From contig NZ_CP014504.1 of NCBI RefSeq assembly GCF_001590605.1, forward strand, positions 2,108,001 through 2,172,000: DNA of 64,000 nt, in the 5' to 3' direction. The notes under the pieces were generated by a model, which was not told the origin of the DNA, did not search any database, and worked only from the letters and a program-made list of their open reading frames with translations. Source of the stretch: Pedobacter cryoconitis. GTDB taxonomy: Bacteria; Bacteroidota; Bacteroidia; Sphingobacteriales; Sphingobacteriaceae. The translations under genes were made by a program, and so were the position numbers. Shown here piece after piece: positions 1 to 64,000 of this stretch. Each line of letters opens with the position of its first letter. Within the stretch, counting starts at the first letter, position 1.

Positions 1-2432
<2,432 letters not shown>

Positions 2433-3347
2433 TTAATTAAAAGAAGTCCTGAATTCTATTGGTGAAAGGTTAGTTTTTGTTTTAAACAAACGACTAAAGG
2501 ACTGTGGATGCTCAAATCCAAGTTGGTAAGCAATTTCTGCTATTGATAAATTAGAAGTTGACAATTGTTCTTTCGCTTTTTCCATGAGCTTATGATGGAT
2601 ATGCTGTTGTGCGTTTTGCCCAGTTAAAGAACGCAGCATATCACCTAAATAACTAGCTGACAGATTCAATTGTTCTGCAAGATATTGTACCGTAGGAATG
2701 CCCTGTTTCAATGATTTTTCATGATCAAAATAATCTTCGAGAATAGCTTCCAATTTTTGAAGCAAGTCGTTGTGTACAGCTTTACGGGTAATAAATTGAC
2801 GTTTGTAAAAGCGATTGCTATAATTTAATAACAGCTCCACCTGAGAGATAATTACATCCTGACTAAAATCATCTATTCTACTGTTTAGTTCGTCTTCAAG
2901 AATTTTGAAAACAGACATAATTGTGGTTTGCTCCAGAGCTGATAGCTGCAGCGCTTCATTGGCGGCATAGGAAAAGAACGCATATCGCCTGATATTCTTT
3001 GCAAGAGAATAGGAAAGGAAGAAATCAGGATGAATAAGCAATATATAACCTGCTTTAGCATTACCTTCCGGAGCTTCAAATACTTGGTTTGGCGCTGTAA
3101 ATACTAAACCTCCTTCGCCAAAGTCGTAATAGTTTTGTCCATATTTTGCTTTACCGCAAAGACTGGTCTTATAGGCAATTTTGTAAAAATCCATAACAAT
3201 TGAATCAGGTAGTTCATTCGCTTCGTACTTCATACTGGCGATATCAATAAAACTGATCAGCGGGTGCAAAGGCTTTTGCAGCCCAAACACCCGGTGGAAG
3301 TCCGTTAGAGATTCAAATTTGTATACTGTTTTCTCGCCTCTCTTCAT
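2433..3347 (-). CDS. AraC family transcriptional regulator (paralogue A)
   Basis: A DNA-binding regulator of 304 residues. The C-terminal 110 residues form the double helix-turn-helix of AraC/XylS proteins (LNLSASYLGDMLRSLTG for the first, LSIAEIAYQLGFEHPQSFSR for the second, ending SPIEFR). The N-terminal 180 residues are the ligand or effector half and begin with the FHRVFGLQKPLHPLIS signature. The same N-terminus occurs in the regulators at 37900-38823 and 42753-43658, so the three are paralogues. It sits 43 bp downstream of an NmrA-type reductase on the same strand and is probably cotranscribed with it, which suggests that it controls that reductase. The effector is unknown; electrophiles or quinones are a reasonable guess from the partner, not something shown here. 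Confidence 0.92.
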   Translation of the reverse strand: MKRGEKTVYKFESLTDFHRVFGLQKPLHPLISFIDIASMKYEANELPDSIVMDFYKIAYKTSLCGKAKYGQNYYDFGEGGLVFTAPNQVFEAPEGNAKAGYILLIHPDFFLSYSLAKNIRRYAFFSYAANEALQLSALEQTTIMSVFKILEDELNSRIDDFSQDVIISQVELLLNYSNRFYKRQFITRKAVHNDLLQKLEAILEDYFDHEKSLKQGIPTVQYLAEQLNLSASYLGDMLRSLTGQNAQQHIHHKLMEKAKEQLSTSNLSIAEIAYQLGFEHPQSFSRLFKTKTNLSPIEFRTSFN

Positions 3348-3390
3348 ATCAGGATTTTATAGTATTATAAAGGTAAGTATTACCAAGGGG

Positions 3391-4296
3391 TTATAGGTTA
3401 TGATATACTTGTGCAAGTTCATTTGCATAGTCTGCAAGTTTTCCTTTACCAAAGACAGGCCTGTTTTTGTTATAGTCTTCGTATAAGCTCCCATTTCGTT
3501 GTGCCGCTTGCATGTTAATAAATCCATTGGCGATCCACTCGTTCATACCAGCGTCTAACATTTCGCGGTGCATTTGTTTGTCAGCAATAATGATCCATTT
3601 CAGATCCGGTTTCCCTATGGCGTTACCTATAATCTGAGCAATCTCATTGGGTGAAAGCTCTTCGCTTGCGAGGTAATGCACGGTTCTGCCATTGAAAGGT
3701 TTTTCCATTTCTTCAGCAATTGTTAAGGCGATATCAACGGGCGATACCCAGGGCTCTTTTTGATCACCACCATAACTATTAAAAATGGCACCTTTTGTTT
3801 TGATAGCTGGAAGATATCTGAATGTATTGGTGAAGAAACCTGGTGGTCTCATAAATTTAATGGAAACGTCTTCAGGTAGTTGTTTTAAGATATTCTCTAC
3901 GTTATGATGTAGAAAAAGGCTACCTGTCCCTTGGTTTGTATGCGCACCAATACTACTCAAATGCACGACTTTTTTAACACCAGTCTGTGCGATAGCATCT
4001 TTATAATTATTGCCGATCTTGTTAAAGGCCTCTACAAAATCAAAATCCTTGTCAAAAATGCTACCTATACCTTCCCATGCTTCCATGAGGTAGACAATAT
4101 CTGCTCCCTTGAAACTTTCCGACAAAAACCCGGCATCCTGAAACCTGCCAATTGCTGCTTTTGCGCCTAATGCTTCTATTTCTGGCTGTCTTTCTATTTT
4201 ACTGGTAATTACTGTAACTGAATGTCCTTTCTTTACCAGCTCTTGTGTTAATGGTTTTCCGATGTGCCCTATCGAACCTGTAATGACGATGTTCAT
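3391..4296 (-). CDS. NmrA-like NAD(P)-binding oxidoreductase (paralogue A)
   Basis: A 301-residue atypical short-chain dehydrogenase. The N-terminus carries the Rossmann nucleotide loop GSIGHIGKP (the GxxGxxG pattern) after a first beta strand that starts MNIVIT. The rest matches the NmrA/azoreductase-like group: VYLMEAWEG, KKVVHLSSIGAH, and a substrate half with SPVDIALTIAEEM. The Tyr-x3-Lys of classical SDRs is not present, as is usual in this group. It is close in sequence to the proteins at 40772-41683 and, more distantly, 38840-39766. It is followed by AraC paralogue A on the same strand. Likely role: NAD(P)H-dependent reduction or redox sensing. The substrate cannot be deduced. Confidence 0.88.
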   Translation of the reverse strand: MNIVITGSIGHIGKPLTQELVKKGHSVTVITSKIERQPEIEALGAKAAIGRFQDAGFLSESFKGADIVYLMEAWEGIGSIFDKDFDFVEAFNKIGNNYKDAIAQTGVKKVVHLSSIGAHTNQGTGSLFLHHNVENILKQLPEDVSIKFMRPPGFFTNTFRYLPAIKTKGAIFNSYGGDQKEPWVSPVDIALTIAEEMEKPFNGRTVHYLASEELSPNEIAQIIGNAIGKPDLKWIIIADKQMHREMLDAGMNEWIANGFINMQAAQRNGSLYEDYNKNRPVFGKGKLADYANELAQVYHNL

Positions 4297-4454
4297 ATGC
4301 TTTCTTTGTTTATGTGGTTACAAAGATGATCGCTGCACAATAAGCCTGGGTAACTGAATTCAGGAATTTCGTAACCTAAATCAAGATTTGATTGAACGGG
4401 AGTACAAGTATAGGATATATAGCAGTATGGCTATTTATTCAAAATTTTCAAAAA

Positions 4455-5336
4455 CTAAACAGTTTCATAAATTACTGAATTTAGTTCTTTTCTATATTGT
4501 GAAGCAGTTTTACCAGTAAATTCTTTAAATAACTTGTTGAAATGACTAAAATTATTAAATCCACTTTCATAACAGATATTTGCGATACTGCTTTGTTTTT
4601 CAGCCAAAAGTTTTGAAGCATGTACAACACGGTACTCATTAACAAAAGCAGTAAACGTTTTTTTGGTGATTTTCTTAAAATATCTGCAGAAAGAGGGCAC
4701 TGTCATACTTGCCATCTCAGCTACATTTTCTAAACTTATTGCTGTCTTGAAATTATCTTTAACATAATTGAGAACCATATTAATTCTATCATTATCCTGA
4801 ACCTGTGTTTCGAGTGAAAATCCGGAAGCATTTAAAATTCTATAATCGGCAGAGTTTTGAAGTTCTTTTAAAATGGCCAATAGTGCTAACAGTCTTTCAA
4901 AAGGTAATAAACCCTCCATTTTCTCTATCTGTTTGCCAACAACTTTTTTGATTTCATTTCCAAAAGCAATTCCTCCTCTGGCCTTATCAAAAAGTTCTTG
5001 CATCCATTTTGTTTCTTGTAAACTTAGAAACCCTGCTCCAAGAAAATCTGGTTTCATCTGGATGACTGTTTCATTCTTGTTCCCGGTATTGTAATCAGTA
5101 AAGCCACAATGTGGGAGATTGCTTCCAATTAATATTAAGTCTCCATCGGTGTAATAAGATATATGACTCCCGATTTGTCTTTTTCCAGCTCCGCCATTTA
5201 CAAAAACCATTTCGATTTCCTCGTGGTAATGCCATACATGAGCTTTGTTATTGGAATTCATTAAATATTTAGAATAATAGAAAGAGCTTCCAAAAGAAGA
5301 CTCAACTACCTCGTATCCAGGCTTTATTGCTTTCAT
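4455..5336 (-). CDS. AraC family regulator with cupin sensor domain
   Basis: A 293-residue regulator. The N-terminal 150 residues form a cupin/AraC-binding fold (HVWHYHEEIEMVFVNGGAG and DLILIGSNLPHCG). The C-terminal part holds two helix-turn-helix units (MTVPSFCRYFKKITKKTF and SSIANICYESGFNNFSHFNK). This is the layout of sugar-responsive AraC regulators, and it differs from the three FHRVFGL-type regulators elsewhere in the window. It diverges from the secreted protein at 5509 across a 172-bp gap, so that gene is its most obvious candidate target. The gap contains the inverted repeat TAGCATAA/TTATGCTA at about 5413-5450, a possible operator. Confidence 0.9.
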   Translation of the reverse strand: MKAIKPGYEVVESSFGSSFYYSKYLMNSNNKAHVWHYHEEIEMVFVNGGAGKRQIGSHISYYTDGDLILIGSNLPHCGFTDYNTGNKNETVIQMKPDFLGAGFLSLQETKWMQELFDKARGGIAFGNEIKKVVGKQIEKMEGLLPFERLLALLAILKELQNSADYRILNASGFSLETQVQDNDRINMVLNYVKDNFKTAISLENVAEMASMTVPSFCRYFKKITKKTFTAFVNEYRVVHASKLLAEKQSSIANICYESGFNNFSHFNKLFKEFTGKTASQYRKELNSVIYETV

Positions 5337-5508
5337 ATTTTTTCAATTATTAAATCAAAAATATACTTTATTATGAGTTTTAACAAGAAAAAACACATAT
5401 CAATGTTAATATAGCATAACTATTGGAAAATATGCAGTCAATTATGCTAACTCATTGTCAATAACTTAGACCCATCAAATAATTACTAACTCTTCTAAAA
5501 TTAATGAT

Positions 5509-6102
5509 ATGAAAAATTTACTCAAAATTAGCCTGATAGCTACTATCCTTTTTACCAGTGTAAATACATATGCAAATAATGATGACCTTTCATTAAAAGT
5601 CAACAGTGCAGATAGAAAAACCATTCGTATTGCTATCAATCAGACGCAAGATATGAAAGTAACTTTCTATGGTCTGAACGATGAAGTCCTATATGAAAAA
5701 CAAGGTCATGAATTAAGCGGATCCACCAAAACTTACGACTTAACTGATTTTCCTGATGGAAATTATATCATGAAATTAGAAACGGGTTTAAAATTTGTTG
5801 AATATCAAATTAACATTGAAAACAATAAAGCTTCACTTTCTACTGCCTTAGATAAAGAAGCCTTTAAACCCGTGTTGACAAAGAAAGATGGAGTGATAAC
5901 CCTTAATTTAGATTATACAAATAAGGCTCCGGTTGAAATTGCGATTTTCGATGAATTCAACAATCAACTTTACACGGATGTTTATAACGATTCATCAAAA
6001 TTGGTTAGAAAGTTTAATGTTGGCAAAGCCCTTTCTAATCAATTAACTTTTGTTATAACTTCTAAAGATCAAGCGTTTAACAGCACGATAGATGTTAGAT
6101 AA
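5509..6102 (+). CDS. Secreted protein of unknown function, beta-rich
   Basis: A 197-residue protein with a clear signal peptide (Lys-rich start, hydrophobic core, cleavage around VNTYAN near residue 23). The mature part alternates short beta-like segments such as MKVTFYGLNDEVLYEKQGHE and a motif of the type FPDGNYIMKLE, which resembles the Ig-like or secretion-domain-like folds common in exported Bacteroidota proteins. The repeat-like internal similarity (about residues 30-105 and 110-195) suggests two related domains. I do not recognise a named family. It is divergent from the cupin-AraC regulator, may be controlled by it, and ends before a 32-bp hairpin. Confidence 0.75.
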   Translation: MKNLLKISLIATILFTSVNTYANNDDLSLKVNSADRKTIRIAINQTQDMKVTFYGLNDEVLYEKQGHELSGSTKTYDLTDFPDGNYIMKLETGLKFVEYQINIENNKASLSTALDKEAFKPVLTKKDGVITLNLDYTNKAPVEIAIFDEFNNQLYTDVYNDSSKLVRKFNVGKALSNQLTFVITSKDQAFNSTIDVR

Positions 6103-6205
6103 TTTTTCTATTGGATTTGCTTAGTCGTAATAAGTAGCCATTAAATCATTGGCCACATTGCCGATCGCACGGCTTCTGGTCATCTTTGCCATCACGACAT
6201 GATTC

Positions 6206-6290
6206 TACCCTCGGAACAGTAACAAGCCCAGGTAGCACATTCTCAAAATAGAGGAATATGCTACCTGGGCTTGTTACTGTTCCGAGGGTA
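6206..6290. terminator. 32-bp perfect hairpin between convergent genes
   Basis: The arms 6206-6237 and 6259-6290 are exact reverse complements (32 of 32), with a 21-nt loop. The core reads AACAAGCCCAGGTAGC. It lies between the plus-strand gene ending at 6102 and the minus-strand gene ending at 6422, so it can terminate both transcripts. The stem is much longer than an ordinary intrinsic terminator. Confidence 0.75.
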
Positions 6291-6421
6291 AAATTTAGCT
6301 TATCCAGGGCCAATAGTTTTTTAAAATAGATTGGCATTATGACGATTACAATGTAACGGATAGTGTGCCCCTCCGTAAAACGTATGGTCGGGTTCAGGTT
6401 ATTTTATTTAGTCTTGAATTT

Positions 6422-7051
6422 TCAATATAGTTCTTTATCGGAAAATTTGAAATCCTGTATTTTCGGTAAGGGTCTGATCAAAACTATTTTTTTTCTTTTA
6501 TTTAATACTTTCTTTGAACCTAACCTGTCGTCAGTTTCAGTTCTAAGCCCGGTAATTAAGTTAAATTTAGTTTCTGTAAATATTGTATGTTCGTCAATAT
6601 ACCCTTTGGTTGCATTATTAGTTATTTTCTTTACATTAATTAATTCAAAATTTCCATGGTGATATTTGAAATCGTAAGTAATATTCCCTCCTTTAATTTC
6701 ACTCCACATTGTTAAAATCCCTTTTTCAATAAAGAAATTTGGAATTTGGTATTCATTATGTTTTCCTTGATTTTCAATGGGATATTGTGGTTCAATTATT
6801 TTGGTGGAAGATACAGCTAAGGTTAATTTTCCATTTGGATGAGACAGGAAAATTTGTAATATTAATGGCCTTGTTTCATTTATTGTATCCATTTTCACCA
6901 TTATTTTGTCCATTTTACCATCGTTATTTAAGTCGCCCTCTTCTTCTCTTACTTGATAATTATAATTGTCTTTATTTTTAATGTTTTGAGCGAATAAATT
7001 CATTTGAGATGCAATCAAAATGAATATAAAGCATAAATAAATGTTCTTCAT
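6422..7051 (-). CDS. Secreted protein with a calcium-binding-like DLNNDGKMD loop
   Basis: A 209-residue exported protein: the signal peptide runs MKNIYLCFIFILIASQ to about residue 21 (NLFAQ). Soon after comes GDLNNDGKMDKIMV, the DxNxDGxxD loop of FG-GAP/VCBS or dockerin-like calcium sites, used here as 'a quantity that is tracked'. The rest reads as a single compact beta-rich domain (NITYDFKYHHGNFELINV). Proteins of this type are common in Bacteroidota and have no assigned function. The promoter should lie in 7052-7173. There is no operon partner. Confidence 0.75.
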   Translation of the reverse strand: MKNIYLCFIFILIASQMNLFAQNIKNKDNYNYQVREEEGDLNNDGKMDKIMVKMDTINETRPLILQIFLSHPNGKLTLAVSSTKIIEPQYPIENQGKHNEYQIPNFFIEKGILTMWSEIKGGNITYDFKYHHGNFELINVKKITNNATKGYIDEHTIFTETKFNLITGLRTETDDRLGSKKVLNKRKKIVLIRPLPKIQDFKFSDKELY

Positions 7052-7173
7052 AATTTTAAGTTTCTGAAACCGAAGGGTAATTCATAAATATACGAACATA
7101 TTTAATTTGAGTAATTTTCCTCAAAGTCCAAGCTTCTGGTACAAGGTGTTATTGCCGGGATTTTATCTCCGGT

Positions 7174-7214
7174 AATTCTAACAAACCCGGCTAAGTGCCG
7201 GGTTTGTTAGAATT
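7174..7214 (-). terminator. 18-bp perfect hairpin, likely terminator of the LodA/LodB-like operon
   Basis: The arms 7174-7191 and 7197-7214 are perfectly complementary (core AACAAACCCGGC) around a 5-nt loop, TAAGT. It lies 24 bp downstream of the LodB-like stop codon on the minus strand. The U-rich side falls within the stem end (AATT), so it is terminator-like but not textbook. A second, weaker CCGG repeat follows at 7154-7172. Confidence 0.7.
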
Positions 7215-7237
7215 GAAATTCATCCTACAAAAAGAAA

Positions 7238-8344
7238 CTATACCCCAACCTTTCTGTTTCTCCAAAACATAGCATCTGGCCATCTCTTTTCTTCTTTGTA
7301 ATATTGAGATTTAGTACTGGTATAATCATTGTATATTTTTTTCAAACCTTCATTATAATTGTTAATGCTATTCGCATCTTCATCCTGATTTATAATAGCC
7401 AGGGCCCCATTACAAGCAGAACTCATAGCAAAGCCGATCCCCATGGAAGAAATAGGGTCAAATGAACAGGCAGCATCACCAATTGCAATAAAGTTTTTAA
7501 TTTTTGTAGTATCTGTAAAGTGAGAATAGGCATTTTTTACCCAAGGCTTTTCAAAAGCCACTGTTCCTGAAACCTTATGTTTCACATGAACTGTAGCTAA
7601 TAATAGTGCTGTCCAGTTTTCAATTTTATTAATCTGCTTCTTTTTTGCATTATCAGCATCCGTAAATAATGATAAAACTATTTTTTTTCCTGGTAAAACG
7701 GCATAATACCACCAACCATCTTCCACTGTTTCCAGGAAAAAATCTTGCGCTAAATCTTGTTCTTCCTGAAATTCAAGAAAGGCTCCAACCGCTACTAATT
7801 CGTCATCTTTTGTGATATTTGCTTCCAGGTGCCTTGCTAAATGAGACTGTCTGCCTGTAGCATCAATTAAATAGCTGGAGTTAACGATAAATTTGCCTTC
7901 TGTTTGGTGATTAATATCTACCTGCCATCCTTCTTCTTGAGCTTGATATGCTGTACAACGGGTATCGGGCAAAATAACAGCGCCCTTATCACTGGCCTTT
8001 GATAACAAAGTCAAATCAAAAGTAGATCGGTTAATCTGGTAACTATCAATATGTGTACTGCTTATGGAATGACGTTCAGTGATTTGCGAACTCCCCCAGG
8101 CTGCATTACTACTATACCCTGGCAGAAAGCAATCATCTCCAAAATCAGACTTATCTAATCCTAAATAATCAAGAAGATCAAAAATACTTGAACTTACCTG
8201 TTCTCCTATTCTTTGACTATTCAAATCACTCTGCTCTACAATTGTAACACTTAAATCGGAAAATTTTAAAATACTTAAAGCAGCAGAGGCCCCTGCAGGG
8301 CCTCCACCAACTATAAGTACATCAGTATCAAATGTGTTTATCAT
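7238..8344 (-). CDS. lodB-like: LodB-like FAD-dependent oxidoreductase (maturation partner of LodA-like protein)
   Basis: A 368-residue flavoprotein of the tryptophan-halogenase/geranylgeranyl-reductase superfamily. The FAD-binding Rossmann loop is at the N-terminus (DVLIVGGGPAGASAAL), and the second FAD contact is FIAIGDAACSFDPISSMGIG near residue 290. The start is 5 bp after the LodA-like stop, so the two are translationally linked. In known LodA/GoxA systems a flavoprotein of this kind (LodB, GoxB) is needed to make the cysteine tryptophylquinone cofactor, probably by oxidising the tryptophan. That role is inferred from the gene order. The tryptophan-halogenase lysine motif was not evident, so a free-standing halogenase is less likely. 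Confidence 0.85.
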   Translation of the reverse strand: MINTFDTDVLIVGGGPAGASAALSILKFSDLSVTIVEQSDLNSQRIGEQVSSSIFDLLDYLGLDKSDFGDDCFLPGYSSNAAWGSSQITERHSISSTHIDSYQINRSTFDLTLLSKASDKGAVILPDTRCTAYQAQEEGWQVDINHQTEGKFIVNSSYLIDATGRQSHLARHLEANITKDDELVAVGAFLEFQEEQDLAQDFFLETVEDGWWYYAVLPGKKIVLSLFTDADNAKKKQINKIENWTALLLATVHVKHKVSGTVAFEKPWVKNAYSHFTDTTKIKNFIAIGDAACSFDPISSMGIGFAMSSACNGALAIINQDEDANSINNYNEGLKKIYNDYTSTKSQYYKEEKRWPDAMFWRNRKVGV

Positions 8345-8349
8345 GAGCG

Positions 8350-10674
8350 CTATCTTCTAAATTTAAATCTCACTTTTGATAATTCTTCACTGATCTTTAT
8401 TTTTTTGAAAGGATGATAGGTAATGGTATTGATACTACCAACGCTTAATGCCTTTAACGATATATTTTCAGTAGTTGCAAATTGTTCTTTTCTTCTACGG
8501 CGGGCTTTAGCTATATCAAGATAAAATATGGGTGTTTCAATTTCTATAGCTTGATCATCTACATTCAGACCATTGTTATCATATTTCAATTTCACCATGA
8601 TTTCACTTATAAGTGGCTTCTGACTCGTATAGAAATCGTGACCGCGTTCAGTCTCCAACAGGTAAGGGAAGCCAGCATTATTAGCGTTCATGTCTTTAAC
8701 AAACCCTAATGTGTCCCAAAATTCAACCATTTGAACATAACTATTGAGGCCTCTTTGATAATTCATTTGACGTCCGGATTCCCAGTTGCCATTTTCATGA
8801 AATCCTTCTTTAGTTAATTCTCCGATTAATACATCCCATGGACTTTGCGGAGGCCACCAGTAACTGTAATAAACAGGTGGGGTTGGAATTCTGTTAATGA
8901 TTTCCCCTTTACTGTCTACAATATAATCTTTAACCTGAGTTGGATTGGTAAAGTTTATGTTTTGTACCGTACAATTAAAGAAATCAGCCTGCCAGGGACA
9001 AGCCATTCTTTTGGTCAAATCGCCAGGCTCACATCCACCGCCTAAACATTCGTCCCTGGTCACGGTTAAAAACCCTGTTTCCTTCCCTACATTGAAAAGC
9101 TTGTCATATTTAGCAATGCTGTTCTTTACTTTCAGGGTAAATGGTAGGTTTAAATTATAAATAATCTGATTATGAACATTCCAGGTCACTTCAATTCCCG
9201 GAGACATGGGCAAACCGATGCAATTTCCTACACTAATCGTATCTAAGGCCGGTACAATTCCCTCCCAATGCTGGTCTGGCTTCAAATTAAATTTGCCGTC
9301 TGCCCATTGTTTTAGTAAAAATAACTGCGTTTCAGTAAGCGCTAAAAACTTTAAAGGATTCTCATTCCGTACCGAGTTAGTACCTGAATTTAATGGCATC
9401 AAGGGAAATAGATCTCCTTCTTTAACAATTTCTTTTCCGTCTTCAACCGTTAGGTATTTGTTTTGATCCTTAAATAAGTATTCCTGAGGATATTTGTCCT
9501 GAGGGTATTTAGCGCTATATTTTTCTTCTTTCTGGATGATTTTATTTTGATCCAGCTGATCAAATTCCTTTTGAGTATAGGCTAAAGGATCTGGATTTTC
9601 AATAGGCGCTCTTGTATAAGGATCAATACCCCTAAAGTAATTGAATACTTTTTGGCGCGTTGCATTGGCATCACTGGTGTTCTTATTGATTTCATAAAAA
9701 TCCAAACTAGCTAAATTGGCCATGGGCTGAACATTCGCTACCCATTGATAGCCTTTCATTCTATCAAAAACAGGCTTGATGTCTCTCTGGAAATTTGCTT
9801 CATAATCCGGTTTAAACTTGCCTTTATCAAATAATTCAGGTATAAATCCTGGACTGTTTCTAACATAAACATCAAAAATACTGTCGCTTAAAGTACTTAT
9901 ATTGACAACTTCAGGAGCAAAGTCCGGAGACCCGACAATACACCATGCAGCTATCGATTCTACCTTATTATCTGTATAGGTCACTTTGCAGTACACAGGG
10001 CCATCGGAGATGTCATCATGCCATTGGTCACCACCTCCAAAACCAGTTAAACTGGTATCACCGCCTGTTCTTCCAAAACCACCAAATACGATTAACCGAC
10101 CTTCAGCATCGGTAAGAATACCTCCCAATGACTCAACTGGCTGGCCATATTTTACTTTAGCCGGGGGAAACTGCGCTTCAGTATAGTTAGCTGGAACCGA
10201 TTTTTTATCAAACTTAAAGTTAGACTCTATAGGGTTTGTTTCTTTCAAAACGGTAATTCTTCTGGGACCATAATCAATAAATAATGATTGTCTGTTCTTG
10301 GTAAGATCATTATTTCTTAAGGGAACATTCCATGCTGCATAACTATTCTTATCACCAAATAATAAATTACCCTTAAGTTCGTCAAATTGATACCACTCAG
10401 CTTTTTTATTAGCCAGGTGTACTGTCCATTCTATGGATTTAATGTCTTTTCTGTTTATGGTTATTTCACCAGTTTGGTCATAGATTCTGAAAGGTTGTCC
10501 TTGTTTTTTAATAAGTCCTTTGCTATCCTTAAATTTCCGGATTTTTTTATCGGTGATTTTTCCGCCTTCAAATTCTAAAGGTATACCTCCGGTTTTGTCA
10601 GGAACAATACAAAACTCGTTTGGACTATTTCCTAAACGAGCAACTCCAATTGTTGGATGAATTTTAATACTCAT
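8350..10674 (-). CDS. lodA-like: LodA/GoxA-like CTQ-dependent amine/amino-acid oxidase
   Basis: A 774-residue protein that starts IHPTIGVARLGNS, the typical LodA N-terminus. The family oxidises an amino acid (lysine epsilon-amino group in LodA, glycine in GoxA), releasing ammonia and hydrogen peroxide, with a cysteine tryptophylquinone cofactor built from the protein's own residues. The diagnostic segment GDLTKRMACPWQADF is present, with Trp561 as the expected quinone tryptophan. Cys485 in NCIGLPMSPGIEVTW is the best partner cysteine. There is no signal peptide, as is usual for LodA-like proteins, which are exported by an unclear route or act inside the cell. The next gene is the LodB-like flavoprotein. 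The substrate cannot be read from the sequence. Hydrogen peroxide production could make it antimicrobial or a biofilm factor. Confidence 0.88.
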   Translation of the reverse strand: MSIKIHPTIGVARLGNSPNEFCIVPDKTGGIPLEFEGGKITDKKIRKFKDSKGLIKKQGQPFRIYDQTGEITINRKDIKSIEWTVHLANKKAEWYQFDELKGNLLFGDKNSYAAWNVPLRNNDLTKNRQSLFIDYGPRRITVLKETNPIESNFKFDKKSVPANYTEAQFPPAKVKYGQPVESLGGILTDAEGRLIVFGGFGRTGGDTSLTGFGGGDQWHDDISDGPVYCKVTYTDNKVESIAAWCIVGSPDFAPEVVNISTLSDSIFDVYVRNSPGFIPELFDKGKFKPDYEANFQRDIKPVFDRMKGYQWVANVQPMANLASLDFYEINKNTSDANATRQKVFNYFRGIDPYTRAPIENPDPLAYTQKEFDQLDQNKIIQKEEKYSAKYPQDKYPQEYLFKDQNKYLTVEDGKEIVKEGDLFPLMPLNSGTNSVRNENPLKFLALTETQLFLLKQWADGKFNLKPDQHWEGIVPALDTISVGNCIGLPMSPGIEVTWNVHNQIIYNLNLPFTLKVKNSIAKYDKLFNVGKETGFLTVTRDECLGGGCEPGDLTKRMACPWQADFFNCTVQNINFTNPTQVKDYIVDSKGEIINRIPTPPVYYSYWWPPQSPWDVLIGELTKEGFHENGNWESGRQMNYQRGLNSYVQMVEFWDTLGFVKDMNANNAGFPYLLETERGHDFYTSQKPLISEIMVKLKYDNNGLNVDDQAIEIETPIFYLDIAKARRRRKEQFATTENISLKALSVGSINTITYHPFKKIKISEELSKVRFKFRR

Positions 10675-11296
10675 GAGCGTTAATTAAGGTGATCTCCTAC
10701 TCATTTGGCTTTTCGGAATACGCCCCGTTTTTGAAATGGCAGCTGGACTCCATTCTCCATAAGAAACTTATAGACAAAACAATATAAGTCAATTATCTAT
10801 ATATCAGTCAGATTGTAAGTTAAATCAGGAAGAGTTTTCGCTATTGAACAAATTGAATAAACTGTTCTGGTAAACCAGGTTACCAGAAAAATTAGTATAA
10901 GTGTCGGAAGCCATCAATTATCCTAAAGGAAAAGCAACGGCACAGCTGGGCAAGTCAATAATTTGAAAGTTGTAGCTTATAAGGAGAATCAAGTTCATGT
11001 CAGAATTTGGAAATTAGCAAACTAGCCCGCAATTAGTTTCAGAATTACGGTACAGAACTTTTCCCAAAACAAGTTGTTAGCTATGTTATGAGCTGAATCT
11101 GCTCCTAAGCCTTTTCTAATTCCTGCCTGCACATTTGGTGCCAGGCACGGCCAGAGCCAGGCGAGAACTGATAGAGAGTCAGCGGAACAAACAATATAAT
11201 CAGAGTCAGACTCCACATCCTCCTAAAATAAAAAAAAAGTCCAAACACGATACCAGCAAAAGTTGTTGCTATCCATAATTCAGTTAAACTAAATTG
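10675..11296. other. 620-bp gap without a convincing gene
   Basis: The right half of the gap must hold the promoter for the acidic protein, and the left end the promoter for the LodA-like operon. AGGAGATCACC lies about 12 bases before the LodA-like ATG and could act as a ribosome binding site. Around 10925-11023 a 30-codon open stretch (ending VRIWKLAN) has no start codon and may be gene debris. Confidence 0.5.
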
Positions 11297-11554
11297 ATGT
11301 TTATGGAAAATCAGGAAAACGAAATGGAACAGAAAGAAATCATTAACCCGGAACAGTTCCAGGCAGGACGTGCAGCCGAAGAGGAAAAGTTGCAGCAGGA
11401 AGATGACTCGGAGTACACCGAAGACGAAATTGAGTTTGCCGACGGAGAAGGGACGCAACTAGACGAAGAAATTGATGTCCCGGAGGAACAGGAGCTGGAA
11501 GACGATTTTGAAAGCGACCTGGATGGCGATGAATTTGGCCAGGAAGAAGACTAA
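11297..11554 (+). CDS. Small, highly acidic protein
   Basis: A protein of about 85 residues made mostly of Glu, Asp, Gln and Ser (for example EQELEDDFESDLDGDEFGQE near the C-terminus). No membrane segment or catalytic motif is visible and it is probably disordered. ATG codons at 11297 and 11303 are both possible starts. The codons look like real coding sequence, and small acidic proteins of this kind recur near stress genes in this phylum, but I cannot name a family. It is convergent with Hsp20. Confidence 0.6.
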   Translation: MFMENQENEMEQKEIINPEQFQAGRAAEEEKLQQEDDSEYTEDEIEFADGEGTQLDEEIDVPEEQELEDDFESDLDGDEFGQEED

Positions 11555-11573
11555 CAACCATTCTTTGCCAGCC

Positions 11574-11602
11574 AAAAAAAAGAGCTACCTGATGGTAGCT
11601 CT
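11574..11602 (-). terminator. Intrinsic terminator of hsp20
   Basis: The stem AGAGCTACC / GGTAGCTCT (11581-11589 and 11594-11602, loop TGAT) is followed on the minus strand by a run of seven T (11580-11574). This is a textbook rho-independent terminator, 20 bp past the Hsp20 stop. Confidence 0.85.
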
Positions 11603-11622
11603 GGAATAAATGTTGTGAAGAA

Positions 11623-12063
11623 TTATTTAATCTCAATTTGACGGCTCACGATCTTAGCTTCTTCTCTTTTTGCAATGTTGATTGCTAGAACACCATCGTT
11701 ATAAGTTGCCTGAATTGCGTTTTCATCCGCGCTTTCAGGTAAAGTAAATGAGCGAACAAAAGAACTGTAGCTATATTCACGCTTGACATAATTTCTTTCT
11801 GTTTGTTCACTTTCTTTATTCTTCGTTACAGAAATATGCAATATATTCCTTTCCAGGTTTAGTTTGAAATCTTCCTTTTTAAGCCCGGGAGCCGCTAATT
11901 CAACGTGATAGTCATCTGCAGATTCACTGATATTAACTGCAGGCACTCTGGAATGCATACGGTCTTTAAAAAATGTGTCATCGAAGATAGAATCAAAAAC
12001 ATCACCATAGCCTGACACTAATGATTTTTTTTTGTTTTCTGGATTAAATTTAACCAATGTCAT
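11623..12063 (-). CDS. Hsp20/alpha-crystallin small heat-shock protein
   Basis: A 146-residue holdase chaperone that keeps unfolding proteins soluble. The alpha-crystallin domain spans about residues 40-130: AVNISESADDYHVELAAPGL, then LERNILHISVTKNKE, and the signature YNDGVLAINIAK, followed by the short C-terminal tail with an I-x-I type motif (RQIEIK). The start is set by a strong AAGGAGGA sequence 8 bases upstream. It has its own terminator and no operon partner, so it is a single stress-induced gene. Confidence 0.95.
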   Translation of the reverse strand: MTLVKFNPENKKKSLVSGYGDVFDSIFDDTFFKDRMHSRVPAVNISESADDYHVELAAPGLKKEDFKLNLERNILHISVTKNKESEQTERNYVKREYSYSSFVRSFTLPESADENAIQATYNDGVLAINIAKREEAKIVSRQIEIK

Positions 12064-12070
12064 GGGTTTT

Positions 12071-12078
12071 TCCTCCTT
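12071..12078 (-). promoter_or_regulatory. Strong Shine-Dalgarno sequence for hsp20
   Basis: Reading the minus strand, AAGGAGGA precedes the hsp20 ATG by 7-8 bases. Members of this phylum rarely use strong Shine-Dalgarno sites and other starts in this window lack one, so it marks a highly translated gene. Confidence 0.7.
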
Positions 12079-12658
12079 AATTTGATTTAATGATTAAAAC
12101 TATAATTAATTAAACTAATGAACTTGTGTTCAATAATACTATTACAACAGCAATGCCAAATGTATTTTTGCCTCTGTAAGCTGAAAAAATTGCAACATCA
12201 CTGAAAAATTTTCAGTTTATAACTGTCAAATATTCTGAAAATATTGGCTGTTCTTGATTTTTTGTCACTTTTATTATTCTACACACTTTTGTTTATTAGG
12301 GTTGCTGTGCTAACTCAATTAAATATTGCTTTCTCCAAAGCCCTCCCCCATATCTGGTTATTTCCAATCAGATCCAATTACCCGATGACAAGGAATCAAA
12401 ATAGTAATTTTATTTATTCCGGACAGGCCAGATGGTCAGCGCATTTCGCTGAAGCTGTCAAATCAGGATTTGAAATAAATTCCCAGCGTATAATCTTTCA
12501 TGAAAAATATTAAAAGTGACAACCAAATTAGCAAAGGTTATCTGAAAAGAGTAATTGAAATGTTGCCCAAACTATGGTAGTTAATAAGTTCTTTCCAAAA
12601 CAATCAGAGGACATTCAGGTTTACTAATACACAATAAACCGAATAATAATTAAGAAAA
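12079..12658. other. Intergenic between hsp20 and the YihY gene
   Basis: The two genes diverge here. A 17-nt palindrome ACTGAAAA-A-TTTTCAGT lies at 12200-12216 and could be a regulatory site. A 42-codon frame (12385-12513) opens in the middle but resembles nothing I know. Confidence 0.4.
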
Positions 12659-13633
12659 ATGGGTAAGAATACAAAGATCACTTTAAAAGGCATATGGGAA
12701 ATATTGAAAAATTCTATTGCTGGCTTCAGCGACCATAAGGTCACTAAGCTAAGCGGCTCGTTAGCTTATTATACTGTATTTTCGATGGCCCCCTTATTAG
12801 TAGTAATCATATCCTTGTGTGGTATTTTCTTAGGGCAAGAAGCTGCGCAGGGACAAATATATGGTCAGCTTGCCGGTTTTATGGGCAAAGAAACTGCATT
12901 ACAACTCCAGGAAATTGTTCAAAAAGCTGCTATTAACAATAAAGGGACAATCGCATTTATTATCGGAATGGTTACTTTGCTAATTGGTGCGACTACTGTA
13001 TTCGCTGATATTCAGGATTCAATTAACACCATTTGGGGACTGAAGCCAAAACCAAAGCGTGGCTGGCTAAAGATGCTTCAGAACCGTTTTCTCTCTTTTT
13101 CGGTCATCATAAGTTTGGGATTCCTGTTATTGGTTTCTCTTGGAATTACTTCAATTTTAGATGGATTTAGCTCCAGATTACAGGCAAGGTTCTCCGATGT
13201 TTCTGTAGTTCTATTCTATATTCTTAATCAAGTCGTTACTCTTGCAGTTGTCACATTGATTTTTGGTGTAATTTTCAAAGTATTACCCGATGCAATTATC
13301 AAATGGCGGGATGTAATCTATGGTTCTTTAGTAACAGCAGTTTTATTCATGCTGGGTAAATTTGGTATTTCTCTATATATTGGGCAAAGTGATATTGGCA
13401 GCACTTATGGAGCCGCTGGCTCACTTGTAATCTTACTTCTTTGGACTTATTATTCCTCAATTATTCTTTATTTTGGCGCGGAGTTTACTAAGGCATATGC
13501 ATTAATGTACGGTCATGAGATTCATCCCTCCCATTATGCTGTAACGACAAAAGAAGTAGAAGTGGAAACCGGCAACAATTCTATTCAAGATAATGCATCA
13601 ACTTCTGTCCACCCATTTAAACCATCAAATTAA
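12659..13633 (+). CDS. YihY/virulence factor BrkB family inner-membrane protein
   Basis: A 324-residue membrane protein. It begins with a cytoplasmic helix and the family motif KLSGSLAYYTVFSMAPLLVV (residues 25-45), and has about six membrane segments through residue 290. The family has no proven biochemical role; the older 'ribonuclease BN' label was a mistake for this family. The hydrophilic C-terminal tail is short. The gene shares its stop palindrome TTAA with the PAS gene on the other strand and has no terminator there. Confidence 0.93.
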   Translation: MGKNTKITLKGIWEILKNSIAGFSDHKVTKLSGSLAYYTVFSMAPLLVVIISLCGIFLGQEAAQGQIYGQLAGFMGKETALQLQEIVQKAAINNKGTIAFIIGMVTLLIGATTVFADIQDSINTIWGLKPKPKRGWLKMLQNRFLSFSVIISLGFLLLVSLGITSILDGFSSRLQARFSDVSVVLFYILNQVVTLAVVTLIFGVIFKVLPDAIIKWRDVIYGSLVTAVLFMLGKFGISLYIGQSDIGSTYGAAGSLVILLLWTYYSSIILYFGAEFTKAYALMYGHEIHPSHYAVTTKEVEVETGNNSIQDNASTSVHPFKPSN

Positions 13634-14172
13634 TCTGCAATGTCATCATGATTATCGGCTTGTGTCATAATATCAAATATCACTTGGTTCAGCTGGTCTG
13701 CGGAAGTTTTCAGCATCGACAGCATATTTAAAAATTCTTCTCCCGGCATATCTGTAGCTGTTAAAAGTTGTACGAGCCCCATAATATTTGCCAAATGCGA
13801 CCTTACTCCGTGTGACTGTATCCATGCGATCTTCTTTAGCTGCTGATTTTGCCGGAGAATCCTTTCCCGATCTATTCTTGCTTCGGTAATATCTCTTGAA
13901 AAGCAACTGATGGCCGAAACATTATCCTGTTGATCAAACACTGGATTAAAGCTAACCTCTTCATAAACAGGATTCCCATCTTTAGTATCTGTCCAGATGA
14001 TTTTAAAGGAGTTGCCCTCCATCGCCTGGCGGTAGTAAGCGTTCCAAATAGCCAGCAAATCTGCCGGGTAATCTGCATCAGCCAATTTATCTTTCGCCCT
14101 GCCAGTAATTCCAGCCATTCTATCACGGAAGGCGCGGTTGGCAGATATGATTTTAAAATCTGTATTGACCAT
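13630..14172 (-). CDS. PAS domain protein ending in a lone DHp-like hairpin
   Basis: A 180-residue protein with a PAS/PAC domain (residues 1-105, NTDFKIISANRAFRD to FSRDITEAR) followed by a coiled stretch and a helical hairpin with IAWIQSHGVRSHLANIMG. The QSHxVRxxLA segment corresponds to the H-box of Bacteroidota PAS kinases, so His136 or so could be phosphorylated. No ATPase domain follows. The PAS fold normally has another 12-20 residues before this start, and the frame continues about 10 codons upstream without an ATG before hitting a stop, so the N-terminus may be lost or unusual. It could be a phosphotransfer partner, a dominant-negative regulator, or a decayed kinase. Compare 27534-28916 and 35523-36089. 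Confidence 0.8.
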   Translation of the reverse strand: MVNTDFKIISANRAFRDRMAGITGRAKDKLADADYPADLLAIWNAYYRQAMEGNSFKIIWTDTKDGNPVYEEVSFNPVFDQQDNVSAISCFSRDITEARIDRERILRQNQQLKKIAWIQSHGVRSHLANIMGLVQLLTATDMPGEEFLNMLSMLKTSADQLNQVIFDIMTQADNHDDIAD

Positions 14173-14263
14173 GCACGACTTATAAACATGGATACTAATC
14201 CATCATACCCCGTATACTTATTAAACCATTTTAGAAACTAATTTTTAATGTATACTTTGCTAA

Positions 14264-15136
14264 ATGAACAGAACGCTAAAATTTATTTTTAATCATCCAC
14301 TTACGAGAAACAATCGCTTTTCTGCAATTATTAATTTGTTCAAATGGCAGATTTTTTCCAGGGTTATCAATTTTCCAATTGTATACCAGTTTACGGAAAA
14401 AAGTAAGCTTTTAGTTTGGAGGGGCCTTACTGGTGCGACTGGTAATTTTTATTGTGGACTACATGAGTTTGAAGATATGGCCTTTCTGCTTCACATACTA
14501 AGGGAGGATGATCTATTTTTGGATATCGGGGCTAATGTCGGCAGTTATACTATGCTGGCTTCTTCGGAAATCGGTGCAAAGACTATTGCATTTGAACCGA
14601 TACTTAAAACATTTAAGATCTTTAGTCAAAATATAGCAATTAATAGCATTCAAGATAAAGTAGAGGCTTTAAATATTGGCTTAGGTAGCTGTAAAAGCGT
14701 TTTAAAATTTACAACATCTTTTGATACGGGGAATCATGTTAGTAGCCCTGGCGACACAGAGATTACAGAAGTAAATGTGGACACTTTGGATAATATCCTT
14801 TCTGGCAGAAGTCCTTTATTGATGAAGATTGACGTAGAGGGTTTTGAAACAGAAGTGCTAAATGGCAGCCGGAATACTCTTGAAGATAAGTCACTGAAAG
14901 CAATTATTATTGAGCTTAATGGTTCTGGTGACCGATATGGTTTTGATGAAAAAAATATTCATTTACTTCTTTTAAATCATGGTTTTAACCCTTATAAATA
15001 TGATCCTATGGTTAGGGATTTGACTGTAACGGCTCCTGGTGGACATCATAACACCTTATATATACGTGATCTTGATTTTGTAACGGATAGATTAAAAACA
15101 GCGAGAAAAATTAAGGTGAAAAATAAAGAAGTGTAA
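14264..15136 (+). CDS. FkbM family S-adenosylmethionine methyltransferase
   Basis: A 290-residue class I methyltransferase. The SAM-binding loop is FLDIGANVGSYTMLAS (about residues 87-102), followed by the acidic motif IAFEP and the FkbM-specific segment LLMKIDVEGFETEVLNGSRN (about 186-206). The FkbM group methylates sugar hydroxyls, often in surface glycans. It stands next to phage debris and an acyltransferase, so it could act on surface polysaccharide. The genes around it are not a glycan operon, and the partner is unknown. The region has markedly low GC. Confidence 0.9.
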   Translation: MNRTLKFIFNHPLTRNNRFSAIINLFKWQIFSRVINFPIVYQFTEKSKLLVWRGLTGATGNFYCGLHEFEDMAFLLHILREDDLFLDIGANVGSYTMLASSEIGAKTIAFEPILKTFKIFSQNIAINSIQDKVEALNIGLGSCKSVLKFTTSFDTGNHVSSPGDTEITEVNVDTLDNILSGRSPLLMKIDVEGFETEVLNGSRNTLEDKSLKAIIIELNGSGDRYGFDEKNIHLLLLNHGFNPYKYDPMVRDLTVTAPGGHHNTLYIRDLDFVTDRLKTARKIKVKNKEV

Positions 15137-15542
15137 AAGATTATAGGGGGTAAAACCAAACTTCCAAATATTAAAAACGGAAAAATCAAAAAAAAAAGGC
15201 CTTTACAATAGTAAAAACTGTAAAAAGAACTAAAAAGGTTCAGGGTCAAGAACAAAAACGAAATTTCCAAATCATCATTTATCATCATTCACTGTTAATT
15301 AAACCCGACCCGCCCAGTCGGTTTTATTTGTTAATGATAATTCGACCCTGAAAAACCTAGTTAAATAGTGATTAAACAAGGATAAAGAGTTCTTTATAAA
15401 TCATTAATTGCAATTTAAAAGCACACTAGTTACAATCAATTACCAAATCAGATAGATAAAGAGCCTGAAAACGGACAAAAACCTTTACAATACGCATTTA
15501 AACACCGTTTAATCTGCTCAAAGATAGATTACAGACATAGAT
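15137..15542. other. Gap downstream of the FkbM gene
   Basis: AT-rich and without a convincing ORF. An imperfect ACCCGAC/GTCGGTTT repeat at about 15303-15325 followed by TTTATTTG could end the FkbM transcript. Confidence 0.4.
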
Positions 15543-15580
15543 AAGTCCTGCTTAAATGGTTTAAGTAGGACTTGTTTTTT
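15543..15580 (+). terminator. Rho-independent terminator with no gene upstream on its strand
   Basis: AAGTCCTGCTTAAA (15543-15556) pairs with TTTAAGTAGGACTT (15560-15573) with one G-T pair, followed by GTTTTTT. It is a good terminator on the plus strand but has no nearby plus-strand gene, which suggests that a gene has been deleted here. Confidence 0.75.
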
Positions 15581-15789
15581 GGCGTTATTTATTTAGATTA
15601 TTGCTGAAAACAGCTGTTTTTTTGTCAATGGGTGTACTATTGGGTGTACTAGACTTGCATTTAAAAACACAACAAATATCAGATAATTCAGTTAAAGTAC
15701 CCTTTTTGCGGTAAAAATGTTTCGAGTAGCACCCGATAATTATTACATACAATAAGCATAGATAACTATAAGTATTTGTATATCTAATA
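15581..15789. other. Short gap with GGTGTACT direct repeat
   Basis: GGTGTACT occurs twice at about 15641-15660 (GGTGTACTATTGGGTGTACT). It lies at the left edge of the phage debris and could mark the element's junction. This is speculation. Confidence 0.3.
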
Positions 15790-16122
15790 TTTAACCCCAG
15801 TGCAGAAGGTAGCCGGGTGGATGGCATTGCAGTTGCATCTTCATCGGCCACTCAGCGGATTGTTCAATTGCAAGTGAATGATGGCGCAGTGATCAGTAAG
15901 TTAGGAACAATAACAGTGCCGGCAGGTGCTGGTACCAACGGGTCTGTGTCCAGTGTGTCAGGATTAAACCGGGGCAATTTACCGTGATTGAAAATTGACA
16001 GTAATGGAAATCCTTACATCAATTTAAACAATGGAATGAACTTTGAAGCAGCGATATTAGCCACACTTGCCGCAGGCGAATCAATAGAATTCACTGTGTT
16101 TGGCGCAAACTACGATGCGTAA
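15790..16122 (+). pseudogene. Decayed phage structural-type gene, 5' part missing and interrupted by TGA
   Basis: An open frame of about 110 codons without a start codon, beginning after a stop. It reads FNPSAEGSRVDGIAVASS, later TVPAGAGTNGSVSS, then an in-frame TGA at 15985-15987, then the same frame continues LKIDSNGNPYINLNNG to FTVFGANYDA and a stop. The pattern of this domain (paired beta stretches, a PAGAGTNG turn, then a Trp-Leu and N-G-N) is shared by small tail or structural proteins of bacteriophages. The TGA sits where a Trp would be expected. The gene is therefore a prophage fragment. Confidence 0.7.
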
Positions 16123-16298
16123 TGAACAATAATGGCGATGGGTTATCACCCAGTTTACGGCCTCAATTAGGTGTAGCGTGGAATAGGGCGTTACCCGCCC
16201 CTTTTGGTTTTGACAATGGAGTACAAGGATTGGGAGTTTACAGAAGCTCAAAAAGCAGAAATCACAAATTTAGGCGGGCAATGGTTTCAAAGTGCTGA
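16122..16298 (+). CDS. Possible small phage gene remnant (58 aa)
   Basis: Its ATG overlaps the stop of the preceding fragment (TAATG), a coupling typical of phage operons. The first 48 residues (MNNNGDGLSPSLRPQLGVAW...) look like coding sequence, but the end runs over the next small frame. It is either a small tail-associated protein or a truncated one. I cannot name a family. Confidence 0.35.
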   Translation: MNNNGDGLSPSLRPQLGVAWNRALPAPFGFDNGVQGLGVYRSSKSRNHKFRRAMVSKC

Positions 16299-16326
16299 TG
16301 CGTTTCTATTGTGGATGCAGGGATAA
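16216..16326 (+). CDS. Small ORF of 36 aa, probable phage tail-end gene
   Basis: Starts ATG and reads MEYKDWEFTEAQKAEITNLG, ending LLWMQG and a stop. It overlaps the preceding frame. The acidic, Trp-rich short form matches the tiny ORFs seen at the distal end of phage tail operons. It is immediately followed by the acyltransferase. Confidence 0.45.
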   Translation: MEYKDWEFTEAQKAEITNLGGQWFQSADAFLLWMQG

Positions 16327-16395
16327 TAGTTCAAAATTTTTCTTCATTATCGTGCTAAATATGCACATTTGATTGAACTGTCTTATTTTTTAAGA

Positions 16396-17382
16396 ATGCG
16401 CATAAAACAAATTGATATACTGCGAGGAATAGCAGCTCTCTTAGTTACTATTTTTCATTTGACTGGAAGTGCCGGTTTGTCAAAAGCAACGGCATCGTAT
16501 GGTTCTTATGGTTGGCTTGGAGTACAAATATTCTTTGTAATAAGTGGTTTTGTACTCCCTTATAGCATGTACAAGACCGGCTACAACATATCTAGTTTTG
16601 GTACATTTCTCATAAAAAGGATTGTAAGGGTATACCCTCCTTATCTCGTTGCAATAGCCATTGCAGTTGCAATGGCTATTGCAACGGGTAGAGAATTGTT
16701 ATATGGAATCACTCTTTTGTCTCACTTTCTTTTTTTAAACGAGCTGCTTGGCCTGCATAGTTGGTCACCTGTATTTTGGACATTGTTTATCGAATTTCAA
16801 TTTTATATTCTGATTGGAATTTTGTTCCCTATCGTGGTTTCTAACAACTATAAATCATTGGCATTCGTTTTTGTAATGTCAATTCTTTCTTTGCTGTTTT
16901 CACGGTCAATTGTAGTGTATTGGTTTCCCTTTTTTGGTTTAGGAATACTTATTTTCAATAAGTATTTTACCAACATGTCATTAAAGATGTTCTGGTTCGG
17001 TATAACTACACTGACAGTGTTAATTGCATATGTTCATGGAATATCACACGCAGTCGCAGGGTTGTCGGCAGTACTGTTTATACTCTTTGTTAAAGCTGAC
17101 CAGGAAACATTCTTTAACCGAGCCTTATTTGGCCTTGGCAACATAAGTTACTCTTTGTATTTGGTTCATTGGGAACTTGGTAGGGCAGCTGTAAATATTT
17201 CTAGGCACCTTCCGTTTGTCGGCAGCAATGAAGTAATTAAAGTCCTAACCGGATTAGCATTCTCTATCATTTCAGCATACATATTTTATATACTTGTCGA
17301 GAAGCCGTCTGTTAGATATAGTTCAAGAATCAAGTATAACACTCGTTTAATTTCAATTAAAAGGGCGTTTAAACGAGCGTGA
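16396..17382 (+). CDS. Acyltransferase family 3 (OafA/NolL type) membrane protein
   Basis: An integral-membrane O-acyltransferase of about 328 residues. The N-terminus MRIKQIDILRGIAALLVTIF with a nearby His is the conserved acyltransferase-3 start, and about ten membrane segments follow. I chose the ATG at 16396 because the family starts with this motif; an upstream ATG at 16369 would add nine residues. The family adds acetyl or other acyl groups to sugars of surface polysaccharides. It directly follows phage tail debris, so it may be a phage-borne serotype-conversion gene (inference). It ends 8 bp before a truncated thioesterase, which looks like a recombination boundary. Confidence 0.9.
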   Translation: MRIKQIDILRGIAALLVTIFHLTGSAGLSKATASYGSYGWLGVQIFFVISGFVLPYSMYKTGYNISSFGTFLIKRIVRVYPPYLVAIAIAVAMAIATGRELLYGITLLSHFLFLNELLGLHSWSPVFWTLFIEFQFYILIGILFPIVVSNNYKSLAFVFVMSILSLLFSRSIVVYWFPFFGLGILIFNKYFTNMSLKMFWFGITTLTVLIAYVHGISHAVAGLSAVLFILFVKADQETFFNRALFGLGNISYSLYLVHWELGRAAVNISRHLPFVGSNEVIKVLTGLAFSIISAYIFYILVEKPSVRYSSRIKYNTRLISIKRAFKRA

Positions 17383-17390
17383 TTTGTGGG

Positions 17391-17657
17391 TTAAAGCGCC
17401 GACAAGTTAACTAATAATGTCCCCATACTATGCCCATATAAAATATAATTTCCTTCTTTTATATGAGGCATGAGTTGATTCAAAAGATCATCTACCATTT
17501 GTTCAACTTTATCCAACAAACTTTCTTTAAAACGATTACCTCTTCCAGGAAGCTCCAAAGTAATCCAATCTAATTTTTTGGGAACATGCTTCTCAATACT
17601 ATTAAAACTATATTTATTACCTCCTGCAAATGGGAGAGCTATTACCTTATTGTTCAT
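17391..17657 (-). pseudogene. Type II thioesterase, 3' truncated
   Basis: The start MNNKVIALPFAGGNKYSF and the nucleophile elbow GHSMG near residue 80 identify a non-ribosomal-peptide/polyketide type II thioesterase. The frame stops a few residues after GHSMG (LLVNLSAL). The family's usual length is about 230-250 residues, and the Asp and His of the triad are missing, so it cannot be active. The break falls 8 bp from the end of the acyltransferase gene. No peptide synthetase is in the window, so the gene belonged to a lost or distant cluster. Confidence 0.75.
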
Positions 17658-17951
17658 TATCATTAAATTTAATAATTGTAGTATTTCGTAAAATTTCAAA
17701 AGATTTTAGTGTCGCATATACACCTCTCCCGCACCCTTGGTTACAGCTTCTTTATATTTTTTTAGTCACTTTGACTTATAATATATCAATATAAAGATTA
17801 TGTAAGTTTAGCATTTATTTTAATTAATAACAAAATATAATTTCTTAACAATCAACACAATAGGCGTGTAAACAGAAAATTTACAGCTAAATGAACTTTA
17901 ATGATAGGTTTTATTATCATTTGTTTAAGTAAATCCGTAGTTAATGAGTGT

Positions 17952-18107
17952 TTAAACCTTCGCTACAATTTTTGGTATTGCTTTAGATTGATATTGGTCA
18001 GCCGGATCATTTTTTTCTATCCATCCTTGGTCAACAAACATTTTAAGCAATAGCTCTCCTAATTTTCCTCCAATATGATTATAACAGGCTTTCGCAGGTT
18101 TCTTCTT
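17952..18107 (-). pseudogene. Fragment of a winged-helix (ArsR-like) regulator
   Basis: An open frame of 51 codons without a start that reads KPAKACYNHIGGKLGELLL and later MFVDQGWIEKNDP. The CYxHxGGKLG segment is the mark of a group of ArsR-like proteins in which it follows the winged helix. The N-terminal DNA-binding half is absent and a stop lies just before the fragment. It is a relic. Confidence 0.55.
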
Positions 18108-18230
18108 TTATTTTATTTTTCATCTCCAGACTTTTTAATTCCACTATCAGACACAAATTATTTTAAAGGATAATACAATAAAATGATTGATGTCATTTAT
18201 TAATAAAAAAAATCTTACCACCAACTAAGC

Positions 18231-19685
18231 TTATTCAGAAATATTTCCACCCAAAGCCCTGAAAAGGTTGATCAATGTGATATAGGAATCACGCTTTAAA
18301 CCCACTTGCTCGATTTCCGAATTCAACATACTTCCTTGCGCAACAATCACTTCCAGGTAGGATGCATATCCGGCAAGATAAAGATCGTTGGCTGTTGACA
18401 ATGCAGTTTTCAATTCCCCGACCTCGCTCGTTTTCAATTGGTAAGCACGCTTGTAATTATCAATTGCACTTAATTGGGTAGAAACTTCCTGGTATCCTTG
18501 TAGTACTGTTCGCTGATAATTGTAAAAAGCACTGAGCTGTGCTGCGTTTGCAATGCGGTTACCGTTCTTTAGTGCCCCTCTATTAAAGATCGGAGCTGTT
18601 AATCCACCTAATACACCAGAGGCCAAAGATCCCGGCGAAAACAAAAGGGGTAACTTAAAGGAATTTATTCCACTGTAGGCATCTAATGTGAATGAGGGCA
18701 ACAAAGCTTTACGCGCCGCTTGAACATCTGCTTTCGCCGCTCTTAATTCCAGCTCGGCCTGTTTTATATCCGGTCGGTTCAAGATTACCCTAACAGGTAT
18801 ACCTGCGTAAATTTGATCAGGCAGCACCCTGGTAATCGAAGAACTATCCCTTTTGATTGGAGCAGGAAACCTTCCTAACAAGTTGTTTAGTTCATTTTCG
18901 GTCTTTACAATGGCTTGTGTAATTTGATATGAACTGCCTTGTGTAGCCATCATTTGTGCTTTGAACTGGCTAACAGCTAATGATGTAGCCCTCCCCCCTG
19001 CCATTTGAGCCTCAATAATTTCAACACCTTTTTTTTGAAGCGCAATATTCCGCTTTAAAATTTCGGCATGTTTATCCAGGGCAATCAATTCAAAGTACAA
19101 CTGAGCAACCTGTGCGACCACCTGGGTACGGAGCCATTGCTGGCCCATTTTTGTAGCCAGGTAGCGCGAGTATGCAGCCTCTTTGCGCTTTGACAATTTC
19201 CCCCAGATATCAATCTCCCAGGAACTTCTAAAACCCATAAAGTAATCTGGTGTGGGAGTTGGAATTTGCTGATTGGTACTCACATTTGGCGAAAGGTTGG
19301 TGTCATAGTTCCCCACTCCATTCATCGTATATTTCCCAAACCTGTCCAGGCCTGCGGTTATACTCGTATTTAAACCTGGCAGCATACTGGCTTTTGCAAG
19401 TTTTAAATTTGCTTCTGCCACAATGATCTGTTGCATTTCGGATTTAAGTTCAAAGTTAGTATTCAGGGCGGTGTCAATTAATGAAACAAGTTCCCGATCA
19501 GTAAAGATCTCTTTCCAGTTCAACAGGTGCTCAGGTGAATTTTCAATGCGATTAAATGCACCGGGCATGGTCTGCATTTTGGGCATGACTACAGGTTCCA
19601 TGCTCTTGCACCCCGTAAAAGCTATCAAGGTGGATAACAAAAGTATTTTATAGCAGAAGGTGGTATTTTTATAGCTTAATCTCAT
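18231..19685 (-). CDS. Outer-membrane efflux lipoprotein (OprM/NodT type)
   Basis: The 484-residue outer-membrane channel of the RND pump. It starts with a lipoprotein signal (LIAFTGC, Cys at about 26). Two outer-membrane-efflux repeats follow (about residues 65-250 and 280-470), with long coiled-coil helices and the FRSSWEIDIWGKLSKRKEAA and APIFNRGALKNGNRIA motifs typical of the TolC/NodT group. Its ATG overlaps the last base of the RND permease stop (TAATG), so translation is coupled. Third gene of the operon. Confidence 0.95.
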   Translation of the reverse strand: MRLSYKNTTFCYKILLLSTLIAFTGCKSMEPVVMPKMQTMPGAFNRIENSPEHLLNWKEIFTDRELVSLIDTALNTNFELKSEMQQIIVAEANLKLAKASMLPGLNTSITAGLDRFGKYTMNGVGNYDTNLSPNVSTNQQIPTPTPDYFMGFRSSWEIDIWGKLSKRKEAAYSRYLATKMGQQWLRTQVVAQVAQLYFELIALDKHAEILKRNIALQKKGVEIIEAQMAGGRATSLAVSQFKAQMMATQGSSYQITQAIVKTENELNNLLGRFPAPIKRDSSSITRVLPDQIYAGIPVRVILNRPDIKQAELELRAAKADVQAARKALLPSFTLDAYSGINSFKLPLLFSPGSLASGVLGGLTAPIFNRGALKNGNRIANAAQLSAFYNYQRTVLQGYQEVSTQLSAIDNYKRAYQLKTSEVGELKTALSTANDLYLAGYASYLEVIVAQGSMLNSEIEQVGLKRDSYITLINLFRALGGNISE

Positions 19686-22600
19686 TACGCGTTTTCCTTA
19701 TTATTTTCAATAACTAATTTTGGTTTCTTTTTACCTATTGACGCAAAAATTGCATATAGTCCTGGTATAATGATGACTCCGAAAAGTGTTCCGATCAGCA
19801 TACCGCCTACCGCAGCAGTTCCTATGGAACGGTTACCTACAGCACCTGCACCAGTAGCAATACAAAGCGGTATCAACCCGGCAATAAATGCAAATGAGGT
19901 CATTAAAATTGGCCTTAGTCTGGATACAGCTCCGGCTTTTGCGGCCTCTGCTACTGTTGCGCCTTCTCTGCGCTTGAGCTCGGCAAACTCGATAATCAGG
20001 ATTGCATTTTTTCCCAATAGCCCAATGAGCATGACCAGTGATACTTGTGCATAAATATTGTTTTCAAGCCCTGCGAGCTTTAAGGTGAAAAAGGCACCGG
20101 CTATACCTGCAGGAAGTGAGAGCAGCACCGGTAAGGGGAGTAGAAAACTTTCGTATTGTGCAGCGAGCAAAAGATAAACAAATATAAGACAGATGATAAA
20201 AATGTAAATTGCCTGGTTCCCCGAAAGGATCTGTTCCCGGGTCATTCCAGACCATTCGATGCTGAAGCCACGGGGAAGTTTTTCTTTGGCGGTAGCCTCA
20301 ACTGCAGCAATGGCGTCACTACTGCTAAAATCGGCCGAAGCATCTCCATTGATCATCGCCGAAGTATACATATTGTAACGATTGATCTGCTCTGGTCCAA
20401 AAACTCTTTCCAGCTTTACAAATGTAGAATAAGGAATCATTTCACCCCTATCATTTTTAACGTGCAACCGTAAAAGATCATTAGGTTTGCTACGGTATTC
20501 CGGATAAGCCTGAAGCATTACCTTATACATTTGACCGAAACGGATAAAGTTAGTGGCATAATAACTACCTACTAAAGTTTGCAGTGTGCTCATTGCGTTG
20601 TCTATAGAAACACCTTTCTGTGCAGCCATATCCTGGTCAATATGTATCATATACTGCGGAAAATTTGGATCAAAACTCGTAAAGGCTCCTGAAATTGACG
20701 GATGACTTCGCAGCGCTTTTAAGAATTCATTGGTAACCTGGGCAGTTTTATTCAAGTCTTCACTCTTGTTCTTATCCAGGAGTCTCAGTTCAAATCCACT
20801 GGCATTTCCAAAACCAGGTACAGTTGGCGGGGCAAAAAATTCAATCGAGGCATCACTGATTCCCCTGGTTTTTTCTTTTAATGCTGAGATTACTTCCGTT
20901 ACTGTTTCTTTTCGTTTATCCCATGGGGCCAGATTAATCATACCCATACCGTATGATGCTCCTGTTATATCACTCATCAGACTGTACCCCGCAAGTGTAC
21001 TTACATTTTCTACCATTTTAAGGCTGCGCGTGCTTTGTTGTATCTGATCCAGTACTTTTTCTGTTCTTTCTACGGTTGATCCTGGTGGAGTGGTTACATT
21101 TACATAGATCATTCCCTGATCTTCTGTCGGAATAAATCCAGACGGCAGTATTTGACTTCCTGTCCAGGTAGCGATACAAAAGAAAAGGAACAGACAAATA
21201 GTAATAGGTTTACGTCCAATGATATAGCCTATAAGGTGACTAAACTTCTTTTCTGTTTGATCATATCCTTTGTTAAACAGTTTGAAGAATCTGCCCATCA
21301 GGCCCTTACCAGCAGTGTTTCCTTCCTGGTGTTTGAGCATAATTGCACATAAAGCTGGTGTTAACGTTAATGCATTAATTCCAGAAATGACAATGGCAAT
21401 AGCTAGTGTAAGTGAAAACTGCCGGTAAAAAACACCCACAGGTCCTGACAGGAAGGCTACCGGAATAAATACAGCAGACATCACCATGGTAATAGCTATG
21501 ATAGCACCACCAATTTCTTTCATTGCAGCAATAGTTGCCTCCATTGGCGGCAGGTGCTCTTCGCTCATTTTCACATGCACAGCCTCTACCACAACAATCG
21601 CATTATCCACCACAATACCGATTGCCAGAACAAGCGCAAACAGCGTAAGTATATTGATGGAGAAACCCAATATTTGTAAAAAGGCCAAAGTACTAATGAG
21701 CGCCACTGGTACTGCTAATGCAGGAATCAGGGTACTTCTGAAATCTTGTAAAAAGATATATACCACGATAAATACCAGGATAAAGGCCTCCACAAGTGTG
21801 CGGAGTACTTCATGAATACTGGCATCCAAAAAACGGGAAACATCGTAAGCAAAATTATATTCCATTCCTGGTGGAAAACTGGTACCTTTTAATTCGGCCA
21901 TTTTCTCCTTGATATTGTCAATAACCTCACTGGCATTTGAGCCAGGCCTTTGTTTAATCATAATCGAGGCAGAAGGCTTGCCATCTGTTTTGGAGACCAT
22001 ATCATAACTTACGGTCCCGAATTCGATATCCGCTATATCTTTTAACCTAACTAAAGCACCATTTTTTTCAGCTTTTAAAACAAGGTTTTCATAGTCTTCC
22101 TTGCTGTTAAATTTTCCTGTATATTTTAAAACGTATTGTTTTACTTCAGTTCCTTTTCCAGAATTTTCACCGGCAACACCGGGTGCCGCTTCAATATTCT
22201 GTTTACGCATGGTGCTGATGACTTCATCTGCAGATATATTATGAGATAACATCCTGTCTGGCTTCAGCCATACCCTCATAGAATAATCTCTGGCACCCAT
22301 AATATCTACAAAACCAACCCCATCTATGCGTTTTAGTTCTTGAAGAACATTGATATCTGCGAAATTGTAAATGAATTCCTCGCTCATATCTTTATCATTA
22401 CTGGTCACATTCAGATAAAGCAACATACTGTTTACTTCCTTTTCTGTAGTTACACCCGCTTTGATAACTTCTTCTGGTAGTTCATCCAATACCGTAGTCA
22501 CCCTGTTCTGCACGTTTACTGCAGCCTGGTCGGGATCTGTTCCAACATTAAAGAAAACTTGTATTAATGTTACGCCATTGTTGCTGCTTACAGAGTTCAT

Positions 22601-22831
22601 GTAAGTCATTCCAGGAACACCATTGATGGCTTTTTCAAGCGGAGTAGCGACGGCTTTGGCACATACTTCTGCGTTTGCTCCATTGTAACTTGCTGTAACG
22701 ACTACGGATGGCGGAACAATATCGGGGAATTGCGTAATGGGCAGCGAAAAAAATGCGAGCACACCCAGCAGAATTAAGGAGAGAGAGATAACCAGTGACA
22801 ATACTGGCCTTCTAATAAATGTTTCAACCAT
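19685..22831 (-). CDS. RND multidrug efflux permease (HAE1/AcrB type)
   Basis: The inner-membrane drug:proton antiporter, 1048 residues, full AcrB length, with twelve expected membrane segments and two large periplasmic loops. Seen motifs: ITQFPDIVPPSVVVTASYNG near the start, QVFFNVGTDPDQAAVNVQNR, and in TM4 LAIGIVVDNAIVVVEAV. In AcrB this position is Asp-Asp (407/408); here it is Asp409-Asn410. The N-terminus MVETFIRRPVLS is typical. It takes substrates from the periplasm or inner-membrane leaflet and passes them to the outer-membrane channel. Second gene of the operon, 76 bp after the adaptor gene. Confidence 0.96.
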   Translation of the reverse strand: MVETFIRRPVLSLVISLSLILLGVLAFFSLPITQFPDIVPPSVVVTASYNGANAEVCAKAVATPLEKAINGVPGMTYMNSVSSNNGVTLIQVFFNVGTDPDQAAVNVQNRVTTVLDELPEEVIKAGVTTEKEVNSMLLYLNVTSNDKDMSEEFIYNFADINVLQELKRIDGVGFVDIMGARDYSMRVWLKPDRMLSHNISADEVISTMRKQNIEAAPGVAGENSGKGTEVKQYVLKYTGKFNSKEDYENLVLKAEKNGALVRLKDIADIEFGTVSYDMVSKTDGKPSASIMIKQRPGSNASEVIDNIKEKMAELKGTSFPPGMEYNFAYDVSRFLDASIHEVLRTLVEAFILVFIVVYIFLQDFRSTLIPALAVPVALISTLAFLQILGFSINILTLFALVLAIGIVVDNAIVVVEAVHVKMSEEHLPPMEATIAAMKEIGGAIIAITMVMSAVFIPVAFLSGPVGVFYRQFSLTLAIAIVISGINALTLTPALCAIMLKHQEGNTAGKGLMGRFFKLFNKGYDQTEKKFSHLIGYIIGRKPITICLFLFFCIATWTGSQILPSGFIPTEDQGMIYVNVTTPPGSTVERTEKVLDQIQQSTRSLKMVENVSTLAGYSLMSDITGASYGMGMINLAPWDKRKETVTEVISALKEKTRGISDASIEFFAPPTVPGFGNASGFELRLLDKNKSEDLNKTAQVTNEFLKALRSHPSISGAFTSFDPNFPQYMIHIDQDMAAQKGVSIDNAMSTLQTLVGSYYATNFIRFGQMYKVMLQAYPEYRSKPNDLLRLHVKNDRGEMIPYSTFVKLERVFGPEQINRYNMYTSAMINGDASADFSSSDAIAAVEATAKEKLPRGFSIEWSGMTREQILSGNQAIYIFIICLIFVYLLLAAQYESFLLPLPVLLSLPAGIAGAFFTLKLAGLENNIYAQVSLVMLIGLLGKNAILIIEFAELKRREGATVAEAAKAGAVSRLRPILMTSFAFIAGLIPLCIATGAGAVGNRSIGTAAVGGMLIGTLFGVIIIPGLYAIFASIGKKKPKLVIENNKENA

Positions 22832-22907
22832 TTTTCTTTAATTATAAAATGCAGCAGCTTACCCTGTGTTATACAAGGAAATTAGCCAGGATGATATGTT
22901 AGTTGTA

Positions 22908-24026
22908 CTATTTTTTTGCGGAAAGGCTATTGGATTTATTAAATACCGGGGTAATGGTAACACCATCTTTGATATTCTGTATACCCTCGTAGACGATATT
23001 TTCGCCAGCTTTTAGTCCGCTGCTTACCACATAATATTCAGCAAGCTTCATTTTAGGTACAAAACTTTTCATTTTCACTGTATTCTTTTCATCAACCACA
23101 AACACGTAGTTTTTGTCCTGAATTTCAAAGACAGACTTTTGAGGTACTAATAGGCTGCCTTCCAGTTTAGATATCAATTGCACTTTACCAGAAGCACCGT
23201 GTTTGAGTATGCGATCTGGATTGGGAAACATTGCCCTGTAGGCAATTGAACCAGTGCTTCCAGAGAAACTGCTCTCCTGCGTTTGTATTTTGCCTTTGAG
23301 CGGATAAGTATTACCGTCTGAAAGTATCAGTGCAGTTTCTGCATGTGTAGAAAAATGTCCCTTACCGGTACGCATAAATTGAAGATATTCATTTTCTGAG
23401 ATATCAAAATAGGCATACATATTACGGCTATCGGACAATGTTGTCAATAGTGCTCCTTCACTCACCAGACTACCAGTTTTTAAAGGTATACGGTCTATAA
23501 CACCTTCAAATGGTGCGCGGACGGATAAATAGGAAAGTTTTTGCTTGGCATCATCAATGATTGACAAGGCTTCGCTCGCTTTAGCTTCAGCTTCTGCAAG
23601 GCGGGCCGTTCCCAGTGTCAGTTCTGATTTAGATATAACTTTTTTATCTACCAGAGTTTTAATCCGCCCGAGTTCGACCTCGGCAATCTTTACGGATGAA
23701 TTAGCGCTGGCTAATTGTGATTTAGCCTGGCTTAGCTTAATCAAGTATTCTTTGTCGTTCATTTTAAAAAGCAGCTGTCCTTTTTTTACTTGCTGCCCTT
23801 CATCAACCAGTATTTGTTCAATAAAGCCTTGTACTCTGGCCCTGATTTCTATATTACGGACAGCCTGAATGTCTGCAACATAATTAAGTGCAAGAGCGGT
23901 ATCAACTATTTTTAATTTGACAACAGGGATTTCCGTTAATTTCTCCTCCTTAGTTTTGGCGCTGTTAGTGGAGCATGCCTGGGTAACTACCATCACAAAT
24001 ATGATGAATATCCAATTTAATTTCAT
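22908..24026 (-). CDS. RND periplasmic adaptor (membrane fusion) lipoprotein
   Basis: The 372-residue adaptor that joins permease and outer-membrane channel. A lipoprotein signal at VVTQACSTNS (Cys18) anchors it. Domains in order: barrel-sandwich half (VRNIEIRARVQGFIEQILVD), alpha-hairpin coiled coil (about residues 95-165), second lipoyl half (LSYLSVRAPFEGVIDRIPL), beta barrel and membrane-proximal domain. It is the first gene of the operon. The upstream gap of about 190 bp should hold the promoter, and a MarR-type remnant lies further upstream. Confidence 0.95.
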   Translation of the reverse strand: MKLNWIFIIFVMVVTQACSTNSAKTKEEKLTEIPVVKLKIVDTALALNYVADIQAVRNIEIRARVQGFIEQILVDEGQQVKKGQLLFKMNDKEYLIKLSQAKSQLASANSSVKIAEVELGRIKTLVDKKVISKSELTLGTARLAEAEAKASEALSIIDDAKQKLSYLSVRAPFEGVIDRIPLKTGSLVSEGALLTTLSDSRNMYAYFDISENEYLQFMRTGKGHFSTHAETALILSDGNTYPLKGKIQTQESSFSGSTGSIAYRAMFPNPDRILKHGASGKVQLISKLEGSLLVPQKSVFEIQDKNYVFVVDEKNTVKMKSFVPKMKLAEYYVVSSGLKAGENIVYEGIQNIKDGVTITPVFNKSNSLSAKK

Positions 24027-24220
24027 TAAGTATATATCGTTATTATAAGTACTGAAGCTTAGCTATGCGCCGGGCATATTTCATCCGCGATGCTATATCA
24101 AAGCTTCGTTTTTTCGTTTCTAAATTTCATACAAAGTACTGGGCCAGCCCTATAATTGTTATAGAGTGATTCAGTATACCTCCTGTTTTCAACAGGAGAA
24201 AGAATAATTTTAATGAGAAT

Positions 24221-24622
24221 CTAGAAGACCGAAAGCCTGTATAGGAAAGATAGTTGCTCCGAAACGAAATAAGGAGATTCGTAATTCAGTTTAACAAATG
24301 AGTTCAGATACCGGATATACTGTAACTCTTTAACATAGGGAGAATGGTCGTCATTTCCCTCTATCAGATGTTTAAACTTTTTGCGATAGCTTGTAACTTT
24401 TCCTCTTACTGAGGAAGTAGTTTGACGCAGCAGGTCATTTTGATGGAAGAGTATATCTGCCGTGTTAAAACTTGACTGCAAAATCTCCGAACGCAGAGAT
24501 ATTTTTTTTGTGACCGTAGTTTTAAAATCACCAGTACTTATTACAAGCAAGAGCAGCGATGCAAGAAACCCAAGGCTCCACATTCTTGATTGTTTATACC
24601 TAAATATGATTTTAAAGTCCAT
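24221..24622 (-). CDS. Small membrane protein of unknown function
   Basis: A 133-residue protein with a charged N-terminus (MDFKIIFRYKQSRMWS), one hydrophobic segment (about residues 16-30, LGFLASLLLLVIS), and a basic, largely helical remainder ending FVSEQLSFLYRLSVF. I do not recognise a family. It overlaps the MarR remnant by 11 bases and lies between it and the RND operon on the same strand. It may be a true small gene or a part of the rearranged stretch. Confidence 0.45.
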   Translation of the reverse strand: MDFKIIFRYKQSRMWSLGFLASLLLLVISTGDFKTTVTKKISLRSEILQSSFNTADILFHQNDLLRQTTSSVRGKVTSYRKKFKHLIEGNDDHSPYVKELQYIRYLNSFVKLNYESPYFVSEQLSFLYRLSVF

Positions 24623-24797
24623 AGATACTTAATCGTGTGTCGCAAATATACAATCCTTTGCCCCGCAAATATAATTTGAGTTGTAACAGACTTGTAACAG
24701 TAGCCAGATTATCTGTCGGGTGCTCCTGGCGGGTAATAAAATTCTTCCCTTCCAGTGTTCTCAATACCTTTGATACCATCATCTTAACAATAATCAT
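24612..24797 (-). pseudogene. MarR family regulator fragment
   Basis: The segment MVSKVLRTLEGKNFITRQEH with the following PTDNLATVTSL is the recognition helix and wing of MarR regulators (compare 'SxVLRTLExKGxIxRxxHPTDxRA'). The first helices and the C-terminal dimer part are missing, and after the wing the reading no longer fits. The start overlaps the end of the histidine kinase. It sits upstream of the RND operon on the same strand, so it may be the relic of the pump's former repressor. Confidence 0.6.
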
Positions 24798-27001
24798 TCT
24801 ACAAAAGGTATAGTAAAATAAAACACACTCCCTATGCCTAAATTACTATTTACCCATATTTTCCCTCCATGCCTCAATACAAAATCAACTACAAGATTTA
24901 ATCCAAGTCCTGTTCCTTTTTCTCCGTTTGTACCATAAGTAGTATAATTTGATTTACTGTTAAGGAGTTCCAAAACTTTCTCTGCTGGAACTCCAATCCC
25001 ATTGTCAGCTACAGAAAAGAGCATATCATTTCCTTTTTTTAATACATTGATAGTTATTTCTCCTCCAGTATGTGAAAATTTGATAGCATTGGAGAGTAAA
25101 TTTCTCACTATAGTTTCCAGCATTTCTTTATCTGCATAGATGCCCAGTCCTGGCTCTATTTGGTGTACTATCCGAATAGATTTCTTATTGGCCATTGGCA
25201 ACACATTATGTGCTGATCTTTCTATAAGATTTGAAATATCAGCAATTTCCACAGGATGAAAACCAATCGCATTAAATTGCGACTTTGCCCAGATCAGCAG
25301 CCCTTCTAAAAGTTCATTTGCATTCGATAATTCTTGCTTGATCATAGAGAGATGCAGGTGAATATCATCAACTGAAATTAAATAAAGATCAGCTAGTGTC
25401 ATTTCTAAAAGCTCCAGACTACTTGAAATTGGATTTCTAAGATCATGACCAATAATGGAAAGAAGCTTGTTCTTCTGCTCATTTGATGCAGTTAACTCCA
25501 AATTCAATGCTTTCAATGCATTCTCCTGAAACTTCCTGGCTGTTACATCTCTCATACTACCTTCAGTGCCAGCAATCCGGCCATCTTCTAAAATTAATCT
25601 GGCATTCACAGATACATATCTTAATTCCTTATCTGCTGTTTTTAGTCTAACCTCAAAATCGATTACTGTTCCATCATTTTTCAAACTATTGATAATCCTT
25701 GTTCTATCTTGAGGATAATAGTAAAAATCAGAAACAGGCTGACCAATAATGGCCTCTCTGGAAAAGCCGGAATATTGAAGAATTGACGGGCTGATTTCAG
25801 TTACTAATCCAGCTTGATCAGCTTGATAAAATACGTCTTGTACATTTTCAAATATAGAACGGTATTTCTTTTCGCTTTGCTTCAGGTCACCTTCAATTTC
25901 TTTTCTTTTCGTGATGTCTTCAATCTGTGATACATAATGAAGTGCCCTGCCCTGGCTATCTTTTAACATCGTTGCCGCAATTACGACCCAGATGATATCG
26001 CCATTTTTATGAATATACCGCTTTTCAACTTTAAGACTTTCGGTAACATTATTAGCAAGATCAATAAGTTTGGCAATACTTTCCGGTAAATCGTCCGGAT
26101 GTGTAATATCCTGTATACACATAGACTGCAATTCTTGTTCAGTATATCCTGTTATCAGACATAAACTAGCATTAACACGTTTCCAGCATCCTTCAGGAGA
26201 GATTAAAGCCATCCCCACCAAAGAGTGTTCAAATGCCCGGCGAAATTGTTCTTCACTCTGGTACAGATTTTCTTCAAGTTGTTTATGTTTCGTTATATTA
26301 AAACAAACAGCTCCTACTAAACTCATATTTCCTGAAGAATCTAAAAAAGGAAATTTGAACGTCATAAAGTATTGAGGAAAACCATCCTGGTCACGAATAG
26401 TTTGTTGAAATTCTTTATTTTTCTTTGTTTTCAGGATTTCTGAGTTATTAAGGAACGCATCTGCTGCCACATCATAACCGAAAATGTCTCTTTTATTTTT
26501 ACCTATTACTGTAGACGGAAGATGATGCGTATTTAAAAAATGTTTATTTGCATAGGTTAAAACATTAGCTGAATTAGTGATCCAGCAAAGACCAGGTATA
26601 TAGTCCATAAAAACACGAAATTGTGCCTCTTGATGCTTACTGCTTTTTATTTCTGTAATATTTTCACAATATAAGACAAACCCTCCGCAGCCTGATGTAC
26701 TTGCAGTCCATTGATTAATTTGCCATTTGATCCAGATCTTGCTTTGATCAGCAGGATCGATCCTCTTTGTTTCTCCCTGGTAATTAATACCAAGCAGACA
26801 ATTATCAAAAATCTCCTGCCACTTGTGACTATTCACAGGGAATAGCTCACTATGCAATTTGCCAACGACTTGCACCCCTTCAAGCCCATTGATGACCAGC
26901 CATTGATTAGACACAGCCTGGAATCTCCTATCTAAGTCTAAAATAGCCATGGAGACCGGGCTATTGTTTAAAATATTATTTAAATCAGCGAAAGAAAGCA
27001 T
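24794..27001 (-). CDS. Multi-PAS sensor histidine kinase
   Basis: A 735-residue soluble kinase. Five PAS/PAC repeats can be followed: about residues 5-115, 125-240, 250-370, 375-495 and a short linker. Then the HisKA domain has IIGHDLRNPISSSLELLEMT (phospho-acceptor His of GHDLRNP at about 517), and the ATPase domain has LLSNAIKFSHTGGEI (N box), VADNGIGVPAEKV (G1) and GEKGTGLGLNLVVDFV (G2). It is complete and looks active. No receiver domain or response regulator gene is adjacent, so the partner is elsewhere. The start is ATG at 27001. Confidence 0.95.
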   Translation of the reverse strand: MLSFADLNNILNNSPVSMAILDLDRRFQAVSNQWLVINGLEGVQVVGKLHSELFPVNSHKWQEIFDNCLLGINYQGETKRIDPADQSKIWIKWQINQWTASTSGCGGFVLYCENITEIKSSKHQEAQFRVFMDYIPGLCWITNSANVLTYANKHFLNTHHLPSTVIGKNKRDIFGYDVAADAFLNNSEILKTKKNKEFQQTIRDQDGFPQYFMTFKFPFLDSSGNMSLVGAVCFNITKHKQLEENLYQSEEQFRRAFEHSLVGMALISPEGCWKRVNASLCLITGYTEQELQSMCIQDITHPDDLPESIAKLIDLANNVTESLKVEKRYIHKNGDIIWVVIAATMLKDSQGRALHYVSQIEDITKRKEIEGDLKQSEKKYRSIFENVQDVFYQADQAGLVTEISPSILQYSGFSREAIIGQPVSDFYYYPQDRTRIINSLKNDGTVIDFEVRLKTADKELRYVSVNARLILEDGRIAGTEGSMRDVTARKFQENALKALNLELTASNEQKNKLLSIIGHDLRNPISSSLELLEMTLADLYLISVDDIHLHLSMIKQELSNANELLEGLLIWAKSQFNAIGFHPVEIADISNLIERSAHNVLPMANKKSIRIVHQIEPGLGIYADKEMLETIVRNLLSNAIKFSHTGGEITINVLKKGNDMLFSVADNGIGVPAEKVLELLNSKSNYTTYGTNGEKGTGLGLNLVVDFVLRHGGKIWVNSNLGIGSVFYFTIPFVE

Positions 27002-27533
27002 AATTTACAAATCAATTAATTTTTAATTAAAATTACATCTGGTCAATAATCTGAAAAGTTAAACATAAGCCTAAATTTATTTGAGATCGTTTATGATTTC
27101 AGATACTTAATAAGGCACTTAAGACCAAAAAAATAACATTTCAGAGATAAAAACTATATATTAAACAATATAACGCTTTAATTCTTTAGTGTTACATTAT
27201 ACCAACATACGTAAAAAATAGATTCTGGTTTGTTATTTAATATTTAAAACTTTTAATATATTATTTTTGTTAAATAACCAGAAAACGTCAGTTATTTCAT
27301 TAAAAACGAAATACTATTATCATAACCAAATATCACACGAATTGTTGTTTTGATTAAAAATGATTAAACTTTCTTAAAAAAAAGGTTGTTTTTACTTAAA
27401 AACACAAACAATCAGTTTTCCGATACTAATTAGCTTATTATAGTATAGCTATACATTTAATATTCAATGCGCGTTCAGCTACTATTTTCCTATGCCTGTA
27501 AGCTTATTTATAAAAAATACTATTCAATAATTT
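27002..27533. other. AT-rich divergent intergenic region
   Basis: About 530 bp between the kinase (leftward) and the PAS protein (rightward). Very AT-rich, with no repeat or RNA structure that I could recognise. It should contain both promoters. Confidence 0.5.
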
Positions 27534-28916
27534 ATGGACTTTCGAAATAACCTTTATAAAGATACCTTCCAGCTGAGCCCACAGCCAATGTGGATTTATG
27601 ATATCGACACCTTACGTTTTCTTGAAGTCAATGAAGCTGCTATACGCCATTATGGATATTCCAGAGAAGATTTTCTAAGCATGACTATCAAAGAAATAAG
27701 GCCAAAAGATACTATCCGTAAATTTGAGCTGGCTATGGAGAATGTTCACAGGTATAAAGAGCGTTTCACGAACAAACGCTATAAACACTTAAAAAAAAAC
27801 GGGGATATTATTTCTGTCGAGATTAAGAGTAATCTATTTGAATTAGATGGAAGGTCCGTTGAACTTATAATCGCTACTGATATAACTTCACAGTTACAAT
27901 ATGAACAAGCAGCAAAAAGATTAGAAGAAACGCTGCTCCTCAGTGAAAACAGATTTAAAGCACTCGTACAAGCAGGATCAGATTTAACAGCTGTAATCGA
28001 TATGGACGGAAAATATAAGTTTCTAAGTGAAAGCTGTATCAGTTTGCTTAAACTATATCCCGAAAAAATGACAGGTAAAATTGCCTATGATTATATACAC
28101 CCCGAAGACCGGGAAAGAGTTAGAGAACAGATAAATTCTTTGCTTGAAGTTGAAAGGATTCACATAGAACCTTTTAGGTTCCTGAATGGCGATCATGAAT
28201 GGCGATGGCTAACTACTACCGCAAGAAATATGCTAGGAGATCCCGCTATTTTAGGTATTGTGACAAATTCTACTGACGTAACTGAACTAATCAATAAAAA
28301 TGAAGAACTAAAGCTAAGCAATGACAGGTATAAGTTAATGCTTAGAGCAGCAGATGAAGCTATCTGCGATTGGGATATTGAAAATGATATAGCTAATTGG
28401 AGTGTGGGTTTTAATGAAATTTTTGGTTATAATCTGGACGTTTATAATAATACATTATGGTCTGACAATATCTTTCCTGAGGATAAGGAACAAGCTTTAA
28501 AAGAGTTAAATGATGCAGTAAAAAATCCAGAAACAGAAGTGCTGCATTCTGAATACCGATTTTTTAAAGCAAATAGAGAAGTTGCTGTTATCCATTATAG
28601 AGGCATATTTCTGCGGGATAAAGACGGAAATGCAATTAGAGCTATTGGCTCTTACAGAGATATTACAGCTTATAAAGAGACCATCTCCCGGGTGCAAAGA
28701 CAGACTATGCAATTGCAGGAAATTGCATGGACACAATCCCATAAAATCAGAGACTCTCTCGCGAAAATAATTGGATTAGTTGACTTGCTCAAGAATGAAG
28801 ATTTTACCACCGATTCTCAAAAAGAGATTTTAAATTATTTAAATGAATCCGCAACTGAACTGGATAAAGGAATCAGAAATATAGTAAGTATCGCCTATAC
28901 TTTAGATAAATCTTAA
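27534..28916 (+). CDS. Three-PAS protein ending in a lone DHp-like hairpin
   Basis: A 460-residue protein with three PAS/PAC domains (about residues 5-125, 140-255, 265-385; PQPMWIYDIDTLRFLEVNEA opens the first), then a short coiled coil and IAWTQSHKIRDSLAKIIGLV. The QSHxIRxxLA segment matches the H-box of Bacteroidota PAS kinases, but the protein ends about 60 residues later with no ATPase domain. The next gene, DUF4385, starts 16 bp downstream. It could pass or accept phosphoryl groups or act as a dominant partner of a complete kinase such as the divergent neighbour at 24794-27001. Confidence 0.88.
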   Translation: MDFRNNLYKDTFQLSPQPMWIYDIDTLRFLEVNEAAIRHYGYSREDFLSMTIKEIRPKDTIRKFELAMENVHRYKERFTNKRYKHLKKNGDIISVEIKSNLFELDGRSVELIIATDITSQLQYEQAAKRLEETLLLSENRFKALVQAGSDLTAVIDMDGKYKFLSESCISLLKLYPEKMTGKIAYDYIHPEDRERVREQINSLLEVERIHIEPFRFLNGDHEWRWLTTTARNMLGDPAILGIVTNSTDVTELINKNEELKLSNDRYKLMLRAADEAICDWDIENDIANWSVGFNEIFGYNLDVYNNTLWSDNIFPEDKEQALKELNDAVKNPETEVLHSEYRFFKANREVAVIHYRGIFLRDKDGNAIRAIGSYRDITAYKETISRVQRQTMQLQEIAWTQSHKIRDSLAKIIGLVDLLKNEDFTTDSQKEILNYLNESATELDKGIRNIVSIAYTLDKS

Positions 28917-28932
28917 TACCCGATTATTTAGC

Positions 28933-29421
28933 ATGACCAGGCAACGAAAACCCACCTACCTTAATTTTGATAAGGAAAGCTATCCCTGGAAACCAGACAT
29001 AGACTATCGGGAAAATCCGGAAGCCTACAGCGTGGGAAAAGGAGAACAAGGTGTATTAATCTGCGAACCCTACAAAGCAGAGATCGGAAGCCACTGGCGT
29101 TTTAAAACTCCAGAAATTGCGAGCAAGAGCAGTGAGGAAATATTTATCCTTTTCCAGGAATATATGAACAACAATGATTTCGTGGGCGCAGACATGGCCA
29201 GGAAATTCCTGCAAATGGGCTACACTCGTGCCAGACGTTATGCAAACTACAAAGGCGGAAAAAAATATGACAAGGAAAACGATTATGCCCAGCTGGAGCG
29301 CGGAACAGGGGAAACAGAAAAAGCAGCATCAGCAGCCATCTTTTATAAAAAATGGAAAGCTGCTGAAGCCGATATAAAATATGCTAAAATGAAGTCAGCA
29401 TGGAAAAAAGAGCGGGGTTAA
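28933..29421 (+). CDS. DUF4385 family protein
   Basis: A 162-residue protein with the family's start (NFDKESYPWKPDIDYRENPE) and the conserved DFVGADMARKFLQMGYTRAR near residue 80. DUF4385 has no known function; it is a small cytoplasmic protein with a basic, Lys-rich C-terminus. The start ATG lies 16 bp after the PAS gene, so the two may be cotranscribed. It shares TTAA stops with the convergent gene at 29418. Confidence 0.85.
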   Translation: MTRQRKPTYLNFDKESYPWKPDIDYRENPEAYSVGKGEQGVLICEPYKAEIGSHWRFKTPEIASKSSEEIFILFQEYMNNNDFVGADMARKFLQMGYTRARRYANYKGGKKYDKENDYAQLERGTGETEKAASAAIFYKKWKAAEADIKYAKMKSAWKKERG

Positions 29422-29711
29422 CCGGCTTTCAAAGTCAAAAATTCCACCAGGTGCTGTTCCAGCAATTCGGTGTTATAAGTTCCCTCAGTTGTATGATCTG
29501 TGAGCTCCAAACTATTATCGCCTACGGTAACAGTATAAGCATTACCTTCAATAATTTCCGGGAAACTGATGTTGACAATGTCTGAGACATGAGCAAACTC
29601 AACTGCCAGGTTACTCCCCAATTTTTCATTTACATAAGCAGGAAATTCAGTTTTTAAAAGATCAAATAAGCTTTCAGAACTTAATGGTTGTACGTTGTTT
29701 ATAGAAATCAT
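29418..29711 (-). CDS. Hypothetical protein
   Basis: From the ATG at 29711 it encodes 97 residues (MISINNVQPLSSESLFDLLK... to VEFLTLKAG), acidic, mixed alpha/beta, with no signal or membrane segment. The frame stays open and codon-like for about 40 more codons upstream (SNHTLFADLVILAAYERVNG) until a TAG near 29835, without an ATG. It may therefore be the 3' part of a larger, broken gene or use an unusual start. I do not recognise a family. Confidence 0.5.
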   Translation of the reverse strand: MISINNVQPLSSESLFDLLKTEFPAYVNEKLGSNLAVEFAHVSDIVNISFPEIIEGNAYTVTVGDNSLELTDHTTEGTYNTELLEQHLVEFLTLKAG

Positions 29712-29939
29712 ATGTTTTTTTTCATAAGCATCCAATAATGGTGCCCCAAAATCCAAACAGCCATTTACCCTTTCATATGCAGCTAAAATGACCAGGTCTG
29801 CAAAAAGTGTATGATTTGAACGAATAACTGCCTAAAAGAATATTATCCGGTAATTAACAAAATTTAAATAGTCTCTTAAACTTTTTCGTCATTTGTTTAT
29901 CTTAGTTTTAACGAAAACTAATTAGTCCGATCAATAACT

Positions 29940-31274
29940 ATGAAATTTTTCATTACAGTCCTTCTCTCTTTAATTTGGTGTTTACCAGCAATTGCTCAAT
30001 CTCCTGTGAGCAATGCAAAAACAGATACGCAAAAATATCTTCTTGAATATGATCCTGCTGTATTACGTATTGAAGGCAATTCGTTACCTATAGGTATTGT
30101 AGTACTAGCTGACAAAGGGCAAAAATCACAAACTAAGGGTTTTTTAAATGGCCTGGATGATTGGTCGAAATATAAAATAGAAGTAGATAGCGGCAATTAT
30201 TCAAATGGAAAAATCAAAATAAAAGGTAGCAGAACAGCCTATAAAAAGGGAGATTCACTCACAGTTAATGTCTACACAAAAAAGTGGTTTTGGGGTGGGA
30301 AAGACAAATGGTTATTCATGCAGAAAATACCTTATAATTATGAAACAAACATCAATATTTTAACTGCAGGGAATTTTTCGAAAGCACCTGGCGATCACGT
30401 TCCGTTTGGTGTCCGGAAATTCTTTGATAACAAAATGTTTATTGACAAATGGGCCCCGGTTAAGAAGAATTTAAAAGATTTTGTTTTCCTGTTTAATGGT
30501 ATTCATATTTCAAGATCAAAAGGTGATTTAAAAATTGATAACGACCCAACCAAAATTCAAAACAATAAAATACAGTTAATTACTTTATTAGCTAAAAACA
30601 CCGCTATCACTGATACGCTGAATGTTTTACTGGATTATGTTGCAAATTATAAGTTCAATACGCGATCTAACGGAACAGGTTATGATTTAAATGTTATGGC
30701 AGATATTTATTATGATTCGGCTATTAATGCGCAATTGTTAAAAATTAAGATACAAAATCAGACTACGCATCAAATCTATAATTATTGGGTAAATACAAAT
30801 GGAGGTTCGATTGCTATTTCAAGTAAAAGTGCTCATGGAAGCGATGGTTTAAATGGCTCGGATGGTGATTCAGGTACGTCGGGATCTCCTGGTACAGTTT
30901 CTTCTACTGTAGAGACAAAAACAAATACCGATGGAACAACTACCACTATTACCAATACAACAACTGGTCAGGGTGGAGATGGTGGAAATGGTCAGGATGG
31001 GGGAAATGGTCAGGACGGCGATGCAGGTGGTAACGGCGGAAACATTACTATTCATTATTCCCGCGATGTTACCCCCTATTTAAACTTGATTCAAGCATCT
31101 AGTATCCCGGGCAGAGGTGGGTCTGGTGGCAAGGCTGGCAAAGGCGGTGCGGGTGGAAGTGGAGGCATTGGAAATCCGAATGGAAATAATGGTTCAAATG
31201 GCAGAGATGGCCGCAATGGTTTCGATGGTTATAATGGACGGAAGGGAAATGTTACTTTTAAAATGACCGATTAG
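29940..31274 (+). CDS. Secreted protein with a collagen-like Gly-rich C-terminus
   Basis: A 444-residue exported protein. Signal peptide to about residue 19 (IWCLPAIAQ). An N-terminal globular part (20-295) of unknown fold reads STLVI-poor, beta-rich. The C-terminal part has two Gly-rich repeat blocks: GSDGLNGSDGDSGTSGSPG (about 300) and GGDGGNGQDGGNGQDGDAGG (about 345), then after IHYSRDVTPYLNLIQASS a third block with GGSGGKAGKGGAGGSGGIGN. Collagen-like Gly-x-y stretches form extended triple-helical or polyglycine-type rods. Similar proteins occur on Bacteroidota surfaces, function unknown. No partner gene is adjacent. Confidence 0.8.
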   Translation: MKFFITVLLSLIWCLPAIAQSPVSNAKTDTQKYLLEYDPAVLRIEGNSLPIGIVVLADKGQKSQTKGFLNGLDDWSKYKIEVDSGNYSNGKIKIKGSRTAYKKGDSLTVNVYTKKWFWGGKDKWLFMQKIPYNYETNINILTAGNFSKAPGDHVPFGVRKFFDNKMFIDKWAPVKKNLKDFVFLFNGIHISRSKGDLKIDNDPTKIQNNKIQLITLLAKNTAITDTLNVLLDYVANYKFNTRSNGTGYDLNVMADIYYDSAINAQLLKIKIQNQTTHQIYNYWVNTNGGSIAISSKSAHGSDGLNGSDGDSGTSGSPGTVSSTVETKTNTDGTTTTITNTTTGQGGDGGNGQDGGNGQDGDAGGNGGNITIHYSRDVTPYLNLIQASSIPGRGGSGGKAGKGGAGGSGGIGNPNGNNGSNGRDGRNGFDGYNGRKGNVTFKMTD

Positions 31275-31372
31275 CTAAGGTAAAACTTGAGCTGGTTATA
31301 GCTGTATCTGTTAAGGGTTGTCTTTTAAATGAGGATTTAGGGAATTATGATTTTTTATAAATAGATAAAGCT

Positions 31373-31960
31373 ATGGCAAAAAATAAATTACTGCGAATGG
31401 ACAATCTCGGAATCGTTGTGGAATCGCTCGATGACACTATCTCTTTTTTCACAGAAATAGGCTTAAAACTCGAAGGCAGGGCTACGGTTGAAGGCGAATG
31501 GGCTGGTCGTGTTACCGGACTTGATTCTCAGTATGTAGAGATTGCGATGGGCAAAAGATGGACTTCTAATCGGCTTGGCGGTCTCCGTACCCCTATTTTG
31601 ATAGGACTAACGCTTTTTGCATTTGGATTTTCAGGCCTGTTTACAGCTGGTATGCATACTTCTTTCTGACAGTTATCAATTCCATTCCTGCTTATTTCTT
31701 TAGGTATGGGCCTTGCTGTTCCTGCAATGACTACTGGTATTCTTTCCAGCGTTGACAAGACACTTTCAGGAACTGCCTCTGCAGCTTTGAATACGGTTAG
31801 ACAAGCGGCTGGTGCAATTGTTGTTGCTATTTTTGGCGCTATTGCAGCAAATGGTGGAAGTGCGATTTTACATGCGATAACCGTAAGTATTATAGCTGCT
31901 ATTGTGTGTACAATTCTTACTATTGTGCTCAGTCAGAAGTACCTTAAAAAGGGAATTTAA
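31373..31960 (+). pseudogene. Fusion of a VOC (glyoxalase) gene start to an MFS drug-exporter end, with in-frame TGA
   Basis: The first 60 codons are a VOC/glyoxalase-fold N-terminus (NKLLRMDNLGIVVESLDDTI to YVEIAM). The same frame then turns into MFS sequence: RLGGLRTPILIGLTLFAFGF, a TGA at 31667-31669, then QLSIPFLLISLGMGLAVPAM and the DHA2 signature SGTASAALNTVRQAAGA, ending at 31960. The VOC gene lacks its second half and the transporter lacks its first ten or so membrane segments. The product cannot work as either. A deletion fused the two, and the TGA (probably from TGG) came later. Confidence 0.85.
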
Positions 31961-32114
31961 TAGCCCCCTAACAGGATCCTGCAATATTAAAAAGAATCTA
32001 TCGCAATGGGTGGATCGTTGCAATTGATCAGCTATTGATCACTTGTAGTGTTTGTGATTAATTTCCTGTCAATTTTGTATATTAGTTTTATCACACAAAT
32101 TAAACTTAAATCTT

Positions 32115-32378
32115 ATGAAGTATTCAATTGACATTAAATCAGTTACGATTGGTCTTTTTATCGCAACACTATTATTCGGCGCTTTTAGTTTTAAACAAGA
32201 TGGTGCTGAACCAGTTGGAAGGTATCAGACAGCGGTAGGAGTAAATGGAGTGGTTATTTTAGACACTAAAACGGGTGCATATATTACCAACACTGACGCT
32301 ACTAACAATGGATGGCGTAAGGGCAACTTTGCTCATACTTCTGAAATAGTTACCGCTACAAAAGATAAAAATCTTTAA
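32115..32378 (+). CDS. Small exported protein
   Basis: An 87-residue protein with an N-terminal hydrophobic segment (IGLFIATLLFGAFSF) that looks like a signal peptide, followed by a short domain GRYQTAVGVNGVVILDTKTG ending with charged residues. No family recognised. Similar short 'GRYQ...VILDTKTG' proteins are frequent in this group, so the gene is probably real. A hairpin follows. Confidence 0.6.
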   Translation: MKYSIDIKSVTIGLFIATLLFGAFSFKQDGAEPVGRYQTAVGVNGVVILDTKTGAYITNTDATNNGWRKGNFAHTSEIVTATKDKNL

Positions 32379-32407
32379 TCAAGGCAGAACATTATTAAGC
32401 CTGCTTG

Positions 32408-32443
32408 GTGAAACTAGTTTTACATTTTTAAGACTAGTTTCAC
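32408..32443 (+). terminator. Hairpin after the small exported protein
   Basis: GTGAAACTAGT (32408-32418) pairs with ACTAGTTTCAC (32433-32443), 11 of 11, loop of 14 T-rich bases. It probably terminates the preceding gene. A second stem with CCCCTCT/AGAGGGG at about 32498-32524 precedes the SDR genes on the other strand. Confidence 0.65.
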
Positions 32444-32592
32444 TAATAGCTTATATTACTATAGAGAATTTTAATTAAAACCAGCAGAAAACAATAACCC
32501 CTCTCTATTTGCCTTAAAGAGGGGATTATATATTTAGTTATGCACTATGCTAAGATGTTCGGCAAGCATCTCTTTTTGATGTTGTTAAATAA

Positions 32593-33339
32593 TTATAATA
32601 ATCCACCTGAAACGGTAATTCTTTCACCGGTAACCCAACCAGCGTCTTCTGAGGCCAGAAAAACTGCGACTTTTGCAATATCTATTGGTAGCCCAATGCG
32701 CCCTAATGGTGTCAAAGCAAGAAATTGTTTTTCCATCTCACTACCAGGTCTCCCATCTGCGGTGGAACCCTCTGATTCTGTCATACCGGGAGCTATGGTG
32801 TTGACTCTTATATTTCGATGCCCAAGTTCTTTAGCCAGTGTTTTTGCCAGACTATCAACAGCAGCTTTAATAGCGCAATAAATCAATGTGCCTGGTATTG
32901 GGTTCAAACTTATAGTGGAACTTAAATTAATGATACTTCCTCCTTTTTCGCCAAACATAGCCACGGCTTGTTGTGCGCAAAACATATGCGCCATAAGACC
33001 GGTATTAATCTGTAATTGAAAGGTTTCTTCGCTGATGTCCTCTAATTTTTCATACCTCCACACACTTGCATTGTTGACCAGGATATCTAACCTGCCATAA
33101 GCTTTTTTAGTCTCCTCAAAGAGTCTGTTTATCTCAGAAATCTTTGAAATATCTGCTTGTATTGCAATAGCTGTTCCACCATTTTGGATAATCTCTTCGA
33201 CAACTTTGTCTGCTGATTCTTTACTGGATGAATAATTCACCACTACTTTGGCACCTTCTTTTGCATATTCTTTAGCAATACCAGCGCCGATTCCTTTTGA
33301 CGATCCTGTAATGACCGCAATTCTATCTTTTAATTTCAT
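32593..33339 (-). CDS. SDR family oxidoreductase (first of tandem pair)
   Basis: A classical 248-residue short-chain dehydrogenase: cofactor loop TGSSKGIGAGIAKEYA at the N-terminus, NNAS, the catalytic Ser and Tyr-x3-Lys (YCAIK at about 154-158), and the C-terminal WVTGERITVSGG. An NAD(P)H-dependent carbonyl reductase of unknown substrate. About half of its residues match the SDR immediately upstream, so the two arose by tandem duplication. It is probably cotranscribed with it under HxlR control. Confidence 0.93.
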   Translation of the reverse strand: MKLKDRIAVITGSSKGIGAGIAKEYAKEGAKVVVNYSSSKESADKVVEEIIQNGGTAIAIQADISKISEINRLFEETKKAYGRLDILVNNASVWRYEKLEDISEETFQLQINTGLMAHMFCAQQAVAMFGEKGGSIINLSSTISLNPIPGTLIYCAIKAAVDSLAKTLAKELGHRNIRVNTIAPGMTESEGSTADGRPGSEMEKQFLALTPLGRIGLPIDIAKVAVFLASEDAGWVTGERITVSGGLL

Positions 33340-33357
33340 CTATTTTATTTAATTAAT

Positions 33358-34110
33358 TTATAATTGTCCTCCAGAAACTTGAATTCTTTCTCCAGTTACC
33401 CATCCAGCATCATCTGACGCTAAGAAAACAGCAACTTTGGCAATGTCAAGGGGCTGTGCTATCCGCCCTAGTGGAATTTGCGCAAGAAGTTGCGCTTCCC
33501 ACTCACCTCCTATAAAACCCTGTTCATGAGCACCTTCTGTTTCGGTTATACCAGGAGATATCGTATTGACTCTTATTTTTTTTGGACCCAACTCTTTCGC
33601 AAGTACTTTAGTTACGTTATCTATAGCTGCCTTTGTTGCAGCATAGATTAGTGTACCAGGCATGGGATTTATACTTACAGTAGAGCTTATGTTTATAATA
33701 TTACCTCCATCTTTTTCCATTACCCCTGCAGCTTTTTGTACACAAAGAATAGCACCTATTAAATTGGTGTTGAGGTTAGCCTGTAAAAGTTCTACTGTAA
33801 TAGCTTCGAGCATAACAATATCATAAATACCAGCGTTATTGACCAGGATGTCTACTTTCTCAAACGCTTGTATGGCTTCATTAAATAGCCTTTCAACGTC
33901 TGTCGCTTTTGATACATCAGCTTGCACGGCAATTGCTTTACCGCCAAGTGCCCTAATTTCATCAACAACTTTCGTAGCGCTGATTTTGTCCTTTGCATAG
34001 TTTACAACCACTTTCGCTCCTGCTAAGGCATAGGCTTTGGCGATGCCTGCGCCTATGCCTTTTGATGCTCCGGTTACTATAGCAACTTTATCTTTTAATT
34101 TCAATGTCAT
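33358..34110 (-). CDS. SDR family oxidoreductase (second of tandem pair)
   Basis: A 250-residue short-chain dehydrogenase with TGASKGIGAGIAKAYAL at the cofactor site, NNAG, YAATK active site and WVTGERIQVSGG near the end. It begins the two-gene operon. It diverges from the HxlR regulator at 34235, and a palindrome lies between. The products likely reduce reactive carbonyls or quinones, the kind of stress to which HxlR regulators respond. That is inference. Confidence 0.93.
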   Translation of the reverse strand: MTLKLKDKVAIVTGASKGIGAGIAKAYALAGAKVVVNYAKDKISATKVVDEIRALGGKAIAVQADVSKATDVERLFNEAIQAFEKVDILVNNAGIYDIVMLEAITVELLQANLNTNLIGAILCVQKAAGVMEKDGGNIINISSTVSINPMPGTLIYAATKAAIDNVTKVLAKELGPKKIRVNTISPGITETEGAHEQGFIGGEWEAQLLAQIPLGRIAQPLDIAKVAVFLASDDAGWVTGERIQVSGGQL

Positions 34111-34164
34111 TTGATTAAACTTTAGTAGACTACAAAACTATATTGTATATACCTTTATGGAAAG

Positions 34165-34203
34165 TACCTACTTTTTAGTAGCCTAGCTACCAAAAAGTAA
34201 GTA
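34165..34203. promoter_or_regulatory. Imperfect palindrome, candidate HxlR operator
   Basis: TACCTACTTTTTAGTAGC (34165-34182) and GCTACCAAAAAGTAAGTA (34186-34203) are inverted, 16 of 18 matching, around CTA. The palindrome lies between the SDR operon start and the HxlR gene start. HxlR-type winged-helix proteins bind dyads of this size. It likely controls both directions. Confidence 0.7.
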
Positions 34204-34234
34204 ATCTGATTATCAGTATATTAATATTATATAA

Positions 34235-34606
34235 ATGGCAAAAATGACAAGAAAATGTTCTGATTCACCAACTTGTTCAGTGGATTATGCATTTAGAAGA
34301 ATTGGTGGCAAATATAAAGGCAGGATCTTATGGTCTTTAAATGAGTATAAAGTTATACGGTTTGGAGAGTTAGGAAGGATTTTAGCAGATGTGACAACCA
34401 AAATGCTAACACAAACCTTAAGGGAGTTGGAAAAAGATGATTTAATTATCCGAAAAGTCTATCACCAGGTACCGCCTATGGTGGAATATTCTTTGTCGGA
34501 AACCGGATTGGAACTTATTCCTTTTATAACCTATTTAAAAGAATGGGGAGATAAGAAAATTGCAAAAGAGAAAGGTAAAATTGAAATAGCTTCACAACTG
34601 ATCTGA
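34235..34606 (+). CDS. HxlR family transcriptional regulator
   Basis: A 123-residue winged-helix regulator. Diagnostic features are CSVDYAFRRIGGKYKGRILW, the recognition helix TTKMLTQTLRELEKDDLI and wing RKVYHQVPPMVEYSL. Cys11 and Cys16 (CSDSPTCSV) are well placed for redox or electrophile sensing, as in known HxlR proteins. It faces the SDR pair across the palindrome and probably represses it. Confidence 0.93.
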   Translation: MAKMTRKCSDSPTCSVDYAFRRIGGKYKGRILWSLNEYKVIRFGELGRILADVTTKMLTQTLRELEKDDLIIRKVYHQVPPMVEYSLSETGLELIPFITYLKEWGDKKIAKEKGKIEIASQLI

Positions 34607-34650
34607 TTGCTGTACTGCCGCGGCATTGACACGATAGAACAGAAATTTAA

Positions 34651-34953
34651 GGAATTATATTTGGCTTCTGCCTACCCTATTTTACGCGCGAAGAAGCTAT
34701 TCAGTTAATCGTAAATGTCTCAGATTTGCTAAAACCAGGTGGCGTTTTTTATCTGAGCACTATGGAGGAGGATGAGCACAACAAATCGAGATATCAAATA
34801 GCTGGTGCAGGGGATCAGGTGTATGTAAATTACCATCAGGAAGGTTATTTATCCAAAGTACTCCGGGAGAACAACTTTGAGATCATTAGTTTAAAGCGCT
34901 TTAGTTCTTTAGATACGATTATCGATCTGGTATGGATAGGGAGATTGAATTGA
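34651..34953 (+). pseudogene. C-terminal fragment of a SAM-dependent methyltransferase
   Basis: An open frame from 34651, just after a stop, reading FGFCLPYFTREEAIQLIVNV and then LLKPGGVFYLSTMEEDE, the motif-III and post-III part of class I methyltransferases. The SAM-binding first half (about 110 residues) is absent and no start codon sits at its head. It is a remnant. Confidence 0.7.
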
Positions 34954-35040
34954 GTATGTTAGCACTGAAAAACAGATTTAAAGCTCAAATTAGAATTAAC
35001 TAAACACGGATGTATATTCGTTTAAATAAGACATACTATC

Positions 35041-35511
35041 TTGAAAGAACAATATTTGACAGAAATTGAATTACCTGTTTGGGCTGACCCACAGGGTGAT
35101 GTAATCCTTGAAAAATCAAGAGATTATTGTTATTTATATTTTGACTGTTGGTTAGAAAAAGAACTATGGATTAATGAAGAAGTTACCTGGGCCGATTATA
35201 TTGGAAAGATTACTTTTAATAATGCCTGGGCGGTCAAGTCTCTTGACATTGAATTTTATGATATATATCCGAAAGAAGAATCGATATATAAATCTTCAAT
35301 TTGTAGAGTTGAAAATTCATTATGGTTAGAAGAAATGACTATGAAAAGGTCAAAAACCTATAAGGAATGGCTTTCTTGGGACGAAAGAATTTATAAACAT
35401 TTTCACTTCTCCGGACACGATAATTATTTTGACATTATTGCAGAAAATTATAAAGTTGAAAAAATCCTGAAAAAAGACATTAAACATTATGAAAATCTAT
35501 GGACACAATGA
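35041..35511 (+). CDS. Hypothetical Trp- and Tyr-rich protein
   Basis: A 156-residue frame with a TTG start and no clear RBS. The product is acidic and rich in aromatic residues (YCYLYFDCWLEKELWINEE, WLEEMTMKRSKTYKEWLSWD) and has no signal or membrane segment. The codons look natural, so it is probably a real gene. I do not recognise a family. Immunity-type proteins can look like this, but nothing else supports that. Confidence 0.5.
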   Translation: MKEQYLTEIELPVWADPQGDVILEKSRDYCYLYFDCWLEKELWINEEVTWADYIGKITFNNAWAVKSLDIEFYDIYPKEESIYKSSICRVENSLWLEEMTMKRSKTYKEWLSWDERIYKHFHFSGHDNYFDIIAENYKVEKILKKDIKHYENLWTQ

Positions 35512-35522
35512 CTAAACACAAA

Positions 35523-36089
35523 TTATTTATAAAGTTCTTTGATAACCTCATCCAGGTTGATTGCACTTTGAACAATCATCTTTGCGGCATCTTTCATATC
35601 ACCAATTTCGGTACTGGTTTGCATTATTTTGCCAAGTCCAATTAAATTTGCGACATGCCGTCTTACTGAATGAGAGTGACTTATTTTCACCTGCTGGAGT
35701 TCGCTGGTAATTTTCATCAGTTCTGTGATATCATGACCAATACAATAAATTCCGGCAGGAACCCCTGTATCATCAAAAACAGCCTTGTACTCCCAGCGTG
35801 TAATAATGAACCCACCATGTCCATCATATTTACGAATAGTTGCCGGAAAAACCGAATCAGGATTTTTAAAGGCCATTTCTGAAACAATTTGACAGGTTTG
35901 CTGATCATCAGGATGCATAGTTATGGCATAGTTCTTACCGACAAGATCTCCATGGATAGGTTTGAAAATGTCTGCATAACGTCTATTTATATAGCTATAG
36001 TTAGAATTCATATCTACCGCTATAAGATAATAGGTCCCTGAATCTCCCAATAGAGATTTAATAACTTCAAATTGTTGATTACCGGTCAT
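35523..36089 (-). CDS. Single-PAS protein ending in a lone DHp-like hairpin
   Basis: A 188-residue protein: PAS/PAC domain (residues 5-125, YYLIAVDMNSNYSYINRRYA to YCIGHDITELMK), then a helical hairpin with QVKISHSHSVRRHVANLIGL (His about 140). As in 13630-14172 and 27534-28916, the HSHxVRxxxA segment resembles a kinase H-box, but the ATPase domain is missing and the protein ends after the second helix (VIKELYK). It is probably an expressed, small signalling protein. Neighbouring genes give no hint of its pathway. Confidence 0.85.
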   Translation of the reverse strand: MTGNQQFEVIKSLLGDSGTYYLIAVDMNSNYSYINRRYADIFKPIHGDLVGKNYAITMHPDDQQTCQIVSEMAFKNPDSVFPATIRKYDGHGGFIITRWEYKAVFDDTGVPAGIYCIGHDITELMKITSELQQVKISHSHSVRRHVANLIGLGKIMQTSTEIGDMKDAAKMIVQSAINLDEVIKELYK

Positions 36090-36438
36090 TTATATAAATA
36101 ATATAGTCAGCTATCACAAGTAAGCAAACAGATTACTGCCATTGCCCAGTTTATAATACCATCATTTCCTTAAATATACATTACAAATGAATAGATTATT
36201 TAGTTTTCACATAAAAACTATCTGGCTTATTCAGAAGTATTCAGAATTTCAGTTTTCCAGGATTTCAGATTAAAGTGAATGCTTATCCTGATTTACCTAT
36301 TCGTAGTGAGATATATAATTTTGCACTTATCAATCGCGCGAAAATGGCATTGCGACCACCTGACAAATCTACGGGAAATTTCGTAAAAGTAGTACAGCGG
36401 ATTTCTGTGAAAATAAAAATCACTTTATCTAAAGATGC
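36090..36438. other. Intergenic, no gene seen
   Basis: AT-rich sequence between the start of the PAS protein and the end of the lipoprotein gene, both on the minus strand. Plus-strand open stretches have no coding character. Confidence 0.5.
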
Positions 36439-37047
36439 TTATTTAAGTACTTCCGGATACATCATATTATAATATTCCTTAATGGATATAACCTTAGGAT
36501 CAGTGCTATTCTCCATCCGTGTTCCTCTTTTTACAAAAATAAAATTGGTAGTAAAAAAGTTTCTATTACTCTTATCATTCGAGATTCCCTGATACATAAA
36601 AATCCATGCATTTAGAGTGGGTATATCCCAAAAAAAAGATTCGCCATTTCCTTGTGTGTTTCTTCGCTCGTAATTTGGATATGTCTTTTTTAAATAGCTG
36701 ACAATGGACTTCGTTTCTTCTTGATTAACAGAAGCATAGTTAAATCCTAAGTAGTTTGGTTTATCCTTATCGGCAACAAACAAAGACAAATTATTATAAT
36801 CTGCAAGGTTTCCATCAGGAAAAGAATAGGTACTGAGTTTAATGCCGCCCAGCACATAATTATCTGGTTTATTTGTAGTATAATTTCTCAATCCAAGATT
36901 ACGGTCCTGATCCTTTTTCAATTGCTTATCTCCCTGAAAAATGCTTAATACATTTTCATCAAATTTTAATGCTAAAAGATCAGTTCTTGTCTGTGATTTA
37001 CAAGAGATCACAGTAATTCCTATCAGAAGTAAAAGAAAATATTTCAT
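36439..37047 (-). CDS. Lipoprotein of unknown function
   Basis: A 202-residue lipoprotein from the ATG at 37047 (an ATG 15 codons upstream would only add a weak N-terminus). The signal MKYFLLLLIGITVISC ends in a lipobox with Cys16. The mature part (about 185 residues) has NYVLGGIKLSTYSF, LGFNYASVNQEETKSIVSYL and WDIPTLNAWIFMYQG. Not recognised; a periplasmic or outer-membrane anchored protein. Confidence 0.7.
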   Translation of the reverse strand: MKYFLLLLIGITVISCKSQTRTDLLALKFDENVLSIFQGDKQLKKDQDRNLGLRNYTTNKPDNYVLGGIKLSTYSFPDGNLADYNNLSLFVADKDKPNYLGFNYASVNQEETKSIVSYLKKTYPNYERRNTQGNGESFFWDIPTLNAWIFMYQGISNDKSNRNFFTTNFIFVKRGTRMENSTDPKVISIKEYYNMMYPEVLK

Positions 37048-37211
37048 AGAATTATTTTTTATGATTACCAAATGACTGGTTAATAAGTTCAATTCATATA
37101 ATCAAATATAATATTTTTATCTTCAACGTAATTTGCATCCGTTCAGGTTATTATTATTAATTTGATTCATTATAAATGATATTAAACTATCCGCCATATC
37201 CAATCAATAGT

Positions 37212-37886
37212 ATGCTGAAAACAACTGCAATATTGCTTTTTGTTTTGCTTGCACATCCCCTGTCTGCACAGCCAAAAAACAGCCTAAAGGTCATCAATTC
37301 CTTGAAAGTCTATCAAAACACTTATGCGCGGGATCCAAATCAGGAGTTGATAGAGCTCAAAAAAATAATCCCGGACTTAGTTCTGGATATTCGGTATGCA
37401 ACGGCAAACAATTTCATGAAACAGGTTATGTATCCGCAAGCGCGCGCTTTTGCCAGAAAACCAGTTGCAGAACAGCTCAAAAAAATCCAGGCACACCTCC
37501 GCAAAAAAGGATATGGATTAAAAATTTATGATGCTTACCGTCCTTACGCTATCACGGTTTCCTTTTACAAAAGAGCTTCTGATAAACGTTTTGTAGCCAA
37601 CCCGGCAAAAGGTTCCAAACACAACCGCGGCTGTGCGGTAGACCTTACCCTTATCGATTTCAAAACGAAGAAAGAAGTTCCGATGCCCACCCCCTATGAC
37701 AGTTTTGCTCCGGAGGCTGCCGCAGCTTACCAAAAATTACCAGCTGCCATTATCCGTAACCGGGATTTCCTGATCCGGACAATGCGGACATATGGTTTCA
37801 GGGTCATCAAAAACGAATGGTGGCACTATGATTTTATAGGATGGCAGAATTATGCTTTGATGGACATTCCTTTCAAAAGTCTTTAA
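37212..37886 (+). CDS. D-Ala-D-Ala dipeptidase (VanX/DdpX, M15 family)
   Basis: A zinc peptidase of about 224 residues that splits D-alanyl-D-alanine and supports cell-wall recycling. The signal peptide (LLFVLLAHPLSAQ) sends it to the periplasm. Core motifs are YDAYRPYAITVSFY, SKHNRGCAVDLTL (zinc His and Asp), and NEWWHYDF (catalytic Glu and zinc His). All catalytic residues are present. It is an isolated gene here, so a vancomycin-type gene cluster is not implied. It is convergent with the AraC gene. Confidence 0.92.
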   Translation: MLKTTAILLFVLLAHPLSAQPKNSLKVINSLKVYQNTYARDPNQELIELKKIIPDLVLDIRYATANNFMKQVMYPQARAFARKPVAEQLKKIQAHLRKKGYGLKIYDAYRPYAITVSFYKRASDKRFVANPAKGSKHNRGCAVDLTLIDFKTKKEVPMPTPYDSFAPEAAAAYQKLPAAIIRNRDFLIRTMRTYGFRVIKNEWWHYDFIGWQNYALMDIPFKSL

Positions 37887-37899
37887 GACAGACCTGCAT

Positions 37900-38823
37900 T
37901 TAATTGAAGGAATGCCTGAACTCCATGGGTGAAAAGCTGGTCTTGGTCTTGAAAAGTTTGCTGAAGGATTGCAAATGTTCAAAACCCAATTCGTAAGCGA
38001 TCTCACTGATCGATAGATTGGTAGTAGAAAGTTTTTCTTTAGCCAGGTCAATTAACTTATTGTGCAAATGTTGCTGCGTATTCTGTCCGGTAAGGGATTT
38101 AAGCAGACTGCTAAGGTAACCTGGCGAGATGTTTAAGTTCCCGGCAATATAAGTCACACTGGGCAGCCCTTTTTGAGCCAATGCGCCGCTGTTAAAATAA
38201 TTGATCAGCAGATCTTCAAGTTTGGTCAATATTTCGTGGCAGGTAATCTTTCTGGTGAGGAACTGGCGCTGATAAAATCTTTCAGAATAAGTGAGCAAGA
38301 GCTCTAATTGAGCGATGATCACACTTTGGCTAAAACGGTCAATATTTGCATTGTACTCCTGTTCGATATTTTGTGCAATGGTGGTGAGCATCGTTTCTTC
38401 TTTATCGGATAAATAAAGTGCTTCATGAACCGAGTAATTAAAGAATTCGTATTGTTTAATGGTTTTGGCGAGCGGTGTGTTCCACAAAAAATCAGGATGG
38501 ATCAGGATCATCCAGCCTTCGGGACGGTGTATCACACTCCCCTTTTCAATCTCCACCCCAAATACCTGACCGGGCGACATAAAGAACAATACACCTTCGT
38601 CAAAATCACTGGCCTGCTGACCGTATTTAAATTTAGTGTTCTTGACTCTTTTCATGGAGATCGAATAAAAATCATAGATCAAACTGAACGAGCCTTCGGC
38701 CAGTGGCCTGTTGAGCTCATCCATATGCACCAGGCTAATAAGCGGATGCCCAGGGTTGGGCAGTCCCGCTGCCCGCTGATATTCGGTGATTGTATGGAAG
38801 CGAAAAAGCTGGTGATTATTCAT
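37900..38823 (-). CDS. AraC family transcriptional regulator (paralogue B)
   Basis: A 307-residue regulator with the same N-terminal signature as paralogues A and C (HTITEYQRAAGLPNPGHPLI) and the same C-terminal double helix-turn-helix (LNISPGYLSSLLKSLTG and LSISEIAYELGFEHLQSFSK). It is the last gene of a four-gene run on the minus strand: NAD-epimerase-type SDR, NmrA-like reductase, then this regulator. It likely controls that operon. Confidence 0.92.
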   Translation of the reverse strand: MNNHQLFRFHTITEYQRAAGLPNPGHPLISLVHMDELNRPLAEGSFSLIYDFYSISMKRVKNTKFKYGQQASDFDEGVLFFMSPGQVFGVEIEKGSVIHRPEGWMILIHPDFLWNTPLAKTIKQYEFFNYSVHEALYLSDKEETMLTTIAQNIEQEYNANIDRFSQSVIIAQLELLLTYSERFYQRQFLTRKITCHEILTKLEDLLINYFNSGALAQKGLPSVTYIAGNLNISPGYLSSLLKSLTGQNTQQHLHNKLIDLAKEKLSTTNLSISEIAYELGFEHLQSFSKLFKTKTSFSPMEFRHSFN

Positions 38824-38839
38824 AGCTATACTAATTTCG

Positions 38840-39766
38840 TTATTTTTTATGATAAACTGCAGCGAACTCTTGTGCGAAATCAGCGAGTTTGACTTTACCC
38901 ATTTTTGGCTGGCTCTTGTGAAAATTCTCCAGTGTTTTTCCGCTGTGCATCGCAGCCTGCATTTCTACCAGCGCTCCGGCGAGTTCTTCGGGTAATTTGG
39001 CCATCTTCAATCCTTGTAACATTTCCTTGTCCGAGAGCAATACCCATTTGAGCCAGGGTTTACCTATAGCTGTGCCAATGATCTTTGCGGCTTCATTACA
39101 GGTCATTTCCTCACTGCCCACGTAACGGATGGTTTTCCCTTTGGTCAGTAATACCAATTCCTGGGCAACCGCATCTGCAATGTCCGCTGGAGAAACAAAA
39201 ACAACCCGGTCATCTCCGCCATAGTTTCCCATCAAAAGGCCCATCTTGCCAGTGAGCAAGGACCACAGGCCAGAGTAACGCAATGTCAGGAATTTGCCCA
39301 GGAGTCCCCTGCCTTTAATGAGGTCTATGGATTGGTAGAAATTGGTATAAAATGAGCCCGGCCGCATGATCGTAATGGAAGCGTCCAAATCATCAAATAG
39401 ATGTTCGACGTTTTCGGCTTTAACCAGATCTGCCGCCCACCCGCTCATAACCACGATCTGTTTGGTACCAGCTTCCTTGAGTGCCTGTGCATAATTCTGT
39501 GCCATCCGCCGTAAATAATCACCCAGATCTGGCTCGGTAAAACTCAGGGGGATCATGGCGTAAACAGCATCTGCATCTTTGAATGTATGCGTCAAAAAGT
39601 TGACATCTGAAATCGATCCAATTGCAGGTATCGCACCTGATTTTTCGATAGCTGTTTTTTTCTCCGGGTTACTGCTGACCACGGTTACAGTATGCCCCTG
39701 TTTAACTAATATTGCTGTCAGCGGTTGACTGATATTTCCTAAAGAACCGGTTATAATAATTTTCAT
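38840..39766 (-). CDS. NmrA-like NAD(P)-binding oxidoreductase (paralogue B)
   Basis: An atypical SDR of about 308 residues from the ATG at 39766, 4 bp after the upstream SDR stop. Cofactor loop TGSLGNISQPLTAILV, MIPLSFTEPDLGDYLRRMAQ, and the typical SPADIADAVAQEL. It resembles the NmrA-like proteins at 3391 and 40772 but is the most diverged. Cotranscribed with the SDR before it and the AraC regulator 16 bp after it. Confidence 0.88.
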   Translation of the reverse strand: MKIIITGSLGNISQPLTAILVKQGHTVTVVSSNPEKKTAIEKSGAIPAIGSISDVNFLTHTFKDADAVYAMIPLSFTEPDLGDYLRRMAQNYAQALKEAGTKQIVVMSGWAADLVKAENVEHLFDDLDASITIMRPGSFYTNFYQSIDLIKGRGLLGKFLTLRYSGLWSLLTGKMGLLMGNYGGDDRVVFVSPADIADAVAQELVLLTKGKTIRYVGSEEMTCNEAAKIIGTAIGKPWLKWVLLSDKEMLQGLKMAKLPEELAGALVEMQAAMHSGKTLENFHKSQPKMGKVKLADFAQEFAAVYHKK

Positions 39767-39770
39767 TGCT

Positions 39771-40661
39771 TTATTTAGTGTAAACGCCGTTTTCAATATC
39801 AACAAGTAAGGTAGTGTTCTTTGGCTGCCAGTTTAAATGTTCTTGTGTCCAATTACTTGATGCAGGACAGTCAATAGCAGCCATGTGCGAGAACCATCCA
39901 AAATGTCCGGCTGCTGCTTCAGGCGCTACCGAAACTATTGGAATATTCAGTTGTTTACCTATGGCTTCGGCTATCGTTTTAAGTGTGATAGCTTCCTCGG
40001 CAGAAGCATGATAGCGAGTACCTGGAGTAGCATTCTCCAATACTAGCCGGAATAAATGAGCGGCATCCAGTACGTGTACAGCATTCCAGCGGTTTTGTCC
40101 ATCACCAATATAAGCAGATACTCCTTTTTCTTTGGCGATATTGACTAAAATGGGTATGAAACCATGTTTATCCTGGTCACTATGTACCGATGGTGATAAG
40201 CGAATGGCTGCCGCACGTACATCCAGTTTGGCTACCGCATCTGCTGTTTGTTCAGAAGCACGTGGCCAGGCAGGATCGACTGGCGGGGTTACATCTTCGG
40301 TAGCGAGCTTTCCCGGGCTAACCAGAGCTGTACCTGAGGCAACGATAAAAGGGCGATCAGAACCTGCCAATACCTCTCCAATAGTTTCAATAGCAACTTT
40401 ATCTGTCTCGCAAACTTCCGCAAAGCGCGTAAAGTCATGAATAAAACCAGTGTGGATAACACCGTCAGCCTGAGCAGCGCCACTACGCAGACTGCCGAGG
40501 TCTTCAAGGTCTCCGCGATGAACTTCCGCGCCAGCATCGATCAGCTTTTTTGCCGATGCTTCTGAACGGGCCAGCCCCAGTACCTGGTGACCAGCATTTA
40601 TTAATTCCTGCACAATGGCAGTACCAATGAAGCCTGTAGCTCCGGTGACAAATACACGCAT
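39771..40661 (-). CDS. NAD-dependent epimerase/SDR family oxidoreductase
   Basis: A 296-residue extended SDR: VTGATGFIGTAIVQELINAG at the cofactor site, AQADGVIHTGFIHD, and in the middle AVHVLDAAHLFRLVLENATP. The set is typical of NAD(P)-binding reductases acting on nucleotide sugars or small aldehydes and quinones. First gene of the three-gene operon with NmrA-like B and AraC B. Confidence 0.88.
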   Translation of the reverse strand: MRVFVTGATGFIGTAIVQELINAGHQVLGLARSEASAKKLIDAGAEVHRGDLEDLGSLRSGAAQADGVIHTGFIHDFTRFAEVCETDKVAIETIGEVLAGSDRPFIVASGTALVSPGKLATEDVTPPVDPAWPRASEQTADAVAKLDVRAAAIRLSPSVHSDQDKHGFIPILVNIAKEKGVSAYIGDGQNRWNAVHVLDAAHLFRLVLENATPGTRYHASAEEAITLKTIAEAIGKQLNIPIVSVAPEAAAGHFGWFSHMAAIDCPASSNWTQEHLNWQPKNTTLLVDIENGVYTK

Positions 40662-40771
40662 AATTAATTTTCTTTTGTTTACACAAAAATGGGCTGTTTT
40701 GGCCAGCTCGATTTATCCAAATCTGCTTTTGATTTAGCCAAAACCCCGAAAGCGACAACAGTGGTAAGAAC

Positions 40772-41683
40772 TTATTCTTCCTGCTGGTAAACCGCAGCAA
40801 AGTTTCTCGCAAATTCAGCAAGTTTGACTTTACCCAAAACTGGTTGATTACGGTAATAGTCTTCGTACAATTTGCCAGTACCCTGATTGGCTTGCATTTC
40901 TATAAAGCCTTGAGCAATCTGAGGATTAAACCCTACGCTTAACCAGGAATTTAAAAGCTGTTCATCGGAAATGACTTTCCATTGCAAGTCAGGCTTTCCG
41001 ATCGCGCTTCCAAGCACCCGGGCAATTTCATTAGGCGATACTTCTTCGCTGGCAATATAACGCATAGTTCTTCCCTCAAAAGGCCGGGCAATTTCTTCTG
41101 CTATCACCACCGCAATGTCCAAAGGAGAAACCCATGGTTCTTTTTGATCACCACCGTAGTTAGAGATGATAGCACCTTTGTGTTTGATAGTTGAAATGAA
41201 GGAGAACATATTGGTATAGAAACCTACTGGGCGTAAAGTTTTAACAGATACTTCGGCAGGCAACTGTTTCAATATATGCTCCACATTATGGTGAAATACT
41301 AAAAAGCCATTTCCTTTATCCATGTGTGCGCCAATACTGCTGAGATGGATTACTTTTTTGACTCCTGATTGTTCGATGGCCTGCTTATAATTAAGTCCAA
41401 TCTGGCTAATGATACTAATAAAATCTACTTCTTCATCAGATTCGTCTCCGCCCGCGGCATCGAGCGTTTCCATGAGATATACGATATCTGCACCTTGAAA
41501 AGTCCTGGTTAGAAAAGAAGCATCTTGCATGGAGCCAATGGCTGCTTGTGCACCAAGCGCTTCAATTGCTGGCTGTCGCTTTGCTTGACTACTAATGACT
41601 GTTACGGTATGACCGTTTTGTATTAAAGTCCGGGTAAGGGGTTTTCCAATGTTTCCGATGGAACCTGTAAGTATAATGTTCAT
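40772..41683 (-). CDS. NmrA-like NAD(P)-binding oxidoreductase (paralogue C)
   Basis: An atypical SDR of about 303 residues from the ATG at 41683, where the family start MNIILTGSIGNIGKPLTRTL lies. KKVIHLSSIGAHMDKGNG and SPLDIAVVIAEEIARPFEG closely match paralogue A at 3391. It diverges from the SDR at 41885. No AraC follows it directly; the next AraC paralogue (C) sits on the opposite strand with the divergent SDR. Confidence 0.9.
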   Translation of the reverse strand: MNIILTGSIGNIGKPLTRTLIQNGHTVTVISSQAKRQPAIEALGAQAAIGSMQDASFLTRTFQGADIVYLMETLDAAGGDESDEEVDFISIISQIGLNYKQAIEQSGVKKVIHLSSIGAHMDKGNGFLVFHHNVEHILKQLPAEVSVKTLRPVGFYTNMFSFISTIKHKGAIISNYGGDQKEPWVSPLDIAVVIAEEIARPFEGRTMRYIASEEVSPNEIARVLGSAIGKPDLQWKVISDEQLLNSWLSVGFNPQIAQGFIEMQANQGTGKLYEDYYRNQPVLGKVKLAEFARNFAAVYQQEE

Positions 41684-41884
41684 AAAATTTGTGTTTTGTT
41701 GAGACAAATTTCGGAAGCAGTGTAATGGGAAATATAACCAAATACCTATTTGTTGTAGCCAAATGGCGGAGTCAGTTCAAAATTATTAGCCCTTACCCAA
41801 ACCTGGATACAATTAACCTCGGTTTGGAAACACAGATTTCTAATTTATCCAGAATCTTTGTGCTGTAAAATTAAAAGCAGAAAA

Positions 41885-42688
41885 ATGAAAAAGACAATTT
41901 TTATCACCGGAGCATCAGCGGGTTTGGGAAAGGCAACTGCCAGATTATTTCACTCAAGAGGTTGGAATGTAATTGGTACGATGCGGGATCCGAAAAAGGA
42001 AACGGAACTCACTGAATTGGAAAATGTAACTATTTTACCAATGGATGTAACTAACCCGGAACAAATTAAGACTACTGTAGCTAAGGCTATTTCTTTATAC
42101 ACTATGGATGTAGTCTTTAACAATGCAGGGTATGGCTTGATGGGCGCCATGGAAGCATTGAGTGATGATCAAATTTTAAGACAGCTTAACACTAATCTTT
42201 TAGGAGTATTACGTGTTACGCAAGAATTCATTCCACATTTCAGAGAAAAGAAAAGTGGTTTATTTATCAGTACAACCTCAATGGGCGGGTTATTTGGATT
42301 TCCGTTGCATTCTATTTATCATGCTACAAAATTTGCTATAGAAGGGTGGTCAGAGAGCATGTCATTTGAATTAGGTTTACATAATATAGGTATCAAAACT
42401 ATTGCTCCGGGTGGTATTGCAACAGATTTTACAGGAAGATCACTCGATAGAAGTTCGCATCCTGAATATCAGGAAATAGAAGACAAGTTATTTTCAGCTA
42501 TAGATGGAATGATGGAGATGGCTTCGACTGCAGAACAAATTGCTGAGGTAGTTTATGAAGCAGCAACTGACAATAAGGATCAAATCCGTTATCTGGCTGG
42601 TGAAGATGCAAAAGCTATGTATGCACGCCGGTTAGAAATTGGCAACGAAGAATTCAGGAAAGAAATCAGAAAGCGAACATTAGGATAA
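41885..42688 (+). CDS. SDR family oxidoreductase
   Basis: A 267-residue SDR with MKKTIFITGASAGLGKATAR, NNAGYG, the active site YHATK (about 153-157) and a C-terminus typical of carbonyl reductases (MEMASTAEQIAEVVYEAATD). The ATG at 41885 is chosen because the Rossmann start requires it. It is followed 64 bp later by AraC paralogue C on the same strand. Confidence 0.92.
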   Translation: MKKTIFITGASAGLGKATARLFHSRGWNVIGTMRDPKKETELTELENVTILPMDVTNPEQIKTTVAKAISLYTMDVVFNNAGYGLMGAMEALSDDQILRQLNTNLLGVLRVTQEFIPHFREKKSGLFISTTSMGGLFGFPLHSIYHATKFAIEGWSESMSFELGLHNIGIKTIAPGGIATDFTGRSLDRSSHPEYQEIEDKLFSAIDGMMEMASTAEQIAEVVYEAATDNKDQIRYLAGEDAKAMYARRLEIGNEEFRKEIRKRTLG

Positions 42689-42752
42689 AAACTAATAGAG
42701 ATAATTGAAAGAAAATTGCATTGCTTGTTGTAAATTTAAAAAGCCAGTTCAA

Positions 42753-43658
42753 ATGAAAATTATTAATTCCATAGCAGAAAAACATCGTTTGATGTCCTTA
42801 CCTGATCCCTTACATCCATTGGTGAGTGTAGTCCGCATTTCAGATCTGCGTTTTAAAGAGGATCCGATATGGAGACAGTTTTCTGTCAATTTCTATTGTA
42901 TATCCCTGAAAAGGAATATTGCAGGAAAAACAAAATATGGTCAGCAATATTATGATTACAATAAAGGTGTGATGACGTTTCTAGCGCCTAAACAGGTAAT
43001 GTCGCTGGATGCGGATCAAATGGATATACTCAAACCTGCATCTGGATATGCATTATTTATCCATCCTGATTTTCTTTACAAACATCCGCTTGCAACTACA
43101 ATCAAAAATTATGGGTTCTTTTCTTATGCCGTAAATGAAGCATTGCACCTTTCGGAAAAAGAAGAAAAAAATGTGGAAGAGATCTTTCAGAAGATCGATG
43201 AAGAATACCAGCACACTGACCGGCATACGCAGGATATCATTCTTTCTCAAATTGATCTGTTGTTAAGTTATTGTAACAGGTTTTATGAACGACAATTCAT
43301 TACCCGAAAAGCTGTAAATCATGATGTGCTCACCAAAATGGAATTATTGCTAAACGAATATTTTGACAAAGAGAAAATCTTGAAAACAGGCCCTCCTACT
43401 GTCGAAGCGCTGGCTGATCAACTCCATATGTCGCCCTATTATTTAAGCGATCTTTTACGCAATCTCACCGGACAAAGTGCTCAGCAGCACATTCAGGAAA
43501 AACTGATTGAAAAAGCAAAAGAATATCTTTCGGTAACCAATCTTTCAGTTGCCGAAATTGCTTACCAGTTAGGTTTTGAATATCCGCAATCTTTCAATAA
43601 ACTGTTTAAAAAGAAAACCAGCATTTCTCCTTTAAAATTCCGGCAAACGTTTAATTAA
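42753..43658 (+). CDS. AraC family transcriptional regulator (paralogue C)
   Basis: A regulator of about 301 residues from the ATG at 42753. N-terminal signature AEKHRLMSLPDPLHPLVSVV, then HTH units LHMSPYYLSDLLRNLTGQSA and LSVAEIAYQLGFEYPQSFNK. Same family as A and B, and again directly downstream of an NAD(P)-oxidoreductase gene. Confidence 0.92.
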   Translation: MKIINSIAEKHRLMSLPDPLHPLVSVVRISDLRFKEDPIWRQFSVNFYCISLKRNIAGKTKYGQQYYDYNKGVMTFLAPKQVMSLDADQMDILKPASGYALFIHPDFLYKHPLATTIKNYGFFSYAVNEALHLSEKEEKNVEEIFQKIDEEYQHTDRHTQDIILSQIDLLLSYCNRFYERQFITRKAVNHDVLTKMELLLNEYFDKEKILKTGPPTVEALADQLHMSPYYLSDLLRNLTGQSAQQHIQEKLIEKAKEYLSVTNLSVAEIAYQLGFEYPQSFNKLFKKKTSISPLKFRQTFN

Positions 43659-43788
43659 CAAGCTTTAATTCATTTCCAGAGGGTATACTTTATACAGGCT
43701 GTTTTTCCTGTTGATTTTTTTTTCATTATCGACAGGCTTGTAACAAACCTTAAATTTCATTGTCAAAAGCTTACTAAAAACTAAAGTT

Positions 43789-44898
43789 ATGAAATGGAAT
43801 TTCCCACTCAAGAAAAATACGGGAACAACCAAACCCAGAAAAACAAAAAAACGGGAATGGTTTGATGCCTTGTTATTTGCCCTTATCGCCTCGACTGTTA
43901 TCAGGGGTTTGATATTTTCAGCCTACGCTATTCCTTCGGGCTCAATGGAAGGAACGTTACTGACTGGCGATTATTTGTTTGTGAGCAAAATCAGCTATGG
44001 GCCAAGAATGCCCTTTACCCCTGTTCAAAATCCTTTTCTGGAGTCTACAATTACAAAATACCATATCAAAACATATTGGGATGGTATAAAATTGCCATAC
44101 TTTCGTTTACCGGGTTTAACAACGATTAAAAAGGGTGATATTGTGGTATTCAATAAACCAGAGGAAGCTGATCCAGCTTATGATAAACCTGTAGATGTAA
44201 GAACGAACCTTATTAAACGTTGTCAGGCCACCCCTGGAGATGTGCTGACGATTGTAAATTCGCAGGTTTATATCAATGGAAAAGCTGCTCCAAATGCTGA
44301 AAAGGCCCAGACATCTTATCGGGTCATCACTTCTGGAGATATGATTAATCCTGATATTTTTCGCGATATGAATATTGAAGTCTGCCAGCAAGTTGATCTC
44401 AATACTTATGAAATGATTATCCCGAAAGAACAATTGACAACTTTTAAAGGATTCTCTTATATCAAAAGTGTAATACCAGTCGTTGAGCCGGTGGGTAGTT
44501 ATGATGCAAATGTTTTCCCTCACAACGAAAGATTCAAATGGAATGCGGACAATTTCGGCCCACTGACTTTACCGAAAATTGGCATGTCAGTACCGCTAAA
44601 TCAAGAAAATTTAATCTTATACCGCCGGGCGATTGAGTTGTATGAGCACAATAAGGTAGAATTAGAAGGAAAGGATATCTTGATCAATGGTAAAAAAGCA
44701 AAAAGCTATACGTTTAAAATGAACTATTACTGGATGATGGGTGATAATCGCCATAATTCATTGGATTCACGTTTCTGGGGATATGTGCCCGAAGACCATG
44801 TAATTGGGAAAGCTTTAATTACCTGGATGAGTGTTGATTCGACAAAAACCTTTCCGAATAAGATAAGGTGGAACAGGCTTTTAAAGCCGATTGATTAA
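43789..44898 (+). CDS. lepB: Signal peptidase I
   Basis: A 369-residue inner-membrane signal peptidase that removes signal peptides from exported proteins. One membrane segment (about residues 26-46) precedes box B AIPSGSMEGTLLTGDYLF with nucleophile Ser52. Lys143 in NLIKRCQATPGD is the general base. Box E is GDNRHNSLDSRFWGYVPEDH. The long insert between Ser and Lys regions is usual for this phylum. It is not in an operon and ends at a 27-bp hairpin. Confidence 0.93.
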   Translation: MKWNFPLKKNTGTTKPRKTKKREWFDALLFALIASTVIRGLIFSAYAIPSGSMEGTLLTGDYLFVSKISYGPRMPFTPVQNPFLESTITKYHIKTYWDGIKLPYFRLPGLTTIKKGDIVVFNKPEEADPAYDKPVDVRTNLIKRCQATPGDVLTIVNSQVYINGKAAPNAEKAQTSYRVITSGDMINPDIFRDMNIEVCQQVDLNTYEMIIPKEQLTTFKGFSYIKSVIPVVEPVGSYDANVFPHNERFKWNADNFGPLTLPKIGMSVPLNQENLILYRRAIELYEHNKVELEGKDILINGKKAKSYTFKMNYYWMMGDNRHNSLDSRFWGYVPEDHVIGKALITWMSVDSTKTFPNKIRWNRLLKPID

Positions 44899-44948
44899 CA
44901 AAGATTTGATTTAAGCTGAATCTAAATAACATCAAATACTAAAAGTAT

Positions 44949-45025
44949 AAAAAGAGGGTGCATTATACACTGCCCCCAGAAAGTGTCTAACTTTTTGAGG
45001 GCAGTGTATAATGCACCCTCTTTTT
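44949..45025. terminator. 27-bp perfect hairpin, bidirectional terminator
   Basis: Arms 44949-44975 and 44999-45025 match 27 of 27 (core GAGGGTGCATTATACACTGC), with A5 at the outer left and T5 at the outer right. This gives a U-run on both strands. It sits between the convergent signal peptidase and OmpW genes. Confidence 0.85.
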
Positions 45026-45091
45026 ACTTTCAATACCAAGACTCTTTTCGTTTATTTTCAATACCAGGATTCTTTTCCTGCAACCTTGATG

Positions 45092-45727
45092 TTAGAACCT
45101 CTTTCCGATACCCAGGCTAAATAACCAGGGGTCTATTTTGGTATTGGCAATTACAGTTGCGCCACCAGCAACGCTTGATATGGTAGTTACAGTTGCGTCT
45201 GTTCTTAGCCAGATTTTCTTTACATCAATATTCAGGAATAAGTTTTTACCGATATCAAAATCACTACCAACCTGTGCAGCGAATGCAAATTTATTTTTAT
45301 AGTCTGTATGTGCTATAGCAGGGCCATTTTTGGCGCCGTAAAAAATTGTATAATTGACACCGGCACCTATATAAGGTAAAATGCCTTTTGCAACTGGTGC
45401 ATGGTACAGAAATGTTAAGGTTGGTGGTAATAGCCACACTTTACCCACGTTTACATTTCCCAAAGCAGTCTCTGTAGCTGTTATTTGATGACGGGTTGTA
45501 CCCAGGATTAAATTTGCAGAGAAATTTCTGGTTAAGAAATAAGTAAAATCCAGTTCAGGAATTACCGTCGTACTAATATCTGCCGATCCACCTATTGTAG
45601 TAATAGTTGCACTAGCTTCAGGAGCAACTACTGTTCCACGTAATCTTACGCGCCACTCCCCTTTTTGTTGCGCCAAACTTGTCAATGTCACGCTTACCAA
45701 AAGCGCTAGTATCCATACTTTTTTCAT
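45092..45727 (-). CDS. OmpW family outer-membrane protein
   Basis: A 211-residue outer-membrane beta barrel. The signal peptide (ILALLVSVTLTSLAQQ) is followed by GEWRVRLRGTVVAPE and alternating strands such as VIPELDFTYFLTRNFSANLI and LPYIGAGVNYTIFYGAKNG, ending WLFSLGIGKRF with a terminal Phe, the typical barrel signal for assembly. The eight-strand OmpW fold has a hydrophobic ligand channel. The start is the second Met because the signal peptide begins there. Confidence 0.92.
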   Translation of the reverse strand: MKKVWILALLVSVTLTSLAQQKGEWRVRLRGTVVAPEASATITTIGGSADISTTVIPELDFTYFLTRNFSANLILGTTRHQITATETALGNVNVGKVWLLPPTLTFLYHAPVAKGILPYIGAGVNYTIFYGAKNGPAIAHTDYKNKFAFAAQVGSDFDIGKNLFLNIDVKKIWLRTDATVTTISSVAGGATVIANTKIDPWLFSLGIGKRF

Positions 45728-46069
45728 AATGAAATCATTTAAATTATGATCAAATGTATTTAGCACTACCCGGTCTCCAAATGAGCTTAAACAGTTTTCA
45801 GCATGATCTATATCATGAAAAAATTATCAATCGGCACTATGATATTTGCATAGACGATCTGATGATATAATTGATTTGTCTTCCATCACAATAAAGGATT
45901 TTTGATTATCATTTATCATTGCAAACTTACCTCGCCCCTATCCAATAAAATTAACCATAGAAGAATAATATTTCAATAAAAATCAAATAAAATCTAATTT
46001 TAGATAAAATATGCACTTATAAAACGTATATTCATTCAAAATCTAACCTTAATTTAACCAAAGGAAAAC
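45728..46069. other. Divergent gap, nothing recognised
   Basis: The OmpW start and the M57 protease start face away from each other. AT-rich promoter region with no repeat or RNA structure that I could see. Confidence 0.4.
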
Positions 46070-46867
46070 ATGAAAAAGGAATTTTGTAAAAAAACAATCA
46101 AATTGCTGTTTACGCTGGTCTGCCTGAGTATTGTTGCTACTTCTTGTAAAAAAGATGAAGCCACGACAAATCCAAAAGCAGAAGATAATATTAAACAGCT
46201 TACTGCTTATCTCACCGGGAAAGGATTCAGAGTCGAAAACATTGCTTATAAAGACGGAAGATTCATCCTCGAAAAAGATATTGTAATGACCCGGGAAGAC
46301 GTAGAGACAAGGATGAAAAACGAAAGTACTCCGCAGACCGAACACTGGAGAGGACCTTACCTTGTTAAAGATCCTTATCATAAAAACATTAAGTACTATA
46401 TGGATGCTGGTGTACCATTTGAATGGAATAGTGCAGTGTTGGGCGCAGTAATGAACTGGAATAATATGGAGGATCATTTTTATATGACGCTCAATATGTC
46501 ATTATTAGCATCCAGCGCTGGTGGGGATGTCAGGGTATTCATGGGATATGAGGATGCGAACTGGATAGCAAGAGCTTACCTGCCAGGATCAAATGGCAGA
46601 GCTGGCCAGAGTATTGAGATCAACAGCAAATTCAATAATTTGCCGGCAAGTGAGAAACTTTTCGCAATTACACATGAAATCGGTCATACCATTGGTTTCA
46701 ATCACACTGATGAGAACAAGGGATCATTTATCAGGGGATTTATCCCTTACTTTGATACTCCTGTTGTTGATCCGGGATCTATTATGAATTCTACTGTATT
46801 ACCCTGGAGCAATTTTACTGCTGGAGATGTTCTGGCTACTAAGAATTTATATCCAAAAATATTCTGA
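46070..46867 (+). CDS. M57-type HEIGH metalloprotease lipoprotein
   Basis: A 265-residue putative outer-membrane lipoprotein: signal LVCLSIVATSC with Cys at about 26. The catalytic zinc motif is HEIGHTIGFNHTD near residue 202 (H-E-x2-H-x5-H), which belongs to the M57/'dual-action HEIGH' peptidases. A preceding domain reads YYMDAGVPFEWNSAVLGAVM. Its role is unknown; members are secreted proteases. A strong terminator follows. Confidence 0.85.
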   Translation: MKKEFCKKTIKLLFTLVCLSIVATSCKKDEATTNPKAEDNIKQLTAYLTGKGFRVENIAYKDGRFILEKDIVMTREDVETRMKNESTPQTEHWRGPYLVKDPYHKNIKYYMDAGVPFEWNSAVLGAVMNWNNMEDHFYMTLNMSLLASSAGGDVRVFMGYEDANWIARAYLPGSNGRAGQSIEINSKFNNLPASEKLFAITHEIGHTIGFNHTDENKGSFIRGFIPYFDTPVVDPGSIMNSTVLPWSNFTAGDVLATKNLYPKIF

Positions 46868-46886
46868 TAACCCTAAAGGATAGGCA

Positions 46887-46925
46887 ATATGACATGAAGC
46901 AGTATTATTCTGCTTCATGTCATAT
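46887..46925 (+). terminator. Terminator after the M57 protease gene
   Basis: ATATGACATGAAGCAG (46887-46902) pairs with CTGCTTCATGTCATAT (46910-46925), 16 of 16, loop of 7, followed by CTTTAAG. Confidence 0.75.
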
Positions 46926-47018
46926 CTTTAAGTCAATACTATTTTAAACTGTCCATACTAATAGCCCATTTGTGAAAAATATAAAGGCATACCAATCAAT
47001 TGATATTTTGACTCATGC

Positions 47019-47327
47019 TCAGCTTCCTAACTCCAGTTGATTTTTCACCAGATCATAATATTCCTTTTTAGAGGTTACCAATTCCTGATGACTACCCTGC
47101 TCAACCACCTGTCCATGATTCAGAACGATAATTTGATCTGCATTTTTCACCGTCGATAACCGATGAGCAATAACCAATACGGTTTTACCTCTAAAAAATG
47201 ACTGTAAATTATCATGAATTATTTTCTCATTTTCTGCATCTAATGCTGAAGTAGCCTCATCAAAAAACAGGTAATTCGGATTTTTATAAACTGCTCAATA
47301 TACGCTGTTTCTGTCCCCCGGAAATAC
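47019..47327 (-). pseudogene. ABC exporter ATPase remnant with a frameshift
   Basis: Reading the minus strand, SGGQKQRIL (signature motif) is followed by an out-of-frame junction, then YLFFDEATSALDAENEK (Walker B), VLVIAHRLSTVKNAD (H-loop) and the C-terminal QVVEQGSHQELV to a stop at 47019. The expected sequence between the signature and Walker B is missing about 8 bases, which shifts the frame. The N-terminal membrane domain and Walker A are gone. It resembles peptidase-linked bacteriocin or lantibiotic exporters. Confidence 0.8.
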
Positions 47328-47552
47328 CATTTTAATCATAAAGGCAATATTTGTTGATTAACAAGGTTTTAAGAATAGCCCCTTGAATAACTAAATTTAT
47401 TAATTTGATTAATAATCAGATTAATTATAATCTCAATAAAGAACATGAAAGAGAAGAGATTATATGCTGTTTCATTTGGCACCAATTAAAAATTGAAAAT
47501 CAAGTCTTTGAAACGAAGATTTCAACAGGTATTGATCTGCTGCCCCTCGATT
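47328..47552. other. AT-rich gap, GATTAAT repeats
   Basis: No gene. GATTAAT-type repeats occur around 47408-47425, a common simple AT stretch. Confidence 0.4.
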
Positions 47553-50000
47553 TTACAATCTTTGTGATTCATTTTGCAGCCCCGATTCGCGGTTATCCTT
47601 TGTCTTAATCTTATTGTTGCCAAACCGATAAGTAAAATTCAAGCGTATCTGACGAGTTTCCCCTGCATAGGTAGTATGGAGCAATAAATTATTCAGTTGT
47701 GTATCTGTATTGATCTTGTTTGTTCTCCATAGATCAGTAACAGCCAGTCTGATTGTTGCTTTGTCTCTCATTAAATTCTTTTGCAAGCCAAGGTCAAGCT
47801 GTGAATTGCTTTTTACATAAGTATTCAGACTACTTATATTTTTTGAGTTCACCACACCAGCAACTTCAGCTGTAATATGTCCAGGCAAGTTAAAAGTTTG
47901 TTGTATATTAATTGTACCTGCAAAACGGCTGCGGCTATAATCTCCATATTCCAGAGTTCCTACTTTATTCTCTAAGCGGTACCCTATCCCTGTCAGGCTC
48001 ACATTCCACCATTTTGCCAGCGCAACCTGTTGGGTAATGGTCAGATTAAGATTATTCTGGAACCCTATATTTCTGGGTATCATAATAATTCTGTTCTCTT
48101 CCAAAACCTCAGTTATTCCACTACTCAGATCGCTTGTTCTGGTATAACCAGCAGATATCGTTGTACGCTTATAACTATACTGCAGTGACAGTATGTTCGC
48201 ATATTGAGGCTTAAGAAATGGATTTCCTTTCCAATAAGAAAGCTCGTCAACAGGATACGAAAATGGATTCAGATCATTATAAGCAGGACGATCAATACGT
48301 CGGGCAATACTCAAATTATAAGTACCTGAATGCCCCGTTTTATAAGTAATCCCGGCTGTTGGAAAGACATTCAAATAATTTCTAACTACTAAAGCCGGCG
48401 ACTGGTTGCTCCCTTCTCTTGGCTGTAAATTTCCTTTAGAATGCGTATTTTCTAATCTAACACCGATATCCATGCTCAATTTATCATTAACAGGTGTCTC
48501 ATACTTTAAGTATCCTGCGGTTATTTGTTCTTGATATTTGAAGGTATTTGATACGTTTATATCAATAATATTTACACCGCTATTTATAGCATACTGATCA
48601 AATATATTATCAGCATTTACACTGGAAAATTTTGCACCAGTTACCATTCTCCCCTTCCCAACAGGAAAACCATAGTCTATTTTAGCCGCATACAATTTAA
48701 TATCCCGGCTATTGGCCACCAGGAAATTATTGGAAGATTGAAAATCTCCATTTGGAGCATAAAAACTATTTGTACTCAGGTTTTTTGTCGCTGCATCGAA
48801 GATTCCATAATCTGCATCTATATCCAGGGTCGTATTATTGATGCTTTTATACCGGTAATTTAAGTTGAAATTGTACCTGTTGGCCTTTTGATCCGGATAA
48901 GCACTCTGGCTCTTTAACGTTTGTAAAAGCTCGCCTGTTGGCTGATCATAAATATTCGTTAAAGGGGTGATCAAACCACCACCGCTCGAAAAATTACCAT
49001 TCATCACTATTCCAATTGTTTTGGTCGTGTCTATAGCATAATCAGCGCCTAAAGTTGACCCTATACTACGCCGCTTATCTACGTCATGATTCGAATTCAG
49101 ATAAATCTTTCCATTTGTTGTCCGGTCATTGTCATAGTCCATCGCAAAATGTCCAAAATTATGATTATAACTGCCAAAGAGATTGACTTTTCCTTTACGG
49201 AAGTTAAGATTCATATTGGTATTTTGTTTCAAAGTTTGTCCGTATGCAATCCCATTGTTGATGCTCCCATTGAAACCTTCAGCAATTGATTTCTGAAGGA
49301 CAAGATTAATAATACCACCGGTGCCGGAAGCGTCGTATTCTGCAGATGGATTTCTAATAATCTCGATAGATTTTAAGTCGGAAGAAGACATAGTTTTAAG
49401 CAGCTGTGCAAGTTCTGCGGCCTGTAAATAAGTTAGTCTGCCATTGATCATAACCAGTGCACCATTAGCCCCATTCAGCGTAATTGAGTTATCCTGATTG
49501 ACAATTACCCCAGGAGTTTTCTTTAAAGCTTCCAGTACATTTGTACCCTGCGCAGTTATACTTTTCTGGATATTATATATCATTTTCCGGCCTTCAATCT
49601 TTACAATAGGCTTATTACCAGAACTCTGAATAACGACTTCCTTTAAGCTACGTGCCGTTGTTTCAATTTTAATCACTCCCAAATCCACACTTCCAGCTAA
49701 TTTCAACAACTCACTTTGATAAGACAATGAACCGAGATAACTCACTGAGATTACATAAGTTCCAGCAACTGCAGTAAAAGCAAAAGCCCCATCTATATTC
49801 GTTAATTCCTGTTTAAGAACCTGACCTGTATGGCCATCCTTTAAAAATAAAGTTGCACCATCAATTGCCACGTTAGCTGTGTTCTTAATGATACCTTTTA
49901 AGATCATGTTGTTCTTATTATTGCTTTGTGCGAAGCCAGTTGAGAAACATAGGAGTAGAAAAATTAACAGGATATTTTGCTTTAAGTTAGAATCAATCAT
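47553..50000 (-). CDS. TonB-dependent receptor family outer-membrane protein (first of pair)
   Basis: An 815-residue outer-membrane protein. Signal peptide to about residue 25 (LCFSTGFAQ), a carboxypeptidase-regulatory-like domain (about 30-110, with GATLFLKDGHTGQVL), a plug (about 130-225: GTNVLEALKKTPGVIVNQDN and IEIIRNPSAEYDASGTGGII), and an OMP-type barrel (about 230-815) with DRPAYNDLNPFSYPVDELSY and final strand LNFTYRFGNNK. Closely related to the receptor at 50607. It takes up an unknown ligand and may be controlled by the adjacent two-component system. Confidence 0.92.
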   Translation of the reverse strand: MIDSNLKQNILLIFLLLCFSTGFAQSNNKNNMILKGIIKNTANVAIDGATLFLKDGHTGQVLKQELTNIDGAFAFTAVAGTYVISVSYLGSLSYQSELLKLAGSVDLGVIKIETTARSLKEVVIQSSGNKPIVKIEGRKMIYNIQKSITAQGTNVLEALKKTPGVIVNQDNSITLNGANGALVMINGRLTYLQAAELAQLLKTMSSSDLKSIEIIRNPSAEYDASGTGGIINLVLQKSIAEGFNGSINNGIAYGQTLKQNTNMNLNFRKGKVNLFGSYNHNFGHFAMDYDNDRTTNGKIYLNSNHDVDKRRSIGSTLGADYAIDTTKTIGIVMNGNFSSGGGLITPLTNIYDQPTGELLQTLKSQSAYPDQKANRYNFNLNYRYKSINNTTLDIDADYGIFDAATKNLSTNSFYAPNGDFQSSNNFLVANSRDIKLYAAKIDYGFPVGKGRMVTGAKFSSVNADNIFDQYAINSGVNIIDINVSNTFKYQEQITAGYLKYETPVNDKLSMDIGVRLENTHSKGNLQPREGSNQSPALVVRNYLNVFPTAGITYKTGHSGTYNLSIARRIDRPAYNDLNPFSYPVDELSYWKGNPFLKPQYANILSLQYSYKRTTISAGYTRTSDLSSGITEVLEENRIIMIPRNIGFQNNLNLTITQQVALAKWWNVSLTGIGYRLENKVGTLEYGDYSRSRFAGTINIQQTFNLPGHITAEVAGVVNSKNISSLNTYVKSNSQLDLGLQKNLMRDKATIRLAVTDLWRTNKINTDTQLNNLLLHTTYAGETRQIRLNFTYRFGNNKIKTKDNRESGLQNESQRL

Positions 50001-50193
50001 AAATAAAGAGCTGTGGTATTTCGGTTTCGTTACAGTATAGTGGAGAGAAAGTTAAGATAAATTACCCATTGGATCGATAAAAATTCAAATTCGCCATACT
50101 GAACTATAACAGACACCACTTCATTTTGGGACATTTGTCCCTACCCATAGCCCAAAAATCTTCAGACATTGGTATTAACCAATAAGGAAAAAT

Positions 50194-50610
50194 ATGATAC
50201 TTACAATCCTGACTTATTCCATCACTGGCATCTTCATCGCACTTTGGTCTTACGCATCTTTTCCAAAGTTCCGTAACCTGAGATATTTCAGAGCAATACT
50301 ACGCAGTCAGGCAATTCCCAAATGGATTGTCTCACCCCTTACTATCTTACTGCCTTTAACTGAAATTGGTATTATTATTCTCCTGATCAACTCGGCCACC
50401 AGATTATTTGGAATGTATTTATCATTAACAATGATGCTCATCTTTACAATTTATGTAGCCGGAATAATGTACCAGGCATATGACCGTTATCCATGCCCTT
50501 GCGGAGGGCTTTTTAGCCATATGGGGTGGAGAAAACATTTCAAAGTGAATATTGCCCTGACCGTACTCGCTTTAGTCGGCGTAATCTTGCTGGAACGTTT
50601 ATCACATTAA
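50194..50610 (+). CDS. MauE/DoxX family membrane protein
   Basis: A 138-residue protein with four membrane segments. The pair of cysteines in CPCGG (about residues 105-109) is typical of MauE/DoxX redox-associated proteins that carry electrons or support disulfide chemistry in the membrane. Alternatives such as a plain DoxX cannot be excluded. It lies between the two receptor genes and shares TTAA stops with the second. Confidence 0.8.
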   Translation: MILTILTYSITGIFIALWSYASFPKFRNLRYFRAILRSQAIPKWIVSPLTILLPLTEIGIIILLINSATRLFGMYLSLTMMLIFTIYVAGIMYQAYDRYPCPCGGLFSHMGWRKHFKVNIALTVLALVGVILLERLSH

Positions 50611-53042
50611 TTCTTTACCCGCTTCTGTTCGCTTTCCGCTCCATTTCCTTCATGTTTACGCAGATTAGAGATAGCTTTACCGAATCTATAGTTCAAAGAA
50701 AGAACCGCGGTACGGCTATCACCTACATTATGATAATCAGCGCTGGTCAGTGCTAAATTATTAATCACACCACTATTCACATACGAATGAAACACATCAT
50801 TAACCACTAACTTAACCGTGGTACTTGGTGATATTTTTTTAGCAACCGCTACATTTACCCTTTTCTGTTCACCAGCAACAAACTGCGCATTCGTTACTTT
50901 ACTTTGGTAATAACCATCCAGCTGTATTGTCCAGTCTTTTCTACCTTTAAATTGTAAAATTGGCTTTAGATAAAAGAAAGTCCCTTTCGTATCCAGTTCA
51001 CCAGTATAAAATGCACTGACTGTATGGATATTGATTACCTGTCCATAAAAATGAAAGTTAAACCAGGAAGCCAGATCAAAAGTCCCATCAAAAGATAGCG
51101 ACTTCACTATAGTGCTCCCGATATTGCCAGGTCTGCTGTAATAAATACCATTCACAATTTCAATAGTTTCATTTACCTGATCTATTGATTTCCCATAACT
51201 TAAAGACGTGGTAAACTTGCCTTTATAAGTATGCGAAAGCTCTATATTATTTGTATAAGATGGCTTCAAAAATGGATTCCCAGTATAATAAGTAAACTTA
51301 TCAATCGGTGATAAAAATGGATTTAAATCTTGATAGTATGGTCTGTCAATTCTTCGCCCATAATCAATACTTAACAAATTGGTACTTGCGGTATCCAATT
51401 TATACTGTAAATATATTGTAGGAAACAGTCCGGTATAGTTACGTTTAAAAGTTGAATCCGTCTTCTGTATATTTCCTAACTGGTGTCCGTTAGAAATTGT
51501 ATGCTCTAGTCTCAGTCCAGCCTGTACTGTTAAACGGTTAAATTCCTTATTCGCATTCATATAGGCAGCATTGATATGTTCTTTATATAAAAAATGATTA
51601 GTCTTATCGTAATCAGGTTTGGTGATCTGGTTTACTGTATAAAAATAATCAGCAATATTGTCCGTCTTTGTATAACTGGTTTTAAATCCAGTTTCCAATT
51701 TGACGCCATTTTTCAAAGGATGTGAGTAATCAATTTTAGCTGAATATATATTTATCCCGGCAGGCAGAGATCCTGTTAATAAATAATTGTTTGCTGGCAG
51801 TCCATCTTTCAGATAACTATTATTATCAAATGATTGATCATTCTGAGTTTTGTAATTGACATAAGCTATATCTGCTGTTAATTCTCTGCCATTTTTATCG
51901 TACAAGTGCCTGTAATTTAAATTTAAACCCATATTTCCAAATTTATTCTGCTCCCTGTTATCAGCTAATACTGTAGAGTCAGTCAAATTCTGAGCATTCG
52001 TAAAAACGCTCTTAACGAACATTTTCTGTTTCAAAGGACGGTACAACCCGGTCAGACCAACACCAAAAGTAGTTTTGTCAGATAAATAGTAATCCATACC
52101 GACGTTGCTTGTATAACTTTGTCCTGTTGTCCGGGAAAAAGAATTCTGTAAGAAATTAGAAACGACTTTCCCATTAATATCTTCAAAATGGCGGTTAATA
52201 TCCAGGTCGCTATAGTTATTAATCACAGCAAAACCTAAATTACCAAACAGGTTCACTTTATTATAGCGGTAATTGAAGTTAAAGCTCTGGTTAGTCCGCG
52301 TATATTTACCCTGAACATAGCTAAGATTAATCCCTCCATTAAATCCTTTCAATTTGCTCTTCTTTGTCCGGATATTGATTATCCCACCATTGCCCGCTGC
52401 ATCATATTTAGCAGGTGGATTAGGCATCAGTTCAATCTGGTCAATAGTGGACGAAGGAAGTGACTTTAAATAGCTTTCTAACTCAGCTCCTGAAAGATAG
52501 GCTGGCTTATCATCAATAAATAGAGTAGCGCCCTTTCCCTTTAAACTTACCTTACCGTTTTGATCAATCATAATTCCAGGAGATTTTTCCAGCACTTCCA
52601 AAACAGTACTTCCTGCATTGCTGAGCATTGCGTCAACATTGATCACGGTACGGTCTATCTTTTTTTCAACCAGAGCTTTCTGACTGCTTATTTTTACCTC
52701 CTGTAAAGCTAACCCAGTTTGCTGCAGCCGGATTACAGGTAAAACTGTATTCACTTGTAATTGGAAATTACCTCCTTTATAAACTGAATATCCGATCATT
52801 ATCACAGCGACCCGGTAATTACCTGCGTTTAAATGAGTTAAATTAAACGTCCCTTTTGAATCTGTCATTGTGGTTTGCACTGGTACTGAATCCGCAATTT
52901 TATAAAGATAAACAGTAGCGCCATCCAATGGAATATTGCTATTAACCTGGCCACTTAATAGTAAATTACTTTGTGCAGCCGCGAAATTTGAAATTGTAAT
53001 TAGCCAGGTGACCAATAGCGTTATAATTCTAGGTTTCATCAT
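50607..53042 (-). CDS. TonB-dependent receptor family outer-membrane protein (second of pair)
   Basis: An 811-residue paralogue with the same order: signal (NFAAAQ near 24), regulatory-like domain, plug (VLEVLEKSPGIMIDQNGKVS, IELMPNPPAKYDAAGNGGII), barrel with IDRPYYQDLNPFLSPIDKFT and the C-terminal strand VLSLNYRFGKA. It diverges from the two-component operon at 53173. The three GTTAA repeats in between suggest that the response regulator controls one or both directions. Confidence 0.93.
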   Translation of the reverse strand: MMKPRIITLLVTWLITISNFAAAQSNLLLSGQVNSNIPLDGATVYLYKIADSVPVQTTMTDSKGTFNLTHLNAGNYRVAVIMIGYSVYKGGNFQLQVNTVLPVIRLQQTGLALQEVKISSQKALVEKKIDRTVINVDAMLSNAGSTVLEVLEKSPGIMIDQNGKVSLKGKGATLFIDDKPAYLSGAELESYLKSLPSSTIDQIELMPNPPAKYDAAGNGGIINIRTKKSKLKGFNGGINLSYVQGKYTRTNQSFNFNYRYNKVNLFGNLGFAVINNYSDLDINRHFEDINGKVVSNFLQNSFSRTTGQSYTSNVGMDYYLSDKTTFGVGLTGLYRPLKQKMFVKSVFTNAQNLTDSTVLADNREQNKFGNMGLNLNYRHLYDKNGRELTADIAYVNYKTQNDQSFDNNSYLKDGLPANNYLLTGSLPAGINIYSAKIDYSHPLKNGVKLETGFKTSYTKTDNIADYFYTVNQITKPDYDKTNHFLYKEHINAAYMNANKEFNRLTVQAGLRLEHTISNGHQLGNIQKTDSTFKRNYTGLFPTIYLQYKLDTASTNLLSIDYGRRIDRPYYQDLNPFLSPIDKFTYYTGNPFLKPSYTNNIELSHTYKGKFTTSLSYGKSIDQVNETIEIVNGIYYSRPGNIGSTIVKSLSFDGTFDLASWFNFHFYGQVINIHTVSAFYTGELDTKGTFFYLKPILQFKGRKDWTIQLDGYYQSKVTNAQFVAGEQKRVNVAVAKKISPSTTVKLVVNDVFHSYVNSGVINNLALTSADYHNVGDSRTAVLSLNYRFGKAISNLRKHEGNGAESEQKRVKN

Positions 53043-53090
53043 CGTTTATTTGAGTTGAAACAAAAATGCTGTCGTTCTACAGAAGCGATG

Positions 53091-53118
53091 GTTAATAAAG
53101 TGTTAATGAAGAGTTAAC
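53091..53118. promoter_or_regulatory. Three GTTAA repeats at exact 11-bp spacing, candidate OmpR-type operator
   Basis: GTTAAT at 53091, GTTAAT at 53102 and GTTAAC at 53113 form a direct tandem repeat with one helical turn between starts. Such phased direct repeats are bound by OmpR/PhoB-type regulators. They lie between the receptor start (53042) and the kinase start (53173). A TATATTTG box (53156-53163) fits the TAnnTTTG -7 consensus but lies only 10 bases before the kinase ATG. Confidence 0.6.
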
Positions 53119-53172
53119 GGGCCCCTTGCTATAACCTTTTATACTTAGCTATGCTTATATTTGACACAGCAG

Positions 53173-54516
53173 ATGAATAAGAATCATACCACCAGGGCAC
53201 TTCTAATAGCATGCGTAGTTATTGTATCCACCTTATCATTTATTCAGTTTTATCTGGTCAGGAATACTTACAGGCTCACCAGAGATCACTTTTATACAGA
53301 GGTAAAAGAAGAAATAGTGAAGGTTACCAACTCCCCGGCTATGATTTCCTTAGCAGAGCAAATCAGGGCAGAGTTGCGCCAAGCTGTAATCCAGTATGTG
53401 ACCAACCCAATGAGCAAACCTGGTTTTATAAAATTATTAAAAAGCAACACGAAGGAAAGCGGTCATAAATTAAATATTTATCTAAAAAAAATGCTGGATA
53501 AAAAACCTAACCTTGAAGGCATAATTTATAAATCACAATTTGATGAAATCATCTTTGAGATCAATGGAAAATCCGATACATTGCTGACTGCCCCTGCAAA
53601 GCCTGTTGTATTTTCCGGGGATGATTTCCATACAGCGCATACAATTATTTTAAATAAAGATGTGACGCTGAGTACTGGAGAGGATTTACGTATTACAATC
53701 AGGCAATCAAATTTCATGGATATTTCTAAGCAGGAAAATGAAGTTATCAAACGGATGTCTGGTGTGTTATTTCTCGCTATTGGTTTAATTGCAGCTGTGA
53801 TTATTTTATTATATCTGGTTTTTAGTGCGATGATCAGACAAAAGAAACTAGCAGAAATTAAAACAGATTTTGCAAATAACATTACGCATGAGCTGAAAAC
53901 TCCTTTAAGTTCAGTGAGTATAATATTGAAGAGCATTTTGTTAAAAGAAGTACAAGCAAAACCGGCTCTGTTGAATGACTTGCTGCAATCATTAAACAGG
54001 CAGCATGGAAAAATAAGGCAGCTAGTGGATAGCGTACTGGACAGTGCAATGGTAACGGCTACAAAAGTGGAGCAAAAAGAACTCGAAATCACACGTTTTC
54101 TGCAGCACTATGCCGATGATTTAGCTATTGCTAATCATGAGCTGATCGCTAAAATAGAGACAATTCCGCAAACGTTACTGACCAATGCTGCAACATTAGA
54201 AAAGATATTAAATATATTAGTTGATAACGCTGCAAAATATAGCGAAGAAGGTGTATCAATTTATTTAACTGCTTTTAAAACCCAGACTCATTATCATATA
54301 GAAATCACCGATCAGGGAGCTGGTATTCCCTTAAAGTATCAACAACATATCTTTGATAAATTTTACCGCATTCCAGAGCAAAATAAGCATACCGTTAAAG
54401 GTTTAGGCTTGGGATTATATCTAGCTAAACAAGCAGCCTTACAACTCAGCGCGGAGCTTACTGTGAGCAGCAAACCGGGCAAAGGCAGTACCTTTATAAT
54501 CAGTTTACCAGTATGA
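53173..54516 (+). CDS. Sensor histidine kinase (RprX-like)
   Basis: A 447-residue kinase with two membrane segments (about residues 8-28 and 195-220) around a 165-residue periplasmic domain, then HisKA with NNITHELKTPLSSVSIILK (phospho-acceptor His) and ATPase motifs NAAKYSEEG, DQGAGIPLKYQQHIF and GLGLGLYLAKQ. I used the ATG at 53173 because the membrane anchor follows directly; a TTG 4 codons upstream is less likely. The stop overlaps the next gene's start (4 bases). Confidence 0.93.
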   Translation: MNKNHTTRALLIACVVIVSTLSFIQFYLVRNTYRLTRDHFYTEVKEEIVKVTNSPAMISLAEQIRAELRQAVIQYVTNPMSKPGFIKLLKSNTKESGHKLNIYLKKMLDKKPNLEGIIYKSQFDEIIFEINGKSDTLLTAPAKPVVFSGDDFHTAHTIILNKDVTLSTGEDLRITIRQSNFMDISKQENEVIKRMSGVLFLAIGLIAAVIILLYLVFSAMIRQKKLAEIKTDFANNITHELKTPLSSVSIILKSILLKEVQAKPALLNDLLQSLNRQHGKIRQLVDSVLDSAMVTATKVEQKELEITRFLQHYADDLAIANHELIAKIETIPQTLLTNAATLEKILNILVDNAAKYSEEGVSIYLTAFKTQTHYHIEITDQGAGIPLKYQQHIFDKFYRIPEQNKHTVKGLGLGLYLAKQAALQLSAELTVSSKPGKGSTFIISLPV

Positions 54517-55199
54517 ATATCAAAGTATTAATTGTAGAAGATGATATTGATCTGGGAAACCTGTTAAAACAATATCTGGAAATAAACAAATTTCAAGCTC
54601 ACCGGGTATATAACGGTATTGAAGCCCGCGAAGAACTGAAAAGAGAAACTTACGATATTTTGATCATTGATGTAATGATGCCAAAAGAAGATGGATTTAC
54701 TTTGGCAGAAAAACTAGTGCAAACTTATCCGCAACTCCCCTTTCTGTTTGTAACTGCCCGTAAGCTAAAAGAAGACATACTACATGGCCTGAAACTTGGC
54801 GCTGATGATTATATATTAAAACCCTTTGACGCGGATGAATTGATTCAGCGCGTCCGGAATATTTTAAAACGAACTAAGATTAATCCAGTTGCCCAGGAAA
54901 TCATTCGAATTGGCAGTTACAAATTCGAACCAGGGAATTTAATACTGACTTCTTCCGAAGATCAAAAGATACTTACAGAAAAAGAGGCTGATTTACTTCA
55001 TTACCTCTGCCTGCATCAGAACCAGATCATCAAACGAAATGATATACTCAATCACCTTTGGAAAGAATCCGATTTCTTTAACGGCCGGAGTATGGATGTA
55101 TTTATTAGCCGGCTCAGAAAGTATTTAGCAAAAGATAAAGCCATTTATATAGAAAGTATAAGAGGAATTGGCTTCCGTTTTATCACTGATAACCGATGA
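54513..55199 (+). CDS. OmpR family response regulator (RprY-like)
   Basis: A 228-residue regulator: receiver domain (about 1-120) with the acidic pocket ED/DD, phospho-acceptor Asp53 in DILIIDVMMPKEDGF and Lys in YILKPFD, and a C-terminal winged-helix domain (about 132-228) with KLTEKEADLL-type and FISRLRKYLAKD. Cotranscribed with the kinase. It should bind the phased GTTAA repeats upstream. Confidence 0.95.
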   Translation: MNIKVLIVEDDIDLGNLLKQYLEINKFQAHRVYNGIEAREELKRETYDILIIDVMMPKEDGFTLAEKLVQTYPQLPFLFVTARKLKEDILHGLKLGADDYILKPFDADELIQRVRNILKRTKINPVAQEIIRIGSYKFEPGNLILTSSEDQKILTEKEADLLHYLCLHQNQIIKRNDILNHLWKESDFFNGRSMDVFISRLRKYLAKDKAIYIESIRGIGFRFITDNR

Positions 55200-55332
55200 T
55201 ATTACAAGTTCTCCGACAAAAATACCGCCTATTTTGATCTAAACAGCATTTTTTCCGATTCATAATGAGGCATTTAAACACATAAAGCAGATTAACGTTT
55301 GCAGAAATGCGCATTATTTGTACTTTTGTCGC

Positions 55333-55422
55333 GGAGAGTTGGCAGAGTGGTCGATTGCGGCAGTCTTGAAAACTGTTGACTTGTCAAAGGGTCCGCGGGT
55401 TCGAATCCCCCACTCTCCGCCA
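55333..55422 (+). tRNA. tRNA-Ser(UGA)
   Basis: A 90-nt tRNA with a long variable arm, typical of serine. Acceptor GGAGAGT pairs with ACTCTCC, discriminator G, encoded CCA. The anticodon loop CTTGAAA gives UGA (codon UCA). The T arm has GGTTCGAATCC. Confidence 0.96.
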
Positions 55423-55590
55423 AACAAAAATGCTGCCCGATAGGGTGGCATTTTTTGTTTTAAATCGGCCTGAGCCCTTCAGCTCAGAGGCCAGATTAAA
55501 AACAAAAAATTGCTATTGAGCGCAGCGAAAAGCATTTTTGTTTGAAGCCTCCCCCCAAAGGGATCAGCGAGCGCAGCGAGCTAATCCACA
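55421..55590. repeat. Cluster of palindromes after tRNA-Ser
   Basis: CAAACAAAAATGCT (55421-55434) is exactly repeated inverted as AGCATTTTTGTTTG (55531-55544), and a closer partial partner lies at 55447-55460, so alternative pairings are possible. Between them is GGCCTGAGC/GCTCAGAGGCC (about 55468-55493). Then comes GAGCGCAGCGAA and AGCGAGCGCAGCGAGCT (about 55518-55581), a REP-like GC-rich palindrome. The first stem may terminate the tRNA transcript. Confidence 0.6.
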
Positions 55591-56074
55591 TTGGAGGATA
55601 AACCCAAGAACCTCGCCCACTATTGAAACCTGCGATCGGAGCGAAACCAAAATCACTCCGTTCAGAAGAATATGTATAACGTATTAATAGAAAAATGAAG
55701 TCATGGGATTGGAAGGGGCTTTTCCCGATCCAACTTTTTTAAAATTCTCTAGATCTATTTTGCTAATATGCTCTGTAAAGAGATTTTCGAAGTAGAATAA
55801 ATAAATCCAGCTCTTCTATTAAACTTCAGCAAACCACAGAACAGCAGAGGATAAGTCATAGTACTATAAGTGGTCGGTGTTGGTAAGGGGTTGGTAAGGC
55901 CAATGGCCTTACCAACCCCTTACCAACACCGACCACAATACGACCCAGAATAGTAGTACCTATGTTAACACAGCTAGTTTTAATTGTCATAATAATAGGT
56001 TTATAAGCATTAATTACTATTGCTGCAAATAACCATAATTTCATTTCCGGTTATTTGTTTTCTGTCTTTTTGAC
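55591..56074. other. Gap before GH92, contains one long hairpin
   Basis: No gene seen. A 32-bp hairpin at 55870-55936 is listed separately. The rest is AT-rich. Confidence 0.5.
55870..55936. terminator. 32-bp perfect hairpin with 3-nt loop
   Basis: The arms 55870-55901 and 55905-55936 are exact inverted repeats (32 of 32, core GGTGTTGGTAAGGGGTTGG). The arm itself contains GGTAAGG twice. It lies downstream of the GH92 gene (minus) and the tRNA (plus), a convergent position. Confidence 0.75.
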
Positions 56075-58402
56075 TTATTCCCTACCAACCTCCAACTCCA
56101 AAACCCCGCCCTTAACCAAATCTTCAAACCCAATCGACAAACCCTTCAAATCAACCCCATTAAACCTACCACTCTGGATATAAATATCACCTGGATTCTG
56201 TTGATTAACCTTAATCAGAAACTCATTCTTCCTCAACTCTTTAGGAAGTTTAATCCTTACCATATCAAACAACGGTGCCCCTACTAAAAAAGAAGGATCA
56301 GGCCCTGTCAACCCTTTTACATCAAACAGCCCTATGGAAGACAATACATACCATGCACCCAACTGCCCTTGATCCTCATCCTGACCATACCCATAACCAT
56401 GTATACCATCAGTACCATAAAATTCATTACAAATTGCCCTAACCCATTTCTGACTCAGATCCGGCCTTCCTGCATAATGAAACAACCAGGACACATGTAA
56501 ATTTGGCTGATTCCCATGATTATACAAACCCTGGATTCCTGCAAAAGCATCAATCTGTTTTCCGCCACCAAAGGAATTTTTCTGAGAAACAGTAAAAATA
56601 CTATCCAATCTACTGCTGAAAGTTTCCTTTCCAATCAAACTCACCAGTTGCTCTGGCGCCTGAGGCACATAAAATGTATACTGCCAGGCATTACCTTCCT
56701 GAAAACCTTTCCAAGCTTCGAAAGGATCAAATTTATCTAAAAATCTCCCTTCACCATCCTTAGGCCTGATGAATTTTGTGGCCGGATCATAGAGCAACTT
56801 CCAGCCCTCAGACAGTTTACTGAACTGTTCATAATCTTTTGTTTTGTGAAGAGCCTTAGCGAAAGTTGCCGCTGCAAAGGCAGAAAAAGAATATTCTAAG
56901 GTATGAGAAGCCCCAAAAGGAGAACCTTGCTTGTTTAATTCCGGGCTACCAGTCTGATCTTTTACATAAGGTGAATAGCCCTTCTTCACAAAAACGCCCA
57001 CGTCTAACTTTCCCGCACCCGGAATCCGGCTTTTAGCTTCCAACTCATTTTTTCTTACCGCTTCATACGCAAGAGGGATATCATAATTCCGGATTCCTGC
57101 ATTATAAGCTGCTGCAATCGCTAATCCCGTAAAATTCGTTCCAACACCAGATACATATTTACTAGTGGCAATACCATCACCCAGCCAACCTGCATCCTTA
57201 TAAACCAACAATTGACTTTGTACCCAGTCGTTATAATATTCCGGATAAGCAATCGCCCAGAGTTGGGTCAGGTTCCAGAAGGCACCCCAAATAGCATCCG
57301 TATTATAATGATGATATTCAGGAATACCATTTTTCAGTAATGGGATCTGCCCCACACTCCCATCATTTTTAGGATAAGCACCATTCACATCACTTGCCAG
57401 GCCTCTGCCTAAAAGCGCGTGAAAGAGTCCGGTATAAAACTTAATACGATCGTTTTCCAACCCACCTTTTACTTCAATCCTGCCTAATGCCTTATTCCAA
57501 TTTTGAATAGCATTAGCTTTTGCCTTTGCGAAGGTTAATCCTGAAGCTTCCTTTGTCAGATTAAGTTTTGCATTGTCTACCGAAGTATAAGAAAGACCTG
57601 TTTTTATTCCAATTTGCTCGCCTTTTGTTGTTTTAAATTGCAAATATATCCCTGCTCCTTTTCCCCGAATCGTCTTAAGCCCTTTAAATTGTGTACTATC
57701 CCTGAATGCACCATAAGAGGCCGGTATTTGATCAAGCACAGCATAAAAATACAGCGTCACATTTGCTGATTCCTGATACTTTTGAACATATACAGGTTTG
57801 GTAATCACATAACCCCACACATGGCCATGATCATAAGTTACTTTTGCATCGAGCACAGGCCCGCTCTCTCCCATCTTGTGACCAATATCAAAGATAACAT
57901 TGGCACTATCTGTTTCCGGAAAAGTATACTGGTGAAAACCAACTCTTTCTGTTGCAGTAAGCTCTGCTTTAATCTGGTAATCCTTTAAAATCACCCGATA
58001 ATATCCAGCGGTAGCATATTCGTCAGACTTATCAAAAGATGAGCTGTATCCCGAATTTTTCTCCTCCTTTTTACCGGGAAATGTTTTCAGCTTTCCTACT
58101 GTTGGCGCAAATACGATCCCACCAATTTGAAACTCATGGAAATTTGCAAAGCCCTCTATAGACCTATGGCGATCGTCATAACCTACAGCTTCCCATCCTG
58201 ATGGATTGCCTTCACTCCCATTCGTGCTGGGTGCTAGTTTCGCCATGCCAAAAGGAACTGCTGCAGGAGTATAGAAAAAATACCTGCTATGTGCAGAACC
58301 GATATTAGGCCTCACATATTGAGCTGGCCCACCCTCTTTTTGTGCAAAAAGTAAGGTTGCCTGAATACTAGTTAACAAGAGGAGAACAATCCTTTTCATC
58401 AT
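56075..58402 (-). CDS. Glycoside hydrolase family 92 alpha-mannosidase
   Basis: A 775-residue secreted enzyme (signal peptide to about residue 20, LLLTSIQATLLFAQ) that removes alpha-linked mannose, calcium-dependent. The first half carries GSAHSRYFFYTPAAVPFGMA and EGFANFHEFQIGG. The second half is the (alpha/alpha)6 barrel with NLTQLWAIAYPEYYNDWVQS, HASWLFHY-type residues (HVSWLFHYAGRPDLSQKWV) and the catalytic DEDQGQLGAWYVLSSIGLF. The first Met pair makes the start uncertain by one codon. It diverges from the GH3 gene. Probably degrades mannan or N-glycan side chains. Confidence 0.93.
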   Translation of the reverse strand: MMKRIVLLLLTSIQATLLFAQKEGGPAQYVRPNIGSAHSRYFFYTPAAVPFGMAKLAPSTNGSEGNPSGWEAVGYDDRHRSIEGFANFHEFQIGGIVFAPTVGKLKTFPGKKEEKNSGYSSSFDKSDEYATAGYYRVILKDYQIKAELTATERVGFHQYTFPETDSANVIFDIGHKMGESGPVLDAKVTYDHGHVWGYVITKPVYVQKYQESANVTLYFYAVLDQIPASYGAFRDSTQFKGLKTIRGKGAGIYLQFKTTKGEQIGIKTGLSYTSVDNAKLNLTKEASGLTFAKAKANAIQNWNKALGRIEVKGGLENDRIKFYTGLFHALLGRGLASDVNGAYPKNDGSVGQIPLLKNGIPEYHHYNTDAIWGAFWNLTQLWAIAYPEYYNDWVQSQLLVYKDAGWLGDGIATSKYVSGVGTNFTGLAIAAAYNAGIRNYDIPLAYEAVRKNELEAKSRIPGAGKLDVGVFVKKGYSPYVKDQTGSPELNKQGSPFGASHTLEYSFSAFAAATFAKALHKTKDYEQFSKLSEGWKLLYDPATKFIRPKDGEGRFLDKFDPFEAWKGFQEGNAWQYTFYVPQAPEQLVSLIGKETFSSRLDSIFTVSQKNSFGGGKQIDAFAGIQGLYNHGNQPNLHVSWLFHYAGRPDLSQKWVRAICNEFYGTDGIHGYGYGQDEDQGQLGAWYVLSSIGLFDVKGLTGPDPSFLVGAPLFDMVRIKLPKELRKNEFLIKVNQQNPGDIYIQSGRFNGVDLKGLSIGFEDLVKGGVLELEVGRE

Positions 58403-58459
58403 GGTTTAAGGTTTTGGGTTTATTAAACAAACAATAAATGTAAATACAAAAAGACTCAA

Positions 58460-58470
58460 ATGTACATACA
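58460..58470. promoter_or_regulatory. ATGTACATACA half of an inverted site pair (left)
   Basis: ATGTACATACA lies 58 bp upstream of the GH92 ATG. The exact reverse complement, TGTATGTACAT, lies at 58602-58612 before the GH3 gene. The core ATGTACAT is itself palindromic. Confidence 0.5.
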
Positions 58471-58601
58471 TAATTGACAAATATATTTTAAATTCTCAAC
58501 AATCCAAAACACATTCAAACAACTCATTAAACCGACAAACCTCTCATATTTCATAAAAACAATTCAATTACGCTAAGTTAATATTCAAATTTAGCTATAC
58601 T

Positions 58602-58612
58602 TGTATGTACAT
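58602..58612. promoter_or_regulatory. TGTATGTACAT half of an inverted site pair (right)
   Basis: Reverse complement of the site at 58460. It overlaps the end of a promoter-like TATACTTG (58596-58603), 17 bp upstream of the GH3 ATG, and could be a repressor operator. Confidence 0.5.
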
Positions 58613-58628
58613 ATATTTAGAAATCAAC

Positions 58629-60971
58629 ATGACGAACAGACTTACCCTATTAGCCTGCTGTGCTTTTCTTTCCTTACCTATTAGTTCCTATTGCCAACAA
58701 CCGCTTTACAAAGACGCCAGTCAATCTATAGCGCTGAGAACTCAGGATTTAATCCAAAGAATGACACTCAAAGAGAAAATAGGTCAACTTTTAAGTCCGC
58801 TGGGATGGGAAATGTATGAACGACAAGGAAATGGGGTTAAAGTATCTCAAAAATTTAAAGACATCGTTGCCGAAAAACAAATTGGGATGCTCTGGGCAAC
58901 ATTCAGAGCAGATCCATGGACACAAAAAACATTAAAAAACGGTCTTAATCCTGAAATGGCAGCAGAAGCAGCAAATGAATTACAAAGATATATGCTAAAA
59001 AATACGCGCCTTGGTATTCCGATATTTCTGGCAGAAGAAGCACCTCATGGCCACATGGCAATTGGTACAACTGTATTTCCAACCGGCATTGGTCAGGCTT
59101 CTACCTGGAACCCGTCGTTATTAGAAAAGATGTCAGCAGGTGTAGCTAAAGAAGTGCGTTTGCAAGGAGCCCATATCAGCTATGGCCCTGTGTTGGATTT
59201 ATCACGTGATCCCCGCTGGTCTCGTGTGGAAGAAAGTTATGGTGAAGATCCTGTACTAACAGGTACGCTTGCTGCTGCTATCATCAAAGGTACCGGGGGA
59301 GGAAAGCTTTCTGATCCTTATAGCACAATAGCTACACTCAAACATTTTGTAGCCTATGCAATTCCTGAAGGAGGGCATAATGGAGCAGCTGCAAGTGTTG
59401 GTGAACGGGAACTTCGTGAATATTACCTCCCTCCTTTCAGGTCAGCTGTAAATGCCGGAGCCAAATCAATTATGGCCGCTTATAATTCCATAGATGGTAT
59501 CCCCTGTAGTTCCAATAGTTTCTTATTGACTGATATTTTGATTAAAGAATGGGGATTTAAAGGTTTTACAGTATCGGATTTAGGAAGTATAGAGGGGATA
59601 AAAGGAAGTCACCGAATTGCGCGGGATTACACTGAAGCTGCTGTACTGGCAATCAAAGCAGGTTTAGATGCGGATCTCGGAGGGAATGCTTACCCCAACC
59701 TGGTCGCTGCTGTTGAAAAAGGGACAATCGAAGAACGTTTTATTGATACTGCAGTATCCAGAATACTCCGTTTAAAGTTCGAAATGGGTTTATTTGAACA
59801 TCCTTTTGTAAACCCTCAAAAAGCTAAAACGGAAATTAATACGCAAGAACAAATCTTGCTTTCCAGGCAGGTTGCCAAAGAATCTATCATCCTGTTGGAA
59901 AATAAAAATAACATTCTCCCTTTAAAAAAGGGAATCAAATTGGCTGTGGTAGGCCCTAATGCGGACAATGTATACAATATGTTAGGTGATTACACAGCTC
60001 CACAAGCCCAGGGAAATGTGATCACTATAGTACAAGGGCTTCGTGCTAAATTAGCTGCTGCGCAAGTAAGCTATGTTAAAGGATGTGCCATTCGTGACAC
60101 TATACAAAACACCATTCCTGAGGCAATTGTTGCCGCACAACAAGCAGATGTGGTTATCGCAGTAGTAGGTGGATCAAGCGCCCGGGATTTCAAAACAGAA
60201 TACGCAAAAACAGGAGCCGCAATTGCAACAGATCAAACCATCGGAGATATGGAGAGTGGTGAAGGATTCGACCGCTCAACGCTCGGCCTTTTAGGTAAAC
60301 AAATGGATTTATTAAAGGCCTTAAAAAAGACAGGTAAACCTCTTATTGTCATTTATATACAAGGACGGCCACTAGACATGAACTGGGCTGCTGAAAATGC
60401 GGATGCATTACTTTGTGCCTGGTATCCTGGCCAGCAGGGCGGCTCAGCAGTTGCAGATGTCTTATTTGGAGATTATAATCCCGCCGGCAGACTTCCAATC
60501 TCCGTTCCCAGAAGTGTCGGACAAATCCCCATTCACTACAACAGAAAAAGCCCGCTTGACCATCGTTATGTTGAAGAAGAGGCTACTCCGCGTTATGCTT
60601 TTGGTTACGGCAAAAGCTATACGACTTTCGCTTATCATGAGCTGAATATCAGTAAAGAAACTTCTAAAAGTACTTATCGGGTCTCATTTACCTTAGAAAA
60701 TACAGGATCATATGATGGAGACGAAGTAGTCCAGCTTTACTTGAAAAACCAATTTGCTTCAACTGCTCAGCCTATCAGGCAATTGAAACATTTTGAACGG
60801 GTTAATCTCAAAGCGGGTGCATCAAAACGTATAGAATTTATCATAACAGCTGATGACTTATCGGTCATTAATATGGATATGAAAAAAGTATTTGAATCCC
60901 GAAGCACATTCACCATCATGATCGGATCATCTTCCGATAAAATCCAATTGCAAAAAGAATTGGAAATTTAA
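58629..60971 (+). CDS. bglX-like: Glycoside hydrolase family 3 beta-glucosidase-like enzyme
   Basis: A 780-residue periplasmic GH3 enzyme that removes beta-linked sugars (typically glucose or xylose) from oligosaccharides. The ATG at 58629 is used because it begins the signal peptide (LLACCAFLSLPISSYC). Domains: N-terminal (beta/alpha)8 barrel, residues 25-380, with nucleophile Asp317 in FTVSDLGS; second alpha/beta domain with acid/base Glu in DMESGEGFDRSTLGL (about 548); C-terminal fibronectin-type domain (from about 655). Part of a GH92-GH3-esterase set. A second broken copy of its tail lies at 62458. Confidence 0.93.
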   Translation: MTNRLTLLACCAFLSLPISSYCQQPLYKDASQSIALRTQDLIQRMTLKEKIGQLLSPLGWEMYERQGNGVKVSQKFKDIVAEKQIGMLWATFRADPWTQKTLKNGLNPEMAAEAANELQRYMLKNTRLGIPIFLAEEAPHGHMAIGTTVFPTGIGQASTWNPSLLEKMSAGVAKEVRLQGAHISYGPVLDLSRDPRWSRVEESYGEDPVLTGTLAAAIIKGTGGGKLSDPYSTIATLKHFVAYAIPEGGHNGAAASVGERELREYYLPPFRSAVNAGAKSIMAAYNSIDGIPCSSNSFLLTDILIKEWGFKGFTVSDLGSIEGIKGSHRIARDYTEAAVLAIKAGLDADLGGNAYPNLVAAVEKGTIEERFIDTAVSRILRLKFEMGLFEHPFVNPQKAKTEINTQEQILLSRQVAKESIILLENKNNILPLKKGIKLAVVGPNADNVYNMLGDYTAPQAQGNVITIVQGLRAKLAAAQVSYVKGCAIRDTIQNTIPEAIVAAQQADVVIAVVGGSSARDFKTEYAKTGAAIATDQTIGDMESGEGFDRSTLGLLGKQMDLLKALKKTGKPLIVIYIQGRPLDMNWAAENADALLCAWYPGQQGGSAVADVLFGDYNPAGRLPISVPRSVGQIPIHYNRKSPLDHRYVEEEATPRYAFGYGKSYTTFAYHELNISKETSKSTYRVSFTLENTGSYDGDEVVQLYLKNQFASTAQPIRQLKHFERVNLKAGASKRIEFIITADDLSVINMDMKKVFESRSTFTIMIGSSSDKIQLQKELEI

Positions 60972-61150
60972 TTAAACAAGAGAATTGTTTTTTCAGCTTT
61001 AGGATGGAACAGTAGTTGGGGCACTGAAATATCCGATAGTTAACATTATAGAAAAAAAAGGTAATATTACCAATAGAATAGAGTAGCTTGGGGAAAATGA
61101 AAGGTATATATCTATCTGGATTTTGATAATAAAATGAGATCGGCTATAAA

Positions 61151-62329
61151 ATGAAAGTTATGAAATATATCAGTATGCTACTCCTTAGCTTCTTTGCGTT
61201 CAATGGTTACGCGCAGGAGAACCTTAATTTTGGCAAACAAAAGGAGATTATCTCTCCAGAGGTCCATGAAAATGGCACGGTTACTTTCCGGTTAAAAGCA
61301 CCTGCTGCCAGAAAGGTAGAAGTGCAGGGAGATTTTCAACCCGCTGGCAGTAATAGCGCTGGTACTGATCGTATGGTCTTAAACGCAGATAGTGTCTGGA
61401 CTTTTACAACTAAAGTTCTACCCTCAGAATTATATAGCTATTCCTTTATAGTCGATGGATTAAAAATACGTGATCCCAATAATGTTTATCTTATCAGAGA
61501 TGTAGCTTCTGTTGTAAATGTATTTCTTGTTGGTAAAGGCATTGCAGATTTATACAAGGTCACAGATGTTCCCCATGGAACGGTTTCCAAGCGCTGGTAT
61601 AACTCAGATGGATTAAAAATGTCCCGTAGATTAACTGTTTATACACCTCCTGGCTACGAGTCGACTAAAGAAAATTATCCGGTACTCTACCTTTTACATG
61701 GTGTAGGTGGTGATGAAGAAGCGTGGATGCAGCTTGGCCGGGCTTCACAGATATTAGATAATCTTATAGCCACAAAAAAAGTAAAACCTATGATCGTTGT
61801 AATCACTAACGGACATACCATTAACAGCGCTGCTCCAGGTGAATCGAGTAAAGGTATGTATAAACCCGTTATGATGACACCAGACGTATTTAATGGTGAT
61901 ATGGAACAGTATTTCCCTGAAATAATTAAATTTACGGAAAGCAATTACCGTATTAAAAAGGATAAAGCCAACAGGGCTATAGCTGGCCTTTCAATGGGTG
62001 GTTTCCACTCGCTTTACATCTCGGCAAACTATCCCAATACTTTTGCTTATGTAGGTCTTTTTTCTCCGGCAATTTTACCTCCTTCAAACAATCAGCAACC
62101 AATCTATCAGCAACTTGACAAAAAACTTAGCATACAAGCGAAAAATGGCTTTAAACTTTACTGGATAGCTATTGGCAAAAAAGATTTTTTGTTTAAAAAC
62201 GTAGAGACTTACCGTAAAAAATTAGATACCATCCCTTTAAAATACGATTACGTAGAAAGCGAGGGCGGACACACCTGGTCTAACTGGAGAGCTTACTTAA
62301 CAGAATTCTTACCTTTACTTTTTAATTAA
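61151..62329 (+). CDS. CE1-type esterase with N-terminal E-set domain
   Basis: A 392-residue secreted esterase (signal peptide to about residue 20, FFAFNGYAQ). The N-terminal domain (about 35-125) resembles the E-set/CBM48-like fold (VTFRLKAPAARKVEVQGDFQ). The catalytic domain has LYLLHGVGGDEEAWMQLGRA, Ser nucleophile in GLSMGGFHSLY (about residue 278), and His in GGHTWSNWR (about 376). Members remove ferulate, acetate or similar esters from plant polysaccharide side chains or act as enterochelin-like esterases. Its place after GH3 suggests hemicellulose processing. Two ATGs (61151 and 61160) are possible starts. Confidence 0.9.
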   Translation: MKVMKYISMLLLSFFAFNGYAQENLNFGKQKEIISPEVHENGTVTFRLKAPAARKVEVQGDFQPAGSNSAGTDRMVLNADSVWTFTTKVLPSELYSYSFIVDGLKIRDPNNVYLIRDVASVVNVFLVGKGIADLYKVTDVPHGTVSKRWYNSDGLKMSRRLTVYTPPGYESTKENYPVLYLLHGVGGDEEAWMQLGRASQILDNLIATKKVKPMIVVITNGHTINSAAPGESSKGMYKPVMMTPDVFNGDMEQYFPEIIKFTESNYRIKKDKANRAIAGLSMGGFHSLYISANYPNTFAYVGLFSPAILPPSNNQQPIYQQLDKKLSIQAKNGFKLYWIAIGKKDFLFKNVETYRKKLDTIPLKYDYVESEGGHTWSNWRAYLTEFLPLLFN

Positions 62330-62457
62330 ATTTCCGGAAATTCTACAATAGAATAATCTTTAACAAAAGACATAGAAGCCGGAAATAATAATCCCTTTTC
62401 CTGAACAGTTCATTTGGCAATTAATTTGTTATCCTCAGGTAATACCTGTTTGGGTTT

Positions 62458-62590
62458 GTGTAGAATTTATCGGAATAGCTGATGACTTACTGGTCATTAA
62501 TATGGATATGAAAATTATTTGAATCCCGCAGCACATTCACCATCATGATCGGATCTGCGTCAGCTAAAATCCAATTACAAAAGAACCAGA
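62458..62590 (+). pseudogene. Remnant of a second GH3 C-terminus
   Basis: This stretch is nearly identical to about 60832-60960, the tail of the intact GH3 gene (GCTGATGACTTA, GGTCATTAATATGGATATGA, CACATTCACCATCATGATCG). Small deletions put it out of frame. It shows that a second GH3 copy was once present downstream of the esterase, or that a recombination left a tail behind. Confidence 0.85.
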
Positions 62591-62636
62591 CAAATCATTT
62601 AACTTTATGAAATAATTTTCAGATCAGATAAAATAC

Positions 62637-63366
62637 ATGGATACAAAAGGAACAACTTTACAATTATTAGGACACGCCACTTTTAAAATTATAAGGCCTG
62701 ATTATTATTATTGATCCATGGCTAATTAATAATCCATACATCCCTGCTGATTTAGCAAAACAAGACAATATTGAGCTGATTCTAATTACTCATGGCCATG
62801 AAGATCATTTAGATATCCGTTTTAAGGAAATCCTGGATGCTACAAATCCAACCATAATTGCCAACAATATTTGCAGGTGGCATTTAATAGCACAAGGGAT
62901 AGATGAAACCCTATTTGAGCCCATGAATTTAGGTGGGACATTATCACTATTTGATATCGAAGTAACTATGGTCAATGCTTTTCACCATTCCCATATATAC
63001 GTTACTGATAAGACAATTACTTCACCACATGCTGCTAACGGTTTTATTATCAAAATGTCTGATGATACTACAATATATTTTGCTGGTGATACCTGCATTT
63101 TTGGTGATATGAAACTCATTTCTGAGATATATAAACCAAATATTGCGGTACTTCCTATTGGGAACCGTTCTATGATGGGGCCTTTAGAAGCCTCACATGC
63201 TGTAAAATTACTAGATGTCAAACACGTAATTCCTTTTCATTACGGAACATTTGCAGGCTTTACCCAAACACCGGATGAATTTATAGCGCTTACAAAAAAC
63301 TATATCAATACCGAAATCCATATAATGAACGCAGGGAACACTATCATCTGTACAGAACTTGACTAA
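62637..63366 (+). pseudogene. Metallo-beta-lactamase-fold hydrolase (UPF0173-like), frameshifted near its start
   Basis: The ATG at 62637 opens MDTKGTTLQLLGHATFKII, then the frame must change between about 62680 and 62695 to continue GLIIIIDPWLINNPYIPADL. From there the sequence is intact: ITHGHEDHLDI (metal ligands HxHxDH), NAFHHSHIY, IYFAGDTCIFGDMKL and the end KHVIPFHYGTFAGF. All metal-binding residues of the UPF0173-type MBL fold are present. As it stands the first 19 codons are out of frame, so the product would be truncated, unless the shift is a sequencing error or a programmed event. Confidence 0.85.
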
Positions 63367-63372
63367 GGATTA

Positions 63373-63414
63373 AAAACAAATCAACATTTACAGGCGTAAA
63401 TGTTGATTTGTTTT
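63373..63414 (+). terminator. Terminator after the MBL-fold gene
   Basis: AAAACAAATCAACATTTA (63373-63390) pairs perfectly with TAAATGTTGATTTGTTTT (63397-63414), 18 of 18, loop CAGGCG, followed by CTAACC. Confidence 0.8.
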
Positions 63415-63520
63415 CTAACCATAATATGCTCTTAATCATAACATTGCAGGCTTTACCCGCCCTTTACAAATAAAAACTACAAAATCTATAGATTTAATCT
63501 TTTTAAAGAAAAAAGAATCC

Positions 63521-63528
63521 TATATTCG
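63521..63528 (+). promoter_or_regulatory. Promoter-like TATATTCG before the Cys-rich small ORF
   Basis: One mismatch to the Bacteroidota -7 element TAnnTTTG, 24 bp before the small ORF's ATG. The distance would give a transcript start about 15 bases before the ORF, as for leader peptides. The matching -33 element is weak. Confidence 0.4.
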
Positions 63529-63551
63529 TGTAATCAAAATAAATCTTTACA

Positions 63552-63635
63552 ATGAAAACAGATTTACATTTTATAAAAATGAAAAGAAAAACAGTTAAAG
63601 AAGGAATCCTCTTTCTATCAAACTGTTGCTGTTGA
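63552..63635 (+). CDS. Tiny ORF of 27 aa ending Cys-Cys-Cys, candidate leader peptide
   Basis: ATG at 63552, basic product rich in Lys, ending LSNCCC and TGA at 63635, 131 bp before the SusC-like gene and on the same strand. No other signal peptide or family is visible. Leader peptides that end in several identical residues work by ribosome stalling when the matching tRNA is scarce. A short dyad (TCAGT AATC ACTGA, about 63641-63656) follows. It could instead be a random ORF. Confidence 0.45.
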   Translation: MKTDLHFIKMKRKTVKEGILFLSNCCC

Positions 63636-63766
63636 TTCTGTTCAGTAATCACTGATTATAACTAAAACACCTCCAAACATCATATTTTGAAACCTGGCCG
63701 GATGCTAAAAACATCCTCATGGCTTTGCTATGCAATAATCACCCAAAACCATTGAATTTTAACATT
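63636..63766. other. Leader-like region before the SusC-like gene
   Basis: No further ORF. The dyads TCAGT/ACTGA (63641-63656) and GGATG/CATCC (63700-63716) are weak. It is probably the 5' untranslated region of the SusC-like gene. Confidence 0.4.
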
Positions 63767-64000
63767 ATGAAGAAACATTTACTCATCATCCTTTCACTCT
63801 TGCTAACGGCAAATTTTGTCTTTGCCCAAAGTGCGATAACGGGCGTTATAAAAAGTAGTAACGGCGTTCCAGTACCACATGCTACACTATTGATCAGAGG
63901 GACCAAGAATTCTGCAACTGCTGATGCAGATGGCAAGTTCAGTATTGATTCAAAGCAAGAACTTCCATTTTACTTGCGTGTGAGCTCAGTTGGTTACAAA
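63767..64000 (+). CDS. SusC/RagA-type TonB-linked outer-membrane protein (5' end only)
   Basis: The first 78 codons of a receptor that continues past the window end. Signal peptide (HLLIILSLLLTANFVFAQ), then a carboxypeptidase-regulatory-like domain (GVIKSSNGVPVPHATLLIRG to SSVGYK). SusC-type proteins import oligosaccharides or peptides through the outer membrane together with a SusD partner, which would lie to the right. The neighbouring GH92/GH3/esterase genes suggest a glycan substrate, but that is only a guess. Confidence 0.85.
   Translation, partial: MKKHLLIILSLLLTANFVFAQSAITGVIKSSNGVPVPHATLLIRGTKNSATADADGKFSIDSKQELPFYLRVSSVGYK

Follow-up and report, generated by a model that had tools for sequence, protein, structure and literature searches.

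What does a short ORF that ends in three consecutive cysteine codons do just upstream of a TonB-dependent receptor gene? The question arises near the end of the 64,000-nucleotide stretch of Pedobacter cryoconitis DNA analysed here (the window; G000:C1:2108001-2172000 of a 5.95 Mb genome in one contig). A first-pass annotation of the window had described a 27-codon ORF with the ending LSNCCC-stop, 131 bp before the receptor gene, and both the letters and the ORF call confirm it. In classical amino-acid leader attenuators (trp, his, leu), the regulatory codons lie near the end of a short ORF. We consider it likely that the ORF at this locus encodes a cysteine-responsive leader peptide that reads charged cysteinyl-tRNA, and that the receptor belongs to a sulfur-starvation regulon.

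According to the mechanism proposed here, plentiful cysteine would let the ribosome pass the Cys codons and reach the stop, and a downstream RNA fold would keep receptor expression low. When cysteine is scarce, the ribosome would stall on the Cys codons, the fold would change, and the TonB receptor would be made. A promoter motif resembling that of the sulfate operon may provide additional transcriptional control, and it is this resemblance that would place the receptor in the sulfur-starvation regulon. Leader translation, ribosome stalling, the direction of the response, the regulator and the substrate are steps that we infer from sequence. The prediction is made at the level of codons, which makes a cysteine-sensing leader testable by changing three of them.

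The leader ORF and its receptor gene

The features of the locus, in order along the window, are as follows.

63477..63496, + strand: near-palindromic promoter motif CTACAAAATCTATAGATTTA, candidate binding site of a sulfur regulator, upstream of the -7 box
63521..63528, + strand: predicted -7 promoter box of the Bacteroidota type, TATATTCG, read from the letters; similar boxes in orthologues
63552..63635, + strand: leader ORF of 27 codons with an ATG start, MKTDLHFIKMKRKTVKEGILFLSNCCC and stop, from the ORF list and the letters
63624..63632, + strand: Cys-Cys-Cys codons TGT TGC TGT, proposed cysteinyl-tRNA sensor; enriched in orthologue upstream regions
63643..63654, + strand: small predicted hairpin CAGT-AATC-ACTG, just past the leader stop
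63700..63716, + strand: hairpin 1, GGATG-CTAAAAA-CATCC, predicted by folding; consensus pairs in the type-A alignment of 27
63718..63732, + strand: hairpin 2, CATGGC-TTT-GCTATG, recurrent in type A; no T-rich tail here
63767..64000, + strand, continuing to G000:C1:2174346 beyond the window: first part of the TonB-dependent receptor gene (859 aa), from domain profiles

The TGA stop of the leader (63633-63635) directly follows the three Cys codons, and 131 nt separate it from the receptor ATG (63767). A second ATG lies in frame at 63719 and would lengthen the receptor ORF; orthologues favour the start at 63767. We labelled TATATTCG by reference to TAnnTTTG, which we take to be the Bacteroidota -7 consensus, and boxes resembling it (TATATTTG and others) are found near the promoter motif in orthologues. 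The leader ATG lies 23 nt past this predicted box, not the 15 or so bases first estimated, and a short 5′ UTR is therefore expected. The near-palindrome CTACAAAATCTATAGATTTA ends at 63496 and is separated from the box by 24 bases. Farther upstream is a metallo-hydrolase gene (62637-63366) with an apparent frame-shift, its first 25 codons and the rest being in different frames by eye. Between this gene and the leader promoter, a 12-pair hairpin (63380-63407) followed by TTGTTTT is probably the terminator of the upstream gene.

The receptor comprises an N-terminal CarboxypepD-like domain (CarbopepD_reg_2), a Plug domain and a TonB_dep_Rec_b-barrel domain. The initial description of it as SusC-like had to be abandoned. 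Its score against TIGR04056, the SusC/RagA profile, is 78.8 bits where the cut-off is 368.25, and it is absent from the 56 hits of that profile in the genome; no SusD-type lipoprotein gene was found among the adjoining ORFs. A SusC/RagA identity was rejected on the strength of the profile score and the missing SusD neighbour. Downstream of the receptor are a DUF4256 gene and a metE-like ORF (by eye), both on the opposite strand. Orthologues (E <= 1e-100) are present in 80/99 genomes of the genus, this one counted, nearly all at 75 % identity or above, and the receptor is a conserved single gene. Among named relatives, Pedobacter species come closest by receptor, with P. cryoconitis DSM 14825 at 96 %. 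Among proteins of solved structure, it best matches the pesticin receptor, YncD, and receptors for pyrroloquinoline-quinone, siderophores and heme, in nearly every case over the plug region only. Its cargo is probably a sulfur-bearing compound; for an orphan TonB receptor, a Cys leader is a rare hint at the class of substrate.

Conservation of the Cys run

A pattern for the CCC-stop string (TGYTGYTGYTRR) has 118 matches in the genome against 21 for the reversed control, and most of the 30 that were inspected by eye are not leader-like. The string by itself was therefore rejected as evidence, and the case for a leader is made from conservation upstream of orthologues. A DNA pattern for the beginning of the peptide, MKTDLHFI, is far more specific: it matches once in this genome, directly before this receptor, and once per genome in 15/99 genus genomes (this one included), always before this receptor. 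Searches of Rfam with the window end and six related loci, and of NCBIfam with the leader, returned nothing useful.

To assemble comparable regions, we took upstream DNA from 78 of the 80 receptor-bearing genomes (all except G031 and G027) together with 80 named loci. Merging regions with identical last 300 nt left 109 distinct sequences, and one shorter than 330 nt was dropped, leaving 108. A short ORF (ATG start, <= 45 codons) containing CCC is present in 66/108 regions and one containing CC in 81/108, compared with means of 0.17 and 4.2 in 30 dinucleotide shuffles; the regions are related and the counts carry no tree-based correction, so they are not numbers of independent events. The receptor leader thus displays a conserved run of codons for the amino acid that an attenuator would sense. 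As a control, a CC ORF was found upstream of 3/55 SusC-type genes of the same genome, one of the 56 profile hits (partial, 115 bits) having been excluded. The sole CCC ORF among these 55 regions, MMKKRPLARFWRFNLDHLECCCLISIP and further residues (L012:1165-1284; G000:C1:1356602-1356721), lies 144 nt before its SusC gene.

The first-pass annotation had suggested that, ahead of orthologous receptors, the triple-Cys end should be conserved and the remaining leader sequence variable, and had named lack of such conservation as the result that would count against it. The Cys run is in fact retained upstream of most orthologous receptors, in three dissimilar leader designs, and the remainder of the leader is variable. 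What did not hold is a strict triplet. Of the 81 CC-leader regions, 15 lack CCC; in L090, the closest relative, the run reads CSCCY, and elsewhere it is CNCCC or CYCC. No CC ORF is found in 27/108 regions, most of which keep the promoter motif; in some of them the motif is 57-72 nt from the receptor start, leaving no space for a leader, and others have type-B spacing without a Cys pair.

Type A, the design found in the window, runs from MKTDLHFIKMKRKT to CCC and stop, its Cys codons being terminal or close to it (31 distinct sequences). The named strains P. cryoconitis DSM 14825 and P. antarcticus ATCC 51969 (L247 and L250) also have this type of leader. In type B, exemplified by MKTNQKTRSYCCCSHSKTVIAYFRTSH and stop, CC or CCC lies mid-peptide and the stop is 29-38 nt before the gene (32 distinct sequences). 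Type C, exemplified by MKRSLNPMCCCMMKNAFDYLKIPIQQTS and stop (L303), terminates 14-20 nt ahead of the receptor gene (9 distinct sequences). Beyond the Cys run, the three have little peptide sequence in common, and they form a natural series in which the sensor codons appear constant and the switch varies. Within type A the N-terminal part of the peptide is conserved, and over the first 14 codons (17 distinct heads) changes favour synonymous sites, with a pN/pS of 0.42. The Cys codons of type A are TGT in 106 instances and TGC in 14. By this measure of substitution the type-A peptide is under selection at the peptide level. The leader in the window is thus an ORF of a type with peptide-level constraint, and its translation is predicted.

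RNA structure between leader and receptor

The leader RNA (63535-63790) folds better than shuffled sequences, with a z of -2.2, and the part after the stop gives a z of -1.5. The small hairpin just past the stop is recognisable by eye in many type-A relatives. Hairpins 1 and 2 (GGATG...CATCC and CATGGC...GCTATG) are adjacent and recurrent in this type. RNAalifold was applied to 27 of the 31 type-A sequences (L150, L134, L165 and L102 were dropped), and across this alignment hairpin 1 retains most of its pairs; G-U and A-U variants occur, and some pairs are broken. A regular expression for hairpin 2, scanned from 50 nt past the stop onward, matched in 30/31 type-A sequences (all except L165), at 84.5 +/- 5.2 nt from the leader stop and 82.1 +/- 26.4 nt from the receptor ATG. 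This near-fixed spacing to the leader, and not to the receptor start, suggests that in type A hairpin 2 may act with the leader to control transcription elongation; homologous DNA with insertions mainly further downstream would give the same picture.

A T-rich tail follows hairpin 2 in 16/30 type-A sequences, resembling a weak terminator. It is absent in the window, where no intrinsic terminator with a T-run was found between leader and receptor, and for this reason classical transcription attenuation is only a candidate mechanism at this locus. The cysteine-dependent control originally proposed is supported by the conserved leader and Cys run, with the correction that the intrinsic terminator of a classical attenuator was not found between leader and receptor. 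Nor was there support for an antiterminator against hairpin 2 in type A (mean z 0.07). Types A and B gave no sign of surplus base pairing between the Cys codons and the RNA behind them, and RNAalifold on the type-B alignment detected no structure within the leader.

A tentative alternative, which we regard as possible, is that the Cys leader governs translation of the receptor and not transcription elongation, with the waiting ribosome holding a fold at the start site open or ceasing to occlude the start. Such control would suit type C, in which the Cys codons TTGCTGTATG pair with CATACAGCAA beside the start codon of the receptor; in 9 related sequences the mean z is -2.5, and p against shuffles is <= 0.02 in 6 of them. 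This pairing suggests that type C is a candidate translational cysteine switch. It would also suit type B, since a stop 29-38 nt before the start leaves little space for a terminator, and the window, in which no terminator was found. Type A is harder to reconcile with translational control, as the spacing of hairpin 2 is fixed to the leader and not to the start codon and a T-rich tail is present in about half of the sequences (16/30); in addition, neither type A nor type B has the excess of Cys-codon pairing that is seen in type C. For the cysteine-responsive leader that we favour, Cys-tRNA as the predicted signal is better supported by these comparisons than is the mechanism of the switch.

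The type C loci L301, L303, L158 and L309 illustrate this complementarity, with CATACAGCAA lying immediately ahead of the receptor start and matching TTGCTGTATG.

Promoter motif and sulfate-assimilation genes

The near-palindromic motif accompanies the receptor even more regularly than does the Cys run. With a criterion of <=3 mismatches to CTACTA(AA/TT)TCTATAG in the last 480 nt of a region, it was found in 99/108 distinct orthologue upstream regions, compared with 5 in one round of mononucleotide shuffles; this count supersedes a looser one of 61/78, which included a few false places. By regular expression it is absent from all 55 SusC-type upstream regions (400 nt each) of this genome. In type A the motif precedes the -7 box and in type B it immediately follows the box; occurrence on either side makes it resemble a protein-binding site, not a promoter element. 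On that basis the CTACAAAATCTATAGATTTA-type, CTACTAAATCTATAGATTTAGTAG-like motif looks like a putative protein-binding site. The exact string AAATCTATAGATTTA occurs once in the genome, at this locus, and allowing up to 2 mismatches gives 52 matches, of which 30 were inspected and 17 of these fall inside a long ORF (by script). Exact AAATCTATAGATTTA was accordingly rejected as a marker for a regulon across the genome.

The sulfate-assimilation operon of this genome (L213) consists of sulfite reductase followed by cobA-, cysG-, cysH-, cysD- and cysN-type ORFs; CysD was assigned by profile, the sulfite reductase domains by Pfam and the remainder by eye. A related motif, ACTACTAATTCTATCTA, lies just upstream of the likely -7 box of this operon, in the arrangement seen in type A. 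Neither a leader nor a terminator was found upstream of the operon, which makes this genome an exception and counts against the proposed reading. A joint pattern built from the receptor and sulfate-operon motifs has 3 genome matches, the third without a gene start close behind, against 7 for the reversed control; this is no excess, and the pattern, having been written after two of the three were seen, is circular for those two. A second pattern, applied to relatives G040 and G047, has 32 matches (30 inspected) against 129 for the reversed control, most of them without an evident sulfur link. It places the motif at the promoters of a second siroheme-synthase-type (tetrapyrrole) methylase gene, a pyridine-nucleotide oxidoreductase gene and a PhyH gene.

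In many relatives, the sulfate operon itself is preceded by a Cys leader together with an intrinsic terminator. At L242, for instance, sulfite reductase follows the poly-Cys leader MNFNFIPNKLIAKLIMCCCKTQ and stop and then the terminator AATGCTTCTCGGTAACAGGGAAGCATTTTTT. We examined 87 distinct regions, selected by score and for spread over genera from 57/60 and 145/151 genomes with a match. Of these, 49/87 have a terminator no more than 40 nt from the gene and 37/87 have a leader plus terminator before this first gene, compared with 1.9 and 0 in ten shuffles. The combination occurs in 25/56 regions of the genus, 10/12 of g3, 1/2 of g4 and 1/3 of g9, and in 0/6 of g2 and 0/8 across six other genera. 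In 12 regions a terminator occurs without a CC leader, and 7 of these scored with an ORF of at least 2 Cys (CMC, for example). Outside the family, a poly-Cys leader and strong terminator precede sulfite reductase in 2/12 genomes with a match; one leader is MNDITFKAGTIRIAMMCCCCCMMNDSSGSDL and stop, and the other contains CACCCCTC.

In genus g1, near-constant bases immediately after the leader stop (GGAGC, AGAAG, GACTG) match the first arm of the terminator in most cases, and several g3 loci have a GGCTG/CAGCC match by eye. The excess of pairing between the post-stop segment and the terminator arm is modest, with a mean z of -0.78 over the 37 regions and z < -1 in 14 of them. A post-stop segment of this kind could pair as an antiterminator would.

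The cysteine- or sulphur-dependent control put forward at the outset draws backing from two sides, the sulfate-operon-like promoter motif and the poly-Cys leader and terminator units of relatives, both of which are consistent with it. We lean towards a broader reading as well, with some reserve, in which a cysteine-attenuation regulon extends across the Bacteroidota. Poly-Cys leaders (up to five Cys before sulfite reductase) would set sulfate assimilation by transcription termination, and separately evolving Cys leaders would place under the same signal the TonB receptor, which probably imports organosulfur compounds. Through at least two replacements of the leader and RNA switch, the Cys run would have persisted.

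The terminator-linked leaders also bear on whether the signal is cysteine at all. The peptide might itself be functional, Cys-rich and able to bind a metal (copper, zinc) or react to oxidants, so that the signal would be metal or redox state and not cysteine. TonB receptors often import metal complexes, the solved matches of this one include siderophore and heme receptors (through the plug), metal-responsive Cys leader peptides occur in other bacteria, and the type-A peptide is conserved towards its N-terminus. We nonetheless judge a metal or redox peptide improbable, as a similar Cys run with a terminator precedes the sulfate-assimilation operon of relatives, the three receptor designs share little besides the Cys run, and 15/81 CC-leader regions do without CCC. 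It is more improbable still that the ORF is untranslated and the region conserved as promoter or regulatory RNA with incidental Cys codons: the region is conserved as DNA in close relatives, an A-rich UTR easily yields a short ORF and 27/108 regions manage without a CC leader, but against this stand the synonymous bias (pN/pS 0.42), the use of both TGT and TGC, the recurrence of the Cys run in dissimilar leaders and the shuffle expectation of CCC in only 0.17/108 regions.

A cysteine-responsive leader has precedents in other bacteria. In the accessible parts of the papers concerned, Cys leader peptides are predicted before actinobacterial cys/cbs operons, the mycobacterial ones without conserved terminator hairpins (PMC1262725); mycobacterial polycysteine short ORFs are described as cysteine-responsive attenuators (Canestrari et al. 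2020, as cited in PMC9094748); and the uORFC-8-2 motif before cysS has tandem Cys codons followed by an intrinsic terminator, for which ribosome-mediated attenuation is proposed (PMC8632094). As far as those parts go, the leaders described here resemble the mycobacterial and actinobacterial ones in being short uORFs that carry consecutive Cys codons ahead of sulfur genes, with cysteine as the likely signal. They differ from the mycobacterial leaders in phylum; those are leaderless, according to the title, and lack conserved terminator hairpins, whereas strong intrinsic terminators are present at many sulfate operons in the family of the window, where the leader precedes an outer-membrane receptor gene. 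With uORFC-8-2, on the text available, they share the tandem-Cys uORF and intrinsic terminator, and attenuation is proposed for both; cysS encodes a tRNA synthetase, whereas the genes here are those of sulfate assimilation and a TonB receptor. The receptor leader in the window carries its proposed regulatory codons near the end of a short ORF, as the trp, his and leu attenuators do, and is unlike them in having no detected terminator. In many cys operons of genus g1 a post-stop segment may, as in those attenuators, pair with a terminator arm.

The words Bacteroid* and Pedobacter are absent from the main text of PMC8632094. Two transcriptome papers on Bacteroidota, in the parts available, treat leader-peptide attenuation in general terms, and their tables could list leaders of this kind (PMC9723704, PMC7366714). 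The literature searched, beyond which lay most subscription journals and supplementary tables, contains no report of Cys leaders in Bacteroidota and no paper that by its title concerns control of sulfur assimilation in this phylum. Cys leaders are already known in Actinobacteria and before cysS, and those of Bacteroidota sulfate operons and receptors are unreported in the literature searched.

Details were noted for two sets of the loci mentioned above. Upstream of sulfite reductase, L422 (G270) and L424 (G245), both from Bacteroidota outside the family, have poly-Cys leaders (MMCCCCCMM and CAACACCCCTC, respectively) and strong intrinsic terminators; L424 is from outside the class as well. In G040, the gene for a PhyH-family dioxygenase (L332:1500-1660; G040:C1:4002266) has the sulfur motif at its promoter and a CCCC leader of its own, MSNKTNTFYFPSVPNHSPMRMCCCCA, which ends in MRMCCCCA and stop. 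At a guess, this dioxygenase could be a desulfurising enzyme.
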